Below the pieces are notes generated by a model. It had not been told where the DNA came from, searched no databases, and worked only from the letters and a program-made list of their open reading frames with translations. The position numbers and the translations under genes are program-made. Of a stretch of 64,000 nt of DNA, positions 1 to 64,000 are shown piece after piece. Source of the stretch: Nocardiopsis kunsanensis DSM 44524 (GTDB taxonomy: Bacteria > Actinomycetota > Actinomycetes > Streptosporangiales > Streptosporangiaceae); the NCBI RefSeq assembly GCF_000340965.1, contig NZ_ANAY01000011.1, forward strand, positions 1 to 64,000. The letters are read 5' to 3'. Position 1 is the first letter of the stretch; every line of letters begins with the position of its first letter.

Positions 1-1
1 C

Positions 2-46
2 GGTATCGCCTGCACGCTGATCTGCTACCGCAGACTCGCCAAATGA
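2..46 (+). CDS. possible C-terminal end of an upstream gene (partial)
   Basis: An open frame enters from the left edge and stops at TGA 44-46, giving only 14 residues ending RRLAK. It lies 38 bases before the recombinase start. Too little is present to recognise a family. It may be the tail of another gene of the same integrated element, or chance. Confidence 0.2.
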   Translation, partial: GIACTLICYRRLAK

Positions 47-84
47 GATGACCTCTAAGAGGCCGAATCGGTGGAAGGGGCGGT

Positions 85-1515
85 ATGGCGGTGGTTCGCG
101 AAGCAGGCAACCAAGACGAGCTGTGGAAATGGATCAAGAGCGGTCGCCGCACAGGCAGACGTAGGAGCCGCCACGGGCAACCCCACGGGGTGCGGCTCGC
201 GTTCTACGGCCGCACCTCCACGACGCGTTTCCAGGACCAGCAGTCCTCATGCGGTTGGCAACGCGAGGCAGCAGAGACCGTGATCGCCGACCGCGGTGCG
301 ATCGTGGCCGAGTTCTTCGACGGAGGGTGTTCGCGTCAGGTGCCGTGGGATCAACGTCCCGAAGCGGCGGCGCTGCTTCGGATGGCCACCAGCAGTGAGC
401 GCCCGTTCGACGCGATCGTGGTGGGCGAATACGAGCGTGCGTTCGTGGGCGACCAGTTCGAACGGATCGCGACGGAACTCGGGCACTGCGGGGTGCAGGT
501 GTGGTTACCCGAAGCCGCAGGGCCGGTCGACTTGAGCGATCCGATGCATCGGGCGCTCATGACGGTGCTGGGAGCCCAGTCTCAGCGTGAGGTGCTCCGC
601 AGTCGGCACCGGGTGCTGGCCGCCATGCGGGCCCAAACATGTGAGCAGGGGCGCTACCTGGGAGGGCGCCCACCCTACGGGTACCGGCTCGTGGATGCCG
701 GCCCGCACCCCAACGGTGCCCATGCCGCATGGGGGCGCCGTCTGCAACGCTTGGTCCCCGACCCGGGAACCGCCCCGCAGGTGCGGTGGATCTTCGCCGA
801 ACGGTTAGCTGGGCGGAGCATGGCCGGCATCGCTCGACGGCTCAACGAGAGGGGTGTGGCGTGCCCGTCGAGCGCGGACCGACAGCGCAACCCACACCGG
901 TCGGCGCAAGCGTGGACGGTACAGACCGTGGCCGCGATTCTGAACAACCCCCGCTACACCGGCCGCCAGGTCTGGCAGCGCAGCTCGGGCGCTCGCTCCG
1001 CCCGCATCTCCGGTTCGGAAAGTTCGACCAGGGACGGGCCGGGGGAGGATTGGGCAGTTTCGAAGGAGGCCGCGCATCCGGAGCTGGTCAGTGAAGCGGA
1101 CTTCGTCGCGGTCCAAGCGGTACGTGCGAGCCGTCCGACCAAGGACGGGCGGGTTCGCGAGTACCTGTGCGCTGGGCTGTTGGTATGCCGGATGTGCGGA
1201 CGGCGGATGGATGCGCACTGGGTCAATGACCGGCCGGGCTATCGGTGCCGCCACGGCCACAACAGTTCCCGGCCGCGCGGATCGGCTCGGGAGAAGAGTC
1301 TCTATGTCCGTGAGGACCGGGCGATGGCCACGCTTGCCGCATGGTTTCCCGACAGCGGTCCGCTCGACACCCTCCGGCGTTTACGCAGGGACGATCTCGT
1401 GGTCCTGTGCGACTCAGGGGAGTGGGAGCTCGCCCGAGCTGAAGACACCGAAGGCCCGACCCAGAGCGACGTCATCGAGTCACCTGGATCGGGCCCGTAC
1501 CCCTTCATGGGGTAA
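85..1515 (+). CDS. serine-type site-specific recombinase
   Basis: Large serine recombinase of 476 aa, expected to cut and rejoin DNA through a serine-linked intermediate. The N-terminal resolvase domain (about residues 36-170) has the nucleophile region YGRTST with Ser45, and later an R-rich helix. It is followed by a recombinase domain (about 190-310, including a GGRPPYGY segment) and a zinc-ribbon-like segment (Cys368, Cys371, Cys388 and nearby His). Length suits the actinobacterial 'recombinase family' type. ATG 85 has a GGAAGGGG ribosome site just upstream. The stop lies five bases from the 3' end of tRNA-Leu on the opposite strand, so this is probably the integrase at one end of an inserted element whose remainder lies left of the window. 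No frameshift is seen. The function is sure at family level; the att site is inferred. Confidence 0.9.
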   Translation: MAVVREAGNQDELWKWIKSGRRTGRRRSRHGQPHGVRLAFYGRTSTTRFQDQQSSCGWQREAAETVIADRGAIVAEFFDGGCSRQVPWDQRPEAAALLRMATSSERPFDAIVVGEYERAFVGDQFERIATELGHCGVQVWLPEAAGPVDLSDPMHRALMTVLGAQSQREVLRSRHRVLAAMRAQTCEQGRYLGGRPPYGYRLVDAGPHPNGAHAAWGRRLQRLVPDPGTAPQVRWIFAERLAGRSMAGIARRLNERGVACPSSADRQRNPHRSAQAWTVQTVAAILNNPRYTGRQVWQRSSGARSARISGSESSTRDGPGEDWAVSKEAAHPELVSEADFVAVQAVRASRPTKDGRVREYLCAGLLVCRMCGRRMDAHWVNDRPGYRCRHGHNSSRPRGSAREKSLYVREDRAMATLAAWFPDSGPLDTLRRLRRDDLVVLCDSGEWELARAEDTEGPTQSDVIESPGSGPYPFMG

Positions 1516-1520
1516 TTCCG

Positions 1521-1605
1521 TGTCCGAGGGGGGACTTGAACCCCCATGCCCTTAACGGGCACTAGCACCTCAAGCTAGCGCGTCTACCTATTCCGCCACC
1601 CGGAC
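1521..1605 (-). tRNA. tRNA-Leu (anticodon GAG)
   Basis: An 85-base class II tRNA read on the minus strand. The acceptor stem GTCCGGG pairs with CTCGGAC (one G-U), followed by discriminator A. The anticodon stem CTAGC/GCTAG encloses loop TTGAGGT with anticodon GAG. There is a long variable arm and a T arm with TTCAAGT. The CCA end is not encoded. It decodes CTC/CTT leucine codons. Its 3' end abuts the recombinase gene, a common integration site geometry. Confidence 0.97.
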
Positions 1606-1752
1606 CTGGGTGATGCCGGGGCTCTCGCTCCGTGCACTTCAACCATAGCAAAGTTGAGAGGGTGCCCGAACCATGTTTTCCGCCGAGGGCACTCCGTGGC
1701 TAGTGTTCGGGTGAAAGCAGGGCACAAGGTGCGGATGGACGGGAGTGCACAG

Positions 1753-3075
1753 ATGGCTGAACCCGACACAGACCTGAGCGCGGCGGAAGCCGAGGTCACA
1801 GACCTTTGCAGGGAGCTCATCCAGATCGACACCTCCAACTACGGCGACCATTCGGGTCCGGGTGAACGCAAGGCCGCGGAGTACGTCGCGGGCCGGCTCG
1901 ACGAGGTCGGTGTGGAGTCGCAGATCTACGAGAGCCACCCGGGGCGCAGCAACCTCGTGGCACGCATCGCGGGCGAGGACTCCAGCCGCCCGCCGTTGTT
2001 GATCCAGGGCCACCTCGACGTGGTCCCGGCGGCCGCCGAGGACTGGACGCACCACCCCTTCGCGGGCGAGATCGCCGACGGATGCGTGTGGGGCCGTGGC
2101 GCGGTCGACATGAAGAACATGAACGCGATGGTCCTGGCGATGATGCGCCAGCGCCTGCGCGAGGGACGCCGTCCGCCGCGCGACGTCGTGCTCGCGTTCG
2201 TGGCCGACGAGGAGGCCGGCGGTACGTGGGGCGCCCAGTACCTGGTCAACGAACACCCGGAGCTGTTCGCCGACTGCGACTCGGCCATCAGCGAGGTCGG
2301 CGGTTTCTCGGTCACGATGGAGGAGAACCGCCGCCTGTACCTGGTGGAGACCGCCGAGAAGGGCATCGCGTGGATGAAGCTCACCGCGCGCGGCACGGCG
2401 GGCCACGGCTCGATGACCAACCGGGACAACGCGGTGACCGAGCTGGCCGCTGCGGTCGCGCGTCTGGGCGAGTACGAGTTCCCGGTGTACCTGACGCCGA
2501 CGGTGCGCACGTTCCTGGAGGAGGTGTGCGAGGAGTTCGGCATCCCCTTCGACGAGCGCGACGTCGAGGGCACGGTGGCGCGCTTGGGCCCGATCGCGAA
2601 GATGATCGGTGCGACCCTGCGCAACACGGTCAACCCGACGGTGCTGGGCGGCGGTTACAAGGCCAACGTCATCCCGGGTGAGGCGACCGCGCAGGTGGAC
2701 GGCCGGTTCCTGCCGGGCACCGAGGAGCAGTACTTCGCCAAGATCGACGAGCTGCTCGGCCCGAAGGTGAGCCGCGAGTTCATCCAGCACCTGCCGTCGG
2801 TGGAGACCTCCTTCGACGGCGGCCTGGTCAACGCGATGTCGGAATCGTTGCTGGCGGAGGACCCGGGTGCCAAGGCCGTGCCCTACTGCCTGTCGGGCGG
2901 TACCGACTCCAAGAGCTTCCAGCGCCTGGGGATCCGCAACTACGGCTTCTCCCCGTTGAAGCTCCCCCCGGAGCTCGACTTCGCCGGAATGTTCCACGGG
3001 GTGGACGAACGGGTGCCCGTGGACGGCCTCCAGTTCGGTGTGCGGGTACTCGACCGATTCGTCAGCATGAGCTGA
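1753..3075 (+). CDS. M20 family metallopeptidase (ArgE/DapE type)
   Basis: A 440-aa cytosolic zinc amidohydrolase of the M20 family, which removes acyl groups or cleaves small peptides. Visible motifs in order are the metal-site HLDVVPA, the bridging aspartate region WGRGAVDMK, the catalytic glutamates DEEAGG, and a late C-terminal histidine region (FHGVDERV). A dimerisation insert lies in between. ATG 1753 is preferred because GGGAG lies seven bases upstream; an open frame continues upstream to 1654 without a better site. It stands alone, followed by a hairpin. The exact substrate cannot be told: succinyl-diaminopimelate, acetylornithine and dipeptides are all handled by relatives. 'Peptidase M20' is the safe label. 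Confidence 0.93.
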   Translation: MAEPDTDLSAAEAEVTDLCRELIQIDTSNYGDHSGPGERKAAEYVAGRLDEVGVESQIYESHPGRSNLVARIAGEDSSRPPLLIQGHLDVVPAAAEDWTHHPFAGEIADGCVWGRGAVDMKNMNAMVLAMMRQRLREGRRPPRDVVLAFVADEEAGGTWGAQYLVNEHPELFADCDSAISEVGGFSVTMEENRRLYLVETAEKGIAWMKLTARGTAGHGSMTNRDNAVTELAAAVARLGEYEFPVYLTPTVRTFLEEVCEEFGIPFDERDVEGTVARLGPIAKMIGATLRNTVNPTVLGGGYKANVIPGEATAQVDGRFLPGTEEQYFAKIDELLGPKVSREFIQHLPSVETSFDGGLVNAMSESLLAEDPGAKAVPYCLSGGTDSKSFQRLGIRNYGFSPLKLPPELDFAGMFHGVDERVPVDGLQFGVRVLDRFVSMS

Positions 3076-3114
3076 TCTGTCCGTCTCGGGAGAACTTGTC
3101 CCGGGACGCCCTCC

Positions 3115-3143
3115 GGCCGGGCCGAAATCTTCTCGGTCCGGCC
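3115..3143 (+). terminator. hairpin after the M20 peptidase
   Basis: Arms 3115-3125 and 3133-3143 are complementary over 11 bases with one G-U pair and a 7-base loop. There is no T-run, as usual in high-GC actinobacteria. It sits 40 bases after the stop codon. Confidence 0.5.
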
Positions 3144-3314
3144 TGGCGGACCGGTGTTCAGTCACGGAACGTGATGCTATGGTTGCGTCGAGTTCAAGGG
3201 GTTGGAGTCCCTCGGCGCCACCGGTCTCAGGTGTGCGCGGACGGCCCGGCCCCGCCGCGCGGCCGTGGTGATGCCGACGCGCGGGACCGTCCAGCAGCGA
3301 GGAAAGGGGCATCG

Positions 3315-4370
3315 ATGGTGCTCGTGGGTCGGGGGTGGCCGGTTCTGACCGGACGCGCTGACCACGGCTCCAACGCCCTGGTCCGTCTGCTGCTCCTGTC
3401 CGGCATCGTCGCCGTCGCGTGGCTGGCCGGGGGGTTCGGTGTCGCCCACAGTGACACCGCCCCCGAGTCCGAGGGGCTCGTGGACAACGTCCGGGAGCTC
3501 GGGGAGAACACCGAGCAGGCCGGCCAGGCGGCCGGCGACGAGGTCCGGGACTCCCGGCTCTCCGACACCGCCGCCCGTGCTACCGAAACCACCGGTCGGG
3601 TCACCGGGGAGACCGCCTCCCGTGCCGTCTCCCTGCCCGCGGACACTCTGGAGGGCACCGGCGCCGCCGAGTCCCTCGAGGGTGCTGCGGACGTGACCGG
3701 TTCCCTTGGCGAGTCCGGTGTCTCCGGAGCCCTCGAAGGGGCCGGCGAACAGCCCGGCCGGGTGGTCGACGAGACCTCCAGGGCCGTCGGCGACACCGCC
3801 CGCGGTGCGGGCGAGCTGGTCACCGGCCTGGCCCGTACCGGCGAGGACGTCGTGGAGTCCACCGACGGCTCCCTGCGCGGCGGGACCACTCTGGTCGACA
3901 GTGTCACCGAGGGGCTGACCGAGTCGGCCCGCTCCGTCGGTGTGCCCGTCGACGGCACCGCCGCAGACGAGACACGCGAGACCGACGACGGCGAACTCTC
4001 CACGGAGCCCGAAGGGGACGGGCGCGGCGACGGCCGGGAGGAAGAGACCTCCGCGTCTGCGGACGCCGCACAGGCCCTCGCCCAGACGGAGGACCCCGCG
4101 TGGCGGGCAGCGGCCGAGGAGGCCGCCCACCACGTGTCCTCCGATGATGGGGCGGAGCGTATCCACCTCATCGCCGGTGGCGGCCAGTACTCGGTGGGAA
4201 CGGACGCCACGGGCGCTTCCTCGCCGACCTTCCCCGCACCCGGTGCTGCCGGGTTCCTCACCGCCCGGGCCGGTCACACGGCTCCCCGGGCCCAGCGGGT
4301 CGTTCTGCCCGGGGACCCCACTGTGGTGGTCCGCGACGCTGCCGACGACCCGTCGTACACCCCTGACTAG
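3315..4370 (+). CDS. secreted low-complexity helical protein next to chaplins
   Basis: A 351-aa protein of unknown function. ATG 3315 follows GAGGAAAGGGG. The N-terminus has a hydrophobic segment (about residues 22-42) ending in a plausible signal-peptidase region before HSDTAPESE, so export is likely. Residues 50-210 are rich in Ala, Gly, Thr, Ser, Glu and Val with repeated patterns such as TARATETTGRVT and ETASRAV, suggesting an amphipathic, apolipoprotein-like helix. Residues 210-250 are acidic linker. The C-terminus (about 275-351) is less repetitive and ends LPGDPTVVVRDAADDPSYTPD-like. No enzyme motif is seen. It lies 166 bases upstream of a sortase-anchored chaplin on the same strand, so a role in the hyphal or spore surface is a reasonable guess only. 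Confidence 0.75.
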   Translation: MVLVGRGWPVLTGRADHGSNALVRLLLLSGIVAVAWLAGGFGVAHSDTAPESEGLVDNVRELGENTEQAGQAAGDEVRDSRLSDTAARATETTGRVTGETASRAVSLPADTLEGTGAAESLEGAADVTGSLGESGVSGALEGAGEQPGRVVDETSRAVGDTARGAGELVTGLARTGEDVVESTDGSLRGGTTLVDSVTEGLTESARSVGVPVDGTAADETRETDDGELSTEPEGDGRGDGREEETSASADAAQALAQTEDPAWRAAAEEAAHHVSSDDGAERIHLIAGGGQYSVGTDATGASSPTFPAPGAAGFLTARAGHTAPRAQRVVLPGDPTVVVRDAADDPSYTPD

Positions 4371-4536
4371 CCGCGATCTTCCACGACCGCGGCCGGTCCG
4401 CGCGCTTGCGCGCAGTCGCCCCGCCCTTTCCGGCGGGTAGCGCCTCGACCCCGGCCCCAGCGCCCGGGTCATGCCTGTCCGCGGTCGACACGAGTGGCTC
4501 CAGTCAACTCTTCTCTCGCCGACCCAAGGACATGCG

Positions 4537-5106
4537 ATGACCAATGAAACCCACGCCCGGATCGCCGCCCTGGTGGCTGCCGGCTTCCTGATGACCTCCG
4601 GGGGCGCCGCCTTCGCCGATACCGCCACCAGCGGGAACGGATCGATCGGTGGCGGCAACCAGCTGGGCGCCGACGTCGACGCGCCGATCAACCTCTGCGG
4701 CAATGCCATCGGCCTGCTCGGTGTGGCCGGCGCCCAGTGCACCGACTCCGGGGCCTCCGTCGAGGAGCCGAAGGTCCCCGAGCACCCGGATGAGCCCGAG
4801 GAGCCGAAGGACCCCGAGGAGCCCGGAAACCCGGGTGAGCCGAAGGACCCCGAGGAGCCCGGGGGCCCGGGTGAGCCCGAGCACCCGGATGAGCCGGGGT
4901 CGCAGACGCCCGACGACCAGGGTGAGGAGCCGGGCCACGTCCCCGACGAGATCTCCGCGCCGAGTGAGTCCTCCCCGGTGGAGGAGGACCTGGCAGTGAC
5001 CGGAACCGAGCGCGGCCCCCTGGTCGGCCTGATCGCCGCCGCCGTGGGTGCGCTGGCCGTCGGCGCCGGCCTGCTCTTCGGTCTGCGCCGTCGCGCGGGA
5101 GCCTGA
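4537..5106 (+). CDS. sortase-anchored long chaplin with a single chaplin domain
   Basis: A 189-aa cell-wall-linked chaplin. Chaplins form amyloid-like hydrophobic layers on aerial hyphae and spores. Residues 1-27 are a signal peptide (AFA|DTA). One chaplin domain follows (about 28-72) with the ATSGNGS start and the Cys54...Cys68 pair at the canonical 13-residue spacing. Residues about 75-135 are a Pro/Glu/Asp stalk made of EPKDPEEPG-like repeats. The C-terminus has sorting motif LAVTG (152-156), a transmembrane helix and RRRAGA, matching class E sortase substrates. ATG 4537 has AAGGA upstream. Streptomyces long chaplins usually carry two chaplin domains; here only one is present. No sortase gene lies in this window. 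Confidence 0.9.
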   Translation: MTNETHARIAALVAAGFLMTSGGAAFADTATSGNGSIGGGNQLGADVDAPINLCGNAIGLLGVAGAQCTDSGASVEEPKVPEHPDEPEEPKDPEEPGNPGEPKDPEEPGGPGEPEHPDEPGSQTPDDQGEEPGHVPDEISAPSESSPVEEDLAVTGTERGPLVGLIAAAVGALAVGAGLLFGLRRRAGA

Positions 5107-5114
5107 TCGGCCCT

Positions 5115-5140
5115 CCCGGGCCGCCGACGGGCGGTCCGGG
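5115..5140 (+). terminator. hairpin after the anchored chaplin gene
   Basis: Arms 5115-5125 and 5130-5140 pair over 11 bases (one G-U) around loop GACG, eight bases after the stop. The roughly 300 bases that follow, up to 5447, hold no gene and should contain the promoter of the next chaplin. Confidence 0.6.
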
Positions 5141-5447
5141 GGTTGACGCGAGTCCCGCAGCACGGGCCGGAGGCCATGTTTGCGGGGTTCACGTCAGCCA
5201 CCGTCCCGACCAGGGGCGGGGTTGATCGGACAGGGCGTGCGCACCCGGTCCCACATCCAGTGGACACCGGTGGCGGCGCGTCCCACGACCCGGCAGACAC
5301 GCACCGTCCAGGTGCGCGGCCGACCGGATGTTCCCCGGTCGGACCGGGGGCGCCGTCCCCAACCAGGGGAGAGGCGGCCCGGGTCCGGCGGCACAACCTT
5401 CTCAGTCATCAGACGGACGTTTCCGAAATCTGGAAAGGACGTTCCAC

Positions 5448-6632
5448 ATGCGTCAGTGGGCCAGTACATCCGCCAAGTCGCTGCTCCTCGCGGCGGGCTT
5501 CGTCGCCCTGGGCAGCGGGGTCGCCTTCGCCGACAGCGGCGCTGCCACCTCCGGCAACGGGTCGGCGATCGGCGGGAACCAGATCGTGGCCAACGCCGAC
5601 GTTCCGGTGAACATCGCCGGCAACGCGGTCAGTGCCCTGGGCGTCTCCGGGGCCAACGCCACGGAGACCGAGGCCGAGGTCGAGGACCACGGTGACAACG
5701 ACGTGCGCTCCTCCGGCAACGGTTCGCTGCTGGGCGGGAACCAGGCCGTGATCGACGGTGACGTTCCGGTGAACATCGACGGCAACGCGGTCGGCGTGCT
5801 GGGCGTTGCGGGGGCCAACGCCACGGACGCCGAGGCCGAGGTCGAGCACCAGTCCGCGCCGAGCGAGGTCACGGCCACCGACGTGCTCGGCGAGGCCGCA
5901 GAGAACGCACAGCTCCTGCCGGCCGCGGACACCTCCGGGGTGGACGCCGGCGTGCTGCGCCAGTCGGCCCCCGGGGGACACGGCCACGACTCCGTCGCCA
6001 CCTCCGGCAACGGTTCGCTGCTGGGCGGGAACCAGGCCGTGATCGACGGTGACGTTCCGGTGAACATCGCCGGCAACGCGGTCGGCGTGCTGGGCGTTGC
6101 GGGGGCCAACGCCACGGACGCCGAGGCCGAGGTCGAGCACCACCACCAGGACGTGCGCTCCTCCGGCAACGGTTCGCTGCTGGGCGGCAACCAGCTGGTG
6201 GGCGACCTGGACGTCCCGGTCAACGTCACCGGTAACGGGATCGGCGTGCTGGGCGTTGCGGGGGCCAACGCCACGGACGCCGAGGCCGAGGTCGAGCACC
6301 AGAGCGCGTCCGAGCAGCAGACGGCGCTGGAGAGCCTGCCGGTCGTCGAGCAGTTGCCTGAGGTCCCGGTCTCCGAGCAGCTGCCCGTGGCGTACGACCT
6401 GCAGGAGACCGAGGCCCAGAGCGCGGAGGAGGCTCCGGCCGAGAACGTCGTCGCGCAGGAGGCTCCGGTGGACCCGGCCCCCGAGGCGCCGGCCGAGGAG
6501 TCCCCGGCCCCGGCGGCCCCTGCGGAAGAGGCCCCCTCCGACGACTCCACGGGGCTGCTGCCCGAGGCATCCGAGGGCGGCCTGGGCAGCCCCGTCGACG
6601 ACGTGCTGGGCGCTGTGGGCCTGGGTCTGTGA
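5448..6632 (+). CDS. four-repeat, cysteine-less chaplin-like secreted protein
   Basis: A 394-aa exported protein. ATG 5448 follows GGAAAGG. Residues 1-28 form a signal peptide (AFA|DSG). Four chaplin-type repeats follow at about 30-77, 86-134, 184-232 and 236-286, each with the pattern SGNGS..GGNQ..DVPVNI.GN.V..LGV.GANAT. The two positions that are Cys in short chaplins are Ile/Val and Ala/Asn here, so no disulfide can form. Linkers are acidic and His-containing (DHGDND, GGHGHD, EHHHQD). The C-terminal 110 residues are Glu/Pro/Ala-rich, and the protein ends DDVLGAVGLGL with no sortase signal or anchor. It is probably a free, self-assembling surface polymer. Family assignment is strong; function is inferred from chaplins. 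Confidence 0.88.
   Translation: MRQWASTSAKSLLLAAGFVALGSGVAFADSGAATSGNGSAIGGNQIVANADVPVNIAGNAVSALGVSGANATETEAEVEDHGDNDVRSSGNGSLLGGNQAVIDGDVPVNIDGNAVGVLGVAGANATDAEAEVEHQSAPSEVTATDVLGEAAENAQLLPAADTSGVDAGVLRQSAPGGHGHDSVATSGNGSLLGGNQAVIDGDVPVNIAGNAVGVLGVAGANATDAEAEVEHHHQDVRSSGNGSLLGGNQLVGDLDVPVNVTGNGIGVLGVAGANATDAEAEVEHQSASEQQTALESLPVVEQLPEVPVSEQLPVAYDLQETEAQSAEEAPAENVVAQEAPVDPAPEAPAEESPAPAAPAEEAPSDDSTGLLPEASEGGLGSPVDDVLGAVGLGL
5704..6303 (+). repeat. near-identical internal DNA repeats in the chaplin gene
   Basis: Three copies, about 5704-5850, 5998-6142 and 6155-6303, encode repeats 2-4. Copies 2 and 3 are almost identical for about 140 bases (GAC versus GCC in the GN-preceding codon is the evident change). 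Copy 4 matches them exactly only in its second half. A fourth, more diverged copy lies at about 5533-5685. Confidence 0.85.
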
Positions 6633-6675
6633 GGGACGGAGCCACACACGCCCCACCGGGTCCGTGAACGTGGCA

Positions 6676-6699
6676 GGTCCCGACGTGCAGGTCGGGACC
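6676..6699 (+). terminator. hairpin after the four-repeat chaplin
   Basis: A perfect 9-base inverted repeat (6676-6684 with 6691-6699) with a 6-base loop, 44 bases after the stop. Confidence 0.6.
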
Positions 6700-6710
6700 G
6701 GGAGCACGAA

Positions 6711-6762
6711 GGTGTCCCGCCTCCGTTCGGTCAACGGAGGTCGCGGTGGACCGCGGGACACC
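6711..6762 (+). terminator. branched inverted repeat, likely terminator
   Basis: The outer arms 6711-6720 and 6753-6762 are perfectly complementary over 10 bases. Between them is an inner hairpin 6721-6727/6733-6739 (7 bases) and a weaker one at 6739-6752. The result would fold as a three-way junction. It follows another hairpin by 11 bases, so a tandem terminator insulating topA is the simplest reading. Confidence 0.5.
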
Positions 6763-6886
6763 TGAGGCATCCACCACAGGAGCGGACCTGACGAGGGTGG
6801 TCGCCTCCGCCCCCTGATCGCAGACGTCGCGGTGGACAGCAGGGGAGCGGGGTGGCCTCCGCTCGAGAACACCATGCAGGGCGAGT

Positions 6887-6917
6887 CGAGCCCTCTCGGA
6901 ATATCCGGGAGGGCTCG
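6887..6917. repeat. 31-base inverted repeat upstream of topA
   Basis: Arms 6887-6899 and 6905-6917 pair over 13 bases (one G-U) around loop AATAT. It lies in the 495-base stretch (6763-7257) before topA, where no gene is seen. It could be an operator, an attenuator or a further terminator. Confidence 0.55.
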
Positions 6918-7257
6918 CCGCATTGCGGACGGAGGAACGGCGAGGAAGAGCAAGTGTGGCGGAAGTCACCTCTTGACGGCGTTCTGGGTGCTCGACAGTG
7001 GCGGTGGAAGGGTTCCGGGCCCCGTCGCCGTTGTCCCTGTTCAGGGTTACGGGCCGGTACCGGTGCATCGAACGCTTATTCTGCGGATGCCGGTGGGGCG
7101 CGGGCCGACCGTGGCGACACGTCGTCCGTGCGTACGGGACACGACCCGGTGTCCCACCGACGGGGGAGGGCCCGGTATTCGGTTACTGTCGGTCTCCACA
7201 GGACACCGATGGACCACAGCCGAACAGATCAGGTAAGGCTAGACGTAGGGGAACAGC

Positions 7258-10083
7258 GTGCCAGCCACGAAGGGTAGCGCCGGCAAGAACGGCTCCAAGG
7301 ACAACGCAAGGCAGGGCGAGGGAACCGCTCTTGTCATCGTCGAGTCCCCCGCCAAGGCGAAGACCATCGCCGGCTATCTGGGTCGCGGCTACGTCGTGGA
7401 GTCCAGCATCGGCCACATCCGGGACATGCCGACCAAGGCCGCCGAGATCCCGGCCAAGTACAAGGGGCAGGCCTGGGCGCGCCTGGGTGTCGACGTCGAC
7501 GGCGACTTCGAGCCGCTCTACGTCGTCAACACCGACAAGAAGGCACACGTCAAGAAGCTCAAGGAGCTCATGGCCGAGGCCGACGAGCTCCTGCTCGCAA
7601 CGGATGAGGACCGCGAGGGCGAGGCCATCGCGTGGCACCTGCTCCAGGAACTCAAGCCCAAGATCCCCGTCCGGCGCATGGTCTTCAACGAGATCACCAA
7701 GGACGCGATCCGCCGCGCCGCCGACAACACCCGCGACCTCAACACCCGCCTGGTCACCGCTCAGGAGACCCGCCGCATCCTCGACCGCCTCTACGGCTAC
7801 GAGGTCTCGCCGGTGCTGTGGAAAAAGGTCATGCCGAAGCTCTCGGCGGGCAGGGTGCAGTCCGTGGCCACCCGCCTGGTGGTCGAGCGCGAGCGTGAGC
7901 GCATCGCCTTCACCCCCGCCGAGTACTGGGATCTCAAGGCGGTCTTCGACGCCTCCGGTTCCGGTGCCCCCGACGGGGCCGGAACCTTCCCGGCCGGTCT
8001 GATGTCGGTGGACGGGCGCCGTGTGGCCGTGGGGCGCGACTTCACTTCCCGAGGCACGCTGCGTTCCGACCGCGACGTGCACCACATGGACGAGCAGACC
8101 GCCCGTGAACTGGCCGGGCGCCTCGACGGGGCCGCGTTCGCGGTCAGCTCGGTCGAGCGCAAGCCCTACCGGCGCTCGCCCTACGCGCCGTTCCGCACCA
8201 CGACGATGCAGCAGGAGGCCTCCCGCAAGCTCGGGCTCTCCTCCAAGCAGGCGATGCAGGTCGCCCAGCGCCTTTACGAGAACGGTTACATCACCTACAT
8301 GCGTACCGACAGTACGACGCTGTCGGACAGTGCGGTCAGTGCCTCCCGTGACCAGGTGCGGCGCCTCTACGGCGGCGACTACCTGCCGGACAAGCCGCGC
8401 GTCTACGCCAAGAAGGTCAAGAACGCCCAAGAGGCGCACGAGGCGATCCGCCCGGCCGGTGACACCTTCCGCACCCCGGCCGAGACCGGACTGAACGGCC
8501 CCGAGTTCCGCCTCTACGAGCTCATCTGGAAGCGCACCGTCGCCTCCCAGATGAAGGACGCCGCCGGCGAGTCCGTCACCGTCCGGATCGAGGGCACCTC
8601 CAGCGCCGACGAGGTCGCCGAGTTCACCGCGACCGGCAAGGTCATCACCTTCCACGGGTTCCTCAAGGCCTACGTCGAGGGCTCCGACGACCCGGCCGCC
8701 GACCTCGACGACCGCGAGCGTCGCCTGCCCTCGATGGAGGAGGGGGCCCCGCTCAAGGCCGAGAACCTGGAGGCGGAGGGCCACGCCACCCGGCCGCCGG
8801 CGCGTTACACCGAGGCGACCCTGGTCAAGGAACTGGAGGAGCGGGAGATCGGCCGTCCCTCCACCTACGCCTCGATCATCGGCACGATCCTCGACCGCGG
8901 GTACGTGTTCAAGAAGGGCACGGCCCTGGTGCCCTCCTTCTTGGCCTTCGCCGTGGTGCAGCTGTTGGAACGCCATTTCGGCAACCTGGTCGACTACGAG
9001 TTCACCGCCCGTCTGGAGGACGTGCTCGACGACATCGCCAGGGGCGAGGCGGAGAGCCTTCCGTGGCTGCGCCGCTTCTACTTCGGCGGCCAGACCTCCG
9101 GGGGTGAGTCCGAGGTCGGGCTCAAGGAGCTCGTCGGCGACCAGCTCTCGGACATCGACCCCAAGGAGATCAGCTCCCTGCCGGTGCCGGGCACCGACAT
9201 CCTGCTGCGGGTCGGGCGGTACGGCCCCTACCTGGACCGGGACGGCGAGCGCGTCAACGTGCCCGAGGACCTCGCCCCGGACGAACTCACCAAGGACAAG
9301 GCCGAGGAGCTGTTCGCCCAGCCCAGCGGCGACCGCGAGCTCGGTACAGACCCCGAGACCGGGCGCACCATCGTGGCCAAGACCGGCCGGTTCGGCCCCT
9401 ACATCACCGAGGTCCTGGAGGAGCCGGCCGAGGGCGGGACCAAGCCCAAGGGCAAGGCCAAGGTCAAGCCGCGCACCAGCTCCCTGTTCAAGAGCATGGA
9501 CCTGGACACCGTGACCCTGGAGGACGCGCTGCGCCTGTTGTCGCTGCCCCGGGTCGTGGGCGAGGTCGACGGTGAAGAGGTCACCGCGCAGAACGGACGC
9601 TTCGGTCCCTACCTGAAGAAGGGCACCGACAGCCGTTCCCTGGAGACCGAGGAGCAGATCTTCTCGATCACCCCGGAGCAGGCCAAGGAGCTCTTCGACA
9701 AACCCAAGCAGCGTGGCCGCCGTGCCGCCGTCCCGCCGTTGCGTGAGCTCGGCCAGGATCCGGCCAGCGGTGCGAAGATGGTCATCAAGGACGGCCGGTT
9801 CGGCCCCTACGTCACCGACGGGGAGGTCAACGCCTCCCTGCGCAAGGGCGACGAGGTCGACTCCCTGGGCGACCTGCGCGCCGCCGAGCTGCTCGCAGAG
9901 CGCCGCGCCAAGGCCCCGGCCAAGAAGAAGGCTCCGGCCAAGAAGAGCACCACGACCAAGAGCACGGCAGCGAAGGGCACCGCCGCCAAGAAGACGACCA
10001 CCAAGAAGTCGACGGCCAAGAAGGCGCCCGCGAAGAAGACCGGGGAGCCCAGGAGCTCCTCGCAGAAGACCGACGAGAGCTGA
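7258..10083 (+). CDS. topA: DNA topoisomerase I (type IA)
   Basis: A 941-aa type IA topoisomerase that relaxes negative supercoils through a 5'-phosphotyrosine strand break. The TOPRIM domain starts near residue 24 (LVIVESPAKAKTI) and contains the acidic ATDEDREGEAIAWHL motif. The active-site segment YITYMRTDST places the catalytic tyrosine at 347. The C-terminal half carries several GRFGPY-containing topo_C repeats instead of classical zinc fingers. It ends in a Lys/Ala/Thr-rich tail (about 905-935, PAKKKAPAKKST), typical of actinobacterial TopA and involved in DNA binding in relatives. GTG 7258 is preceded by AGGGGAAC. It is monocistronic, with a terminator following. This is essential housekeeping and certain. 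Confidence 0.98.
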   Translation: MPATKGSAGKNGSKDNARQGEGTALVIVESPAKAKTIAGYLGRGYVVESSIGHIRDMPTKAAEIPAKYKGQAWARLGVDVDGDFEPLYVVNTDKKAHVKKLKELMAEADELLLATDEDREGEAIAWHLLQELKPKIPVRRMVFNEITKDAIRRAADNTRDLNTRLVTAQETRRILDRLYGYEVSPVLWKKVMPKLSAGRVQSVATRLVVERERERIAFTPAEYWDLKAVFDASGSGAPDGAGTFPAGLMSVDGRRVAVGRDFTSRGTLRSDRDVHHMDEQTARELAGRLDGAAFAVSSVERKPYRRSPYAPFRTTTMQQEASRKLGLSSKQAMQVAQRLYENGYITYMRTDSTTLSDSAVSASRDQVRRLYGGDYLPDKPRVYAKKVKNAQEAHEAIRPAGDTFRTPAETGLNGPEFRLYELIWKRTVASQMKDAAGESVTVRIEGTSSADEVAEFTATGKVITFHGFLKAYVEGSDDPAADLDDRERRLPSMEEGAPLKAENLEAEGHATRPPARYTEATLVKELEEREIGRPSTYASIIGTILDRGYVFKKGTALVPSFLAFAVVQLLERHFGNLVDYEFTARLEDVLDDIARGEAESLPWLRRFYFGGQTSGGESEVGLKELVGDQLSDIDPKEISSLPVPGTDILLRVGRYGPYLDRDGERVNVPEDLAPDELTKDKAEELFAQPSGDRELGTDPETGRTIVAKTGRFGPYITEVLEEPAEGGTKPKGKAKVKPRTSSLFKSMDLDTVTLEDALRLLSLPRVVGEVDGEEVTAQNGRFGPYLKKGTDSRSLETEEQIFSITPEQAKELFDKPKQRGRRAAVPPLRELGQDPASGAKMVIKDGRFGPYVTDGEVNASLRKGDEVDSLGDLRAAELLAERRAKAPAKKKAPAKKSTTTKSTAAKGTAAKKTTTKKSTAKKAPAKKTGEPRSSSQKTDES

Positions 10084-10107
10084 CCCGCCGCCCTCCGGCA
10101 CAGCGCA

Positions 10108-10143
10108 CGGAACGGCCTGTCCGATCTCGGGCGGGCCGTTCCG
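10108..10143 (+). terminator. topA terminator
   Basis: Arms 10108-10117 and 10134-10143 are perfectly complementary over 10 bases, 25 bases after the topA stop. The rest of the gap to 10313 should hold the promoter of the next gene; no clear -35/-10 pair was found. Confidence 0.65.
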
Positions 10144-10313
10144 CCTCCGAGATCCCCTCGTGACGATCAGGAACTGTGCCCGGATTGCCGCGCCGTACTA
10201 GTCTGTGTGAGGCGGACGGGGCCGTTGAAACGTAGACGAACCCCGTCAACATCCACCGAAATTCTTCGCGCGGGTCGATCGTCCCGCCGTCCCCTCTCCC
10301 CTCATCGACAATC

Positions 10314-12464
10314 GTGAGCGCTATGAGCAGATCTGCACCCTTGGGAGCGCCGTCCGAGGCGCGCAACGTCCTGGCGATCACATCCTTCAGAAGGTTGTGG
10401 ATCTCGCTTTCCTTGTCCAGCCTGGGTGACTGGCTGAGCCTGCTGGCGCTGATGTCGCTCGCGGTGGTCTTCACCGCCGACGCCGCGCCCCTGGCCGGCC
10501 ACCTGGCCGTGGCCGCGGTCGCGGCGATCAAGCTCGCACCGTCCGTCCTGTTCAGCCCGCTGGTGGGTGCGCTGGCCGACAGACTCGACCGCCGCTGGAC
10601 CATGGTCGGCGCCGACGTCGTGCGCGGGCTGTTCTACGTGTCCATCCCGGTCGTGGGGCTGCTCTGGTCCGGTTTCGCACTGCAGTGGCTGTTCATCGCG
10701 AGCCTGCTCGCCGAGGTCGTCGCCCTGCTGTGGACCCCTGCCAAGGACGCCACCGTCCCCAGTCTCGTGCCGCGCCGCCAGCTCGCCGAGGCCAACCGCC
10801 TCACACTGCTGGCCTCCTACATCACCGCGCCCCTGGCCGCGCTGCTCTTCGCCGCCCTGGCCTCGTTCAACAACGTCCTCGGCGCGTTCGTGCCCTCGCT
10901 GGCCAACCCCGAGGCCGACATCGCGCTGTACCTCAACGGCCTCACGTTCTTCACCGCGGCGATCGTCGTGGGGACCCTGCCGATCCCCAAACACAACCCC
11001 GGTGTCTCGGCGGCGAGCCCCACCCGCGACGGCGCCGTCCTGCGCTCGGTCGTGAGCGGCCCCCGCCACACCGGCGGAACGGCCCTGGGCCGCGGGCTCG
11101 TCATCGGCCTGCTGACCGCGGTGGCCGCAGGTGCGTCCGTCGTCGGTGTGGGCCGCGCGCACGTGGAGGCGCTGGGGGCCGGTAACGGCGGTTTCGGTGT
11201 GCTCTTCGCCGCGGTCTTCGGCGGTGCCGCGCTGGGTATGGTCGCGGGTCCGCGCCTGCTCAAGAAGTTCAGCCGGCGGCGCCTGTTCGGTCTCGTGCTC
11301 CTCCTCGCATCGATCGCGCTGCTCTTCACCGGTCCGGTCTGGGACATGGTGCTCTCGGCCGTGCTCGTGCTGGTCCTCGGGTTCGCTTCCGGTGTGGCAG
11401 CCGGTACCGGTCTGCGCCTGCTCGACGTCGCCGCGTCCGCCACCGCCGGCACCGTCTCGGAGGAGTCGGCCCACCGTGAGCGTGCGTTCTCCTTCGTGCA
11501 CGGGGCCGCCCGCCTGACCTTCGTGGCCGTGGCCGTACTCACCCCCGTGGTCGCCGGACTGGCCGGTGACCACACCCTGCCTCTCGGCGGCGAGCTCGAG
11601 TACCAGCTCTGGGGCACGGGCATCGTGCTCATGGCGGTCGGCCTGGTCGCGGTCGTGCTCAGCGCCGTCGCCCACCACCTGGTCAACCGGGAGGACCCCG
11701 AGGCCGGCCCCGGTCTGCTGCCGGAGCTCTTCGCCGCGCTGCGCGGGGTCGACCCCAACGCAGGGGAAGGCGACGGGGAGGTGCGCACCCCCGGCGCGTT
11801 CGTGGTCATCGAGGGCGGTGAGGGGGCCGGGAAGTCCACCCAGGTCCGCGATCTCACCGTGTGGCTGCGGGAGCAGGGGTTCGAGGTCGTCGGTACCCGC
11901 CAGCCCGGCGCCACCAAGCTCGGCATGCGCCTGCGCGGCATCCTGCTGGACCGGGAGAACTCCCACATCACCCCGCGGGCCGAGGCGATGCTCTATGCCG
12001 CCGACAAGGCCGACCACGTGGAGCAGGAGATCCTGCCCGCGCTCCGTCGCGGCGCCGTCGTCATCAGCGACCGCTACATCGACTCCACGCTCGCCTACCA
12101 GGGGGCCGGGCGCGAGTTGGAGACCGAGGAGCTGCGCGAGATCAACCGCTGGGCCACACAGAACCTCGTCCCCGACCTCACGGTGCTGCTGGACGTGCGC
12201 CCGGAGGACGGCCTCGGCCGCCTGGGCGGCCCCGCCGACCGCATCGAGTCGGAGTCGACGAACTTCCACGAGCGGGTGCGGCGCGAGTTCCGGTCCCTGG
12301 CCGAAGCCGAGCCCGACCGCTACCTGGTCGTGGACGCGAGCGAGCCGTTGGAGAAGGTCACCCGCCGGATCCAGAAGCGGGTGCGCAGCCTGCTGCCCGA
12401 CCCGGTACCGAGCAGCTCCGAAGCGGTGACCGGCATGATCCCGATCGTCAATGACGAGGACTGA
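10314..12464 (+). CDS. tmk: MFS-type membrane protein fused to thymidylate kinase
   Basis: A 716-aa fusion. Residues about 1-465 are a major-facilitator-type membrane domain (about 10-12 helices, opening with FRRLWISLSLSSLGDW). Residues about 493-705 are a complete dTMP kinase, which makes dTDP from dTMP: P-loop GGEGAGKST (501-509), RQPGATKLG, the DRYIDSTLAYQG dTMP-binding motif, and a C-terminal helix. The lid region contains PADRIE. Membrane-fused Tmk is known from other actinobacteria; whether the transporter half moves a substrate is unknown. The start is GTG 10314 or ATG 10323; neither has a strong ribosome site. A strong terminator follows. holB lies 0.9 kb downstream, the usual tmk neighbour. 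Confidence 0.93.
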   Translation: MSAMSRSAPLGAPSEARNVLAITSFRRLWISLSLSSLGDWLSLLALMSLAVVFTADAAPLAGHLAVAAVAAIKLAPSVLFSPLVGALADRLDRRWTMVGADVVRGLFYVSIPVVGLLWSGFALQWLFIASLLAEVVALLWTPAKDATVPSLVPRRQLAEANRLTLLASYITAPLAALLFAALASFNNVLGAFVPSLANPEADIALYLNGLTFFTAAIVVGTLPIPKHNPGVSAASPTRDGAVLRSVVSGPRHTGGTALGRGLVIGLLTAVAAGASVVGVGRAHVEALGAGNGGFGVLFAAVFGGAALGMVAGPRLLKKFSRRRLFGLVLLLASIALLFTGPVWDMVLSAVLVLVLGFASGVAAGTGLRLLDVAASATAGTVSEESAHRERAFSFVHGAARLTFVAVAVLTPVVAGLAGDHTLPLGGELEYQLWGTGIVLMAVGLVAVVLSAVAHHLVNREDPEAGPGLLPELFAALRGVDPNAGEGDGEVRTPGAFVVIEGGEGAGKSTQVRDLTVWLREQGFEVVGTRQPGATKLGMRLRGILLDRENSHITPRAEAMLYAADKADHVEQEILPALRRGAVVISDRYIDSTLAYQGAGRELETEELREINRWATQNLVPDLTVLLDVRPEDGLGRLGGPADRIESESTNFHERVRREFRSLAEAEPDRYLVVDASEPLEKVTRRIQKRVRSLLPDPVPSSSEAVTGMIPIVNDED

Positions 12465-12474
12465 GTACCTCGGG

Positions 12475-12512
12475 CAGGAGGAGGCCCCGGCGCATGCCGG
12501 GGCCTCCTCCTG
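12475..12512. terminator. strong bidirectional-type terminator
   Basis: A perfect 17-base inverted repeat (12475-12491 with 12496-12512) with loop GCAT, 10 bases after the tmk stop. It may also serve the converging minus-strand gene. The 150 bases to 12662 hold no supported gene. Confidence 0.85.
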
Positions 12513-12662
12513 TTCGTGCGGCGGGCTCAGGGCAGTGGCGTGGTGCGATCGGCGACGGCCTCGACAGTGGTGGTGCCGTCGCCGTCGACCGTGGTGCCCG
12601 GGAGGGGCGAGCGGGAGGCGGTGCGGCTGAGGGCCTCACCCCCGTCCCGGCTTTGGCCGCAC

Positions 12663-13190
12663 TCACGTGAAGACGTACCGGGTCTGGCTGAAGCCCGGGG
12701 CCTTGCCGAACGCCAGCGCGCGCTCGGCCTCCACCCGCAGGACCAGCACCCGCGCGGCCCGGATCCCCTCGCAGAGACCGAACCAGGTCCCCTCGGACGA
12801 GGTCACCTCCTCCCCGTACTTGTCCTCGTAGGCCCGGGCCACCCGGTCCAGGTCGCCGGATTCCTCCAGCGGTACGGCGCGGCCCTCCACCACGACCTCC
12901 GGCGGGCCGTACAACCGGTCCGTGCCCGCGCTGAACAGACAGTGGGGATCGCTCGCGAGGTTGAGGGCCTTGCGCTCGTGTTCCCCGGTGCAGAAGTGCG
13001 CGGCCCCGTCGACCCACACACCCAGGAGCGGTGCCATGTGCGGACGACCGTCCGGACGCACGGTCGTCACCCGGCACAGCGGGGCCTCGGTCACCACCGC
13101 ACGCGCTCGGTCCCAGGGCACGGGACCGGCGCCGGGGGTGCTGAACTCCGGGCACAGCGCCGTCTCAGGGAAGTCGGAGTGCGTGGTCAT
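12663..13190 (-). CDS. pyridoxamine 5'-phosphate oxidase-family protein
   Basis: A 175-aa protein with the split beta-barrel fold of PNPOx/flavin reductase-like proteins. The diagnostic stretch runs from RVTTVRPDGRPHMAPL through the FCTGEHERKALNL segment, which binds FMN or F420 phosphate in relatives. The C-terminal part ends GFSQTRYVF. ATG 13190 has GAGGAG at good spacing; a more upstream in-frame ATG (13217) is less likely. It is convergent with tmk and divergent from holB. These small oxidase-like proteins reduce varied substrates, so no specific reaction is claimed. FMN versus F420 cannot be decided from the sequence read here. Confidence 0.85.
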   Translation of the reverse strand: MTTHSDFPETALCPEFSTPGAGPVPWDRARAVVTEAPLCRVTTVRPDGRPHMAPLLGVWVDGAAHFCTGEHERKALNLASDPHCLFSAGTDRLYGPPEVVVEGRAVPLEESGDLDRVARAYEDKYGEEVTSSEGTWFGLCEGIRAARVLVLRVEAERALAFGKAPGFSQTRYVFT

Positions 13191-13345
13191 GGTGTGCTCC
13201 TCACGAGGTGCGTTCACCCGTACCTACCCGCCCCCGGACTCATCGGCACGTGCCCGGACGGGATCCCGCGGGGCGGGTCCGAACGTCGTCGGGCGCTCCT
13301 ATCCTGGGGACGGACCTGCAGGACCGAGTTTCCCCGGGGGTACGC

Positions 13346-14518
13346 GTGACGGTCTTCGACGACCTCGTCGGCCAGCGGACGGCCGTCGCCCAGCTCCGCC
13401 GAGCCGTCGCCGGGGCCGATGACCTCGTCTCCGGTGGCAGCGGCACCGGGATGACCCATGCATGGCTCTTCACCGGCCCGCCGGGGTCGGGCCGGGAGGA
13501 GGCCGCCCGCGCCTTCGCCGCCGCGTTGCAATGCACCGAGGGCGGCTGCGGGCACTGCGACTCCTGCCACCAGACGCTCGCCGGCACCCACCCCGACGTG
13601 CTCTACGTGCGTCCGAGCGGCCTCAGCTTCGGGGTGGCCGCCACCCGGGACCTCGTCCTGCGCGCGAGCTCCAAACCGGCCGGGGGCCGGTTCCGCATCG
13701 TGCTCTTCGAGGACGCCGACCGTGCTACCGAGGCCGCCTCCAACGCCCTGCTCAAGGCTGTGGAGGAGCCCTCCCCGCGCACCGTGTGGCTGTTGTGCAC
13801 TCCCACCCCCGAGGACCTGCTCGTCACCATCCGTTCGCGCTGCCGCCTGGCCACCCTCACCAGCCCCGTCACCACCGAACTCGTCGCCGCGCTCACCGAC
13901 CGCGACGGCATCGACCGTTCCACCGCCGAACAGGCGGCCCGTGCGTCGGCCGGACGCATCGACCGTGCCCGCCAACTGGCGACCGACCCCGAGGCCCGCA
14001 GCCGCCGCGAGGAGGTGTTGTCCATCCCCATGCGCCTGGACGGCCTCGGTGCGTGCGTGGCGGCGGCCTCACGCCTCTACGAGATCGCCGAGCAGGAAGC
14101 CAAGGCGCTCACCGGTGAGCTCGACGAGAAGGAACGTGAGGAGCTCAAGGCCGCCTTCGGCGAGGGCTCCAAGGGCAAGGGCGTGGCCAAGGCCGTCCGT
14201 GGCGCCTCCGGGGCCCTCAAGGAACTGGAGGAACGCCAGAAGCGCCGCGCCACCCGCATCAAACGCGACTCCTACGACCGTGCGCTCCTCGACCTGGCCG
14301 CCTTCTACCGTGACGTGCTCACCCTCCAGCTCGGTGCGCAGGTCGAACGCTCCACCGAGGAGCGCTCCGGCGATCTGCGGCGCATGGCCGGGTCCGGGTC
14401 CCCCGAGAGCACTCTGCGCCGCCTCGACGCGATCATGGAGTGCCGTGGACGCATCGCCGCAAACGTCCACCCGCAGATCGCGATGGAGGCGATGACCTCG
14501 GCCCTCCTGGTCGGCTGA
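13346..14518 (+). CDS. holB: DNA polymerase III delta' subunit
   Basis: A 390-aa clamp-loader AAA+ protein that helps load the beta sliding clamp at replication. Residues 1-170 hold the AAA+ fold with a degenerate Walker A (GPPGSGREEAA, residues 44-54; Arg replaces the usual Lys), expected for a non-hydrolysing delta'. The zinc site C63, C68, C71, C74 is present. Sensor region NALLKAVEEP and the SRC motif (IRSRCR) follow. The C-terminal domain includes a charged helix. GTG 13346 is chosen because homology to the family begins at VFDDLVGQ and a GGGGG tract lies upstream. The tmk-holB order is conserved in actinobacteria, here interrupted by one minus-strand gene. Confidence 0.95.
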   Translation: MTVFDDLVGQRTAVAQLRRAVAGADDLVSGGSGTGMTHAWLFTGPPGSGREEAARAFAAALQCTEGGCGHCDSCHQTLAGTHPDVLYVRPSGLSFGVAATRDLVLRASSKPAGGRFRIVLFEDADRATEAASNALLKAVEEPSPRTVWLLCTPTPEDLLVTIRSRCRLATLTSPVTTELVAALTDRDGIDRSTAEQAARASAGRIDRARQLATDPEARSRREEVLSIPMRLDGLGACVAAASRLYEIAEQEAKALTGELDEKEREELKAAFGEGSKGKGVAKAVRGASGALKELEERQKRRATRIKRDSYDRALLDLAAFYRDVLTLQLGAQVERSTEERSGDLRRMAGSGSPESTLRRLDAIMECRGRIAANVHPQIAMEAMTSALLVG

Positions 14519-14597
14519 CGCCGCGGTCCTGCTGTCGGGCAGAATGGGCGGGCGCCGGGGACACGCCGGTGCTGCGGCCACGACGGGAGGGTGACGG

Positions 14598-16160
14598 GTG
14601 AGCACGAGGGCGAGGAAAGCGGTGGCCGGGCTGGTCGCCGTGGCGGTTCTGGCCGTCTCCGGCTGCACGGGTCAGGAGGCCGAAGGGCCCGTGCAGGAGG
14701 AACCGGCCCCTTCCGAAGCAGCGCCCGAGGCGTTCACCGACCAGGGTCTGGACTGGAGCGCTTGTGAGGAGGGCACCTCCGGTACCGAGTGCGCCACGTT
14801 CGAGGTCCCCCTGGACTACGGGGAGCCCGGGGGCGAACGCATCGAGATCGCCGTCAAACGCTTCCCCTCCGAGTCCGGTGACCCCGTGGGGTCGCTCGTG
14901 GTCAACCCCGGCGGGCCGGGCGGCTCGGGCTTCGACTTCGCCGACGCCGCTCCCTTCATCACCAGTGGCGAGGTGCGCAGCAACTTCGACGTGGTCGGGT
15001 TCGACCCGCGCGGAGTCGGCCGCAGCACACCGTTGACCTGTATGGGGACGGAGGAGATCGACGAGTACCTCGGTGCTGGGTACGACACCGAGGACGGTAC
15101 CGGTGACGCGGCGGACCTCACCGAGGAGGGTGTGGCCGAGCTGGAGGAGAACAGCCGCGACTTCGTGGCCGCCTGCCAGGAGCAGGCCCCCGAGCTCATG
15201 ATGCACGTGGGTACCGAGAACGTGGCCCGCGACATGGACGTGCTCCGGGTGCTGCTCGGCGACGACCGGCTCACCTACATGGGTGCGTCCTACGGCACGC
15301 ACATCGGTGCCCAGTACGCCGAGCAGTTCCCCGACCGGGTGCGCGCGCTCGTCCTGGACGGCGCGGTCGATCCCAGCCAGACACCGCTGGAGGCCGGCGT
15401 GGCGCAGGCGACCGGGTTCGAGACCGCGCTGCGCGCCTTCGTCGAGGACTGCCTGGGCCGGGAGGACTGCCCCCTCGGCGGGCCGGGCGACGAGGTCGAG
15501 GACGGTGTGCAGGCCCTGGCCGGCTTTCTCGAGGACACCGCCCGCCGGCCCCTGGACCACGCCGGCGACGACCGTGAGGTCAACCGTGCCCGGGCCGAGC
15601 TCGGTATGGCGGCCGCCCTCTACAGCGAGGACCTGTGGGAACGGGTGCGTGCGGGCATCACCGCCGGTATGGAGGAGGGCGACGGCACGGTCCTGATGCA
15701 GCTGGCCGACGACCTGTACAGCCGTGGTGACCCGGCGGCCTACGAGAACTCCACTGCGATGCTCTCCGCGGTGAACTGCTCCGACGCCCCCGGTCCGCGC
15801 GACGTGGACGCCTACGAGGAGGCCGCGCAAGCCGCAGGTGAGCAGTCGCCGCTCTTCGGCCCCGGGCTCGCCTGGGGAGCCCTCACCTGTGCGTTCTGGC
15901 CGGAGGAGGCCGTGTCCGAGGGCGGGGAGCTCACCGCCGAGGGTGCCGATCCGATCATGGTGCTGGGCACCACACGCGACTCCGCTACCCCCTACGCCTG
16001 GTCGGAGGCGCTGGCCGAGCAGCTCGACCCCGGCTTCCTGCTCACCCGGGACGGGGACGGTCACACCGGCTACCGCATGGGTGACCCCTGCATCGACGGG
16101 ATCGTCGACGACTATCTGATCGATCTCACCGTGCCCGAGGACGGTATGGTCTGTGCCTGA
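14598..16160 (+). CDS. lipoprotein S33-type alpha/beta hydrolase (tripeptidyl aminopeptidase-like)
   Basis: A 520-aa secreted serine peptidase. A lipoprotein signal peptide ends at LAVSGC (lipobox). The oxyanion region VNPGGPGGSG and the FDPRGVGRST strand are typical of SlpD/Tap-like exopeptidases. The nucleophile elbow GASYG places the catalytic Ser at 231. A late GDGHTGY supplies the catalytic His, and a TAP-like C-terminal domain lies around 400-500. The family cleaves N-terminal tripeptides or proline-containing peptides outside the cell. GTG 14598 follows GGGAGGGTGACGG. It sits 79 bases after holB and just before tRNA-Thr. Confidence 0.93.
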   Translation: MSTRARKAVAGLVAVAVLAVSGCTGQEAEGPVQEEPAPSEAAPEAFTDQGLDWSACEEGTSGTECATFEVPLDYGEPGGERIEIAVKRFPSESGDPVGSLVVNPGGPGGSGFDFADAAPFITSGEVRSNFDVVGFDPRGVGRSTPLTCMGTEEIDEYLGAGYDTEDGTGDAADLTEEGVAELEENSRDFVAACQEQAPELMMHVGTENVARDMDVLRVLLGDDRLTYMGASYGTHIGAQYAEQFPDRVRALVLDGAVDPSQTPLEAGVAQATGFETALRAFVEDCLGREDCPLGGPGDEVEDGVQALAGFLEDTARRPLDHAGDDREVNRARAELGMAAALYSEDLWERVRAGITAGMEEGDGTVLMQLADDLYSRGDPAAYENSTAMLSAVNCSDAPGPRDVDAYEEAAQAAGEQSPLFGPGLAWGALTCAFWPEEAVSEGGELTAEGADPIMVLGTTRDSATPYAWSEALAEQLDPGFLLTRDGDGHTGYRMGDPCIDGIVDDYLIDLTVPEDGMVCA

Positions 16161-16242
16161 CCGCACCGGAACGTGTGTACCCGGCACTCCGGGAAGGCGT
16201 TAGACTGGTTCCTGCCTCGCCGCACGCGATGTGTGGCGCGGT

Positions 16243-16315
16243 GCCGCCTTAGCTCAGTCGGCAGAGCGATTCACTCGTAATGAATAGGTCATCGGTTCGA
16301 TTCCGATAGGCGGCT
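16243..16315 (+). tRNA. tRNA-Thr (anticodon CGT)
   Basis: A 73-base tRNA. Acceptor GCCGCCT pairs with AGGCGGC, discriminator T. The anticodon arm ATTCA-CTCGTAA-TGAAT gives CGT. The T arm is ATCGG-TTCGATT-CCGAT. The CCA end is not encoded (TCCG follows). It decodes ACG threonine codons. Confidence 0.97.
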
Positions 16316-16325
16316 CCGATCCCTG

Positions 16326-16356
16326 AAGGCCCGTCCGGCCCGCCCGGACGGGCCTT
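16326..16356 (+). terminator. tRNA-Thr terminator
   Basis: A perfect 13-base inverted repeat (16326-16338 with 16344-16356), 11 bases after the tRNA. The following 317 bases, to 16673, hold no gene or clear signal. Confidence 0.8.
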
Positions 16357-16685
16357 CGTCGTTCCGGTAGGAGAACAGACTCACCCGCGGTGGCGCCGGT
16401 TCGCGTACGACTGTGCAGTCCTTGCCCCACCCCCGCAGCGGGCTGAACGGGGTCCGCTGCGAAGAGCGCTCTCAGCGCCGCCCGCTCCTCGGCGCGCGGT
16501 CCGTGGCCGCAGTGGGGGGGTCCCCGGTGCGGGGCGTGGGCGGGCAGATCCGGGGAGGCGGGCGGACGGTGCCCGAGAGGTGGGGCGGGTGGAGGAGCTG
16601 CAGACGCTGAGGCCCCAGGACCTGGCCTGGCGAGAGTTTTGTCAACTTTGCGTGTCCTTTTCATGACACTGTGTAGGATCGCGCC

Positions 16686-17045
16686 ATGAGCCTGATGTTC
16701 ATGATGGTCGTGTTGCTCGGGGCGATCGCGGTCCTGGGCGGTGGATCCTATGCCCTGCGCATGGTCGTGGCGCGGGTGGAGCAGGGACGCCGGTCGCCCG
16801 GGGGCGGTCGGCGTCCCACCGCGGCCCCCGAGGGACAGGTGGGCGGGTACGTCCCGGCGGCGCCCTCGGAGGAGCGGCTGCCGGCGTCCGTGCGCCACCG
16901 CGCGCTGGCCCTGGTCGCCGACGGGCGTCGCGAGGAGGCCGTGCGCATGGTCGCCGACCGCTTGCGTGCCGACCACGCGCGGGCCCGTCGGATCGTGGCC
17001 GACCTGGGCGACCCCGACGTGGCCGGCGACCCCGCGGCCGAATGA
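16686..17045 (+). CDS. small membrane-anchored protein of unknown function
   Basis: A 119-aa protein. Residues 1-25 are a very hydrophobic N-terminal helix rich in Met (MSLMFMMVVLLG). Residues 35-60 are a basic/Pro linker, and the C-terminal half (about 62-119) is a short helical domain (VRHRALALVADGRREEAV, RMVADRLRADHARAR) that looks like a ribosome- or TPR-scale helical hairpin. There is no catalytic motif. There is no Shine-Dalgarno site; TAGGAT at 16674-16679 lies six bases before ATG, so the mRNA is probably leaderless. It converges with the next small gene. The family is not recognised. Confidence 0.75.
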   Translation: MSLMFMMVVLLGAIAVLGGGSYALRMVVARVEQGRRSPGGGRRPTAAPEGQVGGYVPAAPSEERLPASVRHRALALVADGRREEAVRMVADRLRADHARARRIVADLGDPDVAGDPAAE

Positions 17046-17054
17046 CGTGGGCGG

Positions 17055-17210
17055 TCAGTCCTTCCGCGACCTGGTGAACCATCCCCAGGCGGCGGTCGCC
17101 ACGAACAGCACGGCGGCGATCGCCGTCAGCCAGAACAGTCCGCGCAGGACCGCACCGAGGATCCCCAGGACGATCCAGATTGCGAGTAGTACGAGGACGA
17201 TACGGAGCAC
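17055..17210 (-). CDS. 51-aa two-helix membrane protein
   Basis: Two hydrophobic helices (about residues 3-22 and 26-44), with a short tail ending FTRSRKD. GTG 17210 is chosen because GAAGGAAGA lies five to eight bases upstream. The longer frame reaching 17408 has no comparable start. Small proteins of this make-up are common in actinobacteria; the function is unknown. Confidence 0.65.
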   Translation of the reverse strand: MLRIVLVLLAIWIVLGILGAVLRGLFWLTAIAAVLFVATAAWGWFTRSRKD

Positions 17211-17396
17211 GGTCTTCCTTCGTGGGTCGTCGGGCCCCGACAGTACGGGCTTCCCGGTGTGCCGTTCGGATGTGCAGGGCGCTCCCCGGGCAACAGGGGC
17301 GTGGTTGAGAACGATAGCTGTGCTGGTGGTTCTCCTGGGATGCGAGGGGCGTGTGGAACGTGTGTGCGGTGCCCCTTTTGCGGGGAAGAGGGGAAC

Positions 17397-17630
17397 ATGA
17401 GTCTGCAAGAGGCATCACGTCAGTTGGAAGCTGCGATCCACGACGCCAGGGTTTCCTTCGACTGCATCCTGCTGGACGAGGTCGACCGGGCGCACACGAA
17501 CGCGATCACCGCGCGGGCCGCGATCGACGCAGCTGAGCACGCCCTCAACGTGGAGCTGGAGAGGCGGGCCGCCGAGAAGGGGTCCGAGGACGGGCCCGGG
17601 GGCAGGTCCGAGAGCGGCTCGGAGAGCTGA
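17397..17630 (+). CDS. small acidic hypothetical protein
   Basis: A 77-aa protein. Residues 1-58 look like an alpha-helical pair (LQEASRQLEAAIHDAR, then ITARAAIDAAEHALNVELERR), and the tail is Gly/Ser/Glu-rich. ATG 17397 follows GAGGGGAAC. No family is recognised. It lies 48 bases before the next gene; co-transcription is unlikely because that gene has its own promoter box. Confidence 0.65.
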   Translation: MSLQEASRQLEAAIHDARVSFDCILLDEVDRAHTNAITARAAIDAAEHALNVELERRAAEKGSEDGPGGRSESGSES

Positions 17631-17678
17631 CCGAACACGAGTCGAACATATTTACGAAGAACCGGGTATGCTGAGCGC

Positions 17679-18056
17679 ATGTCCGATCAGTCTCTGACGC
17701 CGGACTGGCCGGCGAGCGTGCACCCACCCGGGGCGGACTCCTTCGAACAGACGGCCCTGGTGTGGCTGTTCGACCACGTGCCCGCCGATTACCGCCTGCA
17801 CGGGGTCCTGCGCCGACACCCCGTCGCCTTGTCCCGCTTGGCCCGCCAGTACGTGTCCGCAGCGTTGGAGGCCGCCCGGGAGGGATACCGGACCGCGCGC
17901 GTGGACCTGCGCGAGCACCTGCCGCCGCACGCGCTCGACCAGGTGATGAACGCCTACTTGAACGAGGGGCAGAGAACGGCGGCGCTGCTGCGTTCGATCG
18001 AGACGGTCGACACGGCCCTGCGCGAGGCCGCTGCCGGACGGGCCGATGACACGTGA
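17679..18056 (+). CDS. conserved-looking actinobacterial protein of unknown function
   Basis: A 125-aa soluble, all-helical protein with no membrane segment and no recognised motif. Sequence features include FEQTALVWLFDHVPADYR near residue 22 and a C-terminal helix with RTAALLRSIETVDTALRE. TATGCT at 17667-17672 lies six bases before ATG and no ribosome site is present, so translation is probably leaderless. It ends 10 bases from the stop of the converging cupin-like gene. The coding call rests on frame statistics, the promoter and spacing. Confidence 0.7.
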   Translation: MSDQSLTPDWPASVHPPGADSFEQTALVWLFDHVPADYRLHGVLRRHPVALSRLARQYVSAALEAAREGYRTARVDLREHLPPHALDQVMNAYLNEGQRTAALLRSIETVDTALREAAAGRADDT

Positions 18057-18066
18057 GGCACCGCGC

Positions 18067-18600
18067 TCAGGCCGTCACCCTGAGCACGACGGCCACCTCG
18101 TCGCCGGTGTTGACCAGGAACTGTTGGCCGCGCCGACCGCCGCCGACCGGGGCCCCCACGACGCGGGTACGGCCCGGCGCCAGCTCGGCGGCCGACCGCA
18201 TCCACCCGTCCGGGCCGGAGTCGATCAGGTGGGCACGCCCTCCCACCAGGTGCAGTACTTCCAGAGAGCCGGATCGGCCGCCCCGCACCTGTGTCCCGGC
18301 CACAAAGCTGTTCGGTTCCAGGGCCACCACGCTCACCCGCATCCCACCGCCCGCGTGGAGGCGGGCGTGACGGGGCGCGGGCTGCCAGCGGCCCCGGCGC
18401 TCCGGCCACCGGGAAGGCGCGGCCAGGACAGCGGCGGCGTCCCGTGCGGCCGAGCACAGGCGGCCCAGGGTCGGGGCGCGTCGCTCGCGCAGATGGGCAT
18501 AGCCGGACCGGGAACCGGCGTCGACGACGTCGCCGACCCCTTCCAGGGAGATCCGGGCGGCGGTCCCGGAAGGGGCGGTGGGCGAGATCCGACGGGACAT
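18067..18600 (-). CDS. cupin-like protein
   Basis: A 177-aa protein. The C-terminal half (about 90-177) reads like a cupin beta-barrel: GMRVSVVALEPNSFVAG, then LEVLHLVGGRAHLID, and a final GDEVAVVLRV strand. The usual metal-binding histidines are mostly absent, so a structural or ligand-binding role is possible. The N-terminal half is helical and Arg/Ala-rich. ATG 18600 (MSRRISP) is taken as the start because the next upstream part has poor coding character; the ribosome site is weak. The alternative plus-strand frame here lacks any recognisable motif. Confidence in the strand is good, in the family moderate. Confidence 0.6.
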   Translation of the reverse strand: MSRRISPTAPSGTAARISLEGVGDVVDAGSRSGYAHLRERRAPTLGRLCSAARDAAAVLAAPSRWPERRGRWQPAPRHARLHAGGGMRVSVVALEPNSFVAGTQVRGGRSGSLEVLHLVGGRAHLIDSGPDGWMRSAAELAPGRTRVVGAPVGGGRRGQQFLVNTGDEVAVVLRVTA

Positions 18601-19102
18601 CGGGGCACTATCCTTCACGTGTGCGCGCCCGGCTCCATGGCGGGCGCGTGGGTCGTCCGAGGGCACCGGGGAGCAGTGGGCGCCGAGGGGCGCCGCGAAC
18701 ACAGGTCTCCCGCGGTCACAAGAGCTGATCACCGTCGTCGCAGGAGTGCGGTCGGACGGTGCGAGACACCGGGCCGGTCAGTGAGGACGGCCGTCGCGGT
18801 GGCTCAGGGACGACAACACGGACACGCCGCACCGGCCAGGCGGCAGGGGGCCCAGGGGGCCGTGCGAGCCGGGGTGGAGGTGCGGGTGCGCGGATCCATG
18901 GTTGCAAGGACACCAGCATCCACAGGGGTAGTCAAGCCGGTCCGGGTAAAGCGTGAGCCCGGCGCCGACGCCGGGCGTGTTGCGGCCGGAGCCCCGTGGT
19001 GGTGACATGTGCACCCCGGTGGAAGGCCCGTTCGCCGACCCGGGGTATCCCCCGCGGTAGTGAAACAGGAGTGGCCGCCATGGCATCCCTCAGAAGGCCC
19101 GC
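18601..19102. other. 502-base stretch without a supported gene
   Basis: Only short frames occur here and none has a credible start plus coding pattern. A 7-base inverted repeat (18958-18964 with 18969-18975) is the only clear structure. The left part should contain the promoter of the cupin-like gene. Confidence 0.5.
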
Positions 19103-19351
19103 TTGATTTCCCGGGAACCGGGACTGTGGGCGCGCCTGCTCGTGCGTGGGCTCGTCATCGCGGCCGCCGGGATCATGACACTGGGTTTCCTCGGGGCGGG
19201 CGCGGCGGTTCTGGTGGTGGTCCTGGCCGCCTCCACGTACGTGCTCCTCTGGCTGCGCTCCCGCTTCGCGTGGGGCGGGCGGCCGTGGCCTCCTGCGCAG
19301 GAACGCGACGACGCCGGCGGAGAGGGGAGCGACCCGACCGACTTTCGGTGA
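19103..19351 (+). CDS. 82-aa two-helix membrane protein
   Basis: One long or two short hydrophobic helices cover residues about 12-50 (LLVRGLVIAAAGIMTLGFLG, then AAVLVVVLAASTYVLLWL), followed by a polar acidic tail. TTG 19103 is the likely start because AGAAGG lies five bases upstream. It is followed after 42 bases by the sigma-like membrane protein. No family is recognised. Confidence 0.55.
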   Translation: MISREPGLWARLLVRGLVIAAAGIMTLGFLGAGAAVLVVVLAASTYVLLWLRSRFAWGGRPWPPAQERDDAGGEGSDPTDFR

Positions 19352-19393
19352 ATGAAGGGGGAGGGCGGTGTGCGCGGCGTAGATTCTTGGTCT

Positions 19394-19972
19394 ATGACCG
19401 ACCGGGACCTGCTCCTGACCCTGAGCTCCAGCGGTACCCCGCCCCAGGTGGCCTACGCCGAACTCCTGGACAACTACGGCGACGAGCTCTACCGGTGTTG
19501 CATCCTCGCCCTGGCCGACCGCGACGCCGCGCACGTGGTGCTCAGGGACGTGCTCATCGCGTCCTGCGCACACATCGACAAGGTGAAGCATCCCGACCGC
19601 CTCCGGGACTGGTTGCACGCGATGGCGAAGGCGGAGTGCGAGCGCCACCGGGCGGCGACGGGGGCGTTGCCGCCGTCGGGGCTGCCGGGCAGTACCGAGA
19701 TGGTGCGCTGTCGCGTACTCAAAGGGACCGCGGGCCCGGAACTGGACGGCTACCGCGCGCACGTGGCCGCACGTGCGGACGACTTCCGCAGGGACGGTTT
19801 CCCGCGCCGTGCGGGTGAGCCGGCACCGCTGCGGGGCCTGCTCCCGCTGGTGCCGGTGGGCCTTGCGCTGCTGGGCGCCCTGTTGCTGCTGACCCTGGCG
19901 GGGGTCGTGCTCTCCGACGAGACCGCGTTCGGGCCGCTCCCGGGCACCGCCACGCCGCGGAGTCAGCGCTGA
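19394..19972 (+). CDS. sigma-factor-region-2-like protein with C-terminal membrane helix
   Basis: A 192-aa protein. Residues about 14-85 resemble ECF sigma factor region 2: an AYAELLDNYGDELYRCC opening, a dispersed helix, then HPDRLRDWLHAMAKAECERHR, which parallels the region 2.4 end of SigE-type proteins. There is no region 4. Instead residues about 145-170 form one transmembrane helix (LLPLVPVGLALLGALLLLTLAG) and a short extracytoplasmic tail. TAGATT at 19380-19385 lies eight bases before ATG 19394, suggesting a leaderless mRNA. It could be a membrane-tethered decoy or regulator rather than an active sigma factor; this is inference. Confidence 0.7.
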   Translation: MTDRDLLLTLSSSGTPPQVAYAELLDNYGDELYRCCILALADRDAAHVVLRDVLIASCAHIDKVKHPDRLRDWLHAMAKAECERHRAATGALPPSGLPGSTEMVRCRVLKGTAGPELDGYRAHVAARADDFRRDGFPRRAGEPAPLRGLLPLVPVGLALLGALLLLTLAGVVLSDETAFGPLPGTATPRSQR

Positions 19973-19993
19973 CGGGGCCCGGGTGGAGGCCGG

Positions 19994-20524
19994 TTACTCG
20001 GCGGAGGGCGTGGTGGTGATGTGCGAGGGGTCGCCGTGGGTGCCGTGCTCCTCGGCGCGCTTGATCGAGGCGAGGATCTCCTGCTCTGCCTCGTGGCGGC
20101 CCGCCCAGGACGAGCCCTCGGTGGACTTTCCGGGCTCGAGGTCCTTGTACACGCGGAAGAAGTGCTCGATCTCCAGGCGCTCGAACTCGTTCACGTGGTG
20201 GATGTCACGCAGGTGCTCCTGACGGGGGTCCGTCGCCGGGACGCACAGCAGCTTGTCGTCGCCGCCGGCCTCGTCGCGCATGCGGAACATGCCGATGGCG
20301 CGGGCGCGGATGAGGCAACCGGGGAACGTCGGGGCCTTGAGCAGGACCAGCGCGTCCAGGGGGTCACCGTCCTCACCGAGCGTTCCCTCGACGAATCCGT
20401 AGTCGGCGGGATAGGTGGTGGAGGTGAACAGCATGCGGTCGAGACGGATCCGACCGGTCTCGTGGTCCACCTCGTACTTGTTGCGCTCCCCCTTGGGGAT
20501 CTCGATCGTAACGTCGAATTCCAT
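19994..20524 (-). CDS. ppa: inorganic pyrophosphatase
   Basis: A 176-aa family I soluble pyrophosphatase, which hydrolyses PPi to phosphate and pulls biosynthesis forward. The signature DGDPLDALV (Asp52, Asp54, Asp57) is intact, as are the substrate residues KGERNKYE and YPADYGF. The length matches bacterial hexameric enzymes. ATG 20524 is preferred over the upstream TTG 20542 because GGGAG precedes it. It is divergent from dacB with 76 bases between, as in many actinobacteria (ppa-dacB-zincin-tilS-hpt-ftsH order). Confidence 0.97.
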
Positions 20525-20600
20525 GCTGATCTCGGCTCCCAATGCGACTAATGTCGCCTTATAACTACAATGTCAGGCCGCGACACCGAAGGAAGGGCAG

Positions 20601-21962
20601 GTGCCCCGGGTGCGACGGGTACGAGGCGAAGCGTTCGTCACGCTGGCCCTTCTCAACATATTCGTGCTGATCGCCGGTTTCGTCACCCTCGACATGATCG
20701 AGGCCAGACCACTCCCGGCATCACCCCACCCGGTCACCGACGCCGAGGGCGTGACATCGGTGGATCCCGCGGCTTCCACCCCGGCCGACCCGGCTCGGGT
20801 CGCGGACGCCCTCGATGATCCCATGTCGGCTTCCGGGCTCGGGGACGGCCTCTCCGGTTTCGTCGTGGACGGGCTCACCGGTGAGACGCTCTTCGAGCGC
20901 GACGCCGACACCGCGGCCGTCCCCGCTTCGACCACGAAGATCGCGACGGCCATCGCAGCGCTGTCCACCGCCGGCCCCGACCACAGATTGACCACCGAGG
21001 TGCACCTCGGCCCGGAGGAGAACCAAGTGGTCCTGCGGGGAGGGGGCGACGCGACACTGACCGAGACGTCCGACACCGCAGCATACCCGCAGGTAGCGAC
21101 GTTGGAAGGGCTCGCGGAGAGCACCGCTGAGGCCCTCGGGGGCAAGGGCGTGGAGTCGGTCTCCCTGGGATACGACGACTCGCACTTCACCGGTTCCCGC
21201 ACCGGCCCCGGATGGAAACCCACTTACATCACCGAGGGCAGCACCGCCGCCGCCCATGCCCTGCTCATGGACGGAGGCCGTGTCGAACCCGGTATGTCCA
21301 CCCGTGAGGCGGATCCGCCGCGCGCGGCCGCCGACGCCTTCGCCGTCCAGCTGGAGGAGGCCGGGATCGAGGTCGAGGGCGAGCCTTCCGAGGAGAAGGC
21401 CTCCGGTGAGGTACTGGCCGAGGTCGGGTCCGCGCCCGTCTCCGGGCTCGTCGAGTTCATGATGCTGGCCAGCGACAACAACATGGCCGAGTCACTGGGG
21501 CGCCTGGCCGCCCTGGAAACGGGCGAGGAACCCGACTTCGCCGGTGCCGCGGCGGCCACCCACCAGGCCCTGGAGGGCCTCGGCGTCGAGGGCGTGGACC
21601 TGTCCGACAACAGCGGCCTGAGCCCGGAGAACCGCATCACGCCCCGCGCGCTCGTGGAGATGATCCAGCTCGCCGGCGACCCCGAACACCCGGAGTTGGA
21701 CGCAGCTGTCACGGGCCTGCCCACCGCTCACGCCACCGGCACCCTGGCGGGGCGCTACTCCGAGTACTCCGCCTCCCACGGCGGGGCCGGGCTCGTCCGC
21801 GGCAAGACCGGGACCCTGGACGGCGTCAGTTCCCTGGCCGGGACCGTGCACGACCAGGAGGGCAACTTCTTCGTGTACGCCTTCGTCGCCAACGTCGACG
21901 GCGCCACCGGTCCGCAGCTGGACACCTTCGCCGCCGCACTCAGCGAGTGCGGGTGCTCCTGA
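20601..21962 (+). CDS. dacB: D-alanyl-D-alanine carboxypeptidase/endopeptidase (PBP4 class)
   Basis: A 453-aa class C penicillin-binding protein (S13) that trims peptidoglycan cross-links outside the membrane. An N-terminal uncleaved or signal helix lies at about residues 10-32. The active-site triads are visible: SxxK = Ser110-Lys113 (PASTTK), SxN = Ser291-Asn293 (ASDNNMAE), KTG = Lys402 (RGKTGTL). GTG 20601 follows GGAAGGG. It is shorter than E. coli DacB and so probably lacks much of the extra domain II. It opens the run zincin-tilS-hpt-ftsH. Confidence 0.95.
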   Translation: MPRVRRVRGEAFVTLALLNIFVLIAGFVTLDMIEARPLPASPHPVTDAEGVTSVDPAASTPADPARVADALDDPMSASGLGDGLSGFVVDGLTGETLFERDADTAAVPASTTKIATAIAALSTAGPDHRLTTEVHLGPEENQVVLRGGGDATLTETSDTAAYPQVATLEGLAESTAEALGGKGVESVSLGYDDSHFTGSRTGPGWKPTYITEGSTAAAHALLMDGGRVEPGMSTREADPPRAAADAFAVQLEEAGIEVEGEPSEEKASGEVLAEVGSAPVSGLVEFMMLASDNNMAESLGRLAALETGEEPDFAGAAAATHQALEGLGVEGVDLSDNSGLSPENRITPRALVEMIQLAGDPEHPELDAAVTGLPTAHATGTLAGRYSEYSASHGGAGLVRGKTGTLDGVSSLAGTVHDQEGNFFVYAFVANVDGATGPQLDTFAAALSECGCS

Positions 21963-21969
21963 GGCCCGG

Positions 21970-21993
21970 CCCGGGGAAGGCACACGCCCCGGG
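21970..21993 (+). terminator. hairpin after dacB
   Basis: Arms 21970-21976 and 21987-21993 pair over 7 bases with a 10-base loop, directly after the stop. Moderately convincing. Confidence 0.4.
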
Positions 21994-22087
21994 GGTGCCC
22001 CTCCTCCTCGGGCGGAACCCTTGAAGGACCCTGATTTCCTGCCCTGATGCCGGTGCCGCCGCCGGACCCGTGGGTAGGCTGACGAGC

Positions 22088-23182
22088 GTGACTGTGATCG
22101 ACTGGGACGTAGCCGTCAGCACCGGGGTCCGCCTCGTGCGACCGGGGCCGCAGGTGGAGCTGTCCGACGCGCGGCAGGCCGTCGCGCAGTTGCGTGAGCT
22201 CTCCACCGTCGCCGCCGGCCACGTGAGCGAATTCACCGGATTGAACCCTCTCATGCAGACCGGACCCGCGGTGGTCGTCGACCGCCCCGGGTGGATCCGG
22301 GCCAATGTCGACGGGTTCCGGGTCGTGCTCGAACCCGCCCTCGAACAGATGAATGAAAAACGCACCGGGAACACCGTTCCCGGCGCGAACCTGGCCGGCG
22401 CGGTCGGGTCCCGGGTGGCCGGCATGCAGCTGGGTGCTGTGCTGTCCTACCTGGCCGGGAAGGTCCTCGGCCAGTACGAACTCTTCCTCCCGCCGGACCC
22501 CGACGGAAACCTGCCCACCGGGCGTATGACCCTGGTGGCGCCCAACATCGTCAACACCGAACGGGAACTGGACGTCGATCCGTCCGACTTCCGTCTCTGG
22601 GTCTGCCTGCACGAGGAGACCCACCGCATGCAGTTCACGTCCACGCCGTGGCTGCGCGGGTACGTCCAGGACCTCATGCAGGAGCTCCTGCTGTCCTCGG
22701 AGATGGACGTCTCCGACTTCGTCGACCGCCTGCGTTCCGCGGGTGAGGCCGTGGCCGGCACCGTGCGCGGGAGCGGTGAGGCCGGCGGGTTGCTCACCGC
22801 TCTCCAGAGCCCGGAACAGCAGGAGATCATGGACCGTGTCAGCGCGGTCATGAGCCTGGCCGAGGGACACGGCGACTACGTCATGGACGCTGTCGGCCCC
22901 GAGGTCGTGCCGAGCGTCGAACGTATCCGGGCCCGCTTCCAGAAACGCCGCGAGGCCGCCAACCCGATGGACCGGATCATGCGCCAGCTCCTGGGCATGG
23001 ACATGAAGATGAAGCAGTACGAGGAGGGCGCGGCCTTCGTGCGCACGGTCGTCGACCGGGTGGGCATGGCCGACTTCAACAAGGTGTGGACCTCCCGTGA
23101 GACCCTGCCGACGATGGCGGAGATCCGTGACCCGGAGGTCTGGATCGACCGCGTGGTCCGCCCCACCGCCATCGCCGAGTGA
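22088..23182 (+). CDS. zinc-dependent metalloprotease-like protein (zincin_2/DUF2342)
   Basis: A 364-aa cytosolic protein. The zincin motif HEETH (His175, Glu176, His179) is present in [10 protein letters not shown]. The family has been called 'coenzyme F420 biosynthesis associated', but its reaction is not established. C-terminal residues include a helical region with [19 protein letters not shown] 22088 lies seven bases after TAGGCT (22075-22080), with no ribosome site: leaderless. Its stop overlaps the tilS start by four bases (GTGA), so the two are translationally coupled, as in related genomes. Confidence 0.9.
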
Positions 23183-24153
23183 GCGGACCCGATCCCGCCG
23201 TTGCCGCCGTGCGTTCGGCGGTGCGGCGGGTTCTACGCGCTCTGCCCCGCGGGACCACCGTGCTCGCCGCGTGCAGCGGCGGCTCCGACTCCCTGGCCCT
23301 GGCCGGAGCACTGGCCTTCGAGGCGCCCCGCCGCGGCTACCGGGCCGGTGGAGTGACCGTCGACCACGGCTTGCAGGACGGCTCGGCCGATCGCGCCCGC
23401 ACCGTCGCCGGGATCATGGCACAACTGGGACTGGATCCGGTGCTCGTGCGTACTGTACGTGTGGAGGGCCGGGGCGGCCCTGAGGCGGCCGCCCGTGCCG
23501 CCCGTTACACCGCTCTCGACACCGCCGCCGCCGAGCACGCACCCGCCGCCGTGCTCCTCGGCCACACCCTCGACGACCAGGCGGAGACGGTCCTGCTCGG
23601 CCTGGCCAGGGGATCGGGCGCGCGCTCCTTGGCCGGAATGCCGCCGCGCTCCGGCGCCTACCTGCGGCCCTTCCTCGAACTGGACCGCCAGACCGTACGC
23701 CGCGCCTGCTTGCGCATGGATCTCTCCCCCTGGGAGGACCCGCACAACGAGGACCCGCGCTTCACCCGCTCCCGGGTCCGTCACGAGGCCCTGCCCGCCC
23801 TGGAGAAGACCCTCGGTCCCGGGGTCGCACGCGCGCTCGCCCGCACCGCCGGGATGCTGCGTTCGGACGCCGACACCCTCGACGAGCTGGCCGGCGACCT
23901 GCGCGCACGCGCCGGAGGGGCCTCGGGGGAGGGGCTCTCGGTCGCCGAACTGGAGGCAGCCCCCTCCGCCCTGCGCACGAGGGTCCTGCACCGGGCCGCT
24001 CTGGAGGCCGGATGCCCGCCGAGCGACCTCAACGCACGCCACGTCCGTGAACTCGACCGGTTGGTCACCGATTGGGGTGGCCAGTCGCACATCGACCTGC
24101 CGGGCGGACTGCGGGGGCGCCGACACGGGGGCCGGATCCGCATCGGTGGGTGA
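23179..24153 (+). CDS. tilS: tRNA(Ile)-lysidine synthetase
   Basis: A 324-aa PP-loop enzyme that converts C34 of the tRNA-Ile CAT anticodon to lysidine, so that AUA is read as Ile. P-loop SGGSDS is at residues 33-38. [16 protein letters not shown] and the [13 protein letters not shown] region follow, then the substrate-binding domain; the C-terminus is short, as in actinobacteria. GTG 23179 overlaps the zincin stop. hpt follows after 78 bases, the usual tilS-hpt-ftsH arrangement. Confidence 0.95.
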
Positions 24154-24231
24154 CCGGGGCGCGATGCCGGTTCCGACCGCGTTTATCCTTGGTGCCGCAC
24201 ACGGGCAACCCAGCAGCGAGGAACACGAAGC

Positions 24232-24789
24232 GTGGACGCCAAGGACATGGGCCAGGACCTCGAGAAGGTCCTGGTCACGGAAGAGCAGATCACTACGCGC
24301 CTGAAGGAGATGGGCGCGCGGATCGACGCGGACTACGCGGGGCGGGACCTGCTGATCGTGGGTGTGCTCAAGGGGGCCGTCATGGTCATGGCCGACCTGG
24401 CGCGTGCCCTGCACTCCCCGGTCGAGATGGACTGGATGGCCGTCTCCTCGTACGGGGCGGGAACGACCTCCTCCGGGGTGGTGCGCATCCTCAAGGACCT
24501 CGAGACCGACATCCAGGACCGCGACGTGCTCATCGTCGAGGACGTCATCGACTCCGGCCTCACGCTGTCCTGGCTCGTGGGTAACCTCAAGTCCCGCGGC
24601 CCCAAGTCGGTGGAGGTCTGCACGATGGTCCGCAAGCCGTTGGCACTCGACGTCGACCTGGACGTGCGATACATCGGTTTCGACCTGCCCGACGAGTTCA
24701 TCGTCGGCTACGGGCTCGACTACGCCGAGAAGTACCGCAACCTGCCCTTCATCGGCACTCTCGCGCCGCACGTCTACAAGAACGACTAG
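24232..24789 (+). CDS. hpt: hypoxanthine phosphoribosyltransferase
   Basis: A 185-aa purine salvage enzyme that joins hypoxanthine or guanine to PRPP. The PRPP-binding motif [11 protein letters not shown] (Glu103, Asp104, Asp107) is intact, as are the base-binding region near [13 protein letters not shown] and an N-terminal [14 protein letters not shown] 24232 has GAGGAACACGAAG upstream; ATG 24247 is an alternative. The length is typical. Confidence 0.96.
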
Positions 24790-24844
24790 GGCCTGGCCCG
24801 CGGCGCAGGCCCTGGGCGAGGGAGCGTAGCCCGTCTCACCCCGG

Positions 24845-24863
24845 TCCCCGGTCCGACCGGGGA
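24845..24863 (+). terminator. hairpin between hpt and ftsH
   Basis: Arms 24845-24852 and 24856-24863 pair over 8 bases with a 3-base loop. The stretch from 24864 to 25086 holds the ftsH promoter region; no convincing consensus promoter was found. Confidence 0.4.
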
Positions 24864-25086
24864 ACAACCGGACGGGGTGCCGTCGTTCCCACCATGACGG
24901 TTCCGCACCCCCGCCCCGTGGGGCTCCGCTCGGGACGAGCGGTGTGCCTGCTCGGCGACGTGAGGTGTACCGTCGATTATCCCGGCGACTTCGCGGGGAG
25001 CACGTGTCCGATACGTCCTGCTTCGGAAACTCCTCCGGTGCGGGCTGCCTGGCCAGAAGGGACGGACCCGTCAGGGGACCGCTCAC

Positions 25087-27093
25087 ATGAATCTGAAGCG
25101 TATTTTCCGCGGCCCGTGGATCTGGATCCTGGCCGTTTTCGTCGTCCTCGTCATCGGCTTCCGTGTGTTCGACATCGGTGGCGGACCCGAGACGCGCGAG
25201 GCCGACATCTCCGAGGTCTACCAGCTCGTCGAGAACGACGAAGTGGTCAGTGCCGAGATCGTCGACCGTGACCAGCGCATCGTGCTGACGACCACGGACG
25301 ACGAGGTCCTCGAGGCCTACTGGGTCGAGAACCAGGGCATGCAGCTCGCGGAGATGCTCCAGACGTCCGCGGACAGCGAGGACAGCAACCTCGACTCCTA
25401 CCAGGTGTCGGTGGCCACCACACCGGTGTGGTCGACCGCCCTGTTCAGCCTCCTGCCGCTGGTCATCCTCATCCTCATCTTCTGGTTCATCTTCAGCCAG
25501 ATGCAGGGCGGCGGCTCCCGCGTGATGAACTTCGGCAAGTCCAAGGCCAAACTCATCACCAAGGACACCCCCAAGAACACCTTCTCCGACGTCGCCGGCG
25601 CGGACGAGGCGATCGAGGAGCTCCACGAGATCAAGGAGTTCCTCCAGAACCCCGAGAAGTTCCAGTCCATGGGCGCCAAGATCCCCAAGGGTGTACTGCT
25701 CATGGGACCGCCCGGGACCGGTAAGACCCTGCTGGCGCGTGCGGTCGCCGGCGAGGCCGGGGTGCCGTTCTACTCCATCTCCGGGTCGGACTTCGTGGAG
25801 ATGTTCGTCGGTGTGGGCGCCTCGCGTGTGCGCGACCTGTTCGAACAGGCCAAGGCCAACGCCCCCGCGATCATCTTCGTCGACGAGATCGATGCCGTCG
25901 GACGCCACCGCGGCGCCGGCATGGGCGGCGGACACGACGAGCGCGAGCAGACCCTGAACCAGATGCTCGTCGAGATGGACGGTTTCGACGTCAAGGGCGG
26001 CGTCATCCTCATCGCCGCCACCAACCGTCCCGACATCCTCGATCCCGCACTGCTGCGCCCGGGCCGTTTCGACCGCCAGGTCGTCGTGGACCGCCCCGAC
26101 ATGGACGGGCGCCGCGACATCCTCAAGGTCCACTCCAAGGGAAAGCCCCTGGCCGAGGACGTCGACTTCGACGTCATCGCCCGCCAGACGGCCGGCATGA
26201 CCGGTGCGGACCTGTCCAACGTCATCAACGAGGGCGCTCTGCTGTCGGCGCGCGGTGGTGAGGACGTCATCACCCACGCGCTGTTGGAGGAGGCCATCGA
26301 ACGGGTGATGGCGGGACCCGAACGCAAGACCCGGGTGATGTCCGACCACGAGAAGAAGGTCATCGCCTACCACGAGGGCGGCCACGCACTCGTCGGGCAC
26401 GCACTGCCCAACGCGGACCCGGTGCACAAGGTCACGATCCTGCCGCGCGGTAGCGCCCTCGGCTACACCATGTCGCTGCCGACCGAGGACAAGTTCCTCA
26501 CCACGCGCTCGCAGATGATGGACCAGCTCGCGATGATGCTGGGCGGACGTGCCTCGGAGGAGCTCGTCTTCCACGAGCCCACCACGGGTGCCAACAACGA
26601 CATCGACAAGGCCACCAGCCTGGCCCGCAACATGGTCACCGAGTACGGGATGAGCGAGCGGCTGGGCGCACGCAAGTTCGGCACCTCCGGTTCCGAGCCC
26701 TTCCTGGGCCGGGAGATGTCGCACGCGCCCGAGTACTCCGACGAGATCGCCTCGGTCATCGACGAGGAGGTCCGCCGCCTCATCGAGTCCGCCCACGACG
26801 AGGCCTACGAGGTACTCATGGAGTACCGCGACGTCCTCGACGAGCTCGTGCTGCAGCTCCTGGAGAAGGAGACACTCACCAAGTCGCAGGTGCTGGAGGT
26901 CTTCGCCCCTGTGGAGAAGCGCCCCTCCCGAGGCTCCTTCACCGGTTACGGCAAGCGCCAGCCCTCCGAGCGGCCGCCGGTGCGGTCCCAGAAGGAGCTC
27001 GCTCGCCTCAACGGCGCAGGCGCCCACCAGGGAACACAGACCAGCGGACAGTTCACCGGCTCGTCCGCAGAGACCGAGGGAGGGGACACGTGA
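25087..27093 (+). CDS. ftsH: ATP-dependent zinc metalloprotease FtsH
   Basis: A 668-aa membrane AAA+ protease that degrades membrane and regulatory proteins. N-terminal TM helix at about residues 11-30, an extracytoplasmic segment, and a second TM helix at about 118-140. AAA+ module: Walker A GPPGTGKT (207-214), Walker B ([11 protein letters not shown]), second region of homology [18 protein letters not shown]. The protease domain has HEGGH (429-433) and a downstream DIDKAT metal ligand segment. The C-terminal tail is Ser/Gln/Gly-rich. ATG 25087 follows GGGGACCG. Its stop overlaps the folE start (GTGA), linking it to folate synthesis. Confidence 0.98.
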
Positions 27094-27689
27094 GCGAGAT
27101 CGAGGACATTCCTCCCAGACGCGTGGACCACGCTCGCATCGAGAACGCCGTCCGGGAGATCCTCCTGGCGATCGGGGAGGACCCCGACCGGGACGGACTC
27201 CAGCAGACCCCCTCACGGGTCGCCCGGGCCTACGAGGAGCAGTTCGCCGGACTGGGCCAAAAACCCGGGGACGTGCTCACCACGGCTTTCGAGGCCGACC
27301 ACGAAGAGATGGTCCTGGTCAAGGACATCGAGCTCTACTCCACCTGTGAGCACCACCTCGTGCCCTTCTACGGTGTCGCGCACGTGGGTTACATCCCCGG
27401 AGTGGACGGACGCATCACCGGCCTGAGCAAGCTGGCCCGGCTCGTGGACGTCTACGCGCGCCGCCCGCAGGTACAGGAGCGCCTGTCCGGCCAGGTCGCC
27501 GACGCGATCATGGACTATCTCGACCCGCGCGGCGTCATCGTCGTCGTGGAGGCCGAGCACCTGTGCATGTCCATGCGCGGAATCCGCAAACCCGGAGCCA
27601 AGACCGTGACCTCCGCGGTCCGGGGCGCGTTCCGCGCCAGCGACCGCACGCGGTCCGAGGCCATGAGCCTCATCTTCGACCAGCGCTGA
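27090..27689 (+). CDS. folE: GTP cyclohydrolase I
   Basis: A 199-aa enzyme for the first step of tetrahydrofolate synthesis (GTP to dihydroneopterin triphosphate). Zinc ligands Cys86 and His89 ([10 protein letters not shown]) and Cys159 (HLCMSMRG) are present. The start GTG 27090 overlaps ftsH by four bases. A strong hairpin separates it from folP, which has its own promoter box. Confidence 0.97.
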
Positions 27690-27722
27690 GACGGACCCCC
27701 TCCGTCTCGGCGACCGAACGAC

Positions 27723-27758
27723 CGGCGGGGCCGGGGGCGAGCTCCCCCGGCCCCGCCG
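27723..27758 (+). terminator. ftsH-folE terminator
   Basis: A perfect 15-base inverted repeat (27723-27737 with 27744-27758) with loop CGAGCT, 33 bases after folE and just ahead of the folP promoter box. Confidence 0.8.
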
Positions 27759-27780
27759 CCTGCACTTAGGGTTGATCCCC

Positions 27781-28686
27781 ATGGGGCCGAATCACACAGT
27801 TCCGGGCCTGGCCGAACACGGCCGGTGCCAGGTCATGGGGGTCGTCAACGTCACCCCCGACTCCTTCTCCGACGGCGGCGCGTGGTTCGACCACGGTCGT
27901 GCGGTCGAGCACGGCCTGAGCCTGGTCGCAGAAGGGGCCGACATCATCGACGTGGGCGGCGAGTCCACCCGCCCCGGCGCCCAACGGGTGTCGGCCGAGG
28001 AAGAACTGCGCCGCGTCGTTCCCGTAGTGCGTGAACTGGCCGCCGCCGGGGTGGCCGTCAGCGTCGACACGATGCGGGCCAGTGTGGCCGAACGGTCCGT
28101 CGAGGCCGGTGCCGTCCTGGTCAACGACGTGAGCGGCGGTCTGGCCGACCCCGACATGGCGCGTCTCGTGGCTTCTTCCGGTGTGGCGTACGTGTTGATG
28201 CACTGGCGTGGGCATAGTCATGACATGCAGAGCCGTGCCGTGTACACGGATGTCGTGCAGGAGGTCCTCGATGAGCTCCGAGACCGTATGGAGGCCATGA
28301 TCAGTTCAGGTGTGACCCCCGACCAGATCGTCCTGGACCCGGGGCTGGGCTTTTCCAAACGCCCCGAGCCGGCGCACAACTGGGCGCTGCTCCACCAGCT
28401 CGAACGGTTCCACGAACTCGGGCGCCCCGTTCTGGTGGCCGGCTCCCGCAAACGTTTCCTGAGCCGTCTGCTCGGCGATCCCGAGGCGGAGGACCGCCCC
28501 TTCACCGAGTGCGACTCGGCCACCGCTGCCGTCACCACCCTCTCGGCCGACCGCGGCGCCTGGGCGGTGCGGGTGCACGACGTGCGCCCCAACGCCGACG
28601 CGGTCCGGGTGGCCGCTGCATGGTCCGACGGCGGAGCCCGCCTGGACGAGGGCCGCGACCCCGCGACCGACCGGGGCGGCCTGTGA
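27781..28686 (+). CDS. folP: dihydropteroate synthase
   Basis: A 301-aa TIM-barrel enzyme that joins p-aminobenzoate to hydroxymethyl-dihydropterin (the sulfonamide target). Motifs: VMGVVNVTPDSFSDGG, GGESTRPGA, NDVSGG, LDPGLGFSK and GSRKRF. ATG 27781 lies eight bases after TAGGGT (27767-27772) with no ribosome site: leaderless. The stop overlaps the next start (GTGA). The length is normal. Confidence 0.97.
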   Translation: MGPNHTVPGLAEHGRCQVMGVVNVTPDSFSDGGAWFDHGRAVEHGLSLVAEGADIIDVGGESTRPGAQRVSAEEELRRVVPVVRELAAAGVAVSVDTMRASVAERSVEAGAVLVNDVSGGLADPDMARLVASSGVAYVLMHWRGHSHDMQSRAVYTDVVQEVLDELRDRMEAMISSGVTPDQIVLDPGLGFSKRPEPAHNWALLHQLERFHELGRPVLVAGSRKRFLSRLLGDPEAEDRPFTECDSATAAVTTLSADRGAWAVRVHDVRPNADAVRVAAAWSDGGARLDEGRDPATDRGGL

Positions 28687-29132
28687 AGTCGCGGCAAGAG
28701 GTCATGGAGTGCGTGGCCGAGGCCAACGCGCAGTTCTACAGCGCCATCGAGAACGGTGACATCGACCTGATGCGCTCGGTCTGGGCCGAGGAGCACGAAG
28801 CCCCCGACCTGGTCTGCGTCAACCCCGGGTGGCCCCTGCTGCGCGGACGCGCCGAGATCATGCGGGCCTGGTCGCTGATCATGGCCAACGTGACCTACAT
28901 CCAGTACGTACTCACCGAGACCCACATCGGGGTGTCCGGCGGCATCGCCATGGTCACCTGCGAGGAGAACGTGCTCACCGCCGAGGACGACAGCCCCGGG
29001 TTCGTCGCCGGCGGCCAGGTGGTCACCACCAACCTGTTCGTCGACACCGAGCACGGATGGCGGCTGTGGTCGCACCACGCCTCGCCGGTCCTCATGGAGG
29101 ACGAGGAAGCGGAGGGCACCCCGGATGCCTGA
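28683..29132 (+). CDS. NTF2-like/SnoaL-fold protein in the folate operon
   Basis: A 149-aa protein of the SnoaL/NTF2 cone fold: an N-terminal helix (QFYSAIENGDIDLMRSVWA), then beta-strand pairs, including VTCEENVL and the C-terminal WRLWSHHASPV. The fold serves enzymes and binding proteins; the substrate is unknown. GTG 28683 overlaps folP by four bases, and the end overlaps folB by eight, so it is locked into the operon and probably assists folate synthesis or protects an intermediate. The latter is inference. Confidence 0.88.
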   Translation: MKSRQEVMECVAEANAQFYSAIENGDIDLMRSVWAEEHEAPDLVCVNPGWPLLRGRAEIMRAWSLIMANVTYIQYVLTETHIGVSGGIAMVTCEENVLTAEDDSPGFVAGGQVVTTNLFVDTEHGWRLWSHHASPVLMEDEEAEGTPDA

Positions 29133-29496
29133 CCGCATCACCCTGCGCGGGCTGCGCGCTGTCGGCCACCACGGGGTCTTCGACTTCGAGCGCCGCCAGG
29201 GCCAGGTCTTCGTCGTGGACGCCGTCCTGCACGTGGACACCGCCCCTGCCGCCGCCTCCGACGACGTCGAGGACACCGTGCACTACGGGGAGCTCGCCGA
29301 CCGGCTCGTGCAGGTCGTCACGGGCGAACCCGTCGACCTGATCGAGACCCTCGCGGAGCGTCTGGCCCGGGTGTGCCTGGCCCAGGAGCTCGTGGAACGG
29401 GTCGAGCTGACCGTGCACAAACCGTCCGCTCCCATCGAGCACGAGTTCGAGGACGTGGCGGTGACCGTCGACCGGCGGCGTGAGGAGGAACGGTGA
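29125..29496 (+). CDS. folB: dihydroneopterin aldolase
   Basis: A 123-aa octamer-type aldolase that converts dihydroneopterin to hydroxymethyl-dihydropterin plus glycolaldehyde. Typical segments are HHGVFDFERRQGQ, TVHYGELADR and LTVHKPSAP. ATG 29125 overlaps the preceding gene, and the stop overlaps folK (GTGA). Confidence 0.96.
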   Translation: MPDRITLRGLRAVGHHGVFDFERRQGQVFVVDAVLHVDTAPAAASDDVEDTVHYGELADRLVQVVTGEPVDLIETLAERLARVCLAQELVERVELTVHKPSAPIEHEFEDVAVTVDRRREEER

Positions 29497-30008
29497 CCAC
29501 GGCGGTACTGGCGCTCGGGTCGAACCTGGGCGACCGAAGGGCGACGCTCCAGGGCGCGGTCGACGCGCTGTTGTCGGGAGCGGACGCACCTCGTGCGGTG
29601 GCGTTGTCCCCTGTGTTCGAGACCGCCCCGGTGGGCGGGCCCGAGCAGGGGGCGTTCCTCAACGCGGTTCTGGTCGTGGAGACCGGCGGGTCCGCGCGTG
29701 AGCTGCTGGCCCTGGCCCAGCGTACCGAGCAGCGGTTCGACCGGGTCAGGGAGGTGCGCTGGGGCCCGCGCACCCTGGACGTGGACGTCATCGTCTTCGG
29801 GGGGACGCGTTCCGACGACCCGGAACTGACCCTGCCGCACCCGCGTGCCCACGAGCGTGCGTTCGTGCTGCGTCCGTGGCTGGAGGCCGACCCGGGCGCC
29901 GAGCTTCCCGGGCACGGCCCGGTCCCCGGACTCCTGGACCGGATCGGCGAGGACCAGGAACTGGAGCGCAGGGACGACCTGGCGCTCTCCCTGCCACGGG
30001 GGACCTGA
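29493..30008 (+). CDS. folK: HPPK, hydroxymethyl-dihydropterin pyrophosphokinase
   Basis: A 171-aa kinase that transfers pyrophosphate from ATP to hydroxymethyl-dihydropterin. LGSNLGDR near the N-terminus, an RWGPRTLDVDVI metal-binding segment and an LPHPRAHERAFVLRPW motif are all intact. The last base of its stop is the first base of the next ATG. Confidence 0.96.
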   Translation: MTTAVLALGSNLGDRRATLQGAVDALLSGADAPRAVALSPVFETAPVGGPEQGAFLNAVLVVETGGSARELLALAQRTEQRFDRVREVRWGPRTLDVDVIVFGGTRSDDPELTLPHPRAHERAFVLRPWLEADPGAELPGHGPVPGLLDRIGEDQELERRDDLALSLPRGT

Positions 30009-30487
30009 TGCCCGACGACCCGCAGGAGCGCCTCGCACCCACCGGGTGGCGTCTGCCGACGCTGCTCACGGTGTGCGGGGTTCTGCTGGGACTCCTGGTC
30101 GACCAGGTCGTCGCGGGGATCCCGATGGTTCCGTGGTCGGCCGTCCCGACCCTGCTCCTGTTGGCGCTGGCAGAGCTGTTCACCGGCAGTCGGACCCGGC
30201 GCAGGATCCGCCGCGACCCCGGTACCGAACCCATGGAGCCGATCAGCGCAGCCCGGCTGTTGGCACTGGCCAAGGCGAGTGCGGTGCTCGCCGCGCTCGC
30301 CTCGGGGGTCTTCGTGGGCCTGGCCCTGCCGTTGGTGGAGACCCTCGCCCTGCCCGTGCACCGTGAGGTCTTCATCAACTCCCTGGGCACCGCTGCGGCC
30401 TCCGGCCTGCTCCTGGCCGCTGCCCTGTACCTGGAGCGGGCCTGCCGCGTGCCGGACGACGACCGCGACGACGACGCCTCTCCCTGA
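30008..30487 (+). CDS. DUF3180-type membrane protein
   Basis: A 159-aa protein with four predicted transmembrane helices (about residues 15-35, 41-60, 80-105 and 118-140) and charged loops (SRTRRRIRRDP). It resembles the actinobacterial DUF3180 family usually encoded after folK. ATG 30008 overlaps the folK stop (TGATG). The function is unknown. Confidence 0.82.
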   Translation: MPDDPQERLAPTGWRLPTLLTVCGVLLGLLVDQVVAGIPMVPWSAVPTLLLLALAELFTGSRTRRRIRRDPGTEPMEPISAARLLALAKASAVLAALASGVFVGLALPLVETLALPVHREVFINSLGTAAASGLLLAAALYLERACRVPDDDRDDDASP

Positions 30488-30662
30488 CCCGGAGGGCCCC
30501 CGACCACGGCCCCGGCGCTTCTTCCCGTCGGAGGATCCGCTGCTGCGCGTGCGTCCGTTCCGGACACACGCGAGGGGACCGCGTGTACGGGTGCGTCCCG
30601 GGAGGCGGCCACGCAGCAGGAGGGTGCACCGGGGTGTTGCGAACAGATGGTTGACTGGCCTC

Positions 30663-31205
30663 GTGGAGAGCAGCGAGCCGACACAGCCGGACGTGACCCC
30701 TGGGCCCGTGCGGGCCCAGGGGCCCTTCGACCCACCCGAGGGCACCCAGTGGATCCGGGTGTCCCGGGCACTGGCGTGGTACCGCCGCCTGGCGGCTGCG
30801 GGCCTCTGCTTGCTCCTGGGCGGCCTGGGCGGTGTCATGGCACTGGTGTGGGGCGGATGGGCATGGGCCCTGGCCTGGGTCGTGGCCACGGCCACGGTGC
30901 TGGCCGTCAGCTGGTTCGTGGCCGGCGCCTTCCAACGTTCCTGGGGGTTCGTCGAAGCGCAGTCGGAGCTGTACCTGACCTACGGGGTCCTCCTCCGCCA
31001 ACTCGTGGTGGTGCCGTACGGGCGTATGCAGGTCGTGGACATGACGGCCGACCTCCTGGAACAAGCCCTGGGCATCGCGACGGTGCGCATCCGCACGGCG
31101 GCCAGCACCGCCGACACCAAGGTCCTCGGTCTGCCGCTGGAGCAGGCCGTCCAGCTGCGGGGCCGTCTCGCGGCGCGCAGCGAGAGCTTCTCGACGGGGT
31201 TGTAG
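30663..31205 (+). CDS. PH-domain (bPH2) membrane protein, short
   Basis: A 180-aa protein: Pro-rich N-terminus, two TM helices (about 43-85), then a bacterial PH domain (about 97-170) with LTYGVLLRQLVVVPYGRMQVVDM and the AASTADTKVLGLPL end typical of YdbS-like proteins. GTG 30663 is the start chosen; TTG 30651 is an alternative. It is followed directly by the larger PH protein. Relatives act as paired membrane proteins of unknown ligand. Confidence 0.85.
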   Translation: MESSEPTQPDVTPGPVRAQGPFDPPEGTQWIRVSRALAWYRRLAAAGLCLLLGGLGGVMALVWGGWAWALAWVVATATVLAVSWFVAGAFQRSWGFVEAQSELYLTYGVLLRQLVVVPYGRMQVVDMTADLLEQALGIATVRIRTAASTADTKVLGLPLEQAVQLRGRLAARSESFSTGL

Positions 31206-32822
31206 GTGCACGGACCAGCACGGCCGGAACACGGTGACGGAGACCGCGGGGACGGACGGACGCCCCCACAGAACGGGGGATGGACCCCGCCGGGCGGGGG
31301 ACCGCCGTCCGGGCCACCGCCGGAAGGGTGGACGCCGCCGCAGGGACCGCCCCAGGACCCGCAGGGGCCCAACGCCCCCCAGGCGCCGCAGCACCTGCAG
31401 TACCCGCCGCAAGGCCCGCATCCTTCGCACGTCGGCCGGCCCGCGTTCCAGTGGGCCCCGCCGCCCGCGGAGCCGGCTCCCCGGGGCCAGTGGCACGCCG
31501 CACCACCGCCCGGTCCCCTGGGGGACGTGACCACGGGGGTCTTCCGCGCCCACTGGATCGTCATCCCGTTCCGGGTCACCGCTGTCACGCTGGTGTTCGC
31601 CGCACTCGCGGGGCCGATCCTGGGCCAGTTCGGTTTCGACTGGGTCCTCATGATGACGGTCGCGGTGCTCTTCGGAACGCTCGCCTACTGCCTGCCCGCG
31701 TGGTGGTACGCCACGTTCGGGCTGCGCGACGACCACCTCGTGGTGCACAGCGGACTCGTCCTGCGCGGCTCCCGGGAGATCCCGCTGAGCCGGCTCCAGG
31801 CGGTCGACGTGGTGCGCCCGCTGCTCATGCAGGTCTTCGGTCTGGCCGAGCTACGTGTGGAACTGGCCGGAGGCGACGGCAGTGTCGTCCGCCTCACGTG
31901 TCTGCGCCACGCGCTCGCCGAACGCATGCGCGTAGCGGTGATGGCGCACGCCGCCGGACTGCCCGGGCGCGCCCCGGAGAGCCCCGAGTGGCCGTTCTAC
32001 CGCCTGCCGTTCCCACTGATGCTGGGTGCGCTGCTGTTCCGTGTCCCGGTCCTGCTGGCCTTCGTGGCGCTGTTGATGCTGTTGACCGCGGGGGTGGTCT
32101 TCGGAGAACCCGGGGTCTTCGGTGCGGTGGTCCCCCTCGTGCTCGGTCTGTTGCGGCACTTCTGGGGGCCGCTCACCCGCTACACCGACTTCTACGCCTC
32201 CACATCCGGTGACGGGCTCCGTCTGCGTTACGGCATGTTCCAGCGTCGGATGCAGACCGTCCCGCCCGGTCGTGTCCAGGCGGTGCGCGTGGTGGAACCA
32301 CTCCTGTGGAGGGCCCTCGGTGTGGCCCGCGTCGAGGCCAACGTCGCCGGCTATGCGGGCGCCCGCCAGGGGGATTCGGCGACCCTGCTCCCAGTGGCTC
32401 CGCGCCACCGTGCGTTCGCCCTGGTCAACGAGGTCTTCCCGGGCAGTGACGCGGCGTCCGTCCCCTTGGCCGCCGGCGACGGCATGCACCACAGTGATGT
32501 CGGCGCCGACGAGTACCTGTTCGTGACCACTCGCGGGCTGTTCTGCCGGACCACCGACGTGGTGCCGGTGGAGCGCGTACAGGCGCTGCGCCTGGCCGAG
32601 GGTCCGTGGTCCCGTTTCACGGGCCGCCTGACGGTCGGGGCGGACACCCCGCCGGGGCCGGCCGACGCGCGTGCCCACGGGTTGGGAGCGGACCGTGCCC
32701 GCTCTCTCCTCGACGCGCTCGCGGGGTACGGACGCCGTGCGCGGGGCCCCGGCGCGGGCACGGAACGCTGGGCCACCCGGGCCACGCTGAGCCGTGTTCG
32801 GGGTGGCTCGCGCGGTTCCTGA
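31206..32822 (+). CDS. multi-PH-domain membrane protein (YdbT-like)
   Basis: A 538-aa protein. Residues 1-105 are a Pro/Gly-rich cytosolic tail (WTPPQGPPQDPQG). It has two pairs of TM helices (about 118-165 and 262-310). bPH2 domains follow each pair (about 170-240, with HSGLVLRGSREIPLSRLQAVDV; about 330-400, with RYGMFQRRMQTVPPGRVQAV). A third, shorter PH-like segment lies near 435-500. GTG 31206 comes immediately after the stop of the preceding gene, so they form a two-gene unit, like ydbS-ydbT. The function is unknown; membrane stress roles are known for Bacillus relatives. Confidence 0.88.
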   Translation: MHGPARPEHGDGDRGDGRTPPQNGGWTPPGGGPPSGPPPEGWTPPQGPPQDPQGPNAPQAPQHLQYPPQGPHPSHVGRPAFQWAPPPAEPAPRGQWHAAPPPGPLGDVTTGVFRAHWIVIPFRVTAVTLVFAALAGPILGQFGFDWVLMMTVAVLFGTLAYCLPAWWYATFGLRDDHLVVHSGLVLRGSREIPLSRLQAVDVVRPLLMQVFGLAELRVELAGGDGSVVRLTCLRHALAERMRVAVMAHAAGLPGRAPESPEWPFYRLPFPLMLGALLFRVPVLLAFVALLMLLTAGVVFGEPGVFGAVVPLVLGLLRHFWGPLTRYTDFYASTSGDGLRLRYGMFQRRMQTVPPGRVQAVRVVEPLLWRALGVARVEANVAGYAGARQGDSATLLPVAPRHRAFALVNEVFPGSDAASVPLAAGDGMHHSDVGADEYLFVTTRGLFCRTTDVVPVERVQALRLAEGPWSRFTGRLTVGADTPPGPADARAHGLGADRARSLLDALAGYGRRARGPGAGTERWATRATLSRVRGGSRGS

Positions 32823-32880
32823 GGGTTTTCGGACACCGGTACCGCGACACGCCGACGGTGGTCGACGTACATGCGATCGG

Positions 32881-32924
32881 ATGTGGCTGAATAACAGCGA
32901 ACACAGCAGGCGTTCGGTCTGCTG
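32881..32924 (+). promoter_or_regulatory. first copy of a repeated promoter-like module upstream of a chaplin
   Basis: 32881-32904 matches 33172-33196 in its ATGTGGCT...AATA...GAACAC pattern. It is followed by an inverted repeat CAGCAG/CTGCTG (32904-32909 with 32919-32924). The 451-base gap 32823-33273 contains no gene. Confidence 0.4.
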
Positions 32925-33171
32925 CAGACGGCCACGAACCGTCGGTGTCCCGTGTTCGGGCCCCAGGGGGCCGCTGGGGAAGGTTTGCGCCGGCGATGTC
33001 GTCGCGTTTGGGACACATGCGCGGTCTATGAAGGCTGTGACCTATGGCACACATGGGCCCTGATTTGATTCCACTTCGCTCCACCATGTCCGACATGGGG
33101 TGTCACGGAAGGTCATATCCCCAGGTCGCGGCCGGAAAAAATTCTCGGAATCGCCCCCACGAGGTCGGTGT

Positions 33172-33208
33172 ATGTGGCTCAATAGTCTCTGAACACGGGG
33201 AGTGTTCA
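33172..33208 (+). promoter_or_regulatory. candidate promoter and operator of the short chaplin
   Basis: TAGTCT at 33183-33188 is a likely -10 box. It is directly followed by a perfect dyad, TGAACAC-N5-GTGTTCA (33190-33208), that would cover the transcription start. The left part repeats the module at 32881. A leader of about 75 bases follows, up to ATG 33274. Confidence 0.5.
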
Positions 33209-33273
33209 CAGTCATGCAAATCGTCGACTTCCGGATGATTGGTTCCCTCGAGGGCCGGTCCGTAGGAGAAAAC

Positions 33274-33516
33274 ATGCTGAAGAAGGCTTTCGCCGCCAGT
33301 GCCATCGTTGCCGCCGCCGGCGGTGTGCTGTTCACCGGTGGCCCTGCCATGGCCGCCGATGACGTCGCGACCTCCGGCAACGGCGGTGTCCTCTCCGGCA
33401 ACCAGCTCGTGGCCGACCTGGACGTGCCGGTCAACGTCTGCGGCAACTCGGTCGCGATCCTGGGCGTCGCCGGCGCCAACTGCGTCGACTCCGGCTCCAC
33501 CGTCAAGGACTGGTAA
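33274..33516 (+). CDS. short chaplin
   Basis: An 80-aa secreted chaplin. Signal peptide 1-27 (AMA|ADD); mature part 53 residues with ATSGNGG, GNQLVADLDVPVNVCGN, Cys56 and Cys70 (13 apart, forming a disulfide in relatives) and LGVAGANC. It matches Streptomyces short chaplins ChpD-H in size and pattern. They assemble into amyloid fibrils at the air-water interface and enable aerial growth. ATG 33274 follows AGGAGAAA. It is monocistronic with a terminator. Confidence 0.95.
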   Translation: MLKKAFAASAIVAAAGGVLFTGGPAMAADDVATSGNGGVLSGNQLVADLDVPVNVCGNSVAILGVAGANCVDSGSTVKDW

Positions 33517-33596
33517 TGCTGTGAGCTCGCACGCTCGGGCCCGGCCGACCCGCCCGAGGGGCCCCGGCGGGTGGTCGTGCCAGGCGTGTGAGTGTG

Positions 33597-33630
33597 GAGG
33601 CGCCATCCCGTGACGGCGGGGTGGCGCCTC
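33597..33630 (+). terminator. short chaplin terminator
   Basis: Arms 33597-33610 and 33617-33630 pair over 14 bases (one G-U), followed by TCTTGTG. The gap from 33631 to 34025 has no gene and two dyads, listed next. Confidence 0.75.
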
Positions 33631-33817
33631 TCTTGTGTCCCGGGCCCTTCGGTCGGACCGGAGCTTCGCCCCCTGGGGCCGAAATCAAGATCCGGTAAGG
33701 CGGCGATCCCGGCGTTGGCCCCCGTGCTCTGCCTGCAGTGGCCCGGACAGCCCGCAACCCCTGTTCCTGCCCGGCTGGAACCGCTATTCCCAGTGACGCA
33801 GCGCCACCACGCGCAGA

Positions 33818-33839
33818 CGGACGTATGCCCCTACGTCCG
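33818..33839. repeat. inverted repeat upstream of the divergent chaplin
   Basis: A perfect 8-base dyad, CGGACGTA (33818-33825) with its complement at 33832-33839. It may be a regulator site. Confidence 0.4.
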
Positions 33840-33869
33840 GATCGGCCCCCCGCTCTTCACTACACAGGG

Positions 33870-33898
33870 TGAGATCTTTCGAGCCAATCGTGATCTCA
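33870..33898. promoter_or_regulatory. candidate operator dyad upstream of the divergent chaplin
   Basis: TGAGATC (33870-33876) and its perfect complement GATCTCA (33892-33898) are separated by 15 bases. The site lies 127 bases before the start codon of the following gene. Confidence 0.35.
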
Positions 33899-34025
33899 GC
33901 AGTTCAACGGGGTTATCCCAGGGCTCCGCGTCGGTACATTCCCGGTCGGCGCCCCCAGAAGGTGCCCTCGGAAAACACACGCGGTCCGGCGGTCCCCCCG
34001 ACCGGACGCAGAAGGAGAACACCCA

Positions 34026-34268
34026 GTGCTGAAGAAGACACTCGCCACCGGTGCCGTGGCCCTGGCCTCCGCCGGAATCCTCCTCACCGCCGCACCGGCC
34101 GCAGCTCACTCCGGAGCCTGGACGCACAGCCACGGTTCCGACGTGAGCGGCAACCTCTCCTACATCAACGGGGTGGAGAACGAGAACGAGGGCTGCGGCA
34201 ACGCCAACGCCGTGCTCGGCAAGACCCAGGCCTCGTGCTTCAACTCGGGTGTGATCATCCAGAACTGA
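34026..34268 (+). CDS. divergent, histidine-containing short chaplin
   Basis: An 80-aa secreted protein with the same start (MLKK) and size as the chaplin 500 bases upstream. Signal peptide 1-27 (AAA|HSG). The mature part begins with a His-rich run (HSGAWTHSHG). It keeps DVSGN and the CGN...LG...C frame with Cys57 and Cys71 at the chaplin spacing, but otherwise differs (ENENEGCGNANAVLGKTQ). GTG 34026 follows AAGGAGAAC. It is either a diverged chaplin or a related surface peptide. Confidence 0.8.
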   Translation: MLKKTLATGAVALASAGILLTAAPAAAHSGAWTHSHGSDVSGNLSYINGVENENEGCGNANAVLGKTQASCFNSGVIIQN

Positions 34269-34441
34269 CCAGGACGGAGACCAGCAGGAACACACAGGGG
34301 GCGGGTACCTCGGGGCCCGCCCCCACACGAACGCCGGGGGACGGGGCGGCAGGTCACCGGAACGGGCGGGCTATCGTGTGCTCAGGCGTCACGGCCGAAC
34401 GAGCGGGCCGGACGTCCCGGACCACCGAGGGGGCACGCACG

Positions 34442-35326
34442 ATGGAGTCGACGCAGGGACGTCCCGCGCGGCTACGGGTCGGGGTCATCGGACCCGGTCG
34501 CGTCGGATCCGTTCTCGCTCAGGCACTCGGCCGGGCAGGACACAAGGTCGTCGCGGCCGCGGCGGTCTCCGAACGTTCCCGCAGCTACGTGGAGGAGCGC
34601 CTCCCGGGCGCTCGCCTCATGGAACCCGCCCAGGTCGTGGAGGCCAGTGACCTGGTCCTGCTCACCGTGCCCGACGATGCCCTCGCCGACGTGGCCGAAG
34701 GGCTCGCCGAGACCGGCACCGATCTGCGCGGCACCATCCTCGTGCACGCCGGCGGCGCCCACGGTTACGGGGTGCTCGCACCGGCCACCGTGGCCGGTGC
34801 CCTGCCCCTGGCCCTGCACCCCGCGATGACCTTCACCGGCCGCGACGAGGACATCGACCGGCTCGCCGACTGCGCCTTCGGAGTCACCGCACCGGAGCAG
34901 CTCCGTCCCATCGCCGAGGCCCTCGTCGTCGAGATGGGAGCCGAACCGGTGTGGATCGCCGAGGACAAACGCACCCTGTACCACGCCGCCTTGGCCGGCG
35001 GGGCCAACCACCTGGTCACCCTGGTCGCCGACAGCGCCGGCCTCCTGCAGGCCGCCGGGGTACCCGAGCCCGGGCGCATGCTCGCACCGATGCTCAGCGC
35101 CGCCCTCGACAACGCCCTGCGACTGGGTATCCACGGTCTCAGCGGCCCGGTCCTGCGCGGCGACTCCGGCACCGTGGCCGGCCACATCGAACAGCTCAGG
35201 GACAACGCCCCCGAGAGCGTGGCCAGCTATGTCGAACTCGCCCGCCTCACCGCCGACCGCGCCATCACCGCCGGCCTCCTCAAACCCGAGGACGCCGCAC
35301 GCCTGCTCGACGTCCTGCGCCGCTGA
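34442..35326 (+). CDS. Rossmann-fold/DUF2520 oxidoreductase-like protein
   Basis: A 294-aa protein. The N-terminal NAD(P)-binding fold (about 9-150) has [13 protein letters not shown]. The C-terminal all-helical DUF2520 domain (about 160-285) resembles the second domain of ketopantoate and 6-phosphogluconate dehydrogenases ([14 protein letters not shown]). ATG 34442 follows GAGGGGG. It lies 94 bases upstream of panC. The context and fold suggest a reductase in pantothenate synthesis, possibly replacing PanE; this is inference from position and fold. Confidence 0.85.
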
Positions 35327-35420
35327 GGAACGGACCGACCGGCTCCACGCCCCGCACCGTCGCTCCCGGACCCCGTCCACGCCCCCGACCCGGCCCCGGG
35401 CCACGACCGAGAGACCAACC

Positions 35421-36284
35421 ATGACCCCACCCACCCAGCACGGGCCCGTCGTCGCCCGTACCCCCGAGGAGCTGCGCGCCGCACTCGCCGACGCCGACGG
35501 CGTAGGCCTCGTCCCCACCATGGGCTCCCTGCACAGCGGTCACCGCAGCCTCATGCGCCTGGCCCGCGGACGAGCCGGAACGGTGGTCGTGAGCGTCTTC
35601 GTCAACCCGCTCCAGTTCGGCCCGGACGAGGACTTCGAGCACTACCCCCGCGACCTCGGGGCCGACACCCGCGTGTGCGCCGAGGAGGGCGTCGACGTGG
35701 TCTTCGCACCCGAGACGCAGACCATGTACCCCGCGCCCCAGATGGTCACCGTGGACGCCGGGACCATGGGCGAGCGCCTCGAGGGCGCCTCCCGCCCCGG
35801 GCACTTCACCGGCGTGCTCACCGTCGTGGCCAAGCTCTTCCACCTCGTGCGCCCCGACTTCGCCGTCTTCGGGGAGAAGGACGCCCAGCAGATCGCTCTC
35901 GTGCGCCGCATGGTCACCGACCTGAACCTGCCCGTGGAGATCGTCGGCGCGCCTCTCAGCCGCGACCCGGACGGCCTGGCCTCCTCCAGCCGCAACGCCT
36001 ACCTGTCCGAGCAGGAACGCACCAGCGCCCTGGCGCTCTCCCGTGCCCTCACCGCCGGACGCGAGGCCGCACCCGGCGGTGCCGAGGACGTCCGAGCCGC
36101 CTCCCGCAAGGTGCTGGATGAGGCGGCCGCGGCCGACCCGCCGGTCCGCCTCGACTACCTCGCCCTGGTCGACCCCGCGACCTTCGGTGAGGCCTCCGCC
36201 GACCACAGAGGCGAAGCGGTGCTGGCCGTGGCCGCCCGTGTGGGCGGGACCAGACTCATCGACAACACGGCGGTGCCCCTCTGA
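35421..36284 (+). CDS. panC: pantothenate synthetase
   Basis: A 287-aa enzyme joining pantoate and beta-alanine with ATP. Signatures: [10 protein letters not shown] (ATP site), [33 protein letters not shown] and [11 protein letters not shown] 35421 follows GAGAG. nadB-nadC follows after 30 bases. No panD (aspartate decarboxylase) is found next to it, although it often is in actinobacteria. Confidence 0.96.
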
Positions 36285-36314
36285 GGGCACCTTCCCCCTT
36301 ACCGAGAGAGGCTG

Positions 36315-38942
36315 ATGAACGCACCGACGCCGCCCCGCCCCGCCCGTCTCGACGCCCCTGACCCCGGGTGGTCCGTCGGTGCCGACATCGTCGTCGTCGG
36401 ATCGGGCATCGCCGGTCTGAGCACCGCCCTGGAGTACACCCGGCGATCCGGTCACGGCCGGGTCGTGCTCGTGACCAAGGACCGGCTCTCCCACGGCTCC
36501 ACCGCCTACGCCCAAGGCGGGATCGCCGCGGCCACGGCCCCCGGTGACAGCCCCGTCGCCCACATGGTCGACACCCACCTCGCCGGGGCGGGACTGTGTG
36601 ATCCCCTCGCCGTGCACGTACTCGCCACCGAGGGAGCCGATGCCCTGCGCAGGCTCATCGGCCTGGGTGCCGAATTCGACCGCTCCGAGTCCGGGGAGCT
36701 CTCCCTGACCCGGGAGGGCGGGCACCGGACCGACCGCATCGCCCACGCCGGAGGTGACGCGACCGGGGCCGAGATCCAGCGGGCCCTCGTCGATACCGCC
36801 CGCGCCGAGGAACGCATCGAGACGATCGAGCACGCCGTGGCCCTCGACGTGCTGCGCGACCCCGCGACGGGGGCCGTCGGAGGTGTGACGCTCCACGTCA
36901 TGGGCGAGGGCGAACACGGCGGTGTGGGCGCGGTCCACGCCCCGGCGGTGGTCCTGGCCAGCGGAGGGATGGGGCAGGTCTTCTCCTCGACCACGAACCC
37001 GTCCGTCTCCACCGGTGACGGTCTCGCCCTGGCCGCCCGCGCGGGGGCACGCCTACGCGACCTGGAGTTCGTCCAGTTCCACCCCACCGTTCTGTGGCTG
37101 GGCCCCGATGCGAACGGGCGCCAGCCCCTGATCTCGGAGGCCCTGCGAGGCGAGGGCGCCCGCCTCGTCGACGCCGGGGGGCGCAGCATCATGGAGGGGG
37201 TGCACGAACTCGGCGACCTGGCGCCGCGCGACGTCGTGGCACGCACCATCGCCCGTGCCATGGTCGAGGAGGGTACCGACCACGTGTACCTGGAGACCCG
37301 CCACTTCGGCCGGGATACCTGGGAACGGCGTTTCCCCACGATCCTCGCCTCCTGCCGCGAACACGGCATCGATCCACTGGAACACCCGCTGCCGGTCGCC
37401 CCGGCCGCCCACTACGGCTCCGGCGGGGTGGAGGTCGACGTGGACGGCCGGACCTCGGTGCCGGGGCTGTGGGCCGTGGGGGAGGTCTCCCGCACCGGCG
37501 TGCACGGCGCCAACCGCTTGGCGTCCAACTCCCTGCTGGAAGGTCTGGTGCAGGCCGACCGGGCCGCCGCACGCCTGGTCGAGGAACACACCGGCGGCAG
37601 GGCGCCCGCCGGCACCACCTCTGCCGCCACCGACACCGGCCCCGACCCCGAACGGCTCCCGCTCACCGACCCTGCTCTGGTCCCGCGTGTCCGCGCCCTC
37701 ATGTCCGCCCATGCGGGGGTCCTGCGCACGGGGGAAGGCCTCACCGAGCTGGTGCGCGAACTCGACACCCTCGCCCACCGGAGGGCCCCCGTCGTGCCCG
37801 ACACGGCTTCCTGGGAAGCCGCCAACCTGCTCACCGTGGCACGCATGGTGGCCTCGGCCGCCCTGCACCGCACCGAGAGCCGGGGGTCCCACCAGCGCAC
37901 CGACCATCCCGACCCGCGCCCCGACCTGCGTTCGACCGCCGTCATCGTCCGACTGGAAGGCGACACCACTGTGACCGCACTCGAGGACCGCTCCCCCTCC
38001 CTGCCACCCGCCCTCCGCGCCGAGCTCGACACGATCGCCTTCCCTCTGGCCGCAGCCGACCGCGACCCCGGCGCCCGGGCCGACTTCGCGCTGCCCTGGA
38101 CAGCGCCCCACCGGTCCCACCTGGACCTGGTCCGCCGTGCCTTGGCCGAGGACCTCACCGCCGGACCCGGTATCGACGTGACGACCGTGGCCACCATCCC
38201 CGCCGACCAGGTCCGCACCGGTCACGTGGCCGCCCGCGCCGACGGCACCGTCAGCGGGCTCGCCCTCGCCGAACTGGTGTTCTGGCTCGTGGCCGACGGT
38301 GCGGTGGAGGTTGGGCGCCGTGCCTCCGACGGCGACCGGGTCCGCCGCGGCGACGTCCTCATGACCGTCACCGCACGCACCCGTGACCTGCTCACCGCCG
38401 AGCGCACCGCCCTCAACCTGCTCACCCACATGTCCGGTACCGCCACCGCCACCCGACGCTGGGTCGACGCCGTGGCCGGGACCGGGGCACGCGTGCGCGA
38501 CAGCCGCAAGACCCGCCCCGGCCTGCGTGCCCTGGACAAGTACGCCGTACGCTGCGGTGGAGGCATCAACCACCGGTACGGCCTCAGCGACGCCGGCCTC
38601 GTCAAGGACAACCACGTCGTGGCAGCCGGAGGCGTCGGTGCGGCCGTGCGCGCGATCCGCGAGCGTTTCCCCGACCTCCCCCTGGAGGTCGAGGTCGACC
38701 GTATCGACCAGGTCGAGGAGGCCCTCCAGGCCGGTTCCGAGGAGATCCTCCTGGACAACTTCGCCCCCGCCGACCTGCGCAAGGCCGTGGAACTCGTCGA
38801 CGGCCGCGCTCTCCTGGAAGCGTCCGGGGGCCTGACCCTGGACGTGGCCGCCGAGGTCGCCGCCACCGGTGTGGACCTCCTCGCCGTCGGAGGTCTGACG
38901 CACTCCAGTCCCGCGCTGGACATCGCCCTGGACCTGGCCTGA
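36315..38942 (+). CDS. nadB-nadC: fused L-aspartate oxidase / nicotinate-nucleotide pyrophosphorylase
   Basis: An 875-aa single frame covering two steps of de novo NAD synthesis. Residues about 20-530 are NadB: FAD motif GSGIAG (29-34), HGSTAYAQGGIAAA, and HGANRLASNSLLEGL. Residues about 600-875 are NadC (quinolinate phosphoribosyltransferase): LAEDL near the start, RDSRKTRPGLR, CGGGINHRYGLSD and EVEVD...EILLDNF. NadA, which supplies quinolinate together with NadB, is not in the window. The junction (about 535-600) is a loose Pro/Asp/Ala linker. A GGAAGG ribosome-like site at 37955-37960 stands ten bases before an in-frame GTG (37971, codon 553), so NadC may also be made alone. No frame error is seen. 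ATG 36315 follows GAGAGAGGC. Confidence 0.93.
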   Translation: MNAPTPPRPARLDAPDPGWSVGADIVVVGSGIAGLSTALEYTRRSGHGRVVLVTKDRLSHGSTAYAQGGIAAATAPGDSPVAHMVDTHLAGAGLCDPLAVHVLATEGADALRRLIGLGAEFDRSESGELSLTREGGHRTDRIAHAGGDATGAEIQRALVDTARAEERIETIEHAVALDVLRDPATGAVGGVTLHVMGEGEHGGVGAVHAPAVVLASGGMGQVFSSTTNPSVSTGDGLALAARAGARLRDLEFVQFHPTVLWLGPDANGRQPLISEALRGEGARLVDAGGRSIMEGVHELGDLAPRDVVARTIARAMVEEGTDHVYLETRHFGRDTWERRFPTILASCREHGIDPLEHPLPVAPAAHYGSGGVEVDVDGRTSVPGLWAVGEVSRTGVHGANRLASNSLLEGLVQADRAAARLVEEHTGGRAPAGTTSAATDTGPDPERLPLTDPALVPRVRALMSAHAGVLRTGEGLTELVRELDTLAHRRAPVVPDTASWEAANLLTVARMVASAALHRTESRGSHQRTDHPDPRPDLRSTAVIVRLEGDTTVTALEDRSPSLPPALRAELDTIAFPLAAADRDPGARADFALPWTAPHRSHLDLVRRALAEDLTAGPGIDVTTVATIPADQVRTGHVAARADGTVSGLALAELVFWLVADGAVEVGRRASDGDRVRRGDVLMTVTARTRDLLTAERTALNLLTHMSGTATATRRWVDAVAGTGARVRDSRKTRPGLRALDKYAVRCGGGINHRYGLSDAGLVKDNHVVAAGGVGAAVRAIRERFPDLPLEVEVDRIDQVEEALQAGSEEILLDNFAPADLRKAVELVDGRALLEASGGLTLDVAAEVAATGVDLLAVGGLTHSSPALDIALDLA

Positions 38943-39007
38943 GGGGTCCTGTTGGTGGAAGATTCCTGGGAAACACGTCACTTCGACCACGGATGAGGGT
39001 CCACAGA

Positions 39008-39790
39008 ATGCTGCTCGCGATCGACGTCGGCAACTCCGAGACGGTCCTCGGCCTCTTCGACGCCGAAGAGCTCGTCGAACACTGGAGAGTGGGCACCGAC
39101 ACCCGCCGCACCGCCGACGAGTGGGCGGTGGTGCTCAACGGGCTCGTGGCCGGAAGTGCCATGACCGGCCCCGACGGCATCGACGGTATCGCCCTGTGCT
39201 GTTCGGTGCCCTCGGTCCAGCACGAGATGCGGGAGATGTTCCGGCGCGCGTTCGGGGACGTGCCTGCGGTCATCGTCGAACCGGGTGTGCGCACCGGGGT
39301 GCCGATCCGGATGGACAACCCCAAGGAGGTCGGCAGCGACCGGATCGTCAACGCCCTGGCCGCCGGCCACCTCTACGGCGGCCCGAGCGTGGTCGCCGAC
39401 TTCGGCACGGCCACCACCTTCGACGCGGTGAGCAGCAAGGGTGAGTACGTGGGCGGTGCCATCGCTCCGGGTATCGACATCTCCGTGGACGCCCTCTCCC
39501 AGCGGGGCGCCCAACTCCACATGGTCGAGATCGTGCGTCCGCGTGCGGCGATCGCCAAGAACACCACCGAGGCGCTGCGCTCGGGCATCGTCTACGGGTT
39601 CGCCGGACAGGTGGACGGGATCGTCGACCGTATGGTCACCGAGCTCTCCGACAACCCCGACAACGTCACCGTGGTGGCCACCGGGGGCCTCGCCGGCACG
39701 GTCGTGGGGGAGTGCGAGACCGTGGACGTCCACGAACCCTGGCTCACGCTCATCGGACTGCGCCTGGTCTTCGAACGCAACTCCTCCTGA
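39008..39790 (+). CDS. coaX: type III pantothenate kinase
   Basis: A 260-aa enzyme that phosphorylates pantothenate, the first step of CoA synthesis. ASKHA-fold motifs: AIDVGNSETVLGLF at the start, GSDRIVNALAA, DFGTATTFD and GGAIAPGI. ATG 39008 is preferred over 38993 because GAGGG lies eight bases before it. It closes the panC-nadBC-coaX series. lysS starts 56 bases later with its own promoter box. Confidence 0.95.
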   Translation: MLLAIDVGNSETVLGLFDAEELVEHWRVGTDTRRTADEWAVVLNGLVAGSAMTGPDGIDGIALCCSVPSVQHEMREMFRRAFGDVPAVIVEPGVRTGVPIRMDNPKEVGSDRIVNALAAGHLYGGPSVVADFGTATTFDAVSSKGEYVGGAIAPGIDISVDALSQRGAQLHMVEIVRPRAAIAKNTTEALRSGIVYGFAGQVDGIVDRMVTELSDNPDNVTVVATGGLAGTVVGECETVDVHEPWLTLIGLRLVFERNSS

Positions 39791-39846
39791 GCCGGCTCCG
39801 GCGGCCCCGGTCGGCCGGGGCCCGGAACGCCGGTAGGATCGTGCGC

Positions 39847-41349
39847 GTGAATGACGCGCACGATGACACCTACGACGACCTGCCCGAACAGATGCGTGTC
39901 CGGCGGCAGAAGCTGGACCGTCTACGGGAGGAGGGCACCGACCCCTTCCCTGTGACTTTCCCCCGTGACACGTCGATCGGCACCGTGCGTGACAAACACC
40001 AGGGCCTGGAGGCCGACACGGGCACCGGTGTCCATGTCGCGATCGCCGGACGTGTCATGCTCTACCGCACCGGAGGCAAGCTCTGCTTCGCCACCCTGCG
40101 CGACGAGAGCGGCGACATCCAGATCATGTTGTCCCTGGACAAGGTCGGCAAGGAGCGTCTGGACGCCTGGAAGGCCGACATCGACCTCGGCGACCACGTC
40201 GGCGTGGAGGGCGAGGTCATCACCTCCCGCCGCGGCGAGCTGTCGATCATGGTCGAGTCCTGGAGGCTGACGGCCAAGTGCCTGCGTCCGCTCCCGGAGA
40301 AGCACAAGGGCCTGACCGACCCCGAGGCCCGGGTGCGCCAACGCTACGTCGACCTCATCGTCAACCCCGAGTCGCAGGAAATGGTGCGCCGCCGCTCGGC
40401 CGCCATCCGTGCGATCCGGGAGGGGCTCAACACCCGTGACTTCATCGAGGTCGAGACCCCCATGCTCATGGGGGTGCACGGTGGTGCCACGGCGCGCCCC
40501 TTCACCACCCACATCAACGCCTACGACATGGACCTCTACCTGCGCATCGCGCCGGAACTGTCCCTCAAGCGCCTGGTCGTGGGCGGCCTGGAGAAGGTCT
40601 TCGAGGTCAACCGGAACTTCCGGAACGAGGGAGCGGACTCCACGCACAACCCCGAGTTCACGATGTTGGAGTTCTACCAGGCCTACGCCGATTACAACGT
40701 GATGGCGGACGTGACCCGCGACATCATCCAGGAGGCCGCCCGGGCCGCGTTCGGCTCGGCCGAGATCGAGCGCGACGGGGTCGTCTACGACCTGAGTGGA
40801 CAGTGGCCACAGGTCACTCTGTACGGAGCCGTCTCCGAGGCGCTGGGCGCCGAGGTGGACCCGCGTACACCGGTCGAGGAGGTCCAGCGGCTGGCCGAGG
40901 CCGAGGGCGTGGAGTTCGACCCTGCCTGGGGCCAGGGCAAGCTCGTCGAGCACGTCTTCGAGGAGCTGGTCGAGCACACGATCATGCAGCCCACGTTCGT
41001 GCGCGACTACCCGGTCGAGACCAGCCCGCTCACCCGTCAGCACCGCGAGGACCCGCTGCTCACCGAGAAGTGGGACCTCATCGGTTTCGGCATGGAGATG
41101 GGCACCGGCTATTCCGAGCTGGTCGACCCGGTCGAGCAGCGCCGCCGTCTCACCGAGCAGTCGATGATGGCGGCCGAGGGCGACCCAGAGGCGATGCAGC
41201 TCGACGAGGACTTCCTGCGTGCGCTGGAGTACGGGATGCCGCCCTCCGGCGGTGTGGGCGTGGGCATCGACCGGCTGCTCATGGCCTTCACCGGCAAGAA
41301 CATCCGTGAGACCGTCCTCTTCCCGATCGTCAAGCCCGACGGGGACTGA
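39847..41349 (+). CDS. lysS: lysyl-tRNA synthetase, class II
   Basis: A 500-aa enzyme charging tRNA-Lys. The N-terminal OB-fold binds the anticodon (about 55-150). The class II catalytic core shows motif 2 FRNEGADSTHNPEF (starting Phe258) and motif 3 GVGVGIDR (ending Arg476). GTG 39847 is seven bases after TAGGAT (39834-39839) with no ribosome site, so it is leaderless; GTG 39841 is in frame but too close to the box. Confidence 0.97.
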   Translation: MNDAHDDTYDDLPEQMRVRRQKLDRLREEGTDPFPVTFPRDTSIGTVRDKHQGLEADTGTGVHVAIAGRVMLYRTGGKLCFATLRDESGDIQIMLSLDKVGKERLDAWKADIDLGDHVGVEGEVITSRRGELSIMVESWRLTAKCLRPLPEKHKGLTDPEARVRQRYVDLIVNPESQEMVRRRSAAIRAIREGLNTRDFIEVETPMLMGVHGGATARPFTTHINAYDMDLYLRIAPELSLKRLVVGGLEKVFEVNRNFRNEGADSTHNPEFTMLEFYQAYADYNVMADVTRDIIQEAARAAFGSAEIERDGVVYDLSGQWPQVTLYGAVSEALGAEVDPRTPVEEVQRLAEAEGVEFDPAWGQGKLVEHVFEELVEHTIMQPTFVRDYPVETSPLTRQHREDPLLTEKWDLIGFGMEMGTGYSELVDPVEQRRRLTEQSMMAAEGDPEAMQLDEDFLRALEYGMPPSGGVGVGIDRLLMAFTGKNIRETVLFPIVKPDGD

Positions 41350-41368
41350 GAACGGCGTACGGACGACC

Positions 41369-41459
41369 GCCCCGGGGACGTGTCGGGTGCCACACGGTGG
41401 CATCTCACTTTTCGGCCCTGCTGTCTCGCCCCGTGGTCAGAGCAGGGTGTCCCCGGGGC
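41369..41459 (+). ncRNA. branched inverted-repeat structure after lysS (terminator or structured RNA)
   Basis: The outer stem 41369-41379/41449-41459 is 11 perfect base pairs. Inside are a 6-bp hairpin 41388-41393/41397-41402 with a 3-base loop, and a 7-bp stem 41416-41422/41441-41447. TTTTT follows at 41470-41474. It starts 20 bases after lysS. The multibranched fold is more elaborate than the other terminators here, so a regulatory RNA is possible. Confidence 0.45.
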
Positions 41460-41611
41460 CAGTTCGTCATTTTTCCCGGTCATGGGGTATACGTGGCCCC
41501 CGCCGGTGAATGAAGATTATTCACGCAGGTCACCATCGGCGCTGGTCGTTTTCTCCACCCCGGGTGTAACGCAACGTCTTGACCTGGACACACATGGTAA
41601 TTTATCGGGTC

Positions 41612-41640
41612 TTGACGGTCGGAACTCCTCGGCCTAGCGT
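41612..41640 (+). promoter_or_regulatory. sigma-70-type promoter upstream of the HTH regulator
   Basis: TTGACG (41612-41617) and TAGCGT (41635-41640) are separated by exactly 17 bases, the best -35/-10 pair seen in the window. The start would be near 41647, leaving about 300 bases of leader before GTG 41949. Another TTGACC lies at 41579-41584. Confidence 0.65.
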
Positions 41641-41948
41641 GCTGATTGGCGGACTTCGGTCCGCTCGATTGCCTAAGTGGAAAAAGACCGACGGTGGACG
41701 AGCCCCGGGCCGGGTCAGTGTCCTTCCCGGACTCGTGCACGCCGAACGCCCCTACTTGTGAGCTGACCGTCCCAGTTCACGGCCACGGGGTGTACGGGCT
41801 CCGTCGTGCCCGCATCCAGCTCACCTGCCCTGTGCCAGAGGAACGGTGGTCCGGGTGCGAGCCGGTGGACAGAACCGGACCGAGCCCGTCGGCATCCACA
41901 CAGGTGACGAGTTGTTGTTCCGCACTCACATGGATGAGGGAGGACGGA

Positions 41949-42272
41949 GTGGAACAGGCCACACTCGTACGACGTACTGCAGAGGACCAGGAGGCTCCCG
42001 CGCCCCGGGAGCACCGAGAGAACGTGGTGCCTCTCCAGGCCCGGACGAGCGAAACCGCGCTGAGCAGTACCTACACCCCGGTCGAACTGAACCGCGAGGA
42101 ACTGGAACTGCTGGCCGAGATCGCCACCGGGGTGACCACCGAGGTGGCCGCCCGGCATCTGGAGCTGAGCGCCCGTACGTTGCGCCGTCGCATCCGCAAC
42201 ATCTGCGACGTGCTCGGAGTGAACACGCCCATCGAAGCGGTCGTGTGGGCCGCGCGGCGTCAGTTGATCTGA
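41949..42272 (+). CDS. stand-alone LuxR-type HTH regulator
   Basis: A 107-aa protein. The C-terminal half (about 47-107) has a LuxR/FixJ-like helix-turn-helix: LNREELELLAEIATGVTTEV, then AARHLELSARTLRRRIRNIC and a final helix ending AARRQLI. No receiver or ligand domain is present, and the N-terminus is short and polar. GTG 41949 follows GGGAGG by five bases; ATG 41934 and a frame open to 41646 are alternatives. The promoter lies 300 bases upstream, so a regulatory leader may exist. The target is unknown. Confidence 0.75.
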   Translation: MEQATLVRRTAEDQEAPAPREHRENVVPLQARTSETALSSTYTPVELNREELELLAEIATGVTTEVAARHLELSARTLRRRIRNICDVLGVNTPIEAVVWAARRQLI

Positions 42273-42431
42273 TGCGGTCCCGGCACGGGGCCGGGACCGA
42301 GCCACGGGCATATCCGGAACCGCTGCACGCCCGCTGCGTACCGTCCGCCGAGAGTCTGCGCCTGCCGCCCCGAGAGCGGCAGGGCGCACCGGTGGGAACG
42401 GAGGCCGCCGGGGGCATAGTCTGGTCCGGCT

Positions 42432-43064
42432 ATGCCCGTTCGTCATGTTCAGGTGCGCCGTGCGCGCACGAGCGATGTGGTCCACATCCGCCGGCTCGTC
42501 GACACCTACACCGCCGACCGCCGTGTGCTGACCAAGAGCACCGTCAACCTCTACGAGGACATACAGGAGTTCTGGATCGCCGAGGCCGAGGAGGCCCCCG
42601 GAGATCTCCCCGCCGACGCCCCGGAGGCCTCACACGGGCAGGGGGCCGGCGGGCCCGGTGAGCGGCGTGCGGCCCCCCGGACCGAACGCCGCGTCGTGGG
42701 TTGCGGCGCCCTCCATGTGCTCTGGGAGGACCTGGCGGAGGTCCGTACCGTCGCCGTGGACCCCACACTGCGCGGTTTCGGCGTGGGGCACCGCATCGTC
42801 TCCGTCCTCTTGGACACCGCGAGAGAGCTCGGAGTGAGCCGTGTGTTCTGCCTGACATTCGAGACAGGATTCTTCGCCGCACACGGGTTCTCACCGATCC
42901 GGGGGACCCCCGTACAGGGCCGTGTCTACGAGGAACTGCTCCGTTCCTATGACGAGGGCGTGGCCGAATTCCTCGACCTCGAGCGCGTCAAACCCAACAC
43001 ACTCGGGAACACCAGGATGCTCGTGCACCTCGACCAGGCCCCGCACCGGACGGACGATCGCTAA
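42432..43064 (+). CDS. GNAT acetyltransferase (amino-acid N-acetyltransferase type)
   Basis: A 210-aa GNAT protein: VRRARTSDVVHIRRLVD start, then AEVRTVAVDPTLRGFGVGHRIVSVL (acetyl-CoA binding), VFCLTFETGFFAAHGF and a C-terminal region. It resembles short ArgA-like N-acetylglutamate synthases common next to lsr2/clpC in actinobacteria. A low-complexity insert (about residues 54-88, PADAPEASHGQGAGGPGERR) interrupts the fold between the first helices and the core. TAGTCT (42417-42422) lies nine bases before ATG, so it may be leaderless. The specific substrate is inferred. Confidence 0.82.
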   Translation: MPVRHVQVRRARTSDVVHIRRLVDTYTADRRVLTKSTVNLYEDIQEFWIAEAEEAPGDLPADAPEASHGQGAGGPGERRAAPRTERRVVGCGALHVLWEDLAEVRTVAVDPTLRGFGVGHRIVSVLLDTARELGVSRVFCLTFETGFFAAHGFSPIRGTPVQGRVYEELLRSYDEGVAEFLDLERVKPNTLGNTRMLVHLDQAPHRTDDR

Positions 43065-43420
43065 TCACCACCGGGTGGTATCGGGGCGGAAGAGGGCGGG
43101 TAATGTGGTCCTGCGTTCGCCGGTGGTGCCGACAGGCACTCGAGTTCACCGCCCGTGGCCGGACCCGTGTATTTCGGGAAGGCCGATCATGGAGACCGGC
43201 CCTGCCCGCCGTTGAGCGGGTACACGACCGGACATTGACGGTGATCGGGTTCGCCGGGGGCGGAGTCCGGTGCGTCCGATGACAAACCAGGGATCGGCCG
43301 GACCGAGCGTCTCGGGTCATGGTTTGCCCGGCTCGTCGGCGTCGGCCCCCCAGGAGTGCCCCGACCCTCGGTCGGGTATTTGCTGCGATAAGTGACAACC
43401 GGGAAGGGCGGGCCGCTTCG
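43065..43420. other. 356-base stretch without a supported gene
   Basis: No frame with convincing coding pattern or ribosome site was found between the GNAT stop and the next small gene. The right end holds GGAAGGG at about 43402-43408. Confidence 0.5.
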
Positions 43421-43699
43421 ATGGGTGACTTTTTCTCATCACTGCTTCCCCCTGGTCTCATCGATGTATTGTCGGCGTTGCTCCCGCCGGTGGTGGTCGG
43501 TGGCACCTTCTGCTTCTTCATCATCAAGATCCTGCGGAACGAGATGGCTCCGCGGCGGAGTGACGGAAGCCTGGTCGGCAAGGGAACCGACTCCGGTGAT
43601 GAGAGCGATCGAGACGCTGCCGAGTCCGGAGATGCCGCCACGGCGAACGAGGCATCTAATGCCGGGGACGGGGAACGCGCGGATTCCGACGGGCGTTGA
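43421..43699 (+). CDS. small single-helix membrane protein with acidic tail
   Basis: A 92-aa protein. Residues 1-35 include a hydrophobic helix (LSALLPPVVVGGTFCFFIIK), then KILRNEMAPRR and a 45-residue Asp/Ala/Ser-rich tail (DESDRDAAESGDAATANEAS). ATG 43421 has GGAAGGG at a longish spacing (12). No family is recognised. It lies between argA-like and lsr2. Confidence 0.6.
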   Translation: MGDFFSSLLPPGLIDVLSALLPPVVVGGTFCFFIIKILRNEMAPRRSDGSLVGKGTDSGDESDRDAAESGDAATANEASNAGDGERADSDGR

Positions 43700-43858
43700 T
43701 ACGGTAACCGGTCGACCCCGTCCGGGACTCGGTCCGCAGGTGAGCTGCGTATGGGGCCCGTCGTGCCGCCGTGGTGCGCCCCTCCGAAACCTCGGGGCCA
43801 AGTCATGATGATTTCTGGCACGCCGGGAATTGTCTTCTGCGTTCTTCCGAGATAGCTT

Positions 43859-43864
43859 TATATT
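43859..43864 (+). promoter_or_regulatory. -10 box of lsr2
   Basis: TATATT stands in an AT-rich patch 39 bases before the lsr2 start. The matching -35 is weak. Transcription would start near 43871. Confidence 0.45.
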
Positions 43865-43903
43865 CAGGTGTGGAGACACCGCGCTTCTGAAAGGTTTGAT
43901 TCC

Positions 43904-44239
43904 ATGGCACAGAAGGTCCAGGTTTTCCTGGTCGACGACCTCGACGGCGGCGAGGCCGAGGAGACGGTGACGTTCGGGCTCGACGGCTCGATGTACGAAA
44001 TCGACCTCAGTGCGGGTAATGCCGCCAAGCTCCGTGAAGCCCTCGGCTCCTTCGTCGAGGTGGCCCGCAAGGCACCGGCCAAGACCGGCCGCGGAGCGAA
44101 GAAGAGCAGCCGCAATACTCCCAGCCGCGAGCGCAGCGCCGAGATTCGCGCTTGGGCCAAGGCTGCGGGGAAGCCCGTCAATGAGCGTGGCCGTATCCCC
44201 GCTGCGATCGTCGCCGAATATGAGGCGGTCAAGGGATAG
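43904..44239 (+). CDS. lsr2: nucleoid-associated protein Lsr2
   Basis: A 111-aa xenogeneic silencer that bridges AT-rich DNA. The N-terminal dimerisation domain (residues 1-60, VQVFLVDDLDGGEAEETV) is followed by a basic linker (APAKTGRGAKKSSRN). The C-terminal DNA-binding domain ends in IRAWAKAAGKPVNERGRIPAAI, with the AT-hook-like RGR at 95-97. ATG 43904 follows GAAAGG. It sits upstream of clpC, its usual neighbour. Confidence 0.97.
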   Translation: MAQKVQVFLVDDLDGGEAEETVTFGLDGSMYEIDLSAGNAAKLREALGSFVEVARKAPAKTGRGAKKSSRNTPSRERSAEIRAWAKAAGKPVNERGRIPAAIVAEYEAVKG

Positions 44240-44607
44240 CTTTGCCGGTAGCCTCGGTTCGCCGAAATGTTGTCACTTCTTGATGAATGGCGCCGGTGGG
44301 CGCGAGGGGCATGGGCGCACATCCCGGGGCCGTGAACGAAAGGCCCTGTGACACGGGGATGCAGGGGATAACTCTGGGCCGTGGGTGCCGGGGGGCGACG
44401 CGGTCCGAACCGAAAATTCTTCAGTGGAGCGCGGCATGCGGAAGGCGCAGCCGCGCACTCCCGCGAGCGGCCGGTTCGCAGGGCCTCCCGCAGGTGCCTT
44501 CCCGGACTTGCGGCTGCTTGTACCACAAGATTCCGGTCAGACTCCTATCGTCTTCGAGCAGCGCGGTCTGTTCGCTCTCAGCAGATTAATTCGGCGTGCA
44601 CAGGTGC

Positions 44608-44645
44608 GGCCCGGAGACCCCGTGAAGGTCGGAGGTCTCCGGGCC
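44608..44645 (+). terminator. strong hairpin between lsr2 and clpC
   Basis: A perfect 12-base inverted repeat (44608-44619 with 44634-44645) with a 14-base loop. The 673-base gap 44240-44912 holds no gene. The hairpin may end an lsr2 transcript or attenuate a clpC leader. Confidence 0.6.
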
Positions 44646-44648
44646 GTT

Positions 44649-44659
44649 CGCCTTCGGCG
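44649..44659 (+). promoter_or_regulatory. possible ClgR-type site upstream of clpC
   Basis: CGC-N5-GCG (CGCCTTCGGCG) is close to the dyad bound by ClgR, the activator of clp genes in other actinobacteria. One central base differs from the consensus as I recall it. It is about 250 bases before the clpC start. Confidence 0.3.
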
Positions 44660-44912
44660 TACACCGAAATCTGACGAGGCAATTGGTAGTTGGATGTTGG
44701 GTGAACGCCCTATCGTCGGGGAAAGTCTCTGGCACGGGCGGCTGCGGCCGGCCTTGCGGAGGCGTCCGTCTTGGTCGGCGGGCCTGTCGTCCGGCCACGG
44801 ACGGGTGCGGCAGAGCTCCCCGGGGCGGTTATCCCTGTGGGGCCGATATGCGGAAGAGTTGGGTCGGCAAACACCGTCCCTGCCTGACCGCTCTGTAGAG
44901 GAGCGACGAGAC

Positions 44913-47423
<2,511 letters not shown>

Positions 47424-47452
47424 CCACACGTACCGGTCGTGACCGGTCCTGG

Positions 47453-47484
47453 CGCGGGGGCGTCCCTCACGGGGCGCCCCCGCG
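47453..47484 (+). terminator. clpC terminator
   Basis: A perfect 10-base inverted repeat (47453-47462 with 47475-47484), 30 bases after the stop. Confidence 0.7.
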
Positions 47485-47545
47485 GCGTGTGTTCGGGGGC
47501 ATGGCGGCCCTGGCGGAGCGTTCGAGCGGGGGCTAGGGTTCCCAC

Positions 47546-48298
47546 GTGACTGATGATCCTTCCCCCCGGGGCTCCGGTCCCGCACCGGAACCACGACAGG
47601 ACGGCGCACGCCCGGCCCCGCGCCGGCCCGCCTCCGGCAACGGTTGGGGTTTCGCCGTCGGTCTGCTCGTCACCGGCCTGGTGGTCGCTGGGGGAGCGGT
47701 GGGATGCAACGTCCTGTTCGGCTCCCAGGGCCAGAATGCGGCGGGCGGCGCCGACATCGCCGACGTGAACCGTTCGGCCGGCCCCGTGGACCCCGACGAG
47801 ATCGGGGTCGTGCAACGTTTCGGCGCCCCCTCGGCCTCGCACGTGGAGGTCGGGACGGAGGTGGAGTACGGGCTGCACCCGCCCGTGGGCGGCGACCACT
47901 ACGACATCTGGCAGGACTGCGGTGTCTACGAGGAACCCGTCCGAACGGAGCTGGGTGTGCACTCCCAGGAGCACGGCGCGGTCTGGATCACCTATGACGA
48001 GGCGGTACTGGAACCCGACGAGGTCGAGACACTGGCGGCGTACTACAACCCGGGTGACTTCGTCCTGGTCAGTCCGATGGAGAACCTGCCCGCGCCCGTC
48101 GTCGCTTCGGCCTGGGGCGCGCAGGTGGCCTTGGAAGACCCTGCGGACCCGGTGTTGGAGGAGTTCCTGCGCGAGTTCGACCGCGGGGTCACCACCCCCG
48201 AACACGGCGGTCCGTGCAGTGGTGCCTACTCCGGGACCGAGGCCGAGTTCCAGGACGACGGTGAACAGCTCGAGGCCTTGGTGGAGGAGCACGGCTGA
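47546..48298 (+). CDS. DUF3105-type membrane-anchored protein
   Basis: A 250-aa protein. The short Pro/Arg-rich N-terminus is followed by a TM helix (about 32-55) and an extracytoplasmic domain with the HPPVGGDHYDIWQDCGVY region, HSQEHGAVWITYD, and late cysteines (GGPCSGAY). It matches the actinobacterial DUF3105 family, where conserved His/Cys suggest metal or redox binding; the function is unknown. GTG 47546 is six bases after TAGGGT (47534-47539) and is probably leaderless. Confidence 0.85.
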   Translation: MTDDPSPRGSGPAPEPRQDGARPAPRRPASGNGWGFAVGLLVTGLVVAGGAVGCNVLFGSQGQNAAGGADIADVNRSAGPVDPDEIGVVQRFGAPSASHVEVGTEVEYGLHPPVGGDHYDIWQDCGVYEEPVRTELGVHSQEHGAVWITYDEAVLEPDEVETLAAYYNPGDFVLVSPMENLPAPVVASAWGAQVALEDPADPVLEEFLREFDRGVTTPEHGGPCSGAYSGTEAEFQDDGEQLEALVEEHG

Positions 48299-48439
48299 GC
48301 GGGGAGCGGGACGAGTGGGCCCTGCCGGTAGTGGCCCGGGGTACGCCGACACCGGCCCGTAGCGCTCCGGGCGCACCGACAGCGGCCGGACCGGTACCGG
48401 GCAGCCCGTGAGCGGGCCCGAGCGGGCCCCGGCGGGGCC

Positions 48440-49315
48440 TCAGCCGGGCAGCGCGAAGCGTCCGTCGTCCAACGGGTCGACGAGCCCGTCGGAGACCAGA
48501 CCGTCCAGAGCGCGCTCGCGCTGGACCCCGTCGTCCCAGACCGCGTCCAGTGCGTCCTTGGGCACCGGGTGCTCGGCCTCACGCAACACAGCCAGCAGGC
48601 GGCCGCGTACCTGGCGGTCGGTGCCGGCATAGGTCTGTGCGCGCCGGGGCGGCCCGTCGTGGGCCGGTTTGCCGGCCAGCCGCCATGCGCACTGGCCGGC
48701 GATGGGGCAGTCCGCGCACTTGGGCGAACGTGCGGTGCACACCAACGCGCCCAGCTCCATGACCCCCACGGCCCAGCGCGCGGCGACCGACGGCGGCCCG
48801 GGCACGAGCGACTCGGCCAGCGCGACCTCGCCCTTGGTCTGGGTTTTCGGCGGGTACTCGATCCCGGTTTCGGCGCGGGCCAGGACCCGGCGCACGTTGG
48901 TGTCCAGAACGGCGTGGCGCTGTCCGAAAGCGAAGCTCGCAACGGCCGCGGCGGTGTAGGAACCCACCCCCGGGAGCGCCAGCAGGGTCGCGTGGTCGCT
49001 GGGTACCTCACCGCCGTGTTCCTCGGTGATGGCCACCGCGCACGCGTGCAGGCGCAACGCGCGGCGCGGGTAGCCGAGCCGGTTCCACATGCGTACGGCC
49101 TCACCCGAGGGCTCTTCGGCCAGGTCAGCGGGGGTGGGCCACCGTTCCATCCAGGCCTGCCAGGCAGGCAGGACCCGGACGACCGGGGTCTGCTGGAGCA
49201 TGATCTCGCTGACGAGGATCGACCACGGCGAAGCATCGGGGGCACGCCAGGGCAGGTCGCGGGCGTTGGTCTCGTACCACGCCAGAACCGCTGTGCTGTA
49301 AGGGTTGTCGCTCAT
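48440..49315 (-). CDS. mutY: A/G-specific adenine glycosylase
   Basis: A 291-aa base-excision repair enzyme that removes A opposite 8-oxoguanine. HhH-GPD fold: catalytic Glu37 (SEIMLQQT) and Asp138 (VLDTN) are in the same places as in E. coli MutY. The [4Fe-4S] ligands are Cys193, 200, 203 and 209 (C-X6-C-X2-C-X5-C). The C-terminal part (about 215-291) is a shortened MutT-like domain compared with E. coli (350 aa). ATG 49315 is the only good start. Confidence 0.95.
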   Translation of the reverse strand: MSDNPYSTAVLAWYETNARDLPWRAPDASPWSILVSEIMLQQTPVVRVLPAWQAWMERWPTPADLAEEPSGEAVRMWNRLGYPRRALRLHACAVAITEEHGGEVPSDHATLLALPGVGSYTAAAVASFAFGQRHAVLDTNVRRVLARAETGIEYPPKTQTKGEVALAESLVPGPPSVAARWAVGVMELGALVCTARSPKCADCPIAGQCAWRLAGKPAHDGPPRRAQTYAGTDRQVRGRLLAVLREAEHPVPKDALDAVWDDGVQRERALDGLVSDGLVDPLDDGRFALPG

Positions 49316-49378
49316 CTTTTATGGGAATTCGGCGGGTTGGGTAGGTGAGTGGCGCGCAAAAACGCAATACTACGGCCC

Positions 49379-50167
49379 ATGGCGTCAAGTACCGGACACC
49401 CAGGAGCTGTCAGTCGCGAGACCTACTGGAAGCGGCGCGCCCTGGTGTTGGCGGCCTTCCTGGCGGTGATCGCTGTCCTGGCTTATGCCTGCTCGCCCTC
49501 GGCAGGCGAGGAGGGGCAGCAGAACCAGGCCGGGGCGGGCGGTGACACCGAGGCCTCTCCCAGTGTCCCACCGGAGGAGGACAGCGAGAGCGGGAACGAC
49601 GAAGAGGAGACCGAGCCCACCGAGGACCCTTCCCCCTCCGAGGAACCCGCTGAGGACGCCGAAGGCGGCGGGGAGGAAGCGGACGGCGACGGCGACGGCG
49701 GCCCCGACGGTGGCAGCGGTGAGGCAGGCGGCTCCGAAATAGCCGCCCCCGAGAGCGCCGAGGACCCCTGCCGTCCCCAGGACGTCGTCGTCAGTTTCGA
49801 CTTCGAGGAGAAGAAGGGCGAGGAGCAGCAGTACCCCGCCGGGGTGAACCCTTCCTTCGTCGTCGAGGCCGTCAACACCGGGGAGCAGACCTGCACCGTC
49901 GACGTCGGCCCCGAGGCACTGGAGATGGTGATCACCTCCGGCCAGGACTCGGTCTACTCCACGTCCCACTGCCGCAAGGGCGACACGAGCGACGAGCGTC
50001 AGCTCGACCACGGCCGCACGCACCGCTACGTCATCGACTGGGCGCGTGAGCGTTCCTTCTCCGACTGCCGGGGCACCGCATCGGCCGTCGGCAGCGGTTG
50101 GTACCACGCCGAGCTCGGCGGGACCTACAGCGGTGGCGCCGACGACCTGCGTTTCCGTATCGGCTGA
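49379..50167 (+). CDS. membrane-anchored protein with acidic linker
   Basis: A 262-aa protein. It has a short cytosolic start (MASSTGHPGAVSRETYWKRR), one TM helix (about 20-38) and a 90-residue Glu/Gly/Asp/Pro linker. An extracytoplasmic beta-domain (about 128-262) carries four or five cysteines (DPCRPQDVVVSF, GEQTCTVDVG, HCRKG, SDCRG), probably disulfide-bonded. AATACT lies seven bases before ATG 49379 (leaderless); the upstream GTG 49349 is an alternative. The pattern is conserved in actinobacteria next to mutY and radA, but the function is unknown. Confidence 0.8.
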   Translation: MASSTGHPGAVSRETYWKRRALVLAAFLAVIAVLAYACSPSAGEEGQQNQAGAGGDTEASPSVPPEEDSESGNDEEETEPTEDPSPSEEPAEDAEGGGEEADGDGDGGPDGGSGEAGGSEIAAPESAEDPCRPQDVVVSFDFEEKKGEEQQYPAGVNPSFVVEAVNTGEQTCTVDVGPEALEMVITSGQDSVYSTSHCRKGDTSDERQLDHGRTHRYVIDWARERSFSDCRGTASAVGSGWYHAELGGTYSGGADDLRFRIG

Positions 50168-50279
50168 TCGGGCCCGGCCTCCGTGCCGGGTACCGGTTGT
50201 CCCGAACTCCGGCACGACAAGTACTTACCTGGTTACTATGTGTGCTGTCCACTGATTCCCACACGTCTCTGGAGTCATC

Positions 50280-50654
50280 GTGCAGCGCAGCATCCTCGGA
50301 CCTGTCCTCGCCTGTACCGCAGCGGCCGCCTGTGCGGTCGGCCTCGCTGCTCCGGCGTCGGCGGCCCGCACCGACGCCGACTACGTGCTCACCATGGAGT
50401 TCGACAACTCCGGTGAGCAGCGCCAGGTCAGCCTCGACTGCGACCCCGCGGGCGGAACCCACCCCAACGCCGAGGAGGCCTGCGATCTGCTCGCCGAGGC
50501 CGGGACGATCGAGCAGATCCCCGCCGGCGAGGGTTTCTGCACGATGGAGTACAACCCCGTCACGGTCGAGGCCATGGGCGCAGAGGAGTACTCCGAGACC
50601 TTCGGCAACCCCTGTCAGCTCGGACTGGCCAAGGGCGCGGTCTTCGATTTCTGA
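50280..50654 (+). CDS. subtilisin inhibitor-like (SSI) secreted protease inhibitor
   Basis: A 124-aa exported protein of the Streptomyces subtilisin inhibitor family. Signal peptide about 1-28. Signature CDPAGGTHPNAEEAC with two disulfide-forming cysteines, then the reactive loop GFCTMEYNPV: Met89 aligns with the P1 residue of SSI, and Glu90 is P1'. C-terminal CQLG...AVFDF is the family end. GTG 50280 has GGAG six bases upstream. It is monocistronic and converges on radA. It would control extracellular subtilisin-type proteases during development. Confidence 0.95.
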   Translation: MQRSILGPVLACTAAAACAVGLAAPASAARTDADYVLTMEFDNSGEQRQVSLDCDPAGGTHPNAEEACDLLAEAGTIEQIPAGEGFCTMEYNPVTVEAMGAEEYSETFGNPCQLGLAKGAVFDF

Positions 50655-50669
50655 GGGACGGCGGCCCGG

Positions 50670-52043
50670 TCACCCCTCGGCCGGGCGCCGCTTCGGGTGT
50701 TTGGCCACGTGGGTGAGGGCCTCGCTGAGCTCCTCGACCTCGTGGGTCTCGATCCCGGGGACCGGTTCACCGAAGCCCTTGGGCACCACCGCCAGGGTGA
50801 AGCCCAGACGCTGTGCCTCGGCGACCCGGCGGCGCACCCCGGTCACCGCCCGCACGTCCCCGGCCAGGCCCACCTCCCCGATGGCAACGAACCCGGAGGG
50901 CAGGGACTTGTCGTTGAAGGAGCTGCCCGCGGCGATCGCCAGGGCCAGGTCCACGGCCGGTTCGGCCAGGCGCACACCGCCCACGGTCGAGGTGTACACG
51001 TCCATGTTGGCGAGTTTCATCCCGGAGCGCTTTTCCAGGACCGCGAGGATCATGTTCACCCGTCCGGTGTCCAGCCCCGAGGTGGCCCGGCGCGGGGCCG
51101 GGAGCGGGGTGGGTGCGATGAGGGCCTGGATCTCGGTGATGAGGGGACGCTGTCCCTCCAGGGTCACGGTCACGCAGGTGCCGGAGACCGGGTCGGTGCG
51201 CTCGGTGAGGAACAGGCCGCTGGGATCGGGCAGGCCCTCGATGCCGTCCTCGGTGAGCTCGAAGCAGCCGATCTCGTCCGTGGGGCCGTAGCGGTTCTTG
51301 ACCGCGCGCAGCAGCCGTAGCTGGGAATGGCGTTCGCCCTCGAACTGCAGGACCACGTCCACCAGGTGTTCGAGCAGGCGCGGGCCGGCGATGGAGCCGT
51401 CCTTGGTCACGTGGCCGACGAGCACGGTGGCGATGCCGCGTTCCTTGGCGATCTGGATGAGGGCGCCGGTGACCTGACGGACCTGGGTCACTCCGCCCGG
51501 AACGCCGCTGACCTCGGGCGAGACCATCGTCTGCACCGAGTCGACCACGAGCAGGCGCGGCGCGACCGCATCCACGTGGCTGACCAGGGAGGCGATGGAG
51601 GTCTCGGCGGCCAGGTAGAGCTGCTCGGACAAGGCGTCCAGGCGTTCGGCGCGCAGGCGTACCTGCCCGGCCGACTCCTCTCCGGTGATGTAGAGGACGG
51701 GCCCCTGCTGCGCGCGCATGGAGGCGACCTCGAGCAGGAGGGTCGACTTGCCCACACCGGGCTCGCCGGCGAGCAGCACGACCCCGCCGGGCACGGCGCC
51801 TCCGCCCAGTACACGGTCGAGTTCGTCCACTCCGGTGGGTACGGCCTCGGCGGTCTCCACGCTGATCTCGGTGATGGGCCGGGCCCGGGTGCTCACCGGG
51901 GCAGGTGCGACGGAGGCGGGAGCGGGTGCCCCGGCCTCCTCGACGGTGCCCCAGGCTTGGCATTCCCCGCAGCGGCCGACCCATTTGAGGGTGGACCATC
52001 CGCATTCGGTGCACCGGAACGTCGACTTCGCAGCTTTGGCCAT
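50670..52043 (-). CDS. radA: DNA repair protein RadA (Sms)
   Basis: A 457-aa RecA-like helicase acting in recombination intermediates. C4 zinc finger at Cys11, 14, 25 and 28 (CTECGWSTLKWVGRCGEC). RecA-type ATPase with GEPGVGKST near residue 95 and KNRYG. C-terminal Lon-protease-like domain (PSGFVAIGEVGLAGDVRAV). ATG 52043 lies seven bases after TAACGT (52051-52056 on the minus strand), leaderless; the frame extends upstream to 52103. Confidence 0.97.
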   Translation of the reverse strand: MAKAAKSTFRCTECGWSTLKWVGRCGECQAWGTVEEAGAPAPASVAPAPVSTRARPITEISVETAEAVPTGVDELDRVLGGGAVPGGVVLLAGEPGVGKSTLLLEVASMRAQQGPVLYITGEESAGQVRLRAERLDALSEQLYLAAETSIASLVSHVDAVAPRLLVVDSVQTMVSPEVSGVPGGVTQVRQVTGALIQIAKERGIATVLVGHVTKDGSIAGPRLLEHLVDVVLQFEGERHSQLRLLRAVKNRYGPTDEIGCFELTEDGIEGLPDPSGLFLTERTDPVSGTCVTVTLEGQRPLITEIQALIAPTPLPAPRRATSGLDTGRVNMILAVLEKRSGMKLANMDVYTSTVGGVRLAEPAVDLALAIAAGSSFNDKSLPSGFVAIGEVGLAGDVRAVTGVRRRVAEAQRLGFTLAVVPKGFGEPVPGIETHEVEELSEALTHVAKHPKRRPAEG

Positions 52044-52248
52044 GTCCGCCACGTTATCGGCACGGGCAGACACCACCGGATCCGTCCGCCGGAGGGCGGA
52101 CACGCGAGCGGAGATACATGAAAGTTACCTACGAGGCAGGCGACCGAAGATGAAAATTATGTTAAGAATTCTCCAGGGTCTGTCGGGGTGGCGTAAGAAC
52201 CGCGCTCCCCCACTCCATCCACCCCCGCTCACAGGAGAGGAGACCCGC

Positions 52249-53181
52249 GTGTTCCGTCCTGACGACACGTCGGCCCGCACCCCCGCCCCCGGGCGTCTGC
52301 GACGTTGGGCCGCCCGCGTGGCCCTGCCCGCTGCCGCGCTGCTGGGGCTGTCCCTGGCCGGCTCCCCCGTCGCCGCCGAGTCCGCCGATACGACCGGGGA
52401 GATCCCCGGGGCCGCGGCGTTCGAGGAGTACGTGGCGATCGGCGACTCCTTCACGGCCGGACCCCTGGTGGTCCAGCAGCAGGCCCCGCTCCTGGGCTGC
52501 ATGCAGTCCGGCGCCAACTACCCCAAGATGCTCGCCGAACAGCTCGGTGTCGGCGAGCTCGTCGATGTGAGCTGTTCCGGTGCGGTCGTGGAGGACCTCT
52601 ACGAGGCCCAGTTCCACGACCAGCCGGCCCAACTGGAGGCCCTGACCCCGGAGACCGATCTGGTCACCATCGGTATCGGCGGTAACGACTTCGGGTTCGC
52701 CGACGTGCTGATCGAGTGCGCCAAGCGCAGTGTCACCAATCCCTTCGGCAGTCCGTGTTCCGACTACTACGGGGACGAGCTCGACCAGCGCATCGAGAAC
52801 ATGCGCAGCGACATCTCCGGTGTGTTCGACGACGTCTCCGAACGCAGCCCGAACGCCACCGTGGTGTTCGTGGGTTACCTGCAGATCCTGCCCGAGAGCG
52901 GGGGCTGCTGGCCCACCGTGCCGGTCTCCAGCGGGGACGTGCCGTACCTGGACCAGGCCCAGATCGACCTCAATGCGATGCTCTCCGAGGAGGCCGCCGC
53001 GCACGGTGCGACCTTCGTGGACGTCTTCGAACGCGGTCACGACTCCTGCCAGCCCTCCGACGTGCGTTGGGTGGAAGGTGTGGTCCCCGAGAACTCCGCC
53101 GCTCCGGTCCACCCCAACCGGGCGGGGATGGAGGCCACGACCGCCTTCATCGGAGAGGCCCTGGAGGTGCCCGCTCCCTGA
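52249..53181 (+). CDS. secreted SGNH-type lipase/esterase
   Basis: A 310-aa exported hydrolase. Signal peptide about 1-45 (VAAESAD). SGNH blocks: GDSFTAG with nucleophile Ser67 (block I), GIGGND with Asn146 (block III), and HPNRAG with catalytic His288 (block V). Cysteines match the Streptomyces lipase (SCO1725-like) family. GTG 52249 follows AGGAGAGGAG. The likely substrates are lipids or esters outside the cell. It is divergent from radA. Confidence 0.93.
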   Translation: MFRPDDTSARTPAPGRLRRWAARVALPAAALLGLSLAGSPVAAESADTTGEIPGAAAFEEYVAIGDSFTAGPLVVQQQAPLLGCMQSGANYPKMLAEQLGVGELVDVSCSGAVVEDLYEAQFHDQPAQLEALTPETDLVTIGIGGNDFGFADVLIECAKRSVTNPFGSPCSDYYGDELDQRIENMRSDISGVFDDVSERSPNATVVFVGYLQILPESGGCWPTVPVSSGDVPYLDQAQIDLNAMLSEEAAAHGATFVDVFERGHDSCQPSDVRWVEGVVPENSAAPVHPNRAGMEATTAFIGEALEVPAP

Positions 53182-53207
53182 CCCGGTCATGACCTGATCA
53201 GGCTCGG

Positions 53208-53236
53208 CCGCGCTCCCTTCGGGGCGCGGTCTTTTT
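53208..53236 (+). terminator. intrinsic terminator with T-run
   Basis: The stem 53208-53217/53221-53229 (with G-U pairs) is followed by TCTTTTT (53230-53236), the only classical Rho-independent terminator in the window. It lies 26 bases after the lipase stop. Confidence 0.8.
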
Positions 53237-53412
53237 GTGTCCTTATGTGGGGTTCGTGTGCCTGGAGCCAATCAGGTTTTTGCTCGTGTTGAGCCGTGCT
53301 TTGGCTACCTAGAGTGACTTCTTTCTTTCTGTGTGTGACCAATGAAGGAGTGATCGGTTGAGAGACCTGCGTCACAAGGGCGCGGGCAGCCGTGAGACCG
53401 CTGGAGGCATCC

Positions 53413-53994
53413 ATGTATGAACCTCGGCATCACGAGCAAATCAAGGCCTGTCGAACACGCATCGTGAAACGGCAGGCCCGACCCGACCAGAACCCCGCGC
53501 GCGGGGCACGCGCACTCACGACCGCAGCGCTGGCCGCCGCCCTCGCAGTCGGAGCGGCCCCTGCGGCCGCCCACACCGCACAGGCCCCCTCGTCCCCGCC
53601 GACACCGCCCGCCGAGCGTGTCCACCAGTCCCTGTCCGACTCCACCGTGGAGCAGGTCATCGACGCCGCCGAGTCCCAGGCCGGCACCCCGTACGCCTGG
53701 GGCGGCACCGGGCCCGACTCCTTCGACTGCTCCGGCCTGGTGCAGTGGGCCTTCGGGGAGGCGGGCATCGACCTTCCCCGGGTCACCCACGACCAGGTCG
53801 CTCGAGGCAGCAAGGTCTCCTACGAGAACGCGCAGAGGGGCGACATCCTCTACTGGAGCGATGGCGGATACGCCTACCACGTCGCGATCTACCTCGGCGA
53901 CGGCCGCATGATCGACGCCCCCAACTCCGGAGGCCGGGTCGGTGAGCGCGACGTCTACCACGCCAACCTCGCCGGAGCCGTCCGGCTCGGCTGA
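53413..53994 (+). CDS. NlpC/P60 cell-wall hydrolase
   Basis: A 193-aa secreted peptidoglycan peptidase. An N-terminal signal region (about 30-55, [19 protein letters not shown]) follows a long basic start. NlpC/P60 domain (about 75-190): catalytic Cys106 in [10 protein letters not shown], His156 in [11 protein letters not shown], and a later polar residue region APNSG. It cleaves stem-peptide bonds (typically D-Glu-mDAP). ATG 53413 follows GGAGG; GTG 53464 would be shorter. Its leader (53237-53412) is about 175 bases and may be regulated. Confidence 0.92.
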
Positions 53995-54004
53995 CACCGG
54001 ATGA

Positions 54005-54033
54005 CTCGCCGCGGTGGTCACCGCACCGGCGAG
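54005..54033 (+). terminator. first hairpin after NlpC/P60
   Basis: CTCGCC-GCGGTG (54005-54016) pairs with CACCGC-ACC-GGCGAG (54019-54033), with a three-base bulge. Confidence 0.5.
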
Positions 54034-54050
54034 CCCCGCACCACCGATCC

Positions 54051-54086
54051 CCGGTCCGTCCGTCCCGGTGGCGACGGACGGACCGG
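54051..54086 (+). terminator. second, strong hairpin after NlpC/P60
   Basis: A perfect 14-base inverted repeat (54051-54064 with 54073-54086) with an 8-base loop, 57 bases after the stop. Confidence 0.75.
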
Positions 54087-54167
54087 GACTCGCACCGACC
54101 CCTCCGCCACGCCGCCTTCACGGGGCGGGGAAGCACGGAGCCACCAGGAGCGCATAAACTGGGTCAG

Positions 54168-55103
54168 GTGAGCCCTATCCAGGTCCCAGACGCGCCCGTC
54201 GTCCTGTCGTCGGCGTCGGTCTACCCGGAGAAGACCCCGGCCGCCTTCGAGATCGCCGCGAAGTTGGGGTTCGACGGCGTGGAGGTCCTCGTCTCCTCCG
54301 ATCCGGCGAGCCAGGACATCGACCTGCTGCGGCGTCTGTCGGACTACCACCAGATCCCCGTGACCGCTGTGCACTCGCCCTGTCTCGTCCTCACACAGAG
54401 GGTCTGGGGCAAGGACCCGTGGGGCAAACTCGTCCGCTCCAAGGAGATGGCCGAGGCCCTCGGTGCGAGCACCATCGTCGTCCATCCGGCCTTCCGCTGG
54501 CAGCGCGAGTACGCCCGCGACTTCGAACGCGGCATCGCCCGCATGCAGGACGAGACCGACGTCGTCTTCTCGGTCGAGAACATGTACCCGGTACGCGTAC
54601 GAGAACGCGAGGTCGTGCCCTACGCGCCGAGCTGGAACCCTGTCGACCGCGACTACCCCGACGTCACACTCGACCTGTCGCACACCGCCATGTCCGGTTC
54701 CGACGCCATGGACATGGCCAAGCGCCTGGGCGACCGCCTCTCCCACGTCCACGTCGCCGACGGGTTCGGCGGCCAGAACATCGACGAGCACCTGATCCCC
54801 GGCCGGGGGCGCCAACCCGTCGCCCCGCTGCTCGAGCACCTGGCCACCAACGGGTACGGAGGACAGCTCGTGCTCGAGGTCAGCACACGCAAGGTCCCCG
54901 ACCGCCAGGCGCGCATGCGCGAGCTCGCCGAGGCACTGGCCTTCACACGTCTGCACTTCGCACCGGCCCCTCAGGATCTCGCGGACTCCGGGGGCCGGCG
55001 CGAGCGCATCTCCCTGCTGCGCCGCCGTGCGGGAGAGCCGCCGCGCAACTTCTCCGTCGACCGGGACGGCACCGTCGACGAGGAGAGCGACGGCCGCGAG
55101 TGA
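54168..55103 (+). CDS. sugar phosphate isomerase/epimerase (TIM barrel)
   Basis: A 311-aa AP-endonuclease-2-like barrel. Metal-site segments are visible in order: VFSVENMYP (Glu), TLDLSHTAM (Asp-His), [17 protein letters not shown] and VLEVST (Glu). The C-terminal extension is basic and ends acidic. Relatives interconvert sugars or inositols; the substrate is unknown. GTG 54168 lies seven bases after TAAACT (54155-54160), leaderless. proC follows after 197 bases, as in other actinobacteria. Confidence 0.88.
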
Positions 55104-55300
55104 CAGGGCTCGTGGCCCCGTGTGTGCACGGACCGGGACGGCCCGTGCACACGAGCGCGCTGCGACCCATAGCGTGGAGGGGAGAGGGCGCGTCGGAGGG
55201 CGCCTTCCGCCGCCGCGACCGCTACTGCGCCGCCGGGCTCCCGTCGCGGACGTGAAGGCGGGCAGTGCCGGCCGGGCGCGCCCGAAAGAAAGGAATCCTC

Positions 55301-56095
55301 ATGATCGCGATCATCGGCGCGGGCAAGATGGGCGAGGCCCTTCTCGCCGGAATGCTGGCCAAGGACCACGCGCAGCACGAGGTCCTCGTGACCGAACCGC
55401 GCGAGGAGCACGCCGACGAGCTGCGTGCCCGCTACGGGATCGACGTCGTGCCGTCGGAGGAGGCGGCCAAGCGGGCCGACACCCTGCTGCTCGCTCTCAA
55501 GCCCCACGACATGCCCGCTCTGCTGCAGCAGATCGGGCACCACTTGTCCGCCGACACCCTCGTCATCTCCGTCGCGGCCGGGTTGACCACCGAGGCGTTG
55601 GAGAGCCACCTGCCGGTGTCCGTGCCGGTCGTGCGCGCGATGCCGAACACCCCCGCGCTGGTGGGCGAGGGCATGACGGCGCTGGCCGGCGGAAGCCACG
55701 CCGGCCCCGAGCACCTGGAGCGCGCGGAGCAGCTCCTGGGCACGGTCGGTGAGGTCATCAGGCTCGAGGAACGCCACATGGACACCGTGACGGCGATCTC
55801 CGGTAGCGGGCCGGCCTACTTCTACTTCATCGCCGAGACCATGGTCGAGGCCGGCGTGGCCATGGGTATGCCGCGCGACACGGCTCAGCGGTTGGTCGGG
55901 CACACGGTCACCGGCGCCGCTGCGATGCTGGAGGGGACCGGTGAACACCCGGTCGTGCTGAGGGAGAACGTCACTTCGCCCGGGGGCACCACAGCGGCGG
56001 CGCTGCGCGAGCTCGAGCGGCACGGGGTGCGCACCGCCTTCACCGACGCGATCGAGGCCGCGCGGGACCGCAGCCGGTCGTTGTCGCAGAGCTGA
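55301..56095 (+). CDS. proC: pyrroline-5-carboxylate reductase
   Basis: A 264-aa final enzyme of proline synthesis. NAD(P)-binding IIGAGKMGEALLAG at the start, VVRAMPNTPALVGEG, AISGSGPAYFYFI and the ProC signature LRENVTSPGGTTAAAL. ATG 55301 follows AAAGAAAGGA. The length is normal. Confidence 0.97.
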   Translation: MIAIIGAGKMGEALLAGMLAKDHAQHEVLVTEPREEHADELRARYGIDVVPSEEAAKRADTLLLALKPHDMPALLQQIGHHLSADTLVISVAAGLTTEALESHLPVSVPVVRAMPNTPALVGEGMTALAGGSHAGPEHLERAEQLLGTVGEVIRLEERHMDTVTAISGSGPAYFYFIAETMVEAGVAMGMPRDTAQRLVGHTVTGAAAMLEGTGEHPVVLRENVTSPGGTTAAALRELERHGVRTAFTDAIEAARDRSRSLSQS

Positions 56096-56221
56096 GTCCG
56101 GGGGAGGGGCCGCAAACGGCCAGAACCCGGGGACTGACGTCCTTTTTTCCTCTTCGTCGTTATTCTGGAGGGCGGGGCTGGTCAGGCCCCGTGTCCCTCC
56201 CTCCACACCTCAGGCTCTCCC

Positions 56222-57967
56222 ATGACACATGAGCATCCCCCTTCCGGACCGCCCTGGCCGTCGGAAGAGGATCCCCCGCATCCTCATGCTCCTTCGGGCG
56301 GCAACACCCCGCCGTCAGGCCCTCCCCCGATCGGGCCCCCTGCGGGCGGGCAGCCCCCGGGTCCGCCGCCGGGCTCTCAGCCCTCGGGCGCGAACCCCCC
56401 GCACCCCGGTCACGGCGGACCCGTGCCGCCCGGTCCACCGCACCAGCAGCCCCTGCCCTCGGGCGGCACACCTGCGGCCGGCGGTGCGCCCCCCTTCGGT
56501 GGTCCCGGCGCTCCCATGGGCCCCGGCGGGGCGGGACCCCCGGAACTCGGCCTGTTCTCCTCGCCCTCCGCGCGCCGGGCCGGGCTGCTCAACCTCTCCG
56601 GGGTCGGCGCCGGATACGCACACCTCAAGCAGTGGCCGTTCTTCGCCGCCGCCCTCATCATCACCACAGGCCTGCTCATCACCGCCGGCATCATGGGCGC
56701 GGCCGACAGCCTGCTCGTCTGGGCGCCCATCTTCCTCGTCTGGATCCTCACCGCCGTGGTGCACGGGCTCTTCGCCGGCCGCGCCCGCGACCGGCGCGCC
56801 CTGACCCGGGGAGAACCCCTCCCACGCACACGCGGGCCCCTGCTCACCGCCGCCGGACTGGTCGTCGCTGTCACCGCTGCTCTGCTCGGCGTGTGGCAGA
56901 CGGGGGAGTGGCAACTGCGCAGTGCCGACGCTCTCCACGGTGAGGGGCGGTGTTCGGAGGCCGCCGAGGCCTACGAACGGATCGAGAACGGGTTCCAGCT
57001 CTCCTTCTCCCCCTCCCTCATGGACCGTGCCCGAGAGGGCACCGATGCCTGTGCCCGACTCGAACGAGCGCAGCAAGGCGTCGACGACGGCGAGTTCGAG
57101 CAGGCGCTGGACGATTACGCGGCCTACTTCGAGATGCCGCGCTCGGTCTGGAAGGACAGCGACGGCGAGATCGCACGGATCCACCTCGACTTCGCCCAGA
57201 ACCTCGCCGAGGACGGGGACTACGAAGGCGCCCAGGAGGTCTACTCGATCATTCCGCAGGACTACGAGGGCACCGCGGCCGCAGAGGAGGCCCCTGGTGC
57301 GCTCATGGACCTGTACCGGGACGGCACCTCCTCCTACGGGGGCGACGACGAGTGCACTGCCTTCGAGGAGATCGACGTCTTCGCCGGCCTCGACTGGGAG
57401 GCGGCCCCGAGCGTGGCCAACGCGATCGGGAACGAGCACCCCGACGCGGCCCTGGGCTGCGGGTGGTACAGCCTCGACGCCGGCGACCCCGACACCGCCG
57501 ACGACATGCACACCGTGCTGGCCGAGGACTACCCCGACCACCAGCCCGATGACGTCGAGAACCTCGAGCAGCAGGTGGGCGCAGGGTTCGTCGAGCAGGA
57601 GATGGACGTGCTCGTCGCGGTGGGGGAGGAGACCCTCGAACTGCAGCGCACCGGAGAGGGCGGCGGCGACAAGACGACGCTGTCCTTCGGCAACGACTCG
57701 CCCTACGAGATGAAGCTCCTCTACGTGGGGCCCGACGGTGAGCACGGCGAAGTCACCGCTGAGGCCTGCGAGGACTGCGAGGTCTACGACGATCTGCCGA
57801 CGGGCGACTGCCCCAGCGGTATCGACACTCTGGAGGCCGAGATCGAGCCGGGTGAGTACCGCGTCGTCATCGGCTTCCCCGGCCAGGGCGGAGTGCTCCA
57901 CGGTGAGTCCGTGGAGTTCGGGGCCGGCGAGACCTACGAGGACTGCTTCTTCCTGGTCAACGAATGA
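56222..57967 (+). CDS. proline-rich membrane protein with TPR-like exterior
   Basis: A 581-aa protein. Residues 1-110 are Pro/Gly-rich (PPSGPPPIGPPAGG). Two or three TM helices (about 130-170 and 200-222) follow a NLSGVGAGYAHLKQWP entry helix. The extracytoplasmic domain (about 225-581) has tetratricopeptide-like helices (CSEAAEAYERIENGF; EDGDYEGAQEVYSIIP) and a C-terminal beta-rich part with paired cysteines (CEDCEVYDDLPTGDC). No enzyme motif. ATG 56222 has no strong ribosome site. The family is not recognised by name. Confidence 0.8.
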   Translation: MTHEHPPSGPPWPSEEDPPHPHAPSGGNTPPSGPPPIGPPAGGQPPGPPPGSQPSGANPPHPGHGGPVPPGPPHQQPLPSGGTPAAGGAPPFGGPGAPMGPGGAGPPELGLFSSPSARRAGLLNLSGVGAGYAHLKQWPFFAAALIITTGLLITAGIMGAADSLLVWAPIFLVWILTAVVHGLFAGRARDRRALTRGEPLPRTRGPLLTAAGLVVAVTAALLGVWQTGEWQLRSADALHGEGRCSEAAEAYERIENGFQLSFSPSLMDRAREGTDACARLERAQQGVDDGEFEQALDDYAAYFEMPRSVWKDSDGEIARIHLDFAQNLAEDGDYEGAQEVYSIIPQDYEGTAAAEEAPGALMDLYRDGTSSYGGDDECTAFEEIDVFAGLDWEAAPSVANAIGNEHPDAALGCGWYSLDAGDPDTADDMHTVLAEDYPDHQPDDVENLEQQVGAGFVEQEMDVLVAVGEETLELQRTGEGGGDKTTLSFGNDSPYEMKLLYVGPDGEHGEVTAEACEDCEVYDDLPTGDCPSGIDTLEAEIEPGEYRVVIGFPGQGGVLHGESVEFGAGETYEDCFFLVNE

Positions 57968-58151
57968 CCTCCACAGGTGTGTCCGGGCTCTCACCGTAGG
58001 GCCCGGGCCGCACGGACATCCTTGCCGCGGGCGGATCCGAACGACGGAGCCGCCCGCGGCCTCTCGCGGTGTGCCCCCCGGGGTCGGCGCCACCTGCGGG
58101 CTTGCGTACTGTGTGCTCCGGAACACGCACACCTGGAACGGGGGTCACCAC

Positions 58152-59342
58152 ATGGGAGGGCGCACGTCCTGCTCGCTTCGGGTGGCATGGGACGAAGGAT
58201 TCACCAGCTACGATTTCGGCCCGCAACACCCGATGGCGCCGATCCGGGTCGAACTGGCCATGGCGCTCACCCGGGAGCTCGGCATCCTCGACACACCGGG
58301 TGTGGAGCTGCTGGATGTCGAACCCGCCTCCGACGAGCTCCTCTCCCTCGTGCACTCACCCGCCTACATCGAGGCGGTCAAACAGGCCGGGCGCACCCTG
58401 GAACCCAACGACGAGCACATGCTCGGCACCGCCGACAACCCCGTCTTCCCCGACATGCACGACGCCGCCGCACTCATCTCCGGCGCGTCCGTGGCCGCGG
58501 CCGAGTCGGTCTGGACGGGGCGCAGCGCCCACGCCGCCAACGTGGCCGGCGGCCTGCACCACGCCATGCGCGACAACGCCTGGGGGTTCTGCGTCTACAA
58601 CGACCCGGCGCTGGCCATCGCCTGGCTCCTGGAACAGGGCGCCAAACGCATCGCCTACGTCGACGTGGACGTCCACCACGGCGACGGTGTGCAGAACGCC
58701 TTCTACGACGATCCGCGTGTGCTCACCATCAGCCTCCACGAATCGCCGACGACCCTCTTCCCCGGTACCGGGATGTCCGGCGAGACCGGCGGACCCGGCG
58801 CCGAGGGTTACGCCGTCAACGTGCCGTTGCCCGCGGGAACCGGCGACGAAGGGTGGCACCGCGCCTTCCAGGCCGTGGTTCCGCCCCTGCTGCACGAGTT
58901 CCAACCCGAGATCCTCGTGTCCCAGCAGGGCTGTGACACCCACGCCCTCGACCCCCTCGCCAACCTGACCCTGAGCGTGGACGGCCAGCGCCGCGCCTAC
59001 CAGGAGCTGCACCAGCTCGCGCAGAAGACCGCCGGCGGGCGCTGGCTCCTCTTCGGCGGCGGTGGGTACGGGCTCGTGCAGGTCGTGCCCCGAGCCTGGA
59101 CCCACCTGTTGGGTGAGGCCGCCGGGGTTCCCGTGGACCCCGACGCCGAGACCCCGCAGAGCTGGCGCGACTTCGTCCGGAAACGCACCGGTGAGCTCGC
59201 CCCGCTCTACATGACCGACGGTCGCGAGGTCTCCTTCACGCCTTTCGAGGAGGGCTACGACCCCGGCAAACCTCTCGACCGGTCCATCCACGCCACACGC
59301 ACCGCGGTCTTCCCCAGCCACGGGATCGACCCGACCCTGTGA
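58152..59342 (+). CDS. acuC: histone deacetylase-family protein (AcuC-like)
   Basis: A 396-aa zinc deacetylase-fold protein. Charge-relay GGLHHAMRDNAWGFCVYND and metal-ligand segment YVDVDVHHGDGVQNAFYDDPRV are intact, as is FGGGGYGL near the end. AcuC relatives deacetylate acetyl-CoA synthetase or polyamines. ATG 58152 follows GGGGG; the open frame upstream lacks homology. It is probably cytosolic. The exact substrate is not shown. Confidence 0.9.
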   Translation: MGGRTSCSLRVAWDEGFTSYDFGPQHPMAPIRVELAMALTRELGILDTPGVELLDVEPASDELLSLVHSPAYIEAVKQAGRTLEPNDEHMLGTADNPVFPDMHDAAALISGASVAAAESVWTGRSAHAANVAGGLHHAMRDNAWGFCVYNDPALAIAWLLEQGAKRIAYVDVDVHHGDGVQNAFYDDPRVLTISLHESPTTLFPGTGMSGETGGPGAEGYAVNVPLPAGTGDEGWHRAFQAVVPPLLHEFQPEILVSQQGCDTHALDPLANLTLSVDGQRRAYQELHQLAQKTAGGRWLLFGGGGYGLVQVVPRAWTHLLGEAAGVPVDPDAETPQSWRDFVRKRTGELAPLYMTDGREVSFTPFEEGYDPGKPLDRSIHATRTAVFPSHGIDPTL

Positions 59343-59550
59343 CGAGAACGTGTTCCGCGGCGTGAAGGATGACGGTGGCCGCGAGAGCGTCTCGGGTCGG
59401 AACAGGTCACGAATCGGACCGGAACGGGCGTCGGTCGCGCGAAGCGGGTAGGAAGACGTTCGAGTACGGGCGAACGGGACTCGACGCGGTGGTGGCCGTG
59501 CGGTGAACCACGTGTCTCCCGCGCAGACGACGGAACGGAAGGGGACGCCG

Positions 59551-60348
59551 GTGACGCCGCCGAAACGAGCTGAACTCATCACCTACCTGGTGAGGACCGG
59601 GATCGCCGGTCATGTGGACACGCCTCGCCAGAACAACCTCAAGCACTACCGGCGGCTCGTCGAGAACGACCCCTACCACCAGTTCGGGCTCACCTTCGGG
59701 CACGAATGGTCCTTCGACGAGGTCCTGTCCCTGATGACCAAACGCTGCGGGGTGGTGGGCGACCCCGACTACTCGTGGGGCATCGACACCATCGACCCCG
59801 ATCTGACCGTGGACGCCCTCGAAGTTCTCGCCGACCGTATGGCCCTGGCGGCGGAACGGCAGGAGACGGTCATGTTCGCGACGGGGCACCCCACCAAACT
59901 CCGGGAGACCTACAGGTCCTGGAAGGACGCGCTCGCCCGACACGGGTGTGCGGTGGTGACAGCGGCAGGGGGCTACTCCTACGAGGTGACCACCGAGCGC
60001 CCGCCCACGCAGCGCATCGTCGAGTGGGAGGAGGAGATCGCCATCGTCACCGACGGCCACCTCCCGCGGCACAGCCACCATCCGTTCGCGATGCGTGCCA
60101 TCCTCGAAGCGCTCACACAGCGCGGTGAAGCGTGGCCGCAGTTGGTCATCGCCGATCACGGTTTCGCGGGTGCGGCAGGTGAGGCCGGAGTGCCGACCGT
60201 GGGTTTCGCGGACTGCAACGACCCGGCCCTGTTTCTGGGTGAGCACGAGGGAAAACTACTGGTCACCGTGCCTATGGACGACGGATATCTGACCGAGGAC
60301 TACGCCCCTCTGCGGGAGTACGTCCTGGCGCGGGCCGGACTTCTCTGA
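59551..60348 (+). CDS. phosphatase-like protein of actinobacteria
   Basis: A 265-aa cytosolic protein. GTG 59551 is chosen because GGAAGGGG lies six bases upstream; GTG 59503 and 59512 are in-frame alternatives. Features: RNNLKHYRRLVENDPYHQFGLTF-type start, an internal FATGHPTKLRETYRSW segment, VTDGHLPRHSHHPFAMRA with clustered histidines, and IADHGFAG. I know such genes as 'phosphatase' annotations next to acuC and the small HTH gene, but the reaction is not secure. Confidence 0.75.
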   Translation: MTPPKRAELITYLVRTGIAGHVDTPRQNNLKHYRRLVENDPYHQFGLTFGHEWSFDEVLSLMTKRCGVVGDPDYSWGIDTIDPDLTVDALEVLADRMALAAERQETVMFATGHPTKLRETYRSWKDALARHGCAVVTAAGGYSYEVTTERPPTQRIVEWEEEIAIVTDGHLPRHSHHPFAMRAILEALTQRGEAWPQLVIADHGFAGAAGEAGVPTVGFADCNDPALFLGEHEGKLLVTVPMDDGYLTEDYAPLREYVLARAGLL

Positions 60349-60599
60349 ACGAGTTCGACCATTTATACCCACCGTTAAACATCATCGGGCCCCGTGAGAG
60401 GCGGGAGGAGCCGGAGGAACGGAAAACGGTCTTTCGTCGACGGGAACTCCGCTCTACTCTGAAAACGGACGTGTCAAAAGTGAAAGCACGACACGCTGGC
60501 ATGGCTTTGGGGCGGGCACGTACCGGGGTCGCCCGCCGTCCGCCATCGCCGGGTCGAACGGTAGACAATATTCACGTCCGGGAATGAGGGCGTCGGAAG

Positions 60600-60803
60600 A
60601 TGAACGGGAGCAAGCTGCCTCTCGACGAGGTCAGGTTCTTGACCGTGGCGGAGGTCGCCACGATCATGCGTGTGTCCAAGATGACCGTTTACCGAATGGT
60701 GCACTCCAGGGATCTCCCCGCGATTCGTGTGGGGCGCTCCTACCGGGTGCCCGAGCGGGCCGTGCACGACTACCTCCGCGAGGCTTTCGTCGAGGCTGGT
60801 TGA
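60600..60803 (+). CDS. small excisionase-type HTH DNA-binding protein
   Basis: A 67-aa protein that is almost all one MerR/excisionase winged-helix: FLTVAEVATIMRVSKMTVYR (HTH), then HSRDLPAIRVGRSYRVPERAV (wing) and a final helix. ATG 60600 follows GGAAG. It is related in fold to BldC-type developmental regulators but is not BldC by sequence. The leader 60349-60599 is 251 bases and AT-richer than average (TAGACAATATT near 60561-60571). Confidence 0.85.
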   Translation: MNGSKLPLDEVRFLTVAEVATIMRVSKMTVYRMVHSRDLPAIRVGRSYRVPERAVHDYLREAFVEAG

Positions 60804-60987
60804 CCGGCAGGGCGGCCGAGGCAGGGCATGACCGCCCGCGCCTCGGCGGCCGCCCCGTAGCGCACAGGGGCGGTGTCCCCCACACACCGCCCCTCCACGG
60901 GAACCGCCTCCACGGATCCCGCCGCAGGACCCGCCTGCCTCGACCACCCACTCGTGCCGGGGTGCCTCCGGCTCGGCCAGGGCGTCT

Positions 60988-61011
60988 ACTACACTTTGTC
61001 GTTGTTGTAGT
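60988..61011 (+). promoter_or_regulatory. BlaI-like operator upstream of the cytochrome maturation genes
   Basis: ACTACA (60988-60993) and its complement TGTAGT (61006-61011) are separated by 12 bases, in a locally AT-rich patch 37 bases before resA. The ACTACA/TGTAGT half sites are those of BlaI/MecI/CopY repressors. No such repressor gene lies in the window. Confidence 0.45.
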
Positions 61012-61047
61012 CAGTCCTGTTCACACCCCGTTCGCGAGGCTCGCTCG

Positions 61048-61779
61048 ATGCGCAGAACCAGAACCGGTGCGCGACCGCGGAACTCCGTGGCGCGTACCGT
61101 GGCGGCCGTGTCCGTCGCCGCTCTCGCCCTGTCCGGATGCGCTGGGGGGAACGAGGTCCAGACCGGAGGGGAGGACGACCGCTTCATCTCCGGCGACGGC
61201 AGTGCGACCGCGTTCGACGCCGGCGAGCGCGAACCCGCCCCCGAGGTCGAAGGCACCACCTTCGAGGACGAGAGCCTCGCACTGAGCGACTACGAGGGCG
61301 AGATCCTCGTCGTCAACGTGTGGGCGAGCTGGTGCGGCCCCTGCCGGGCCGAGCAGCCCGTGCTCGACGAGGTCCACGAGGAGTACACCGGCCTGGGCGT
61401 GGAGTTCCTCGGTGTGAACATCAAGGACGACCGCACTGCGGCCGAGGCCTACACCGAGAACAAGGGTGTGGCCTACCCCAGCCTCTACGACCAGCCCGGA
61501 GAGGTCCCGCAGGCCTTCCGCGACACCGTGCCCCCGCGGGCGATCCCCAGCACGCTGGTCATCGACCCCGCGGGTGACATCGCCGCCCGCGTCATCGGCC
61601 CCACCACCTACGGTCAGCTCACCGACCTGCTGAACCCGGTCGTCACGGAGTTCGACCTCGGAGACCCGGAGGAACGTCCGCGGGTGGCCGAACAGGAGGC
61701 CGAGGAGGAGCAGGAGGAACAGGACTCCGAAGAGAGCAGCGGAACCGACGACGGTGCCGCCGAGGGAGACTCCGAGTAA
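61048..61779 (+). CDS. resA: thioredoxin-fold lipoprotein (ResA/TlpA type)
   Basis: A 243-aa exported thiol-disulfide reductase for cytochrome c maturation, keeping apocytochrome cysteines reduced. A lipobox LSGC ends the signal peptide (about 1-32). TlpA domain (about 60-200) has active site WCGPC (Cys96, Cys99) and the cis-Pro region PSTLVIDPAG. The C-terminal 40 residues are unusually acidic (EEEQEEQDSEES). ATG 61048. Its stop TAATG overlaps ccdA. Confidence 0.93.
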   Translation: MRRTRTGARPRNSVARTVAAVSVAALALSGCAGGNEVQTGGEDDRFISGDGSATAFDAGEREPAPEVEGTTFEDESLALSDYEGEILVVNVWASWCGPCRAEQPVLDEVHEEYTGLGVEFLGVNIKDDRTAAEAYTENKGVAYPSLYDQPGEVPQAFRDTVPPRAIPSTLVIDPAGDIAARVIGPTTYGQLTDLLNPVVTEFDLGDPEERPRVAEQEAEEEQEEQDSEESSGTDDGAAEGDSE

Positions 61780-62585
61780 TGGACCCCATCGGCACTACCG
61801 TCCTGAGCGGCTCCCTCCTCCTCGCGGCACCCCTCGCCCTGGCAGCCGGGCTCGTGTCCTTCCTGTCCCCGTGCGTGCTTCCGTTGGTACCCGGTTACCT
61901 CTCCTACGTGACCGGGATGAGCGGCACCCAGGTCAGGCAACGGACCTCCGGCGAGGGCGGGGGCGGAACCGCGACCGTCGCCGATGTCGACGCCGAACTC
62001 GCGACCCGCCGCTGGACCATGGTCACCGGAAGCGTCCTGTTCATCGCCGGGTTCACGCTCGTGTTCGTGGCAGTGGGCGGTTTCATCGGCTGGCTCGGCG
62101 ACCTCTTCATCGAGTACACCGACCCCATCACCCGGGTCCTCGGTGCGCTCACCATCGTCCTCGGTCTGGCCTTCATGGGGCTCGTGCCCGGATTCGCGCG
62201 CCAGTTCCGTTTCACGTGGCTGCCCAAGGCCGGACTGGCCGGGGCCCCGCTGCTCGGGATCCTCTTCGGTCTGGGCTGGACCCCCTGTATCGGCCCGACC
62301 CTGGCCGCCGTCCAGAGTCTGGCCTTCGTCGAGGGCGGAGCCGGACGGGGCATGTTCCTCTCGATCCTCTACTCCATCGGCCTGGGTCTGCCCTTCGTCG
62401 TGGCGGCGCTGGCCTACCGGCGAGCCCTGGGTACCTTCGCCTGGCTCAGGCGGCACATACGCACGGTCACCGTCGCCGGTGGCCTCATGCTCGTCCTCGT
62501 CGGCCTTCTGATGGTCAGTGGTCTGTGGGCCGAGCTCACGATCGCCATGCAGCAGTGGGTCGGGAACTTCCAGACGGTGATTTGA
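61779..62585 (+). CDS. ccdA: cytochrome c biogenesis protein CcdA
   Basis: A 268-aa membrane protein (six TM helices) that passes electrons across the membrane to ResA. Conserved FLSPCVLPLVPGYLSYVTG and GWTPCIGPTLA carry the redox cysteine pair. An insert of about 30 residues follows the first helix (RTSGEGGGGTATVADVDAEL). ATG 61779 overlaps the resA stop by one base. Confidence 0.96.
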   Translation: MDPIGTTVLSGSLLLAAPLALAAGLVSFLSPCVLPLVPGYLSYVTGMSGTQVRQRTSGEGGGGTATVADVDAELATRRWTMVTGSVLFIAGFTLVFVAVGGFIGWLGDLFIEYTDPITRVLGALTIVLGLAFMGLVPGFARQFRFTWLPKAGLAGAPLLGILFGLGWTPCIGPTLAAVQSLAFVEGGAGRGMFLSILYSIGLGLPFVVAALAYRRALGTFAWLRRHIRTVTVAGGLMLVLVGLLMVSGLWAELTIAMQQWVGNFQTVI

Positions 62586-64000
62586 TGACCACGACCACGT
62601 CCGAGGCCTCCACCGACTCCGGTGGACCGCCCGAGAAGAAACCCAAGGGGCTCGGCCCGATCGGCTGGCTCCGCTGGGCCTGGCGCATCCTGACGTCCAT
62701 GCGCACCGCACTGATCCTGCTGTTCCTGCTCGCGGTCGGTGCCATCCCCGGATCGATCCTGCCGCAGAACGGGGTCAGCGTCGACGAGGTCGACCAGTAC
62801 TTCCGTGAGAACCCCGATCTGGCGCCGGTCCTCGACACCCTCTACCTCTTCGACGTCTTCTCCTCGCCCTGGTACGCGGCGATCTACCTGCTGCTGTTCG
62901 TCTCGTTGACCGGCTGTGTGATCCCCCGTGCGATGACCCATGCCAAGGCACTGCGCGGTCGGCCGGTGCGGACACCGAAGAACCTGCAGCGCATGCCCTA
63001 CGCGGCGACCTTCAGCACCGATGCGGCGCCCGAGACCGCTCTGAAGCAGGCGGAGAAGCTCCTCAAGGGGTACCGGACCGAGCGCTACGGGGACTCGGTG
63101 TCCAGCGAGACCGGATACCTGCGCGAGGCCGGCAACGTGCTCTTCCACGTCGCCCTCATCGCTCTGCTCCTCGCCCTGGCCGCCGGGTCGTTCTTCGGGT
63201 ACCGCGGAAACATGCTCATGGTCGAGGGGGAGGGCTTCGCCAACACCCTCCCCTCCTACGACGCGATCTACCCGGGGCACTGGACCGACACCGACCGGAT
63301 GGAGCCCTTCACCCTCCAGCTCGACGACTTCGAGGCGGTCTTCCTCGAGGAGGGCAAGTTGCGCGGCCAGGCCGACTCCTACTCCGCAGACATGACCTAC
63401 CGCGAGTCGCCCGGGGTCGAGGAACAGACCCACGAGCTGGAGGTCAACCATCCGCTGAACGTCGACGGCGTGCAGGTCTACCTACTCGGTCACGGCTACG
63501 CCCCCGAGTTCGAGGTCCGCAACGCCGAGGGCGAGGTGGTCTTCGACCAGGCGGTGCCGTTCCTGTACCGCGACACCATGAGCTTCACCTCCGACGGCGT
63601 CGTCAAGGTGCCCGACACGGGCGGCGAGGAACTCGGTTTCACGGGCGTGTTCCTGCCGACGGCCACCGAAAACGAGCAGGGTGAACTCGTCTCCTCCTTC
63701 CCGGGTCCGGAGAACCCCGTGGTCACGATGGAGGCCTACCAGGGCGACCTGGGCATGCACGAACCCCAGTCGGTCTACCAACTCCGGACCCAGGACCTGG
63801 AACAGATCGGCGAGTCCACGGTCATGGAGATGGGCGACACCTGGGAGCTGCCCGACGATGCCGGCTCCATCACCTTCAGTGGTTACAAGGAGTTCATCAG
63901 TCTCCAGAGCAACCGGGACGGATCCCGGCCCTTCGCCCTGGGCGCCGCGGCGACCGCGGTCGGCGGCCTGCTCCTGACCCTGTTCGTGCGTCCGAGGCGG
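62585..64000 (+). CDS. resB: cytochrome c biogenesis protein ResB (3' end beyond window)
   Basis: The first 472 codons are present, in frame to the last base. ResB together with ResC holds heme and apocytochrome at the membrane (system II). TM helices at about 33-55 (MRTALILLFLLAVGAIPGS), 95-115 and 175-200. The large extracytoplasmic domain follows, with YLLGHGYAPEF and the final TM beginning at PFALGAAATAVGGLL. ATG 62585 overlaps the ccdA stop (TGATG). ResC is expected just beyond. Confidence 0.93.
   Translation, partial: MTTTTSEASTDSGGPPEKKPKGLGPIGWLRWAWRILTSMRTALILLFLLAVGAIPGSILPQNGVSVDEVDQYFRENPDLAPVLDTLYLFDVFSSPWYAAIYLLLFVSLTGCVIPRAMTHAKALRGRPVRTPKNLQRMPYAATFSTDAAPETALKQAEKLLKGYRTERYGDSVSSETGYLREAGNVLFHVALIALLLALAAGSFFGYRGNMLMVEGEGFANTLPSYDAIYPGHWTDTDRMEPFTLQLDDFEAVFLEEGKLRGQADSYSADMTYRESPGVEEQTHELEVNHPLNVDGVQVYLLGHGYAPEFEVRNAEGEVVFDQAVPFLYRDTMSFTSDGVVKVPDTGGEELGFTGVFLPTATENEQGELVSSFPGPENPVVTMEAYQGDLGMHEPQSVYQLRTQDLEQIGESTVMEMGDTWELPDDAGSITFSGYKEFISLQSNRDGSRPFALGAAATAVGGLLLTLFVRPRR

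Follow-up and report, generated by a model that had tools for sequence, protein, structure and literature searches.

Gene organization around the multi-unit chaplin gene

The chaplin unit is the building block from which filamentous soil bacteria make their water-repellent coat. The window analysed here, a 64 000-nucleotide stretch of Nocardiopsis kunsanensis DSM 44524, carries two adjoining genes with such units upstream of topA. The features were located as follows.

1654..3075, + strand: M20 peptidase, conserved neighbour
3096..4370, + strand: conserved ORF (orf3096), perhaps with a secreted product; the true start is probably further in
4537..5106, + strand: adjoining chaplin with one Cys unit, an acidic Pro-rich stalk, an LAVTG sortase-type signal and a membrane segment (PF03777, 25 bits)
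5432..5439, + strand: likely ribosome-binding site GGAAAGGA, purine-rich, 8 nt before the ATG at 5448 (read from the sequence)
5448..6632, + strand: gene for a four-unit, Cys-free chaplin of 394 aa with no recognisable anchor (translation; PF03777, 30.3 bits; orthologues)
5448..5531, + strand: signal-peptide-like N-terminus, aa 1-28, with the end AFA/D (by reading; conserved in the alignment)
5547..5663, + strand: chaplin unit 1, aa 34-72, Cys sites Ala and Ala
5709..5825, + strand: chaplin unit 2, aa 88-126, Cys sites Asp and Ala
5826..5999, + strand: long middle linker, aa 127-184, with a recurring EHQSAP...DTSGVDAGVLRQSAP segment (alignment)
6000..6116, + strand: chaplin unit 3, aa 185-223, Cys sites Ala and Ala
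6159..6275, + strand: chaplin unit 4, aa 238-276, Cys sites Thr and Ala
6276..6629, + strand: acidic Glu/Pro-rich tail, aa 277-394, with the end PVDDVLGAVGLGL, without sortase motif or membrane segment
7258..10083, + strand: topA, DNA topoisomerase I, conserved neighbour
10314..12464, + strand: tmk, a transporter-like part joined to thymidylate kinase, conserved neighbour

The 5448-6632 reading frame (+) has 394 codons and no internal stops, and its translation contains no Cys. The start at 5448 is supported by the likely ribosome-binding site and by an N-terminus shared with relatives. By reading, this N-terminus, which is conserved among the aligned relatives, has a basic start and a hydrophobic core before the AFA/D end, and the protein is likely to be secreted. 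The dN/dS values against orthologues were 0.25-0.60 and below 1 in all seven pairs, although these values are approximate given the repeats and indels in the alignments. Thus, the architecture encoded by the reading frame is more than chance. Repeats and low complexity make such ORFs suspect, and the gene might be imagined to be decaying or mis-called, with its Cys lost by drift; the dN/dS values, together with the wide occurrence, the paired Cys loss and the fixed neighbourhood described below, make this extremely improbable. A scan for promoters and terminators found none, such a scan being of little use for a genome of this kind. A plasmid origin was discarded, as tblastn gave zero matches in the plasmid collection.

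The order M20 peptidase, orf3096, multi-unit gene, topA and tmk was found at 15 of 16 loci, drawn from 16 of the 40 genomes of the genus, the sixteenth locus (L055) being that around a paralogue. The product of orf3096, which lies between the M20 peptidase and the chaplin pair, had no family match, and its identity across the 15 loci was 38-87%. The tmk reading frame combines a major-facilitator-like part (aa 28-380) with thymidylate kinase (aa 499-686; PF02223, 153 bits), and this joined ORF is present whole or partly in the 15 genus loci. Elsewhere in the window, a serine recombinase gene (85-1515, +) lies 4 bases from a tRNA-Leu(gag) gene (1520-1605, -), a pair that may mark an element integrated at the tRNA.

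The start of the adjoining chaplin at 4537..5106 was chosen by reading the sequence. A search of the whole genome with PF03777 recovered this gene, a short chaplin with Cys (33202-33516) and, on contig C24, a chaplin of four units. It missed the 5448-6632 gene, which was recovered by a search with the protein itself. The same genome has two sortase genes. Next to the short Cys chaplin is an 80-aa ORF (34026-34268, +) that by reading is probably secreted and has a chaplin-like CGN...C spacing; it had no Pfam match at E <= 0.1 and is perhaps a diverged chaplin.

Four chaplin units without cysteine

From the sequence alone the protein had been described as a chaplin of four units in which every disulfide Cys is replaced, and the profile search bears this out. 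PF03777 matched the 394-aa protein with 30.3 bits (E 3.8e-7) against a cut-off of 21, and three stretches each pass separately. All four units are 39 residues long. None of the eight Cys-equivalent sites holds Cys, the first being Ala, Asp, Ala and Thr in units 1-4 and the second Ala in each. The units are hydrophobic (GRAVY 0.43), lack His, Lys and Arg altogether, and sit in four direct DNA repeats of 171 nt with 78%, 92% and 84% similarity to the reference copy. Every unit contains three GN pairs with spacings of 7 and 15, which do not reproduce the Streptomyces coelicolor form, described in the accessible part of its source as three GN motifs per unit, 12-13 apart (PMC13251363). The spacing of 7 and 15 is also that of the adjoining Cys chaplin and is thus a trait of the lineage, not an effect of Cys loss.

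Median identity to the window protein across 35 relatives was 0.73 for the units and 0.56 for both the linkers and the tail, and the hydrophobic GN-rich unit core is the best conserved part of the protein. A PF03928 (HbpS-like) match over unit 3 was set aside, its 19.5 bits being below the cut-off of 25; it may lie behind database names such as 'ligand-binding sensor protein' for relatives. AlphaFold2 gave a mean pLDDT of 38.9 for the whole protein (36 sequences) and 32.8 for a unit pair (74 sequences), and because both models are without confidence, no model of unit stacking is supported or refuted. A PDB sequence search with the unit pair gave no match.

The linkers and tail also agree with the sequence-only reading, which had the linkers acidic and containing His, and the tail rich in Glu and Pro without a wall anchor. 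The linkers total 92 residues, with 24 Asp/Glu and 7 His, and the 118-residue tail has 28 Asp/Glu. The last 60 residues contain no sortase-type motif, and there is no C-terminal membrane segment, the top hydropathy being 0.82 compared with 2.38 in the adjoining chaplin. For the mature protein, the computed charge at pH 7 is -56 and the pI is 4.05. Its overall His content is low (8 of 366 residues, 2.2%), with seven of the eight His in the linkers.

Comparison with known chaplins

The statements on published chaplins in this section follow the portions of the cited papers that were available. The S. coelicolor chaplins carry Cys, ChpE excepted, and Cys replacement in ChpH harms development (PMC5618241; PMC7766987). 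Cys loss can thus be costly, since Cys-less ChpH fails in vivo (PMC5618241; PMC3079736). Reduced chaplins still form fibrils in vitro (PMC3079736; PMC5618249). Disulfide dimers have been proposed as the nuclei of chaplin fibrils, and the absence of Cys from ChpE has been proposed to favour a surface-active monomer (PMC3079736). The dependence of chaplins on a Cys pair, assumed when the gene was first read, is therefore not strict, and since ChpE is without Cys, the pair is not required for membership of the family.

ChpE, a short chaplin, resembles the window protein in having a unit without the Cys pair and no wall anchor. It differs in having one unit rather than four, a pI of about 6.7-6.8 rather than 4.05, and Gly and Val at the Cys sites (PMC5618249) where the window protein has Ala, Asp or Thr and Ala. 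Among the known chaplins, assembly is described at low pH for acidic ChpF (pI 4.2) and at higher pH for ChpE (PMC5618249). The long chaplins ChpA-C share with the window protein the presence of more than one unit per chain, and the C-terminal (second) domain of ChpB is described as Cys-free (PMC13251363), although another source states that all domains except ChpE retain Cys (PMC3079736). ChpA-C differ in having two units, Cys in the other domains and a sortase signal for wall attachment. The window protein thus has neither the C-terminal sortase signal and membrane segment of the long chaplins nor the single unit of the short ones (ChpD-H).

The four-unit chaplin on contig C24 of the same genome (L001:916-1968) likewise has four PF03777 units (139.9 bits), but all eight Cys are present, an LPVTG anchor follows and there is no His. 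Within one genome it forms a mirror image of the Cys-free chaplin.

The architecture is therefore neither that of a short chaplin, with one unit, nor that of a long, anchored one, and it is conserved within the chaplin family. At the first reading, no chaplin of this form was known to have been described. Among the literature matches listed, in which few subscription journals are covered, no paper described the Cys-free, anchorless tandem form; Cys-free chaplin units themselves are already known from ChpE and, in the available part of the source, the second domain of ChpB. Chaplin-like genes have been reported in Nocardiopsis dassonvillei (PMC4255298, in the part available).

Distribution of the family

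At E <= 0.001, a protein search in which 7998 candidates were scored gave 141 relatives, of which 120 are listed. The list is led by Nocardiopsis, with Streptomonospora, Haloactinospora and Murinocardiopsis, while Planotetraspora and others appear lower down. The 69 best-ranked proteins of more than 300 aa (drawn from among P0001 and P0003-P0075) comprise 54 without Cys, 14 with two Cys and one with more.

The survey for orthologues bore out their expected presence in the Nocardiopsaceae. All 40 genomes assigned to the genus in the genome collection gave a match, which alone does not prove a Cys-free protein, and in 37 of the 40 it reached E <= 2e-43. The three weaker genomes, of which two are in many contigs, gave 7e-13, 1e-15 and 2e-17. 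Sampling 120 genomes across the wider family gave a match at E <= 0.001 in 94, other chaplins included. The number of recognised units per protein in the examined loci ranged from 2 to 7. The Cys-free, anchorless tandem chaplin belongs to a family maintained throughout Nocardiopsis and its near relatives and is no one-off.

A Cys-free chaplin was also seen in Phycicoccus avicenniae (Micrococcales; P0115, PF03777 66.2 bits). It has five recognised units, and its hydrophobic C-terminus carries basic residues; this is perhaps an independent loss. Cys-free and Cys units are mixed in one chain in 11 of the listed proteins (P0083, P0094, P0095, P0099, P0105, P0107-P0109, P0113, P0117 and P0119).

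Two states of the chaplin gene next to topA

The Cys pair was kept or lost as one in all 475 recognised units (98 with both Cys, 377 with neither, none with a single Cys). For this count, a Cys was accepted as the second if it lay no more than 20 residues beyond the GN next after the first Cys site, and relatedness was ignored. The 475 units come from 109 of 120 proteins, the unit pattern finding none in the other 11. In those 11, a looser pattern gave 56 matches, of which 22 have both Cys, 34 lack both and none has one; the 34 include at least one match, at the P0119 C-terminus, that is not a unit. A stricter pattern, in which the second Cys was placed too rigidly, gave 458 units, with 364 neither, 73 both, 21 first only and none second only. 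The paired pattern fits selection acting on the entire disulfide.

We compared the multi-unit gene beside topA across 42 Nocardiopsaceae-type loci (the window and L057-L097) and 19 related loci outside that clade (among L098-L121); L104, L109, L110, L113, L119 and L122-L133 were not counted as the slot gene. In 36 of the 42, every recognised unit is Cys-free, whilst in five Cys is confined to the first unit (L065, L066, L067, L081 and L084) and one, from Murinocardiopsis, is mixed (L085). A membrane tail was found in the multi-unit gene at none of the 42, L094 and L095 being cut by the contig end. The 19 loci outside the clade, from Nonomuraea, Planotetraspora, Acrocarpospora, Actinomadura and relatives, likewise encode tandem units, and the gene lies directly upstream of topA in all 19, as in the window. 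These proteins differ in being Cys-rich, with Cys in most units (the first unit is Cys-free in 17 of the 19), and in having a C-terminal membrane segment in 18. An M20 peptidase falls within the stretch at nine of these 19 loci. Planotetraspora protein P0080, which is related to these chaplins but itself not placed, has eight PF03777 stretches and a signal peptide similar to that of the window protein.

A topA tree was built with 57 of the 66 loci examined (the window and L057-L121); of the nine omitted, L104 is a paralogue and the others have no complete topA. The two groups lie on opposite sides with 100% SH-aLRT, the mixed locus L085 grouping with the Nocardiopsaceae type, and the tree requires five changes of Cys state compared with 21 in shuffles. 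The tree does not give the direction of change because its root is the midpoint; by analogy with Streptomyces, we infer that the Cys state is probably ancestral. The idea that the Nocardiopsaceae units were copied from the Cys-free first unit of the Cys-rich proteins was unsupported by profile scores. Once the Cys sites had been masked, the Cys-unit profile fitted 184 of the 187 Nocardiopsaceae units at least equally well. In a depth-balanced repeat (17 sequences per profile), the best profile was that of the first unit for 15 of the 187, the second for 97, the third for 2, the fourth for 71 and the fifth for 2.

The adjoining Cys chaplin was also followed. In the genus loci L053, L054 and L056, the best match to it falls close to or inside the multi-unit gene, and it was therefore counted from the 42-locus set. 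A separate upstream ORF for a Cys-containing chaplin was called at 36 of the 42 loci, with an L[AP]xTG motif in 34 of those 36. Among the six without a call, L069 and L076 sit at contig ends and L085 and L096 show none, whilst at L086 and L095 a Cys chaplin ORF is visible upstream though passed over by the count.

Histidine in the linkers

The placement of His bears on an alternative in which the protein is a metal- or proton-gated polymer, its His/Asp/Glu linkers binding metal or protons to cross-link or release the units and so replacing the disulfide switch. His is segregated outside the units, with 14 His in 6095 unit residues compared with 518 in 8120 other residues of 36 aligned proteins. 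Outside the units, the 45 proteins with fewer than three Cys units have a median His content of 6.1%, compared with 1.7% for the 20 Cys-rich proteins and 0.8% for the 36 adjoining chaplin ORFs that have only Cys units, though as many as five loci other than the slot gene may be counted in the sets of 45 and 20. The lack of His in the four-unit Cys chaplin on contig C24 points the same way. However, the difference between the clades amounts to little more than one evolutionary comparison, and the window protein itself has few His, only four of the eight (positions 81, 134, 180 and 284) being kept in most of the 35 relatives. Cys count and His share show no trade-off within the family (Spearman -0.11, P 0.38, 69 proteins), and some of the highest His counts, 24 to 37 in P0010, P0011, P0020, P0034 and P0035, belong to members that have Cys in unit 1. 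We consider gating of this kind unlikely. The same low probability attaches to a wider formulation, in which this would be a chaplin lineage without disulfides, having His- and acid-rich linkers and proton- or metal-switched assembly, with disulfide and anchoring moved to the neighbour gene.

A model for the Cys-free chaplin

The working that we favour, with confidence slightly better than even, is that the protein is a secreted, soluble subunit of the hydrophobic sheath that does not depend on disulfides and co-assembles with the upstream Cys-containing chaplin, itself predicted to be wall-anchored. What we infer on secretion, assembly, location and partners can be put as follows. A chain without Cys would form no disulfide-linked dimers of the kind proposed to nucleate chaplin fibrils, and would therefore remain in solution and active at surfaces for as long as it is highly charged. 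It would polymerise through its tandem units, four of which on one chain would raise the local concentration and so replace nucleation by dimers, the trigger being neutralisation of the acidic charge or the meeting of an interface. The long acidic linkers would serve as flexible spacers, and the upstream Cys chaplin, put forward as a partner because the two genes adjoin, would supply wall attachment. In favour of the model are the PF03777 match, the closer conservation of the units than of linkers or tail, the dN/dS values, the paired Cys pattern, the constant gene order, the frequent upstream Cys chaplin, the two sortase genes and the literature on ChpE, reduced chaplins and acidic ChpF. Against it speak the retention of some Cys in six of the 42 slot genes, the failure of Cys-less ChpH in vivo, the low-confidence structure models, GN spacings other than those described for S. 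coelicolor and, for co-assembly, the six loci where no upstream Cys chaplin was called.

Two other functions were weighed against the sheath subunit. The protein could be a matrix or adhesion protein, secreted but no longer forming an amyloid sheath, in which the chaplin unit survives as a repeat scaffold, as might be suggested by its strong acidity, the lack of a recognisable anchor, the variable unit number and, according to the part of the source available, the action of chaplins in surface attachment as well (PMC4255298). It is the hydrophobic unit core that remains best conserved, however, and we think this function rather improbable. It could also be a polyprotein, in which the linkers are cut extracellularly to free single Cys-free units that act, like ChpE, as small surfactant chaplins. 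The units are self-contained, one unit corresponding to the chaplin domain of the short chaplins, and the middle linker has its recurring segment. However, no obvious cleavage site was seen on reading, and both the tail and the middle linker show conservation of the kind expected if they are retained, so that processing of this kind seems quite improbable.

Implications for the role of the chaplin disulfide

In the sources as available, the role of the chaplin disulfide is unsettled, being dispensable for fibrils in vitro and needed in ChpH in vivo. The gene next to topA offers a clade-wide natural comparison on this point, between Cys-rich, membrane-tailed chaplins and Cys-free, anchorless ones, and in the Cys-free group a separate adjoining gene bears the Cys and the anchor signal. 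The role of the disulfide could therefore be tested by gene removal and by comparing the natural proteins. Naturally Cys-free tandem units may also suit recombinant surface-active or fibre materials.
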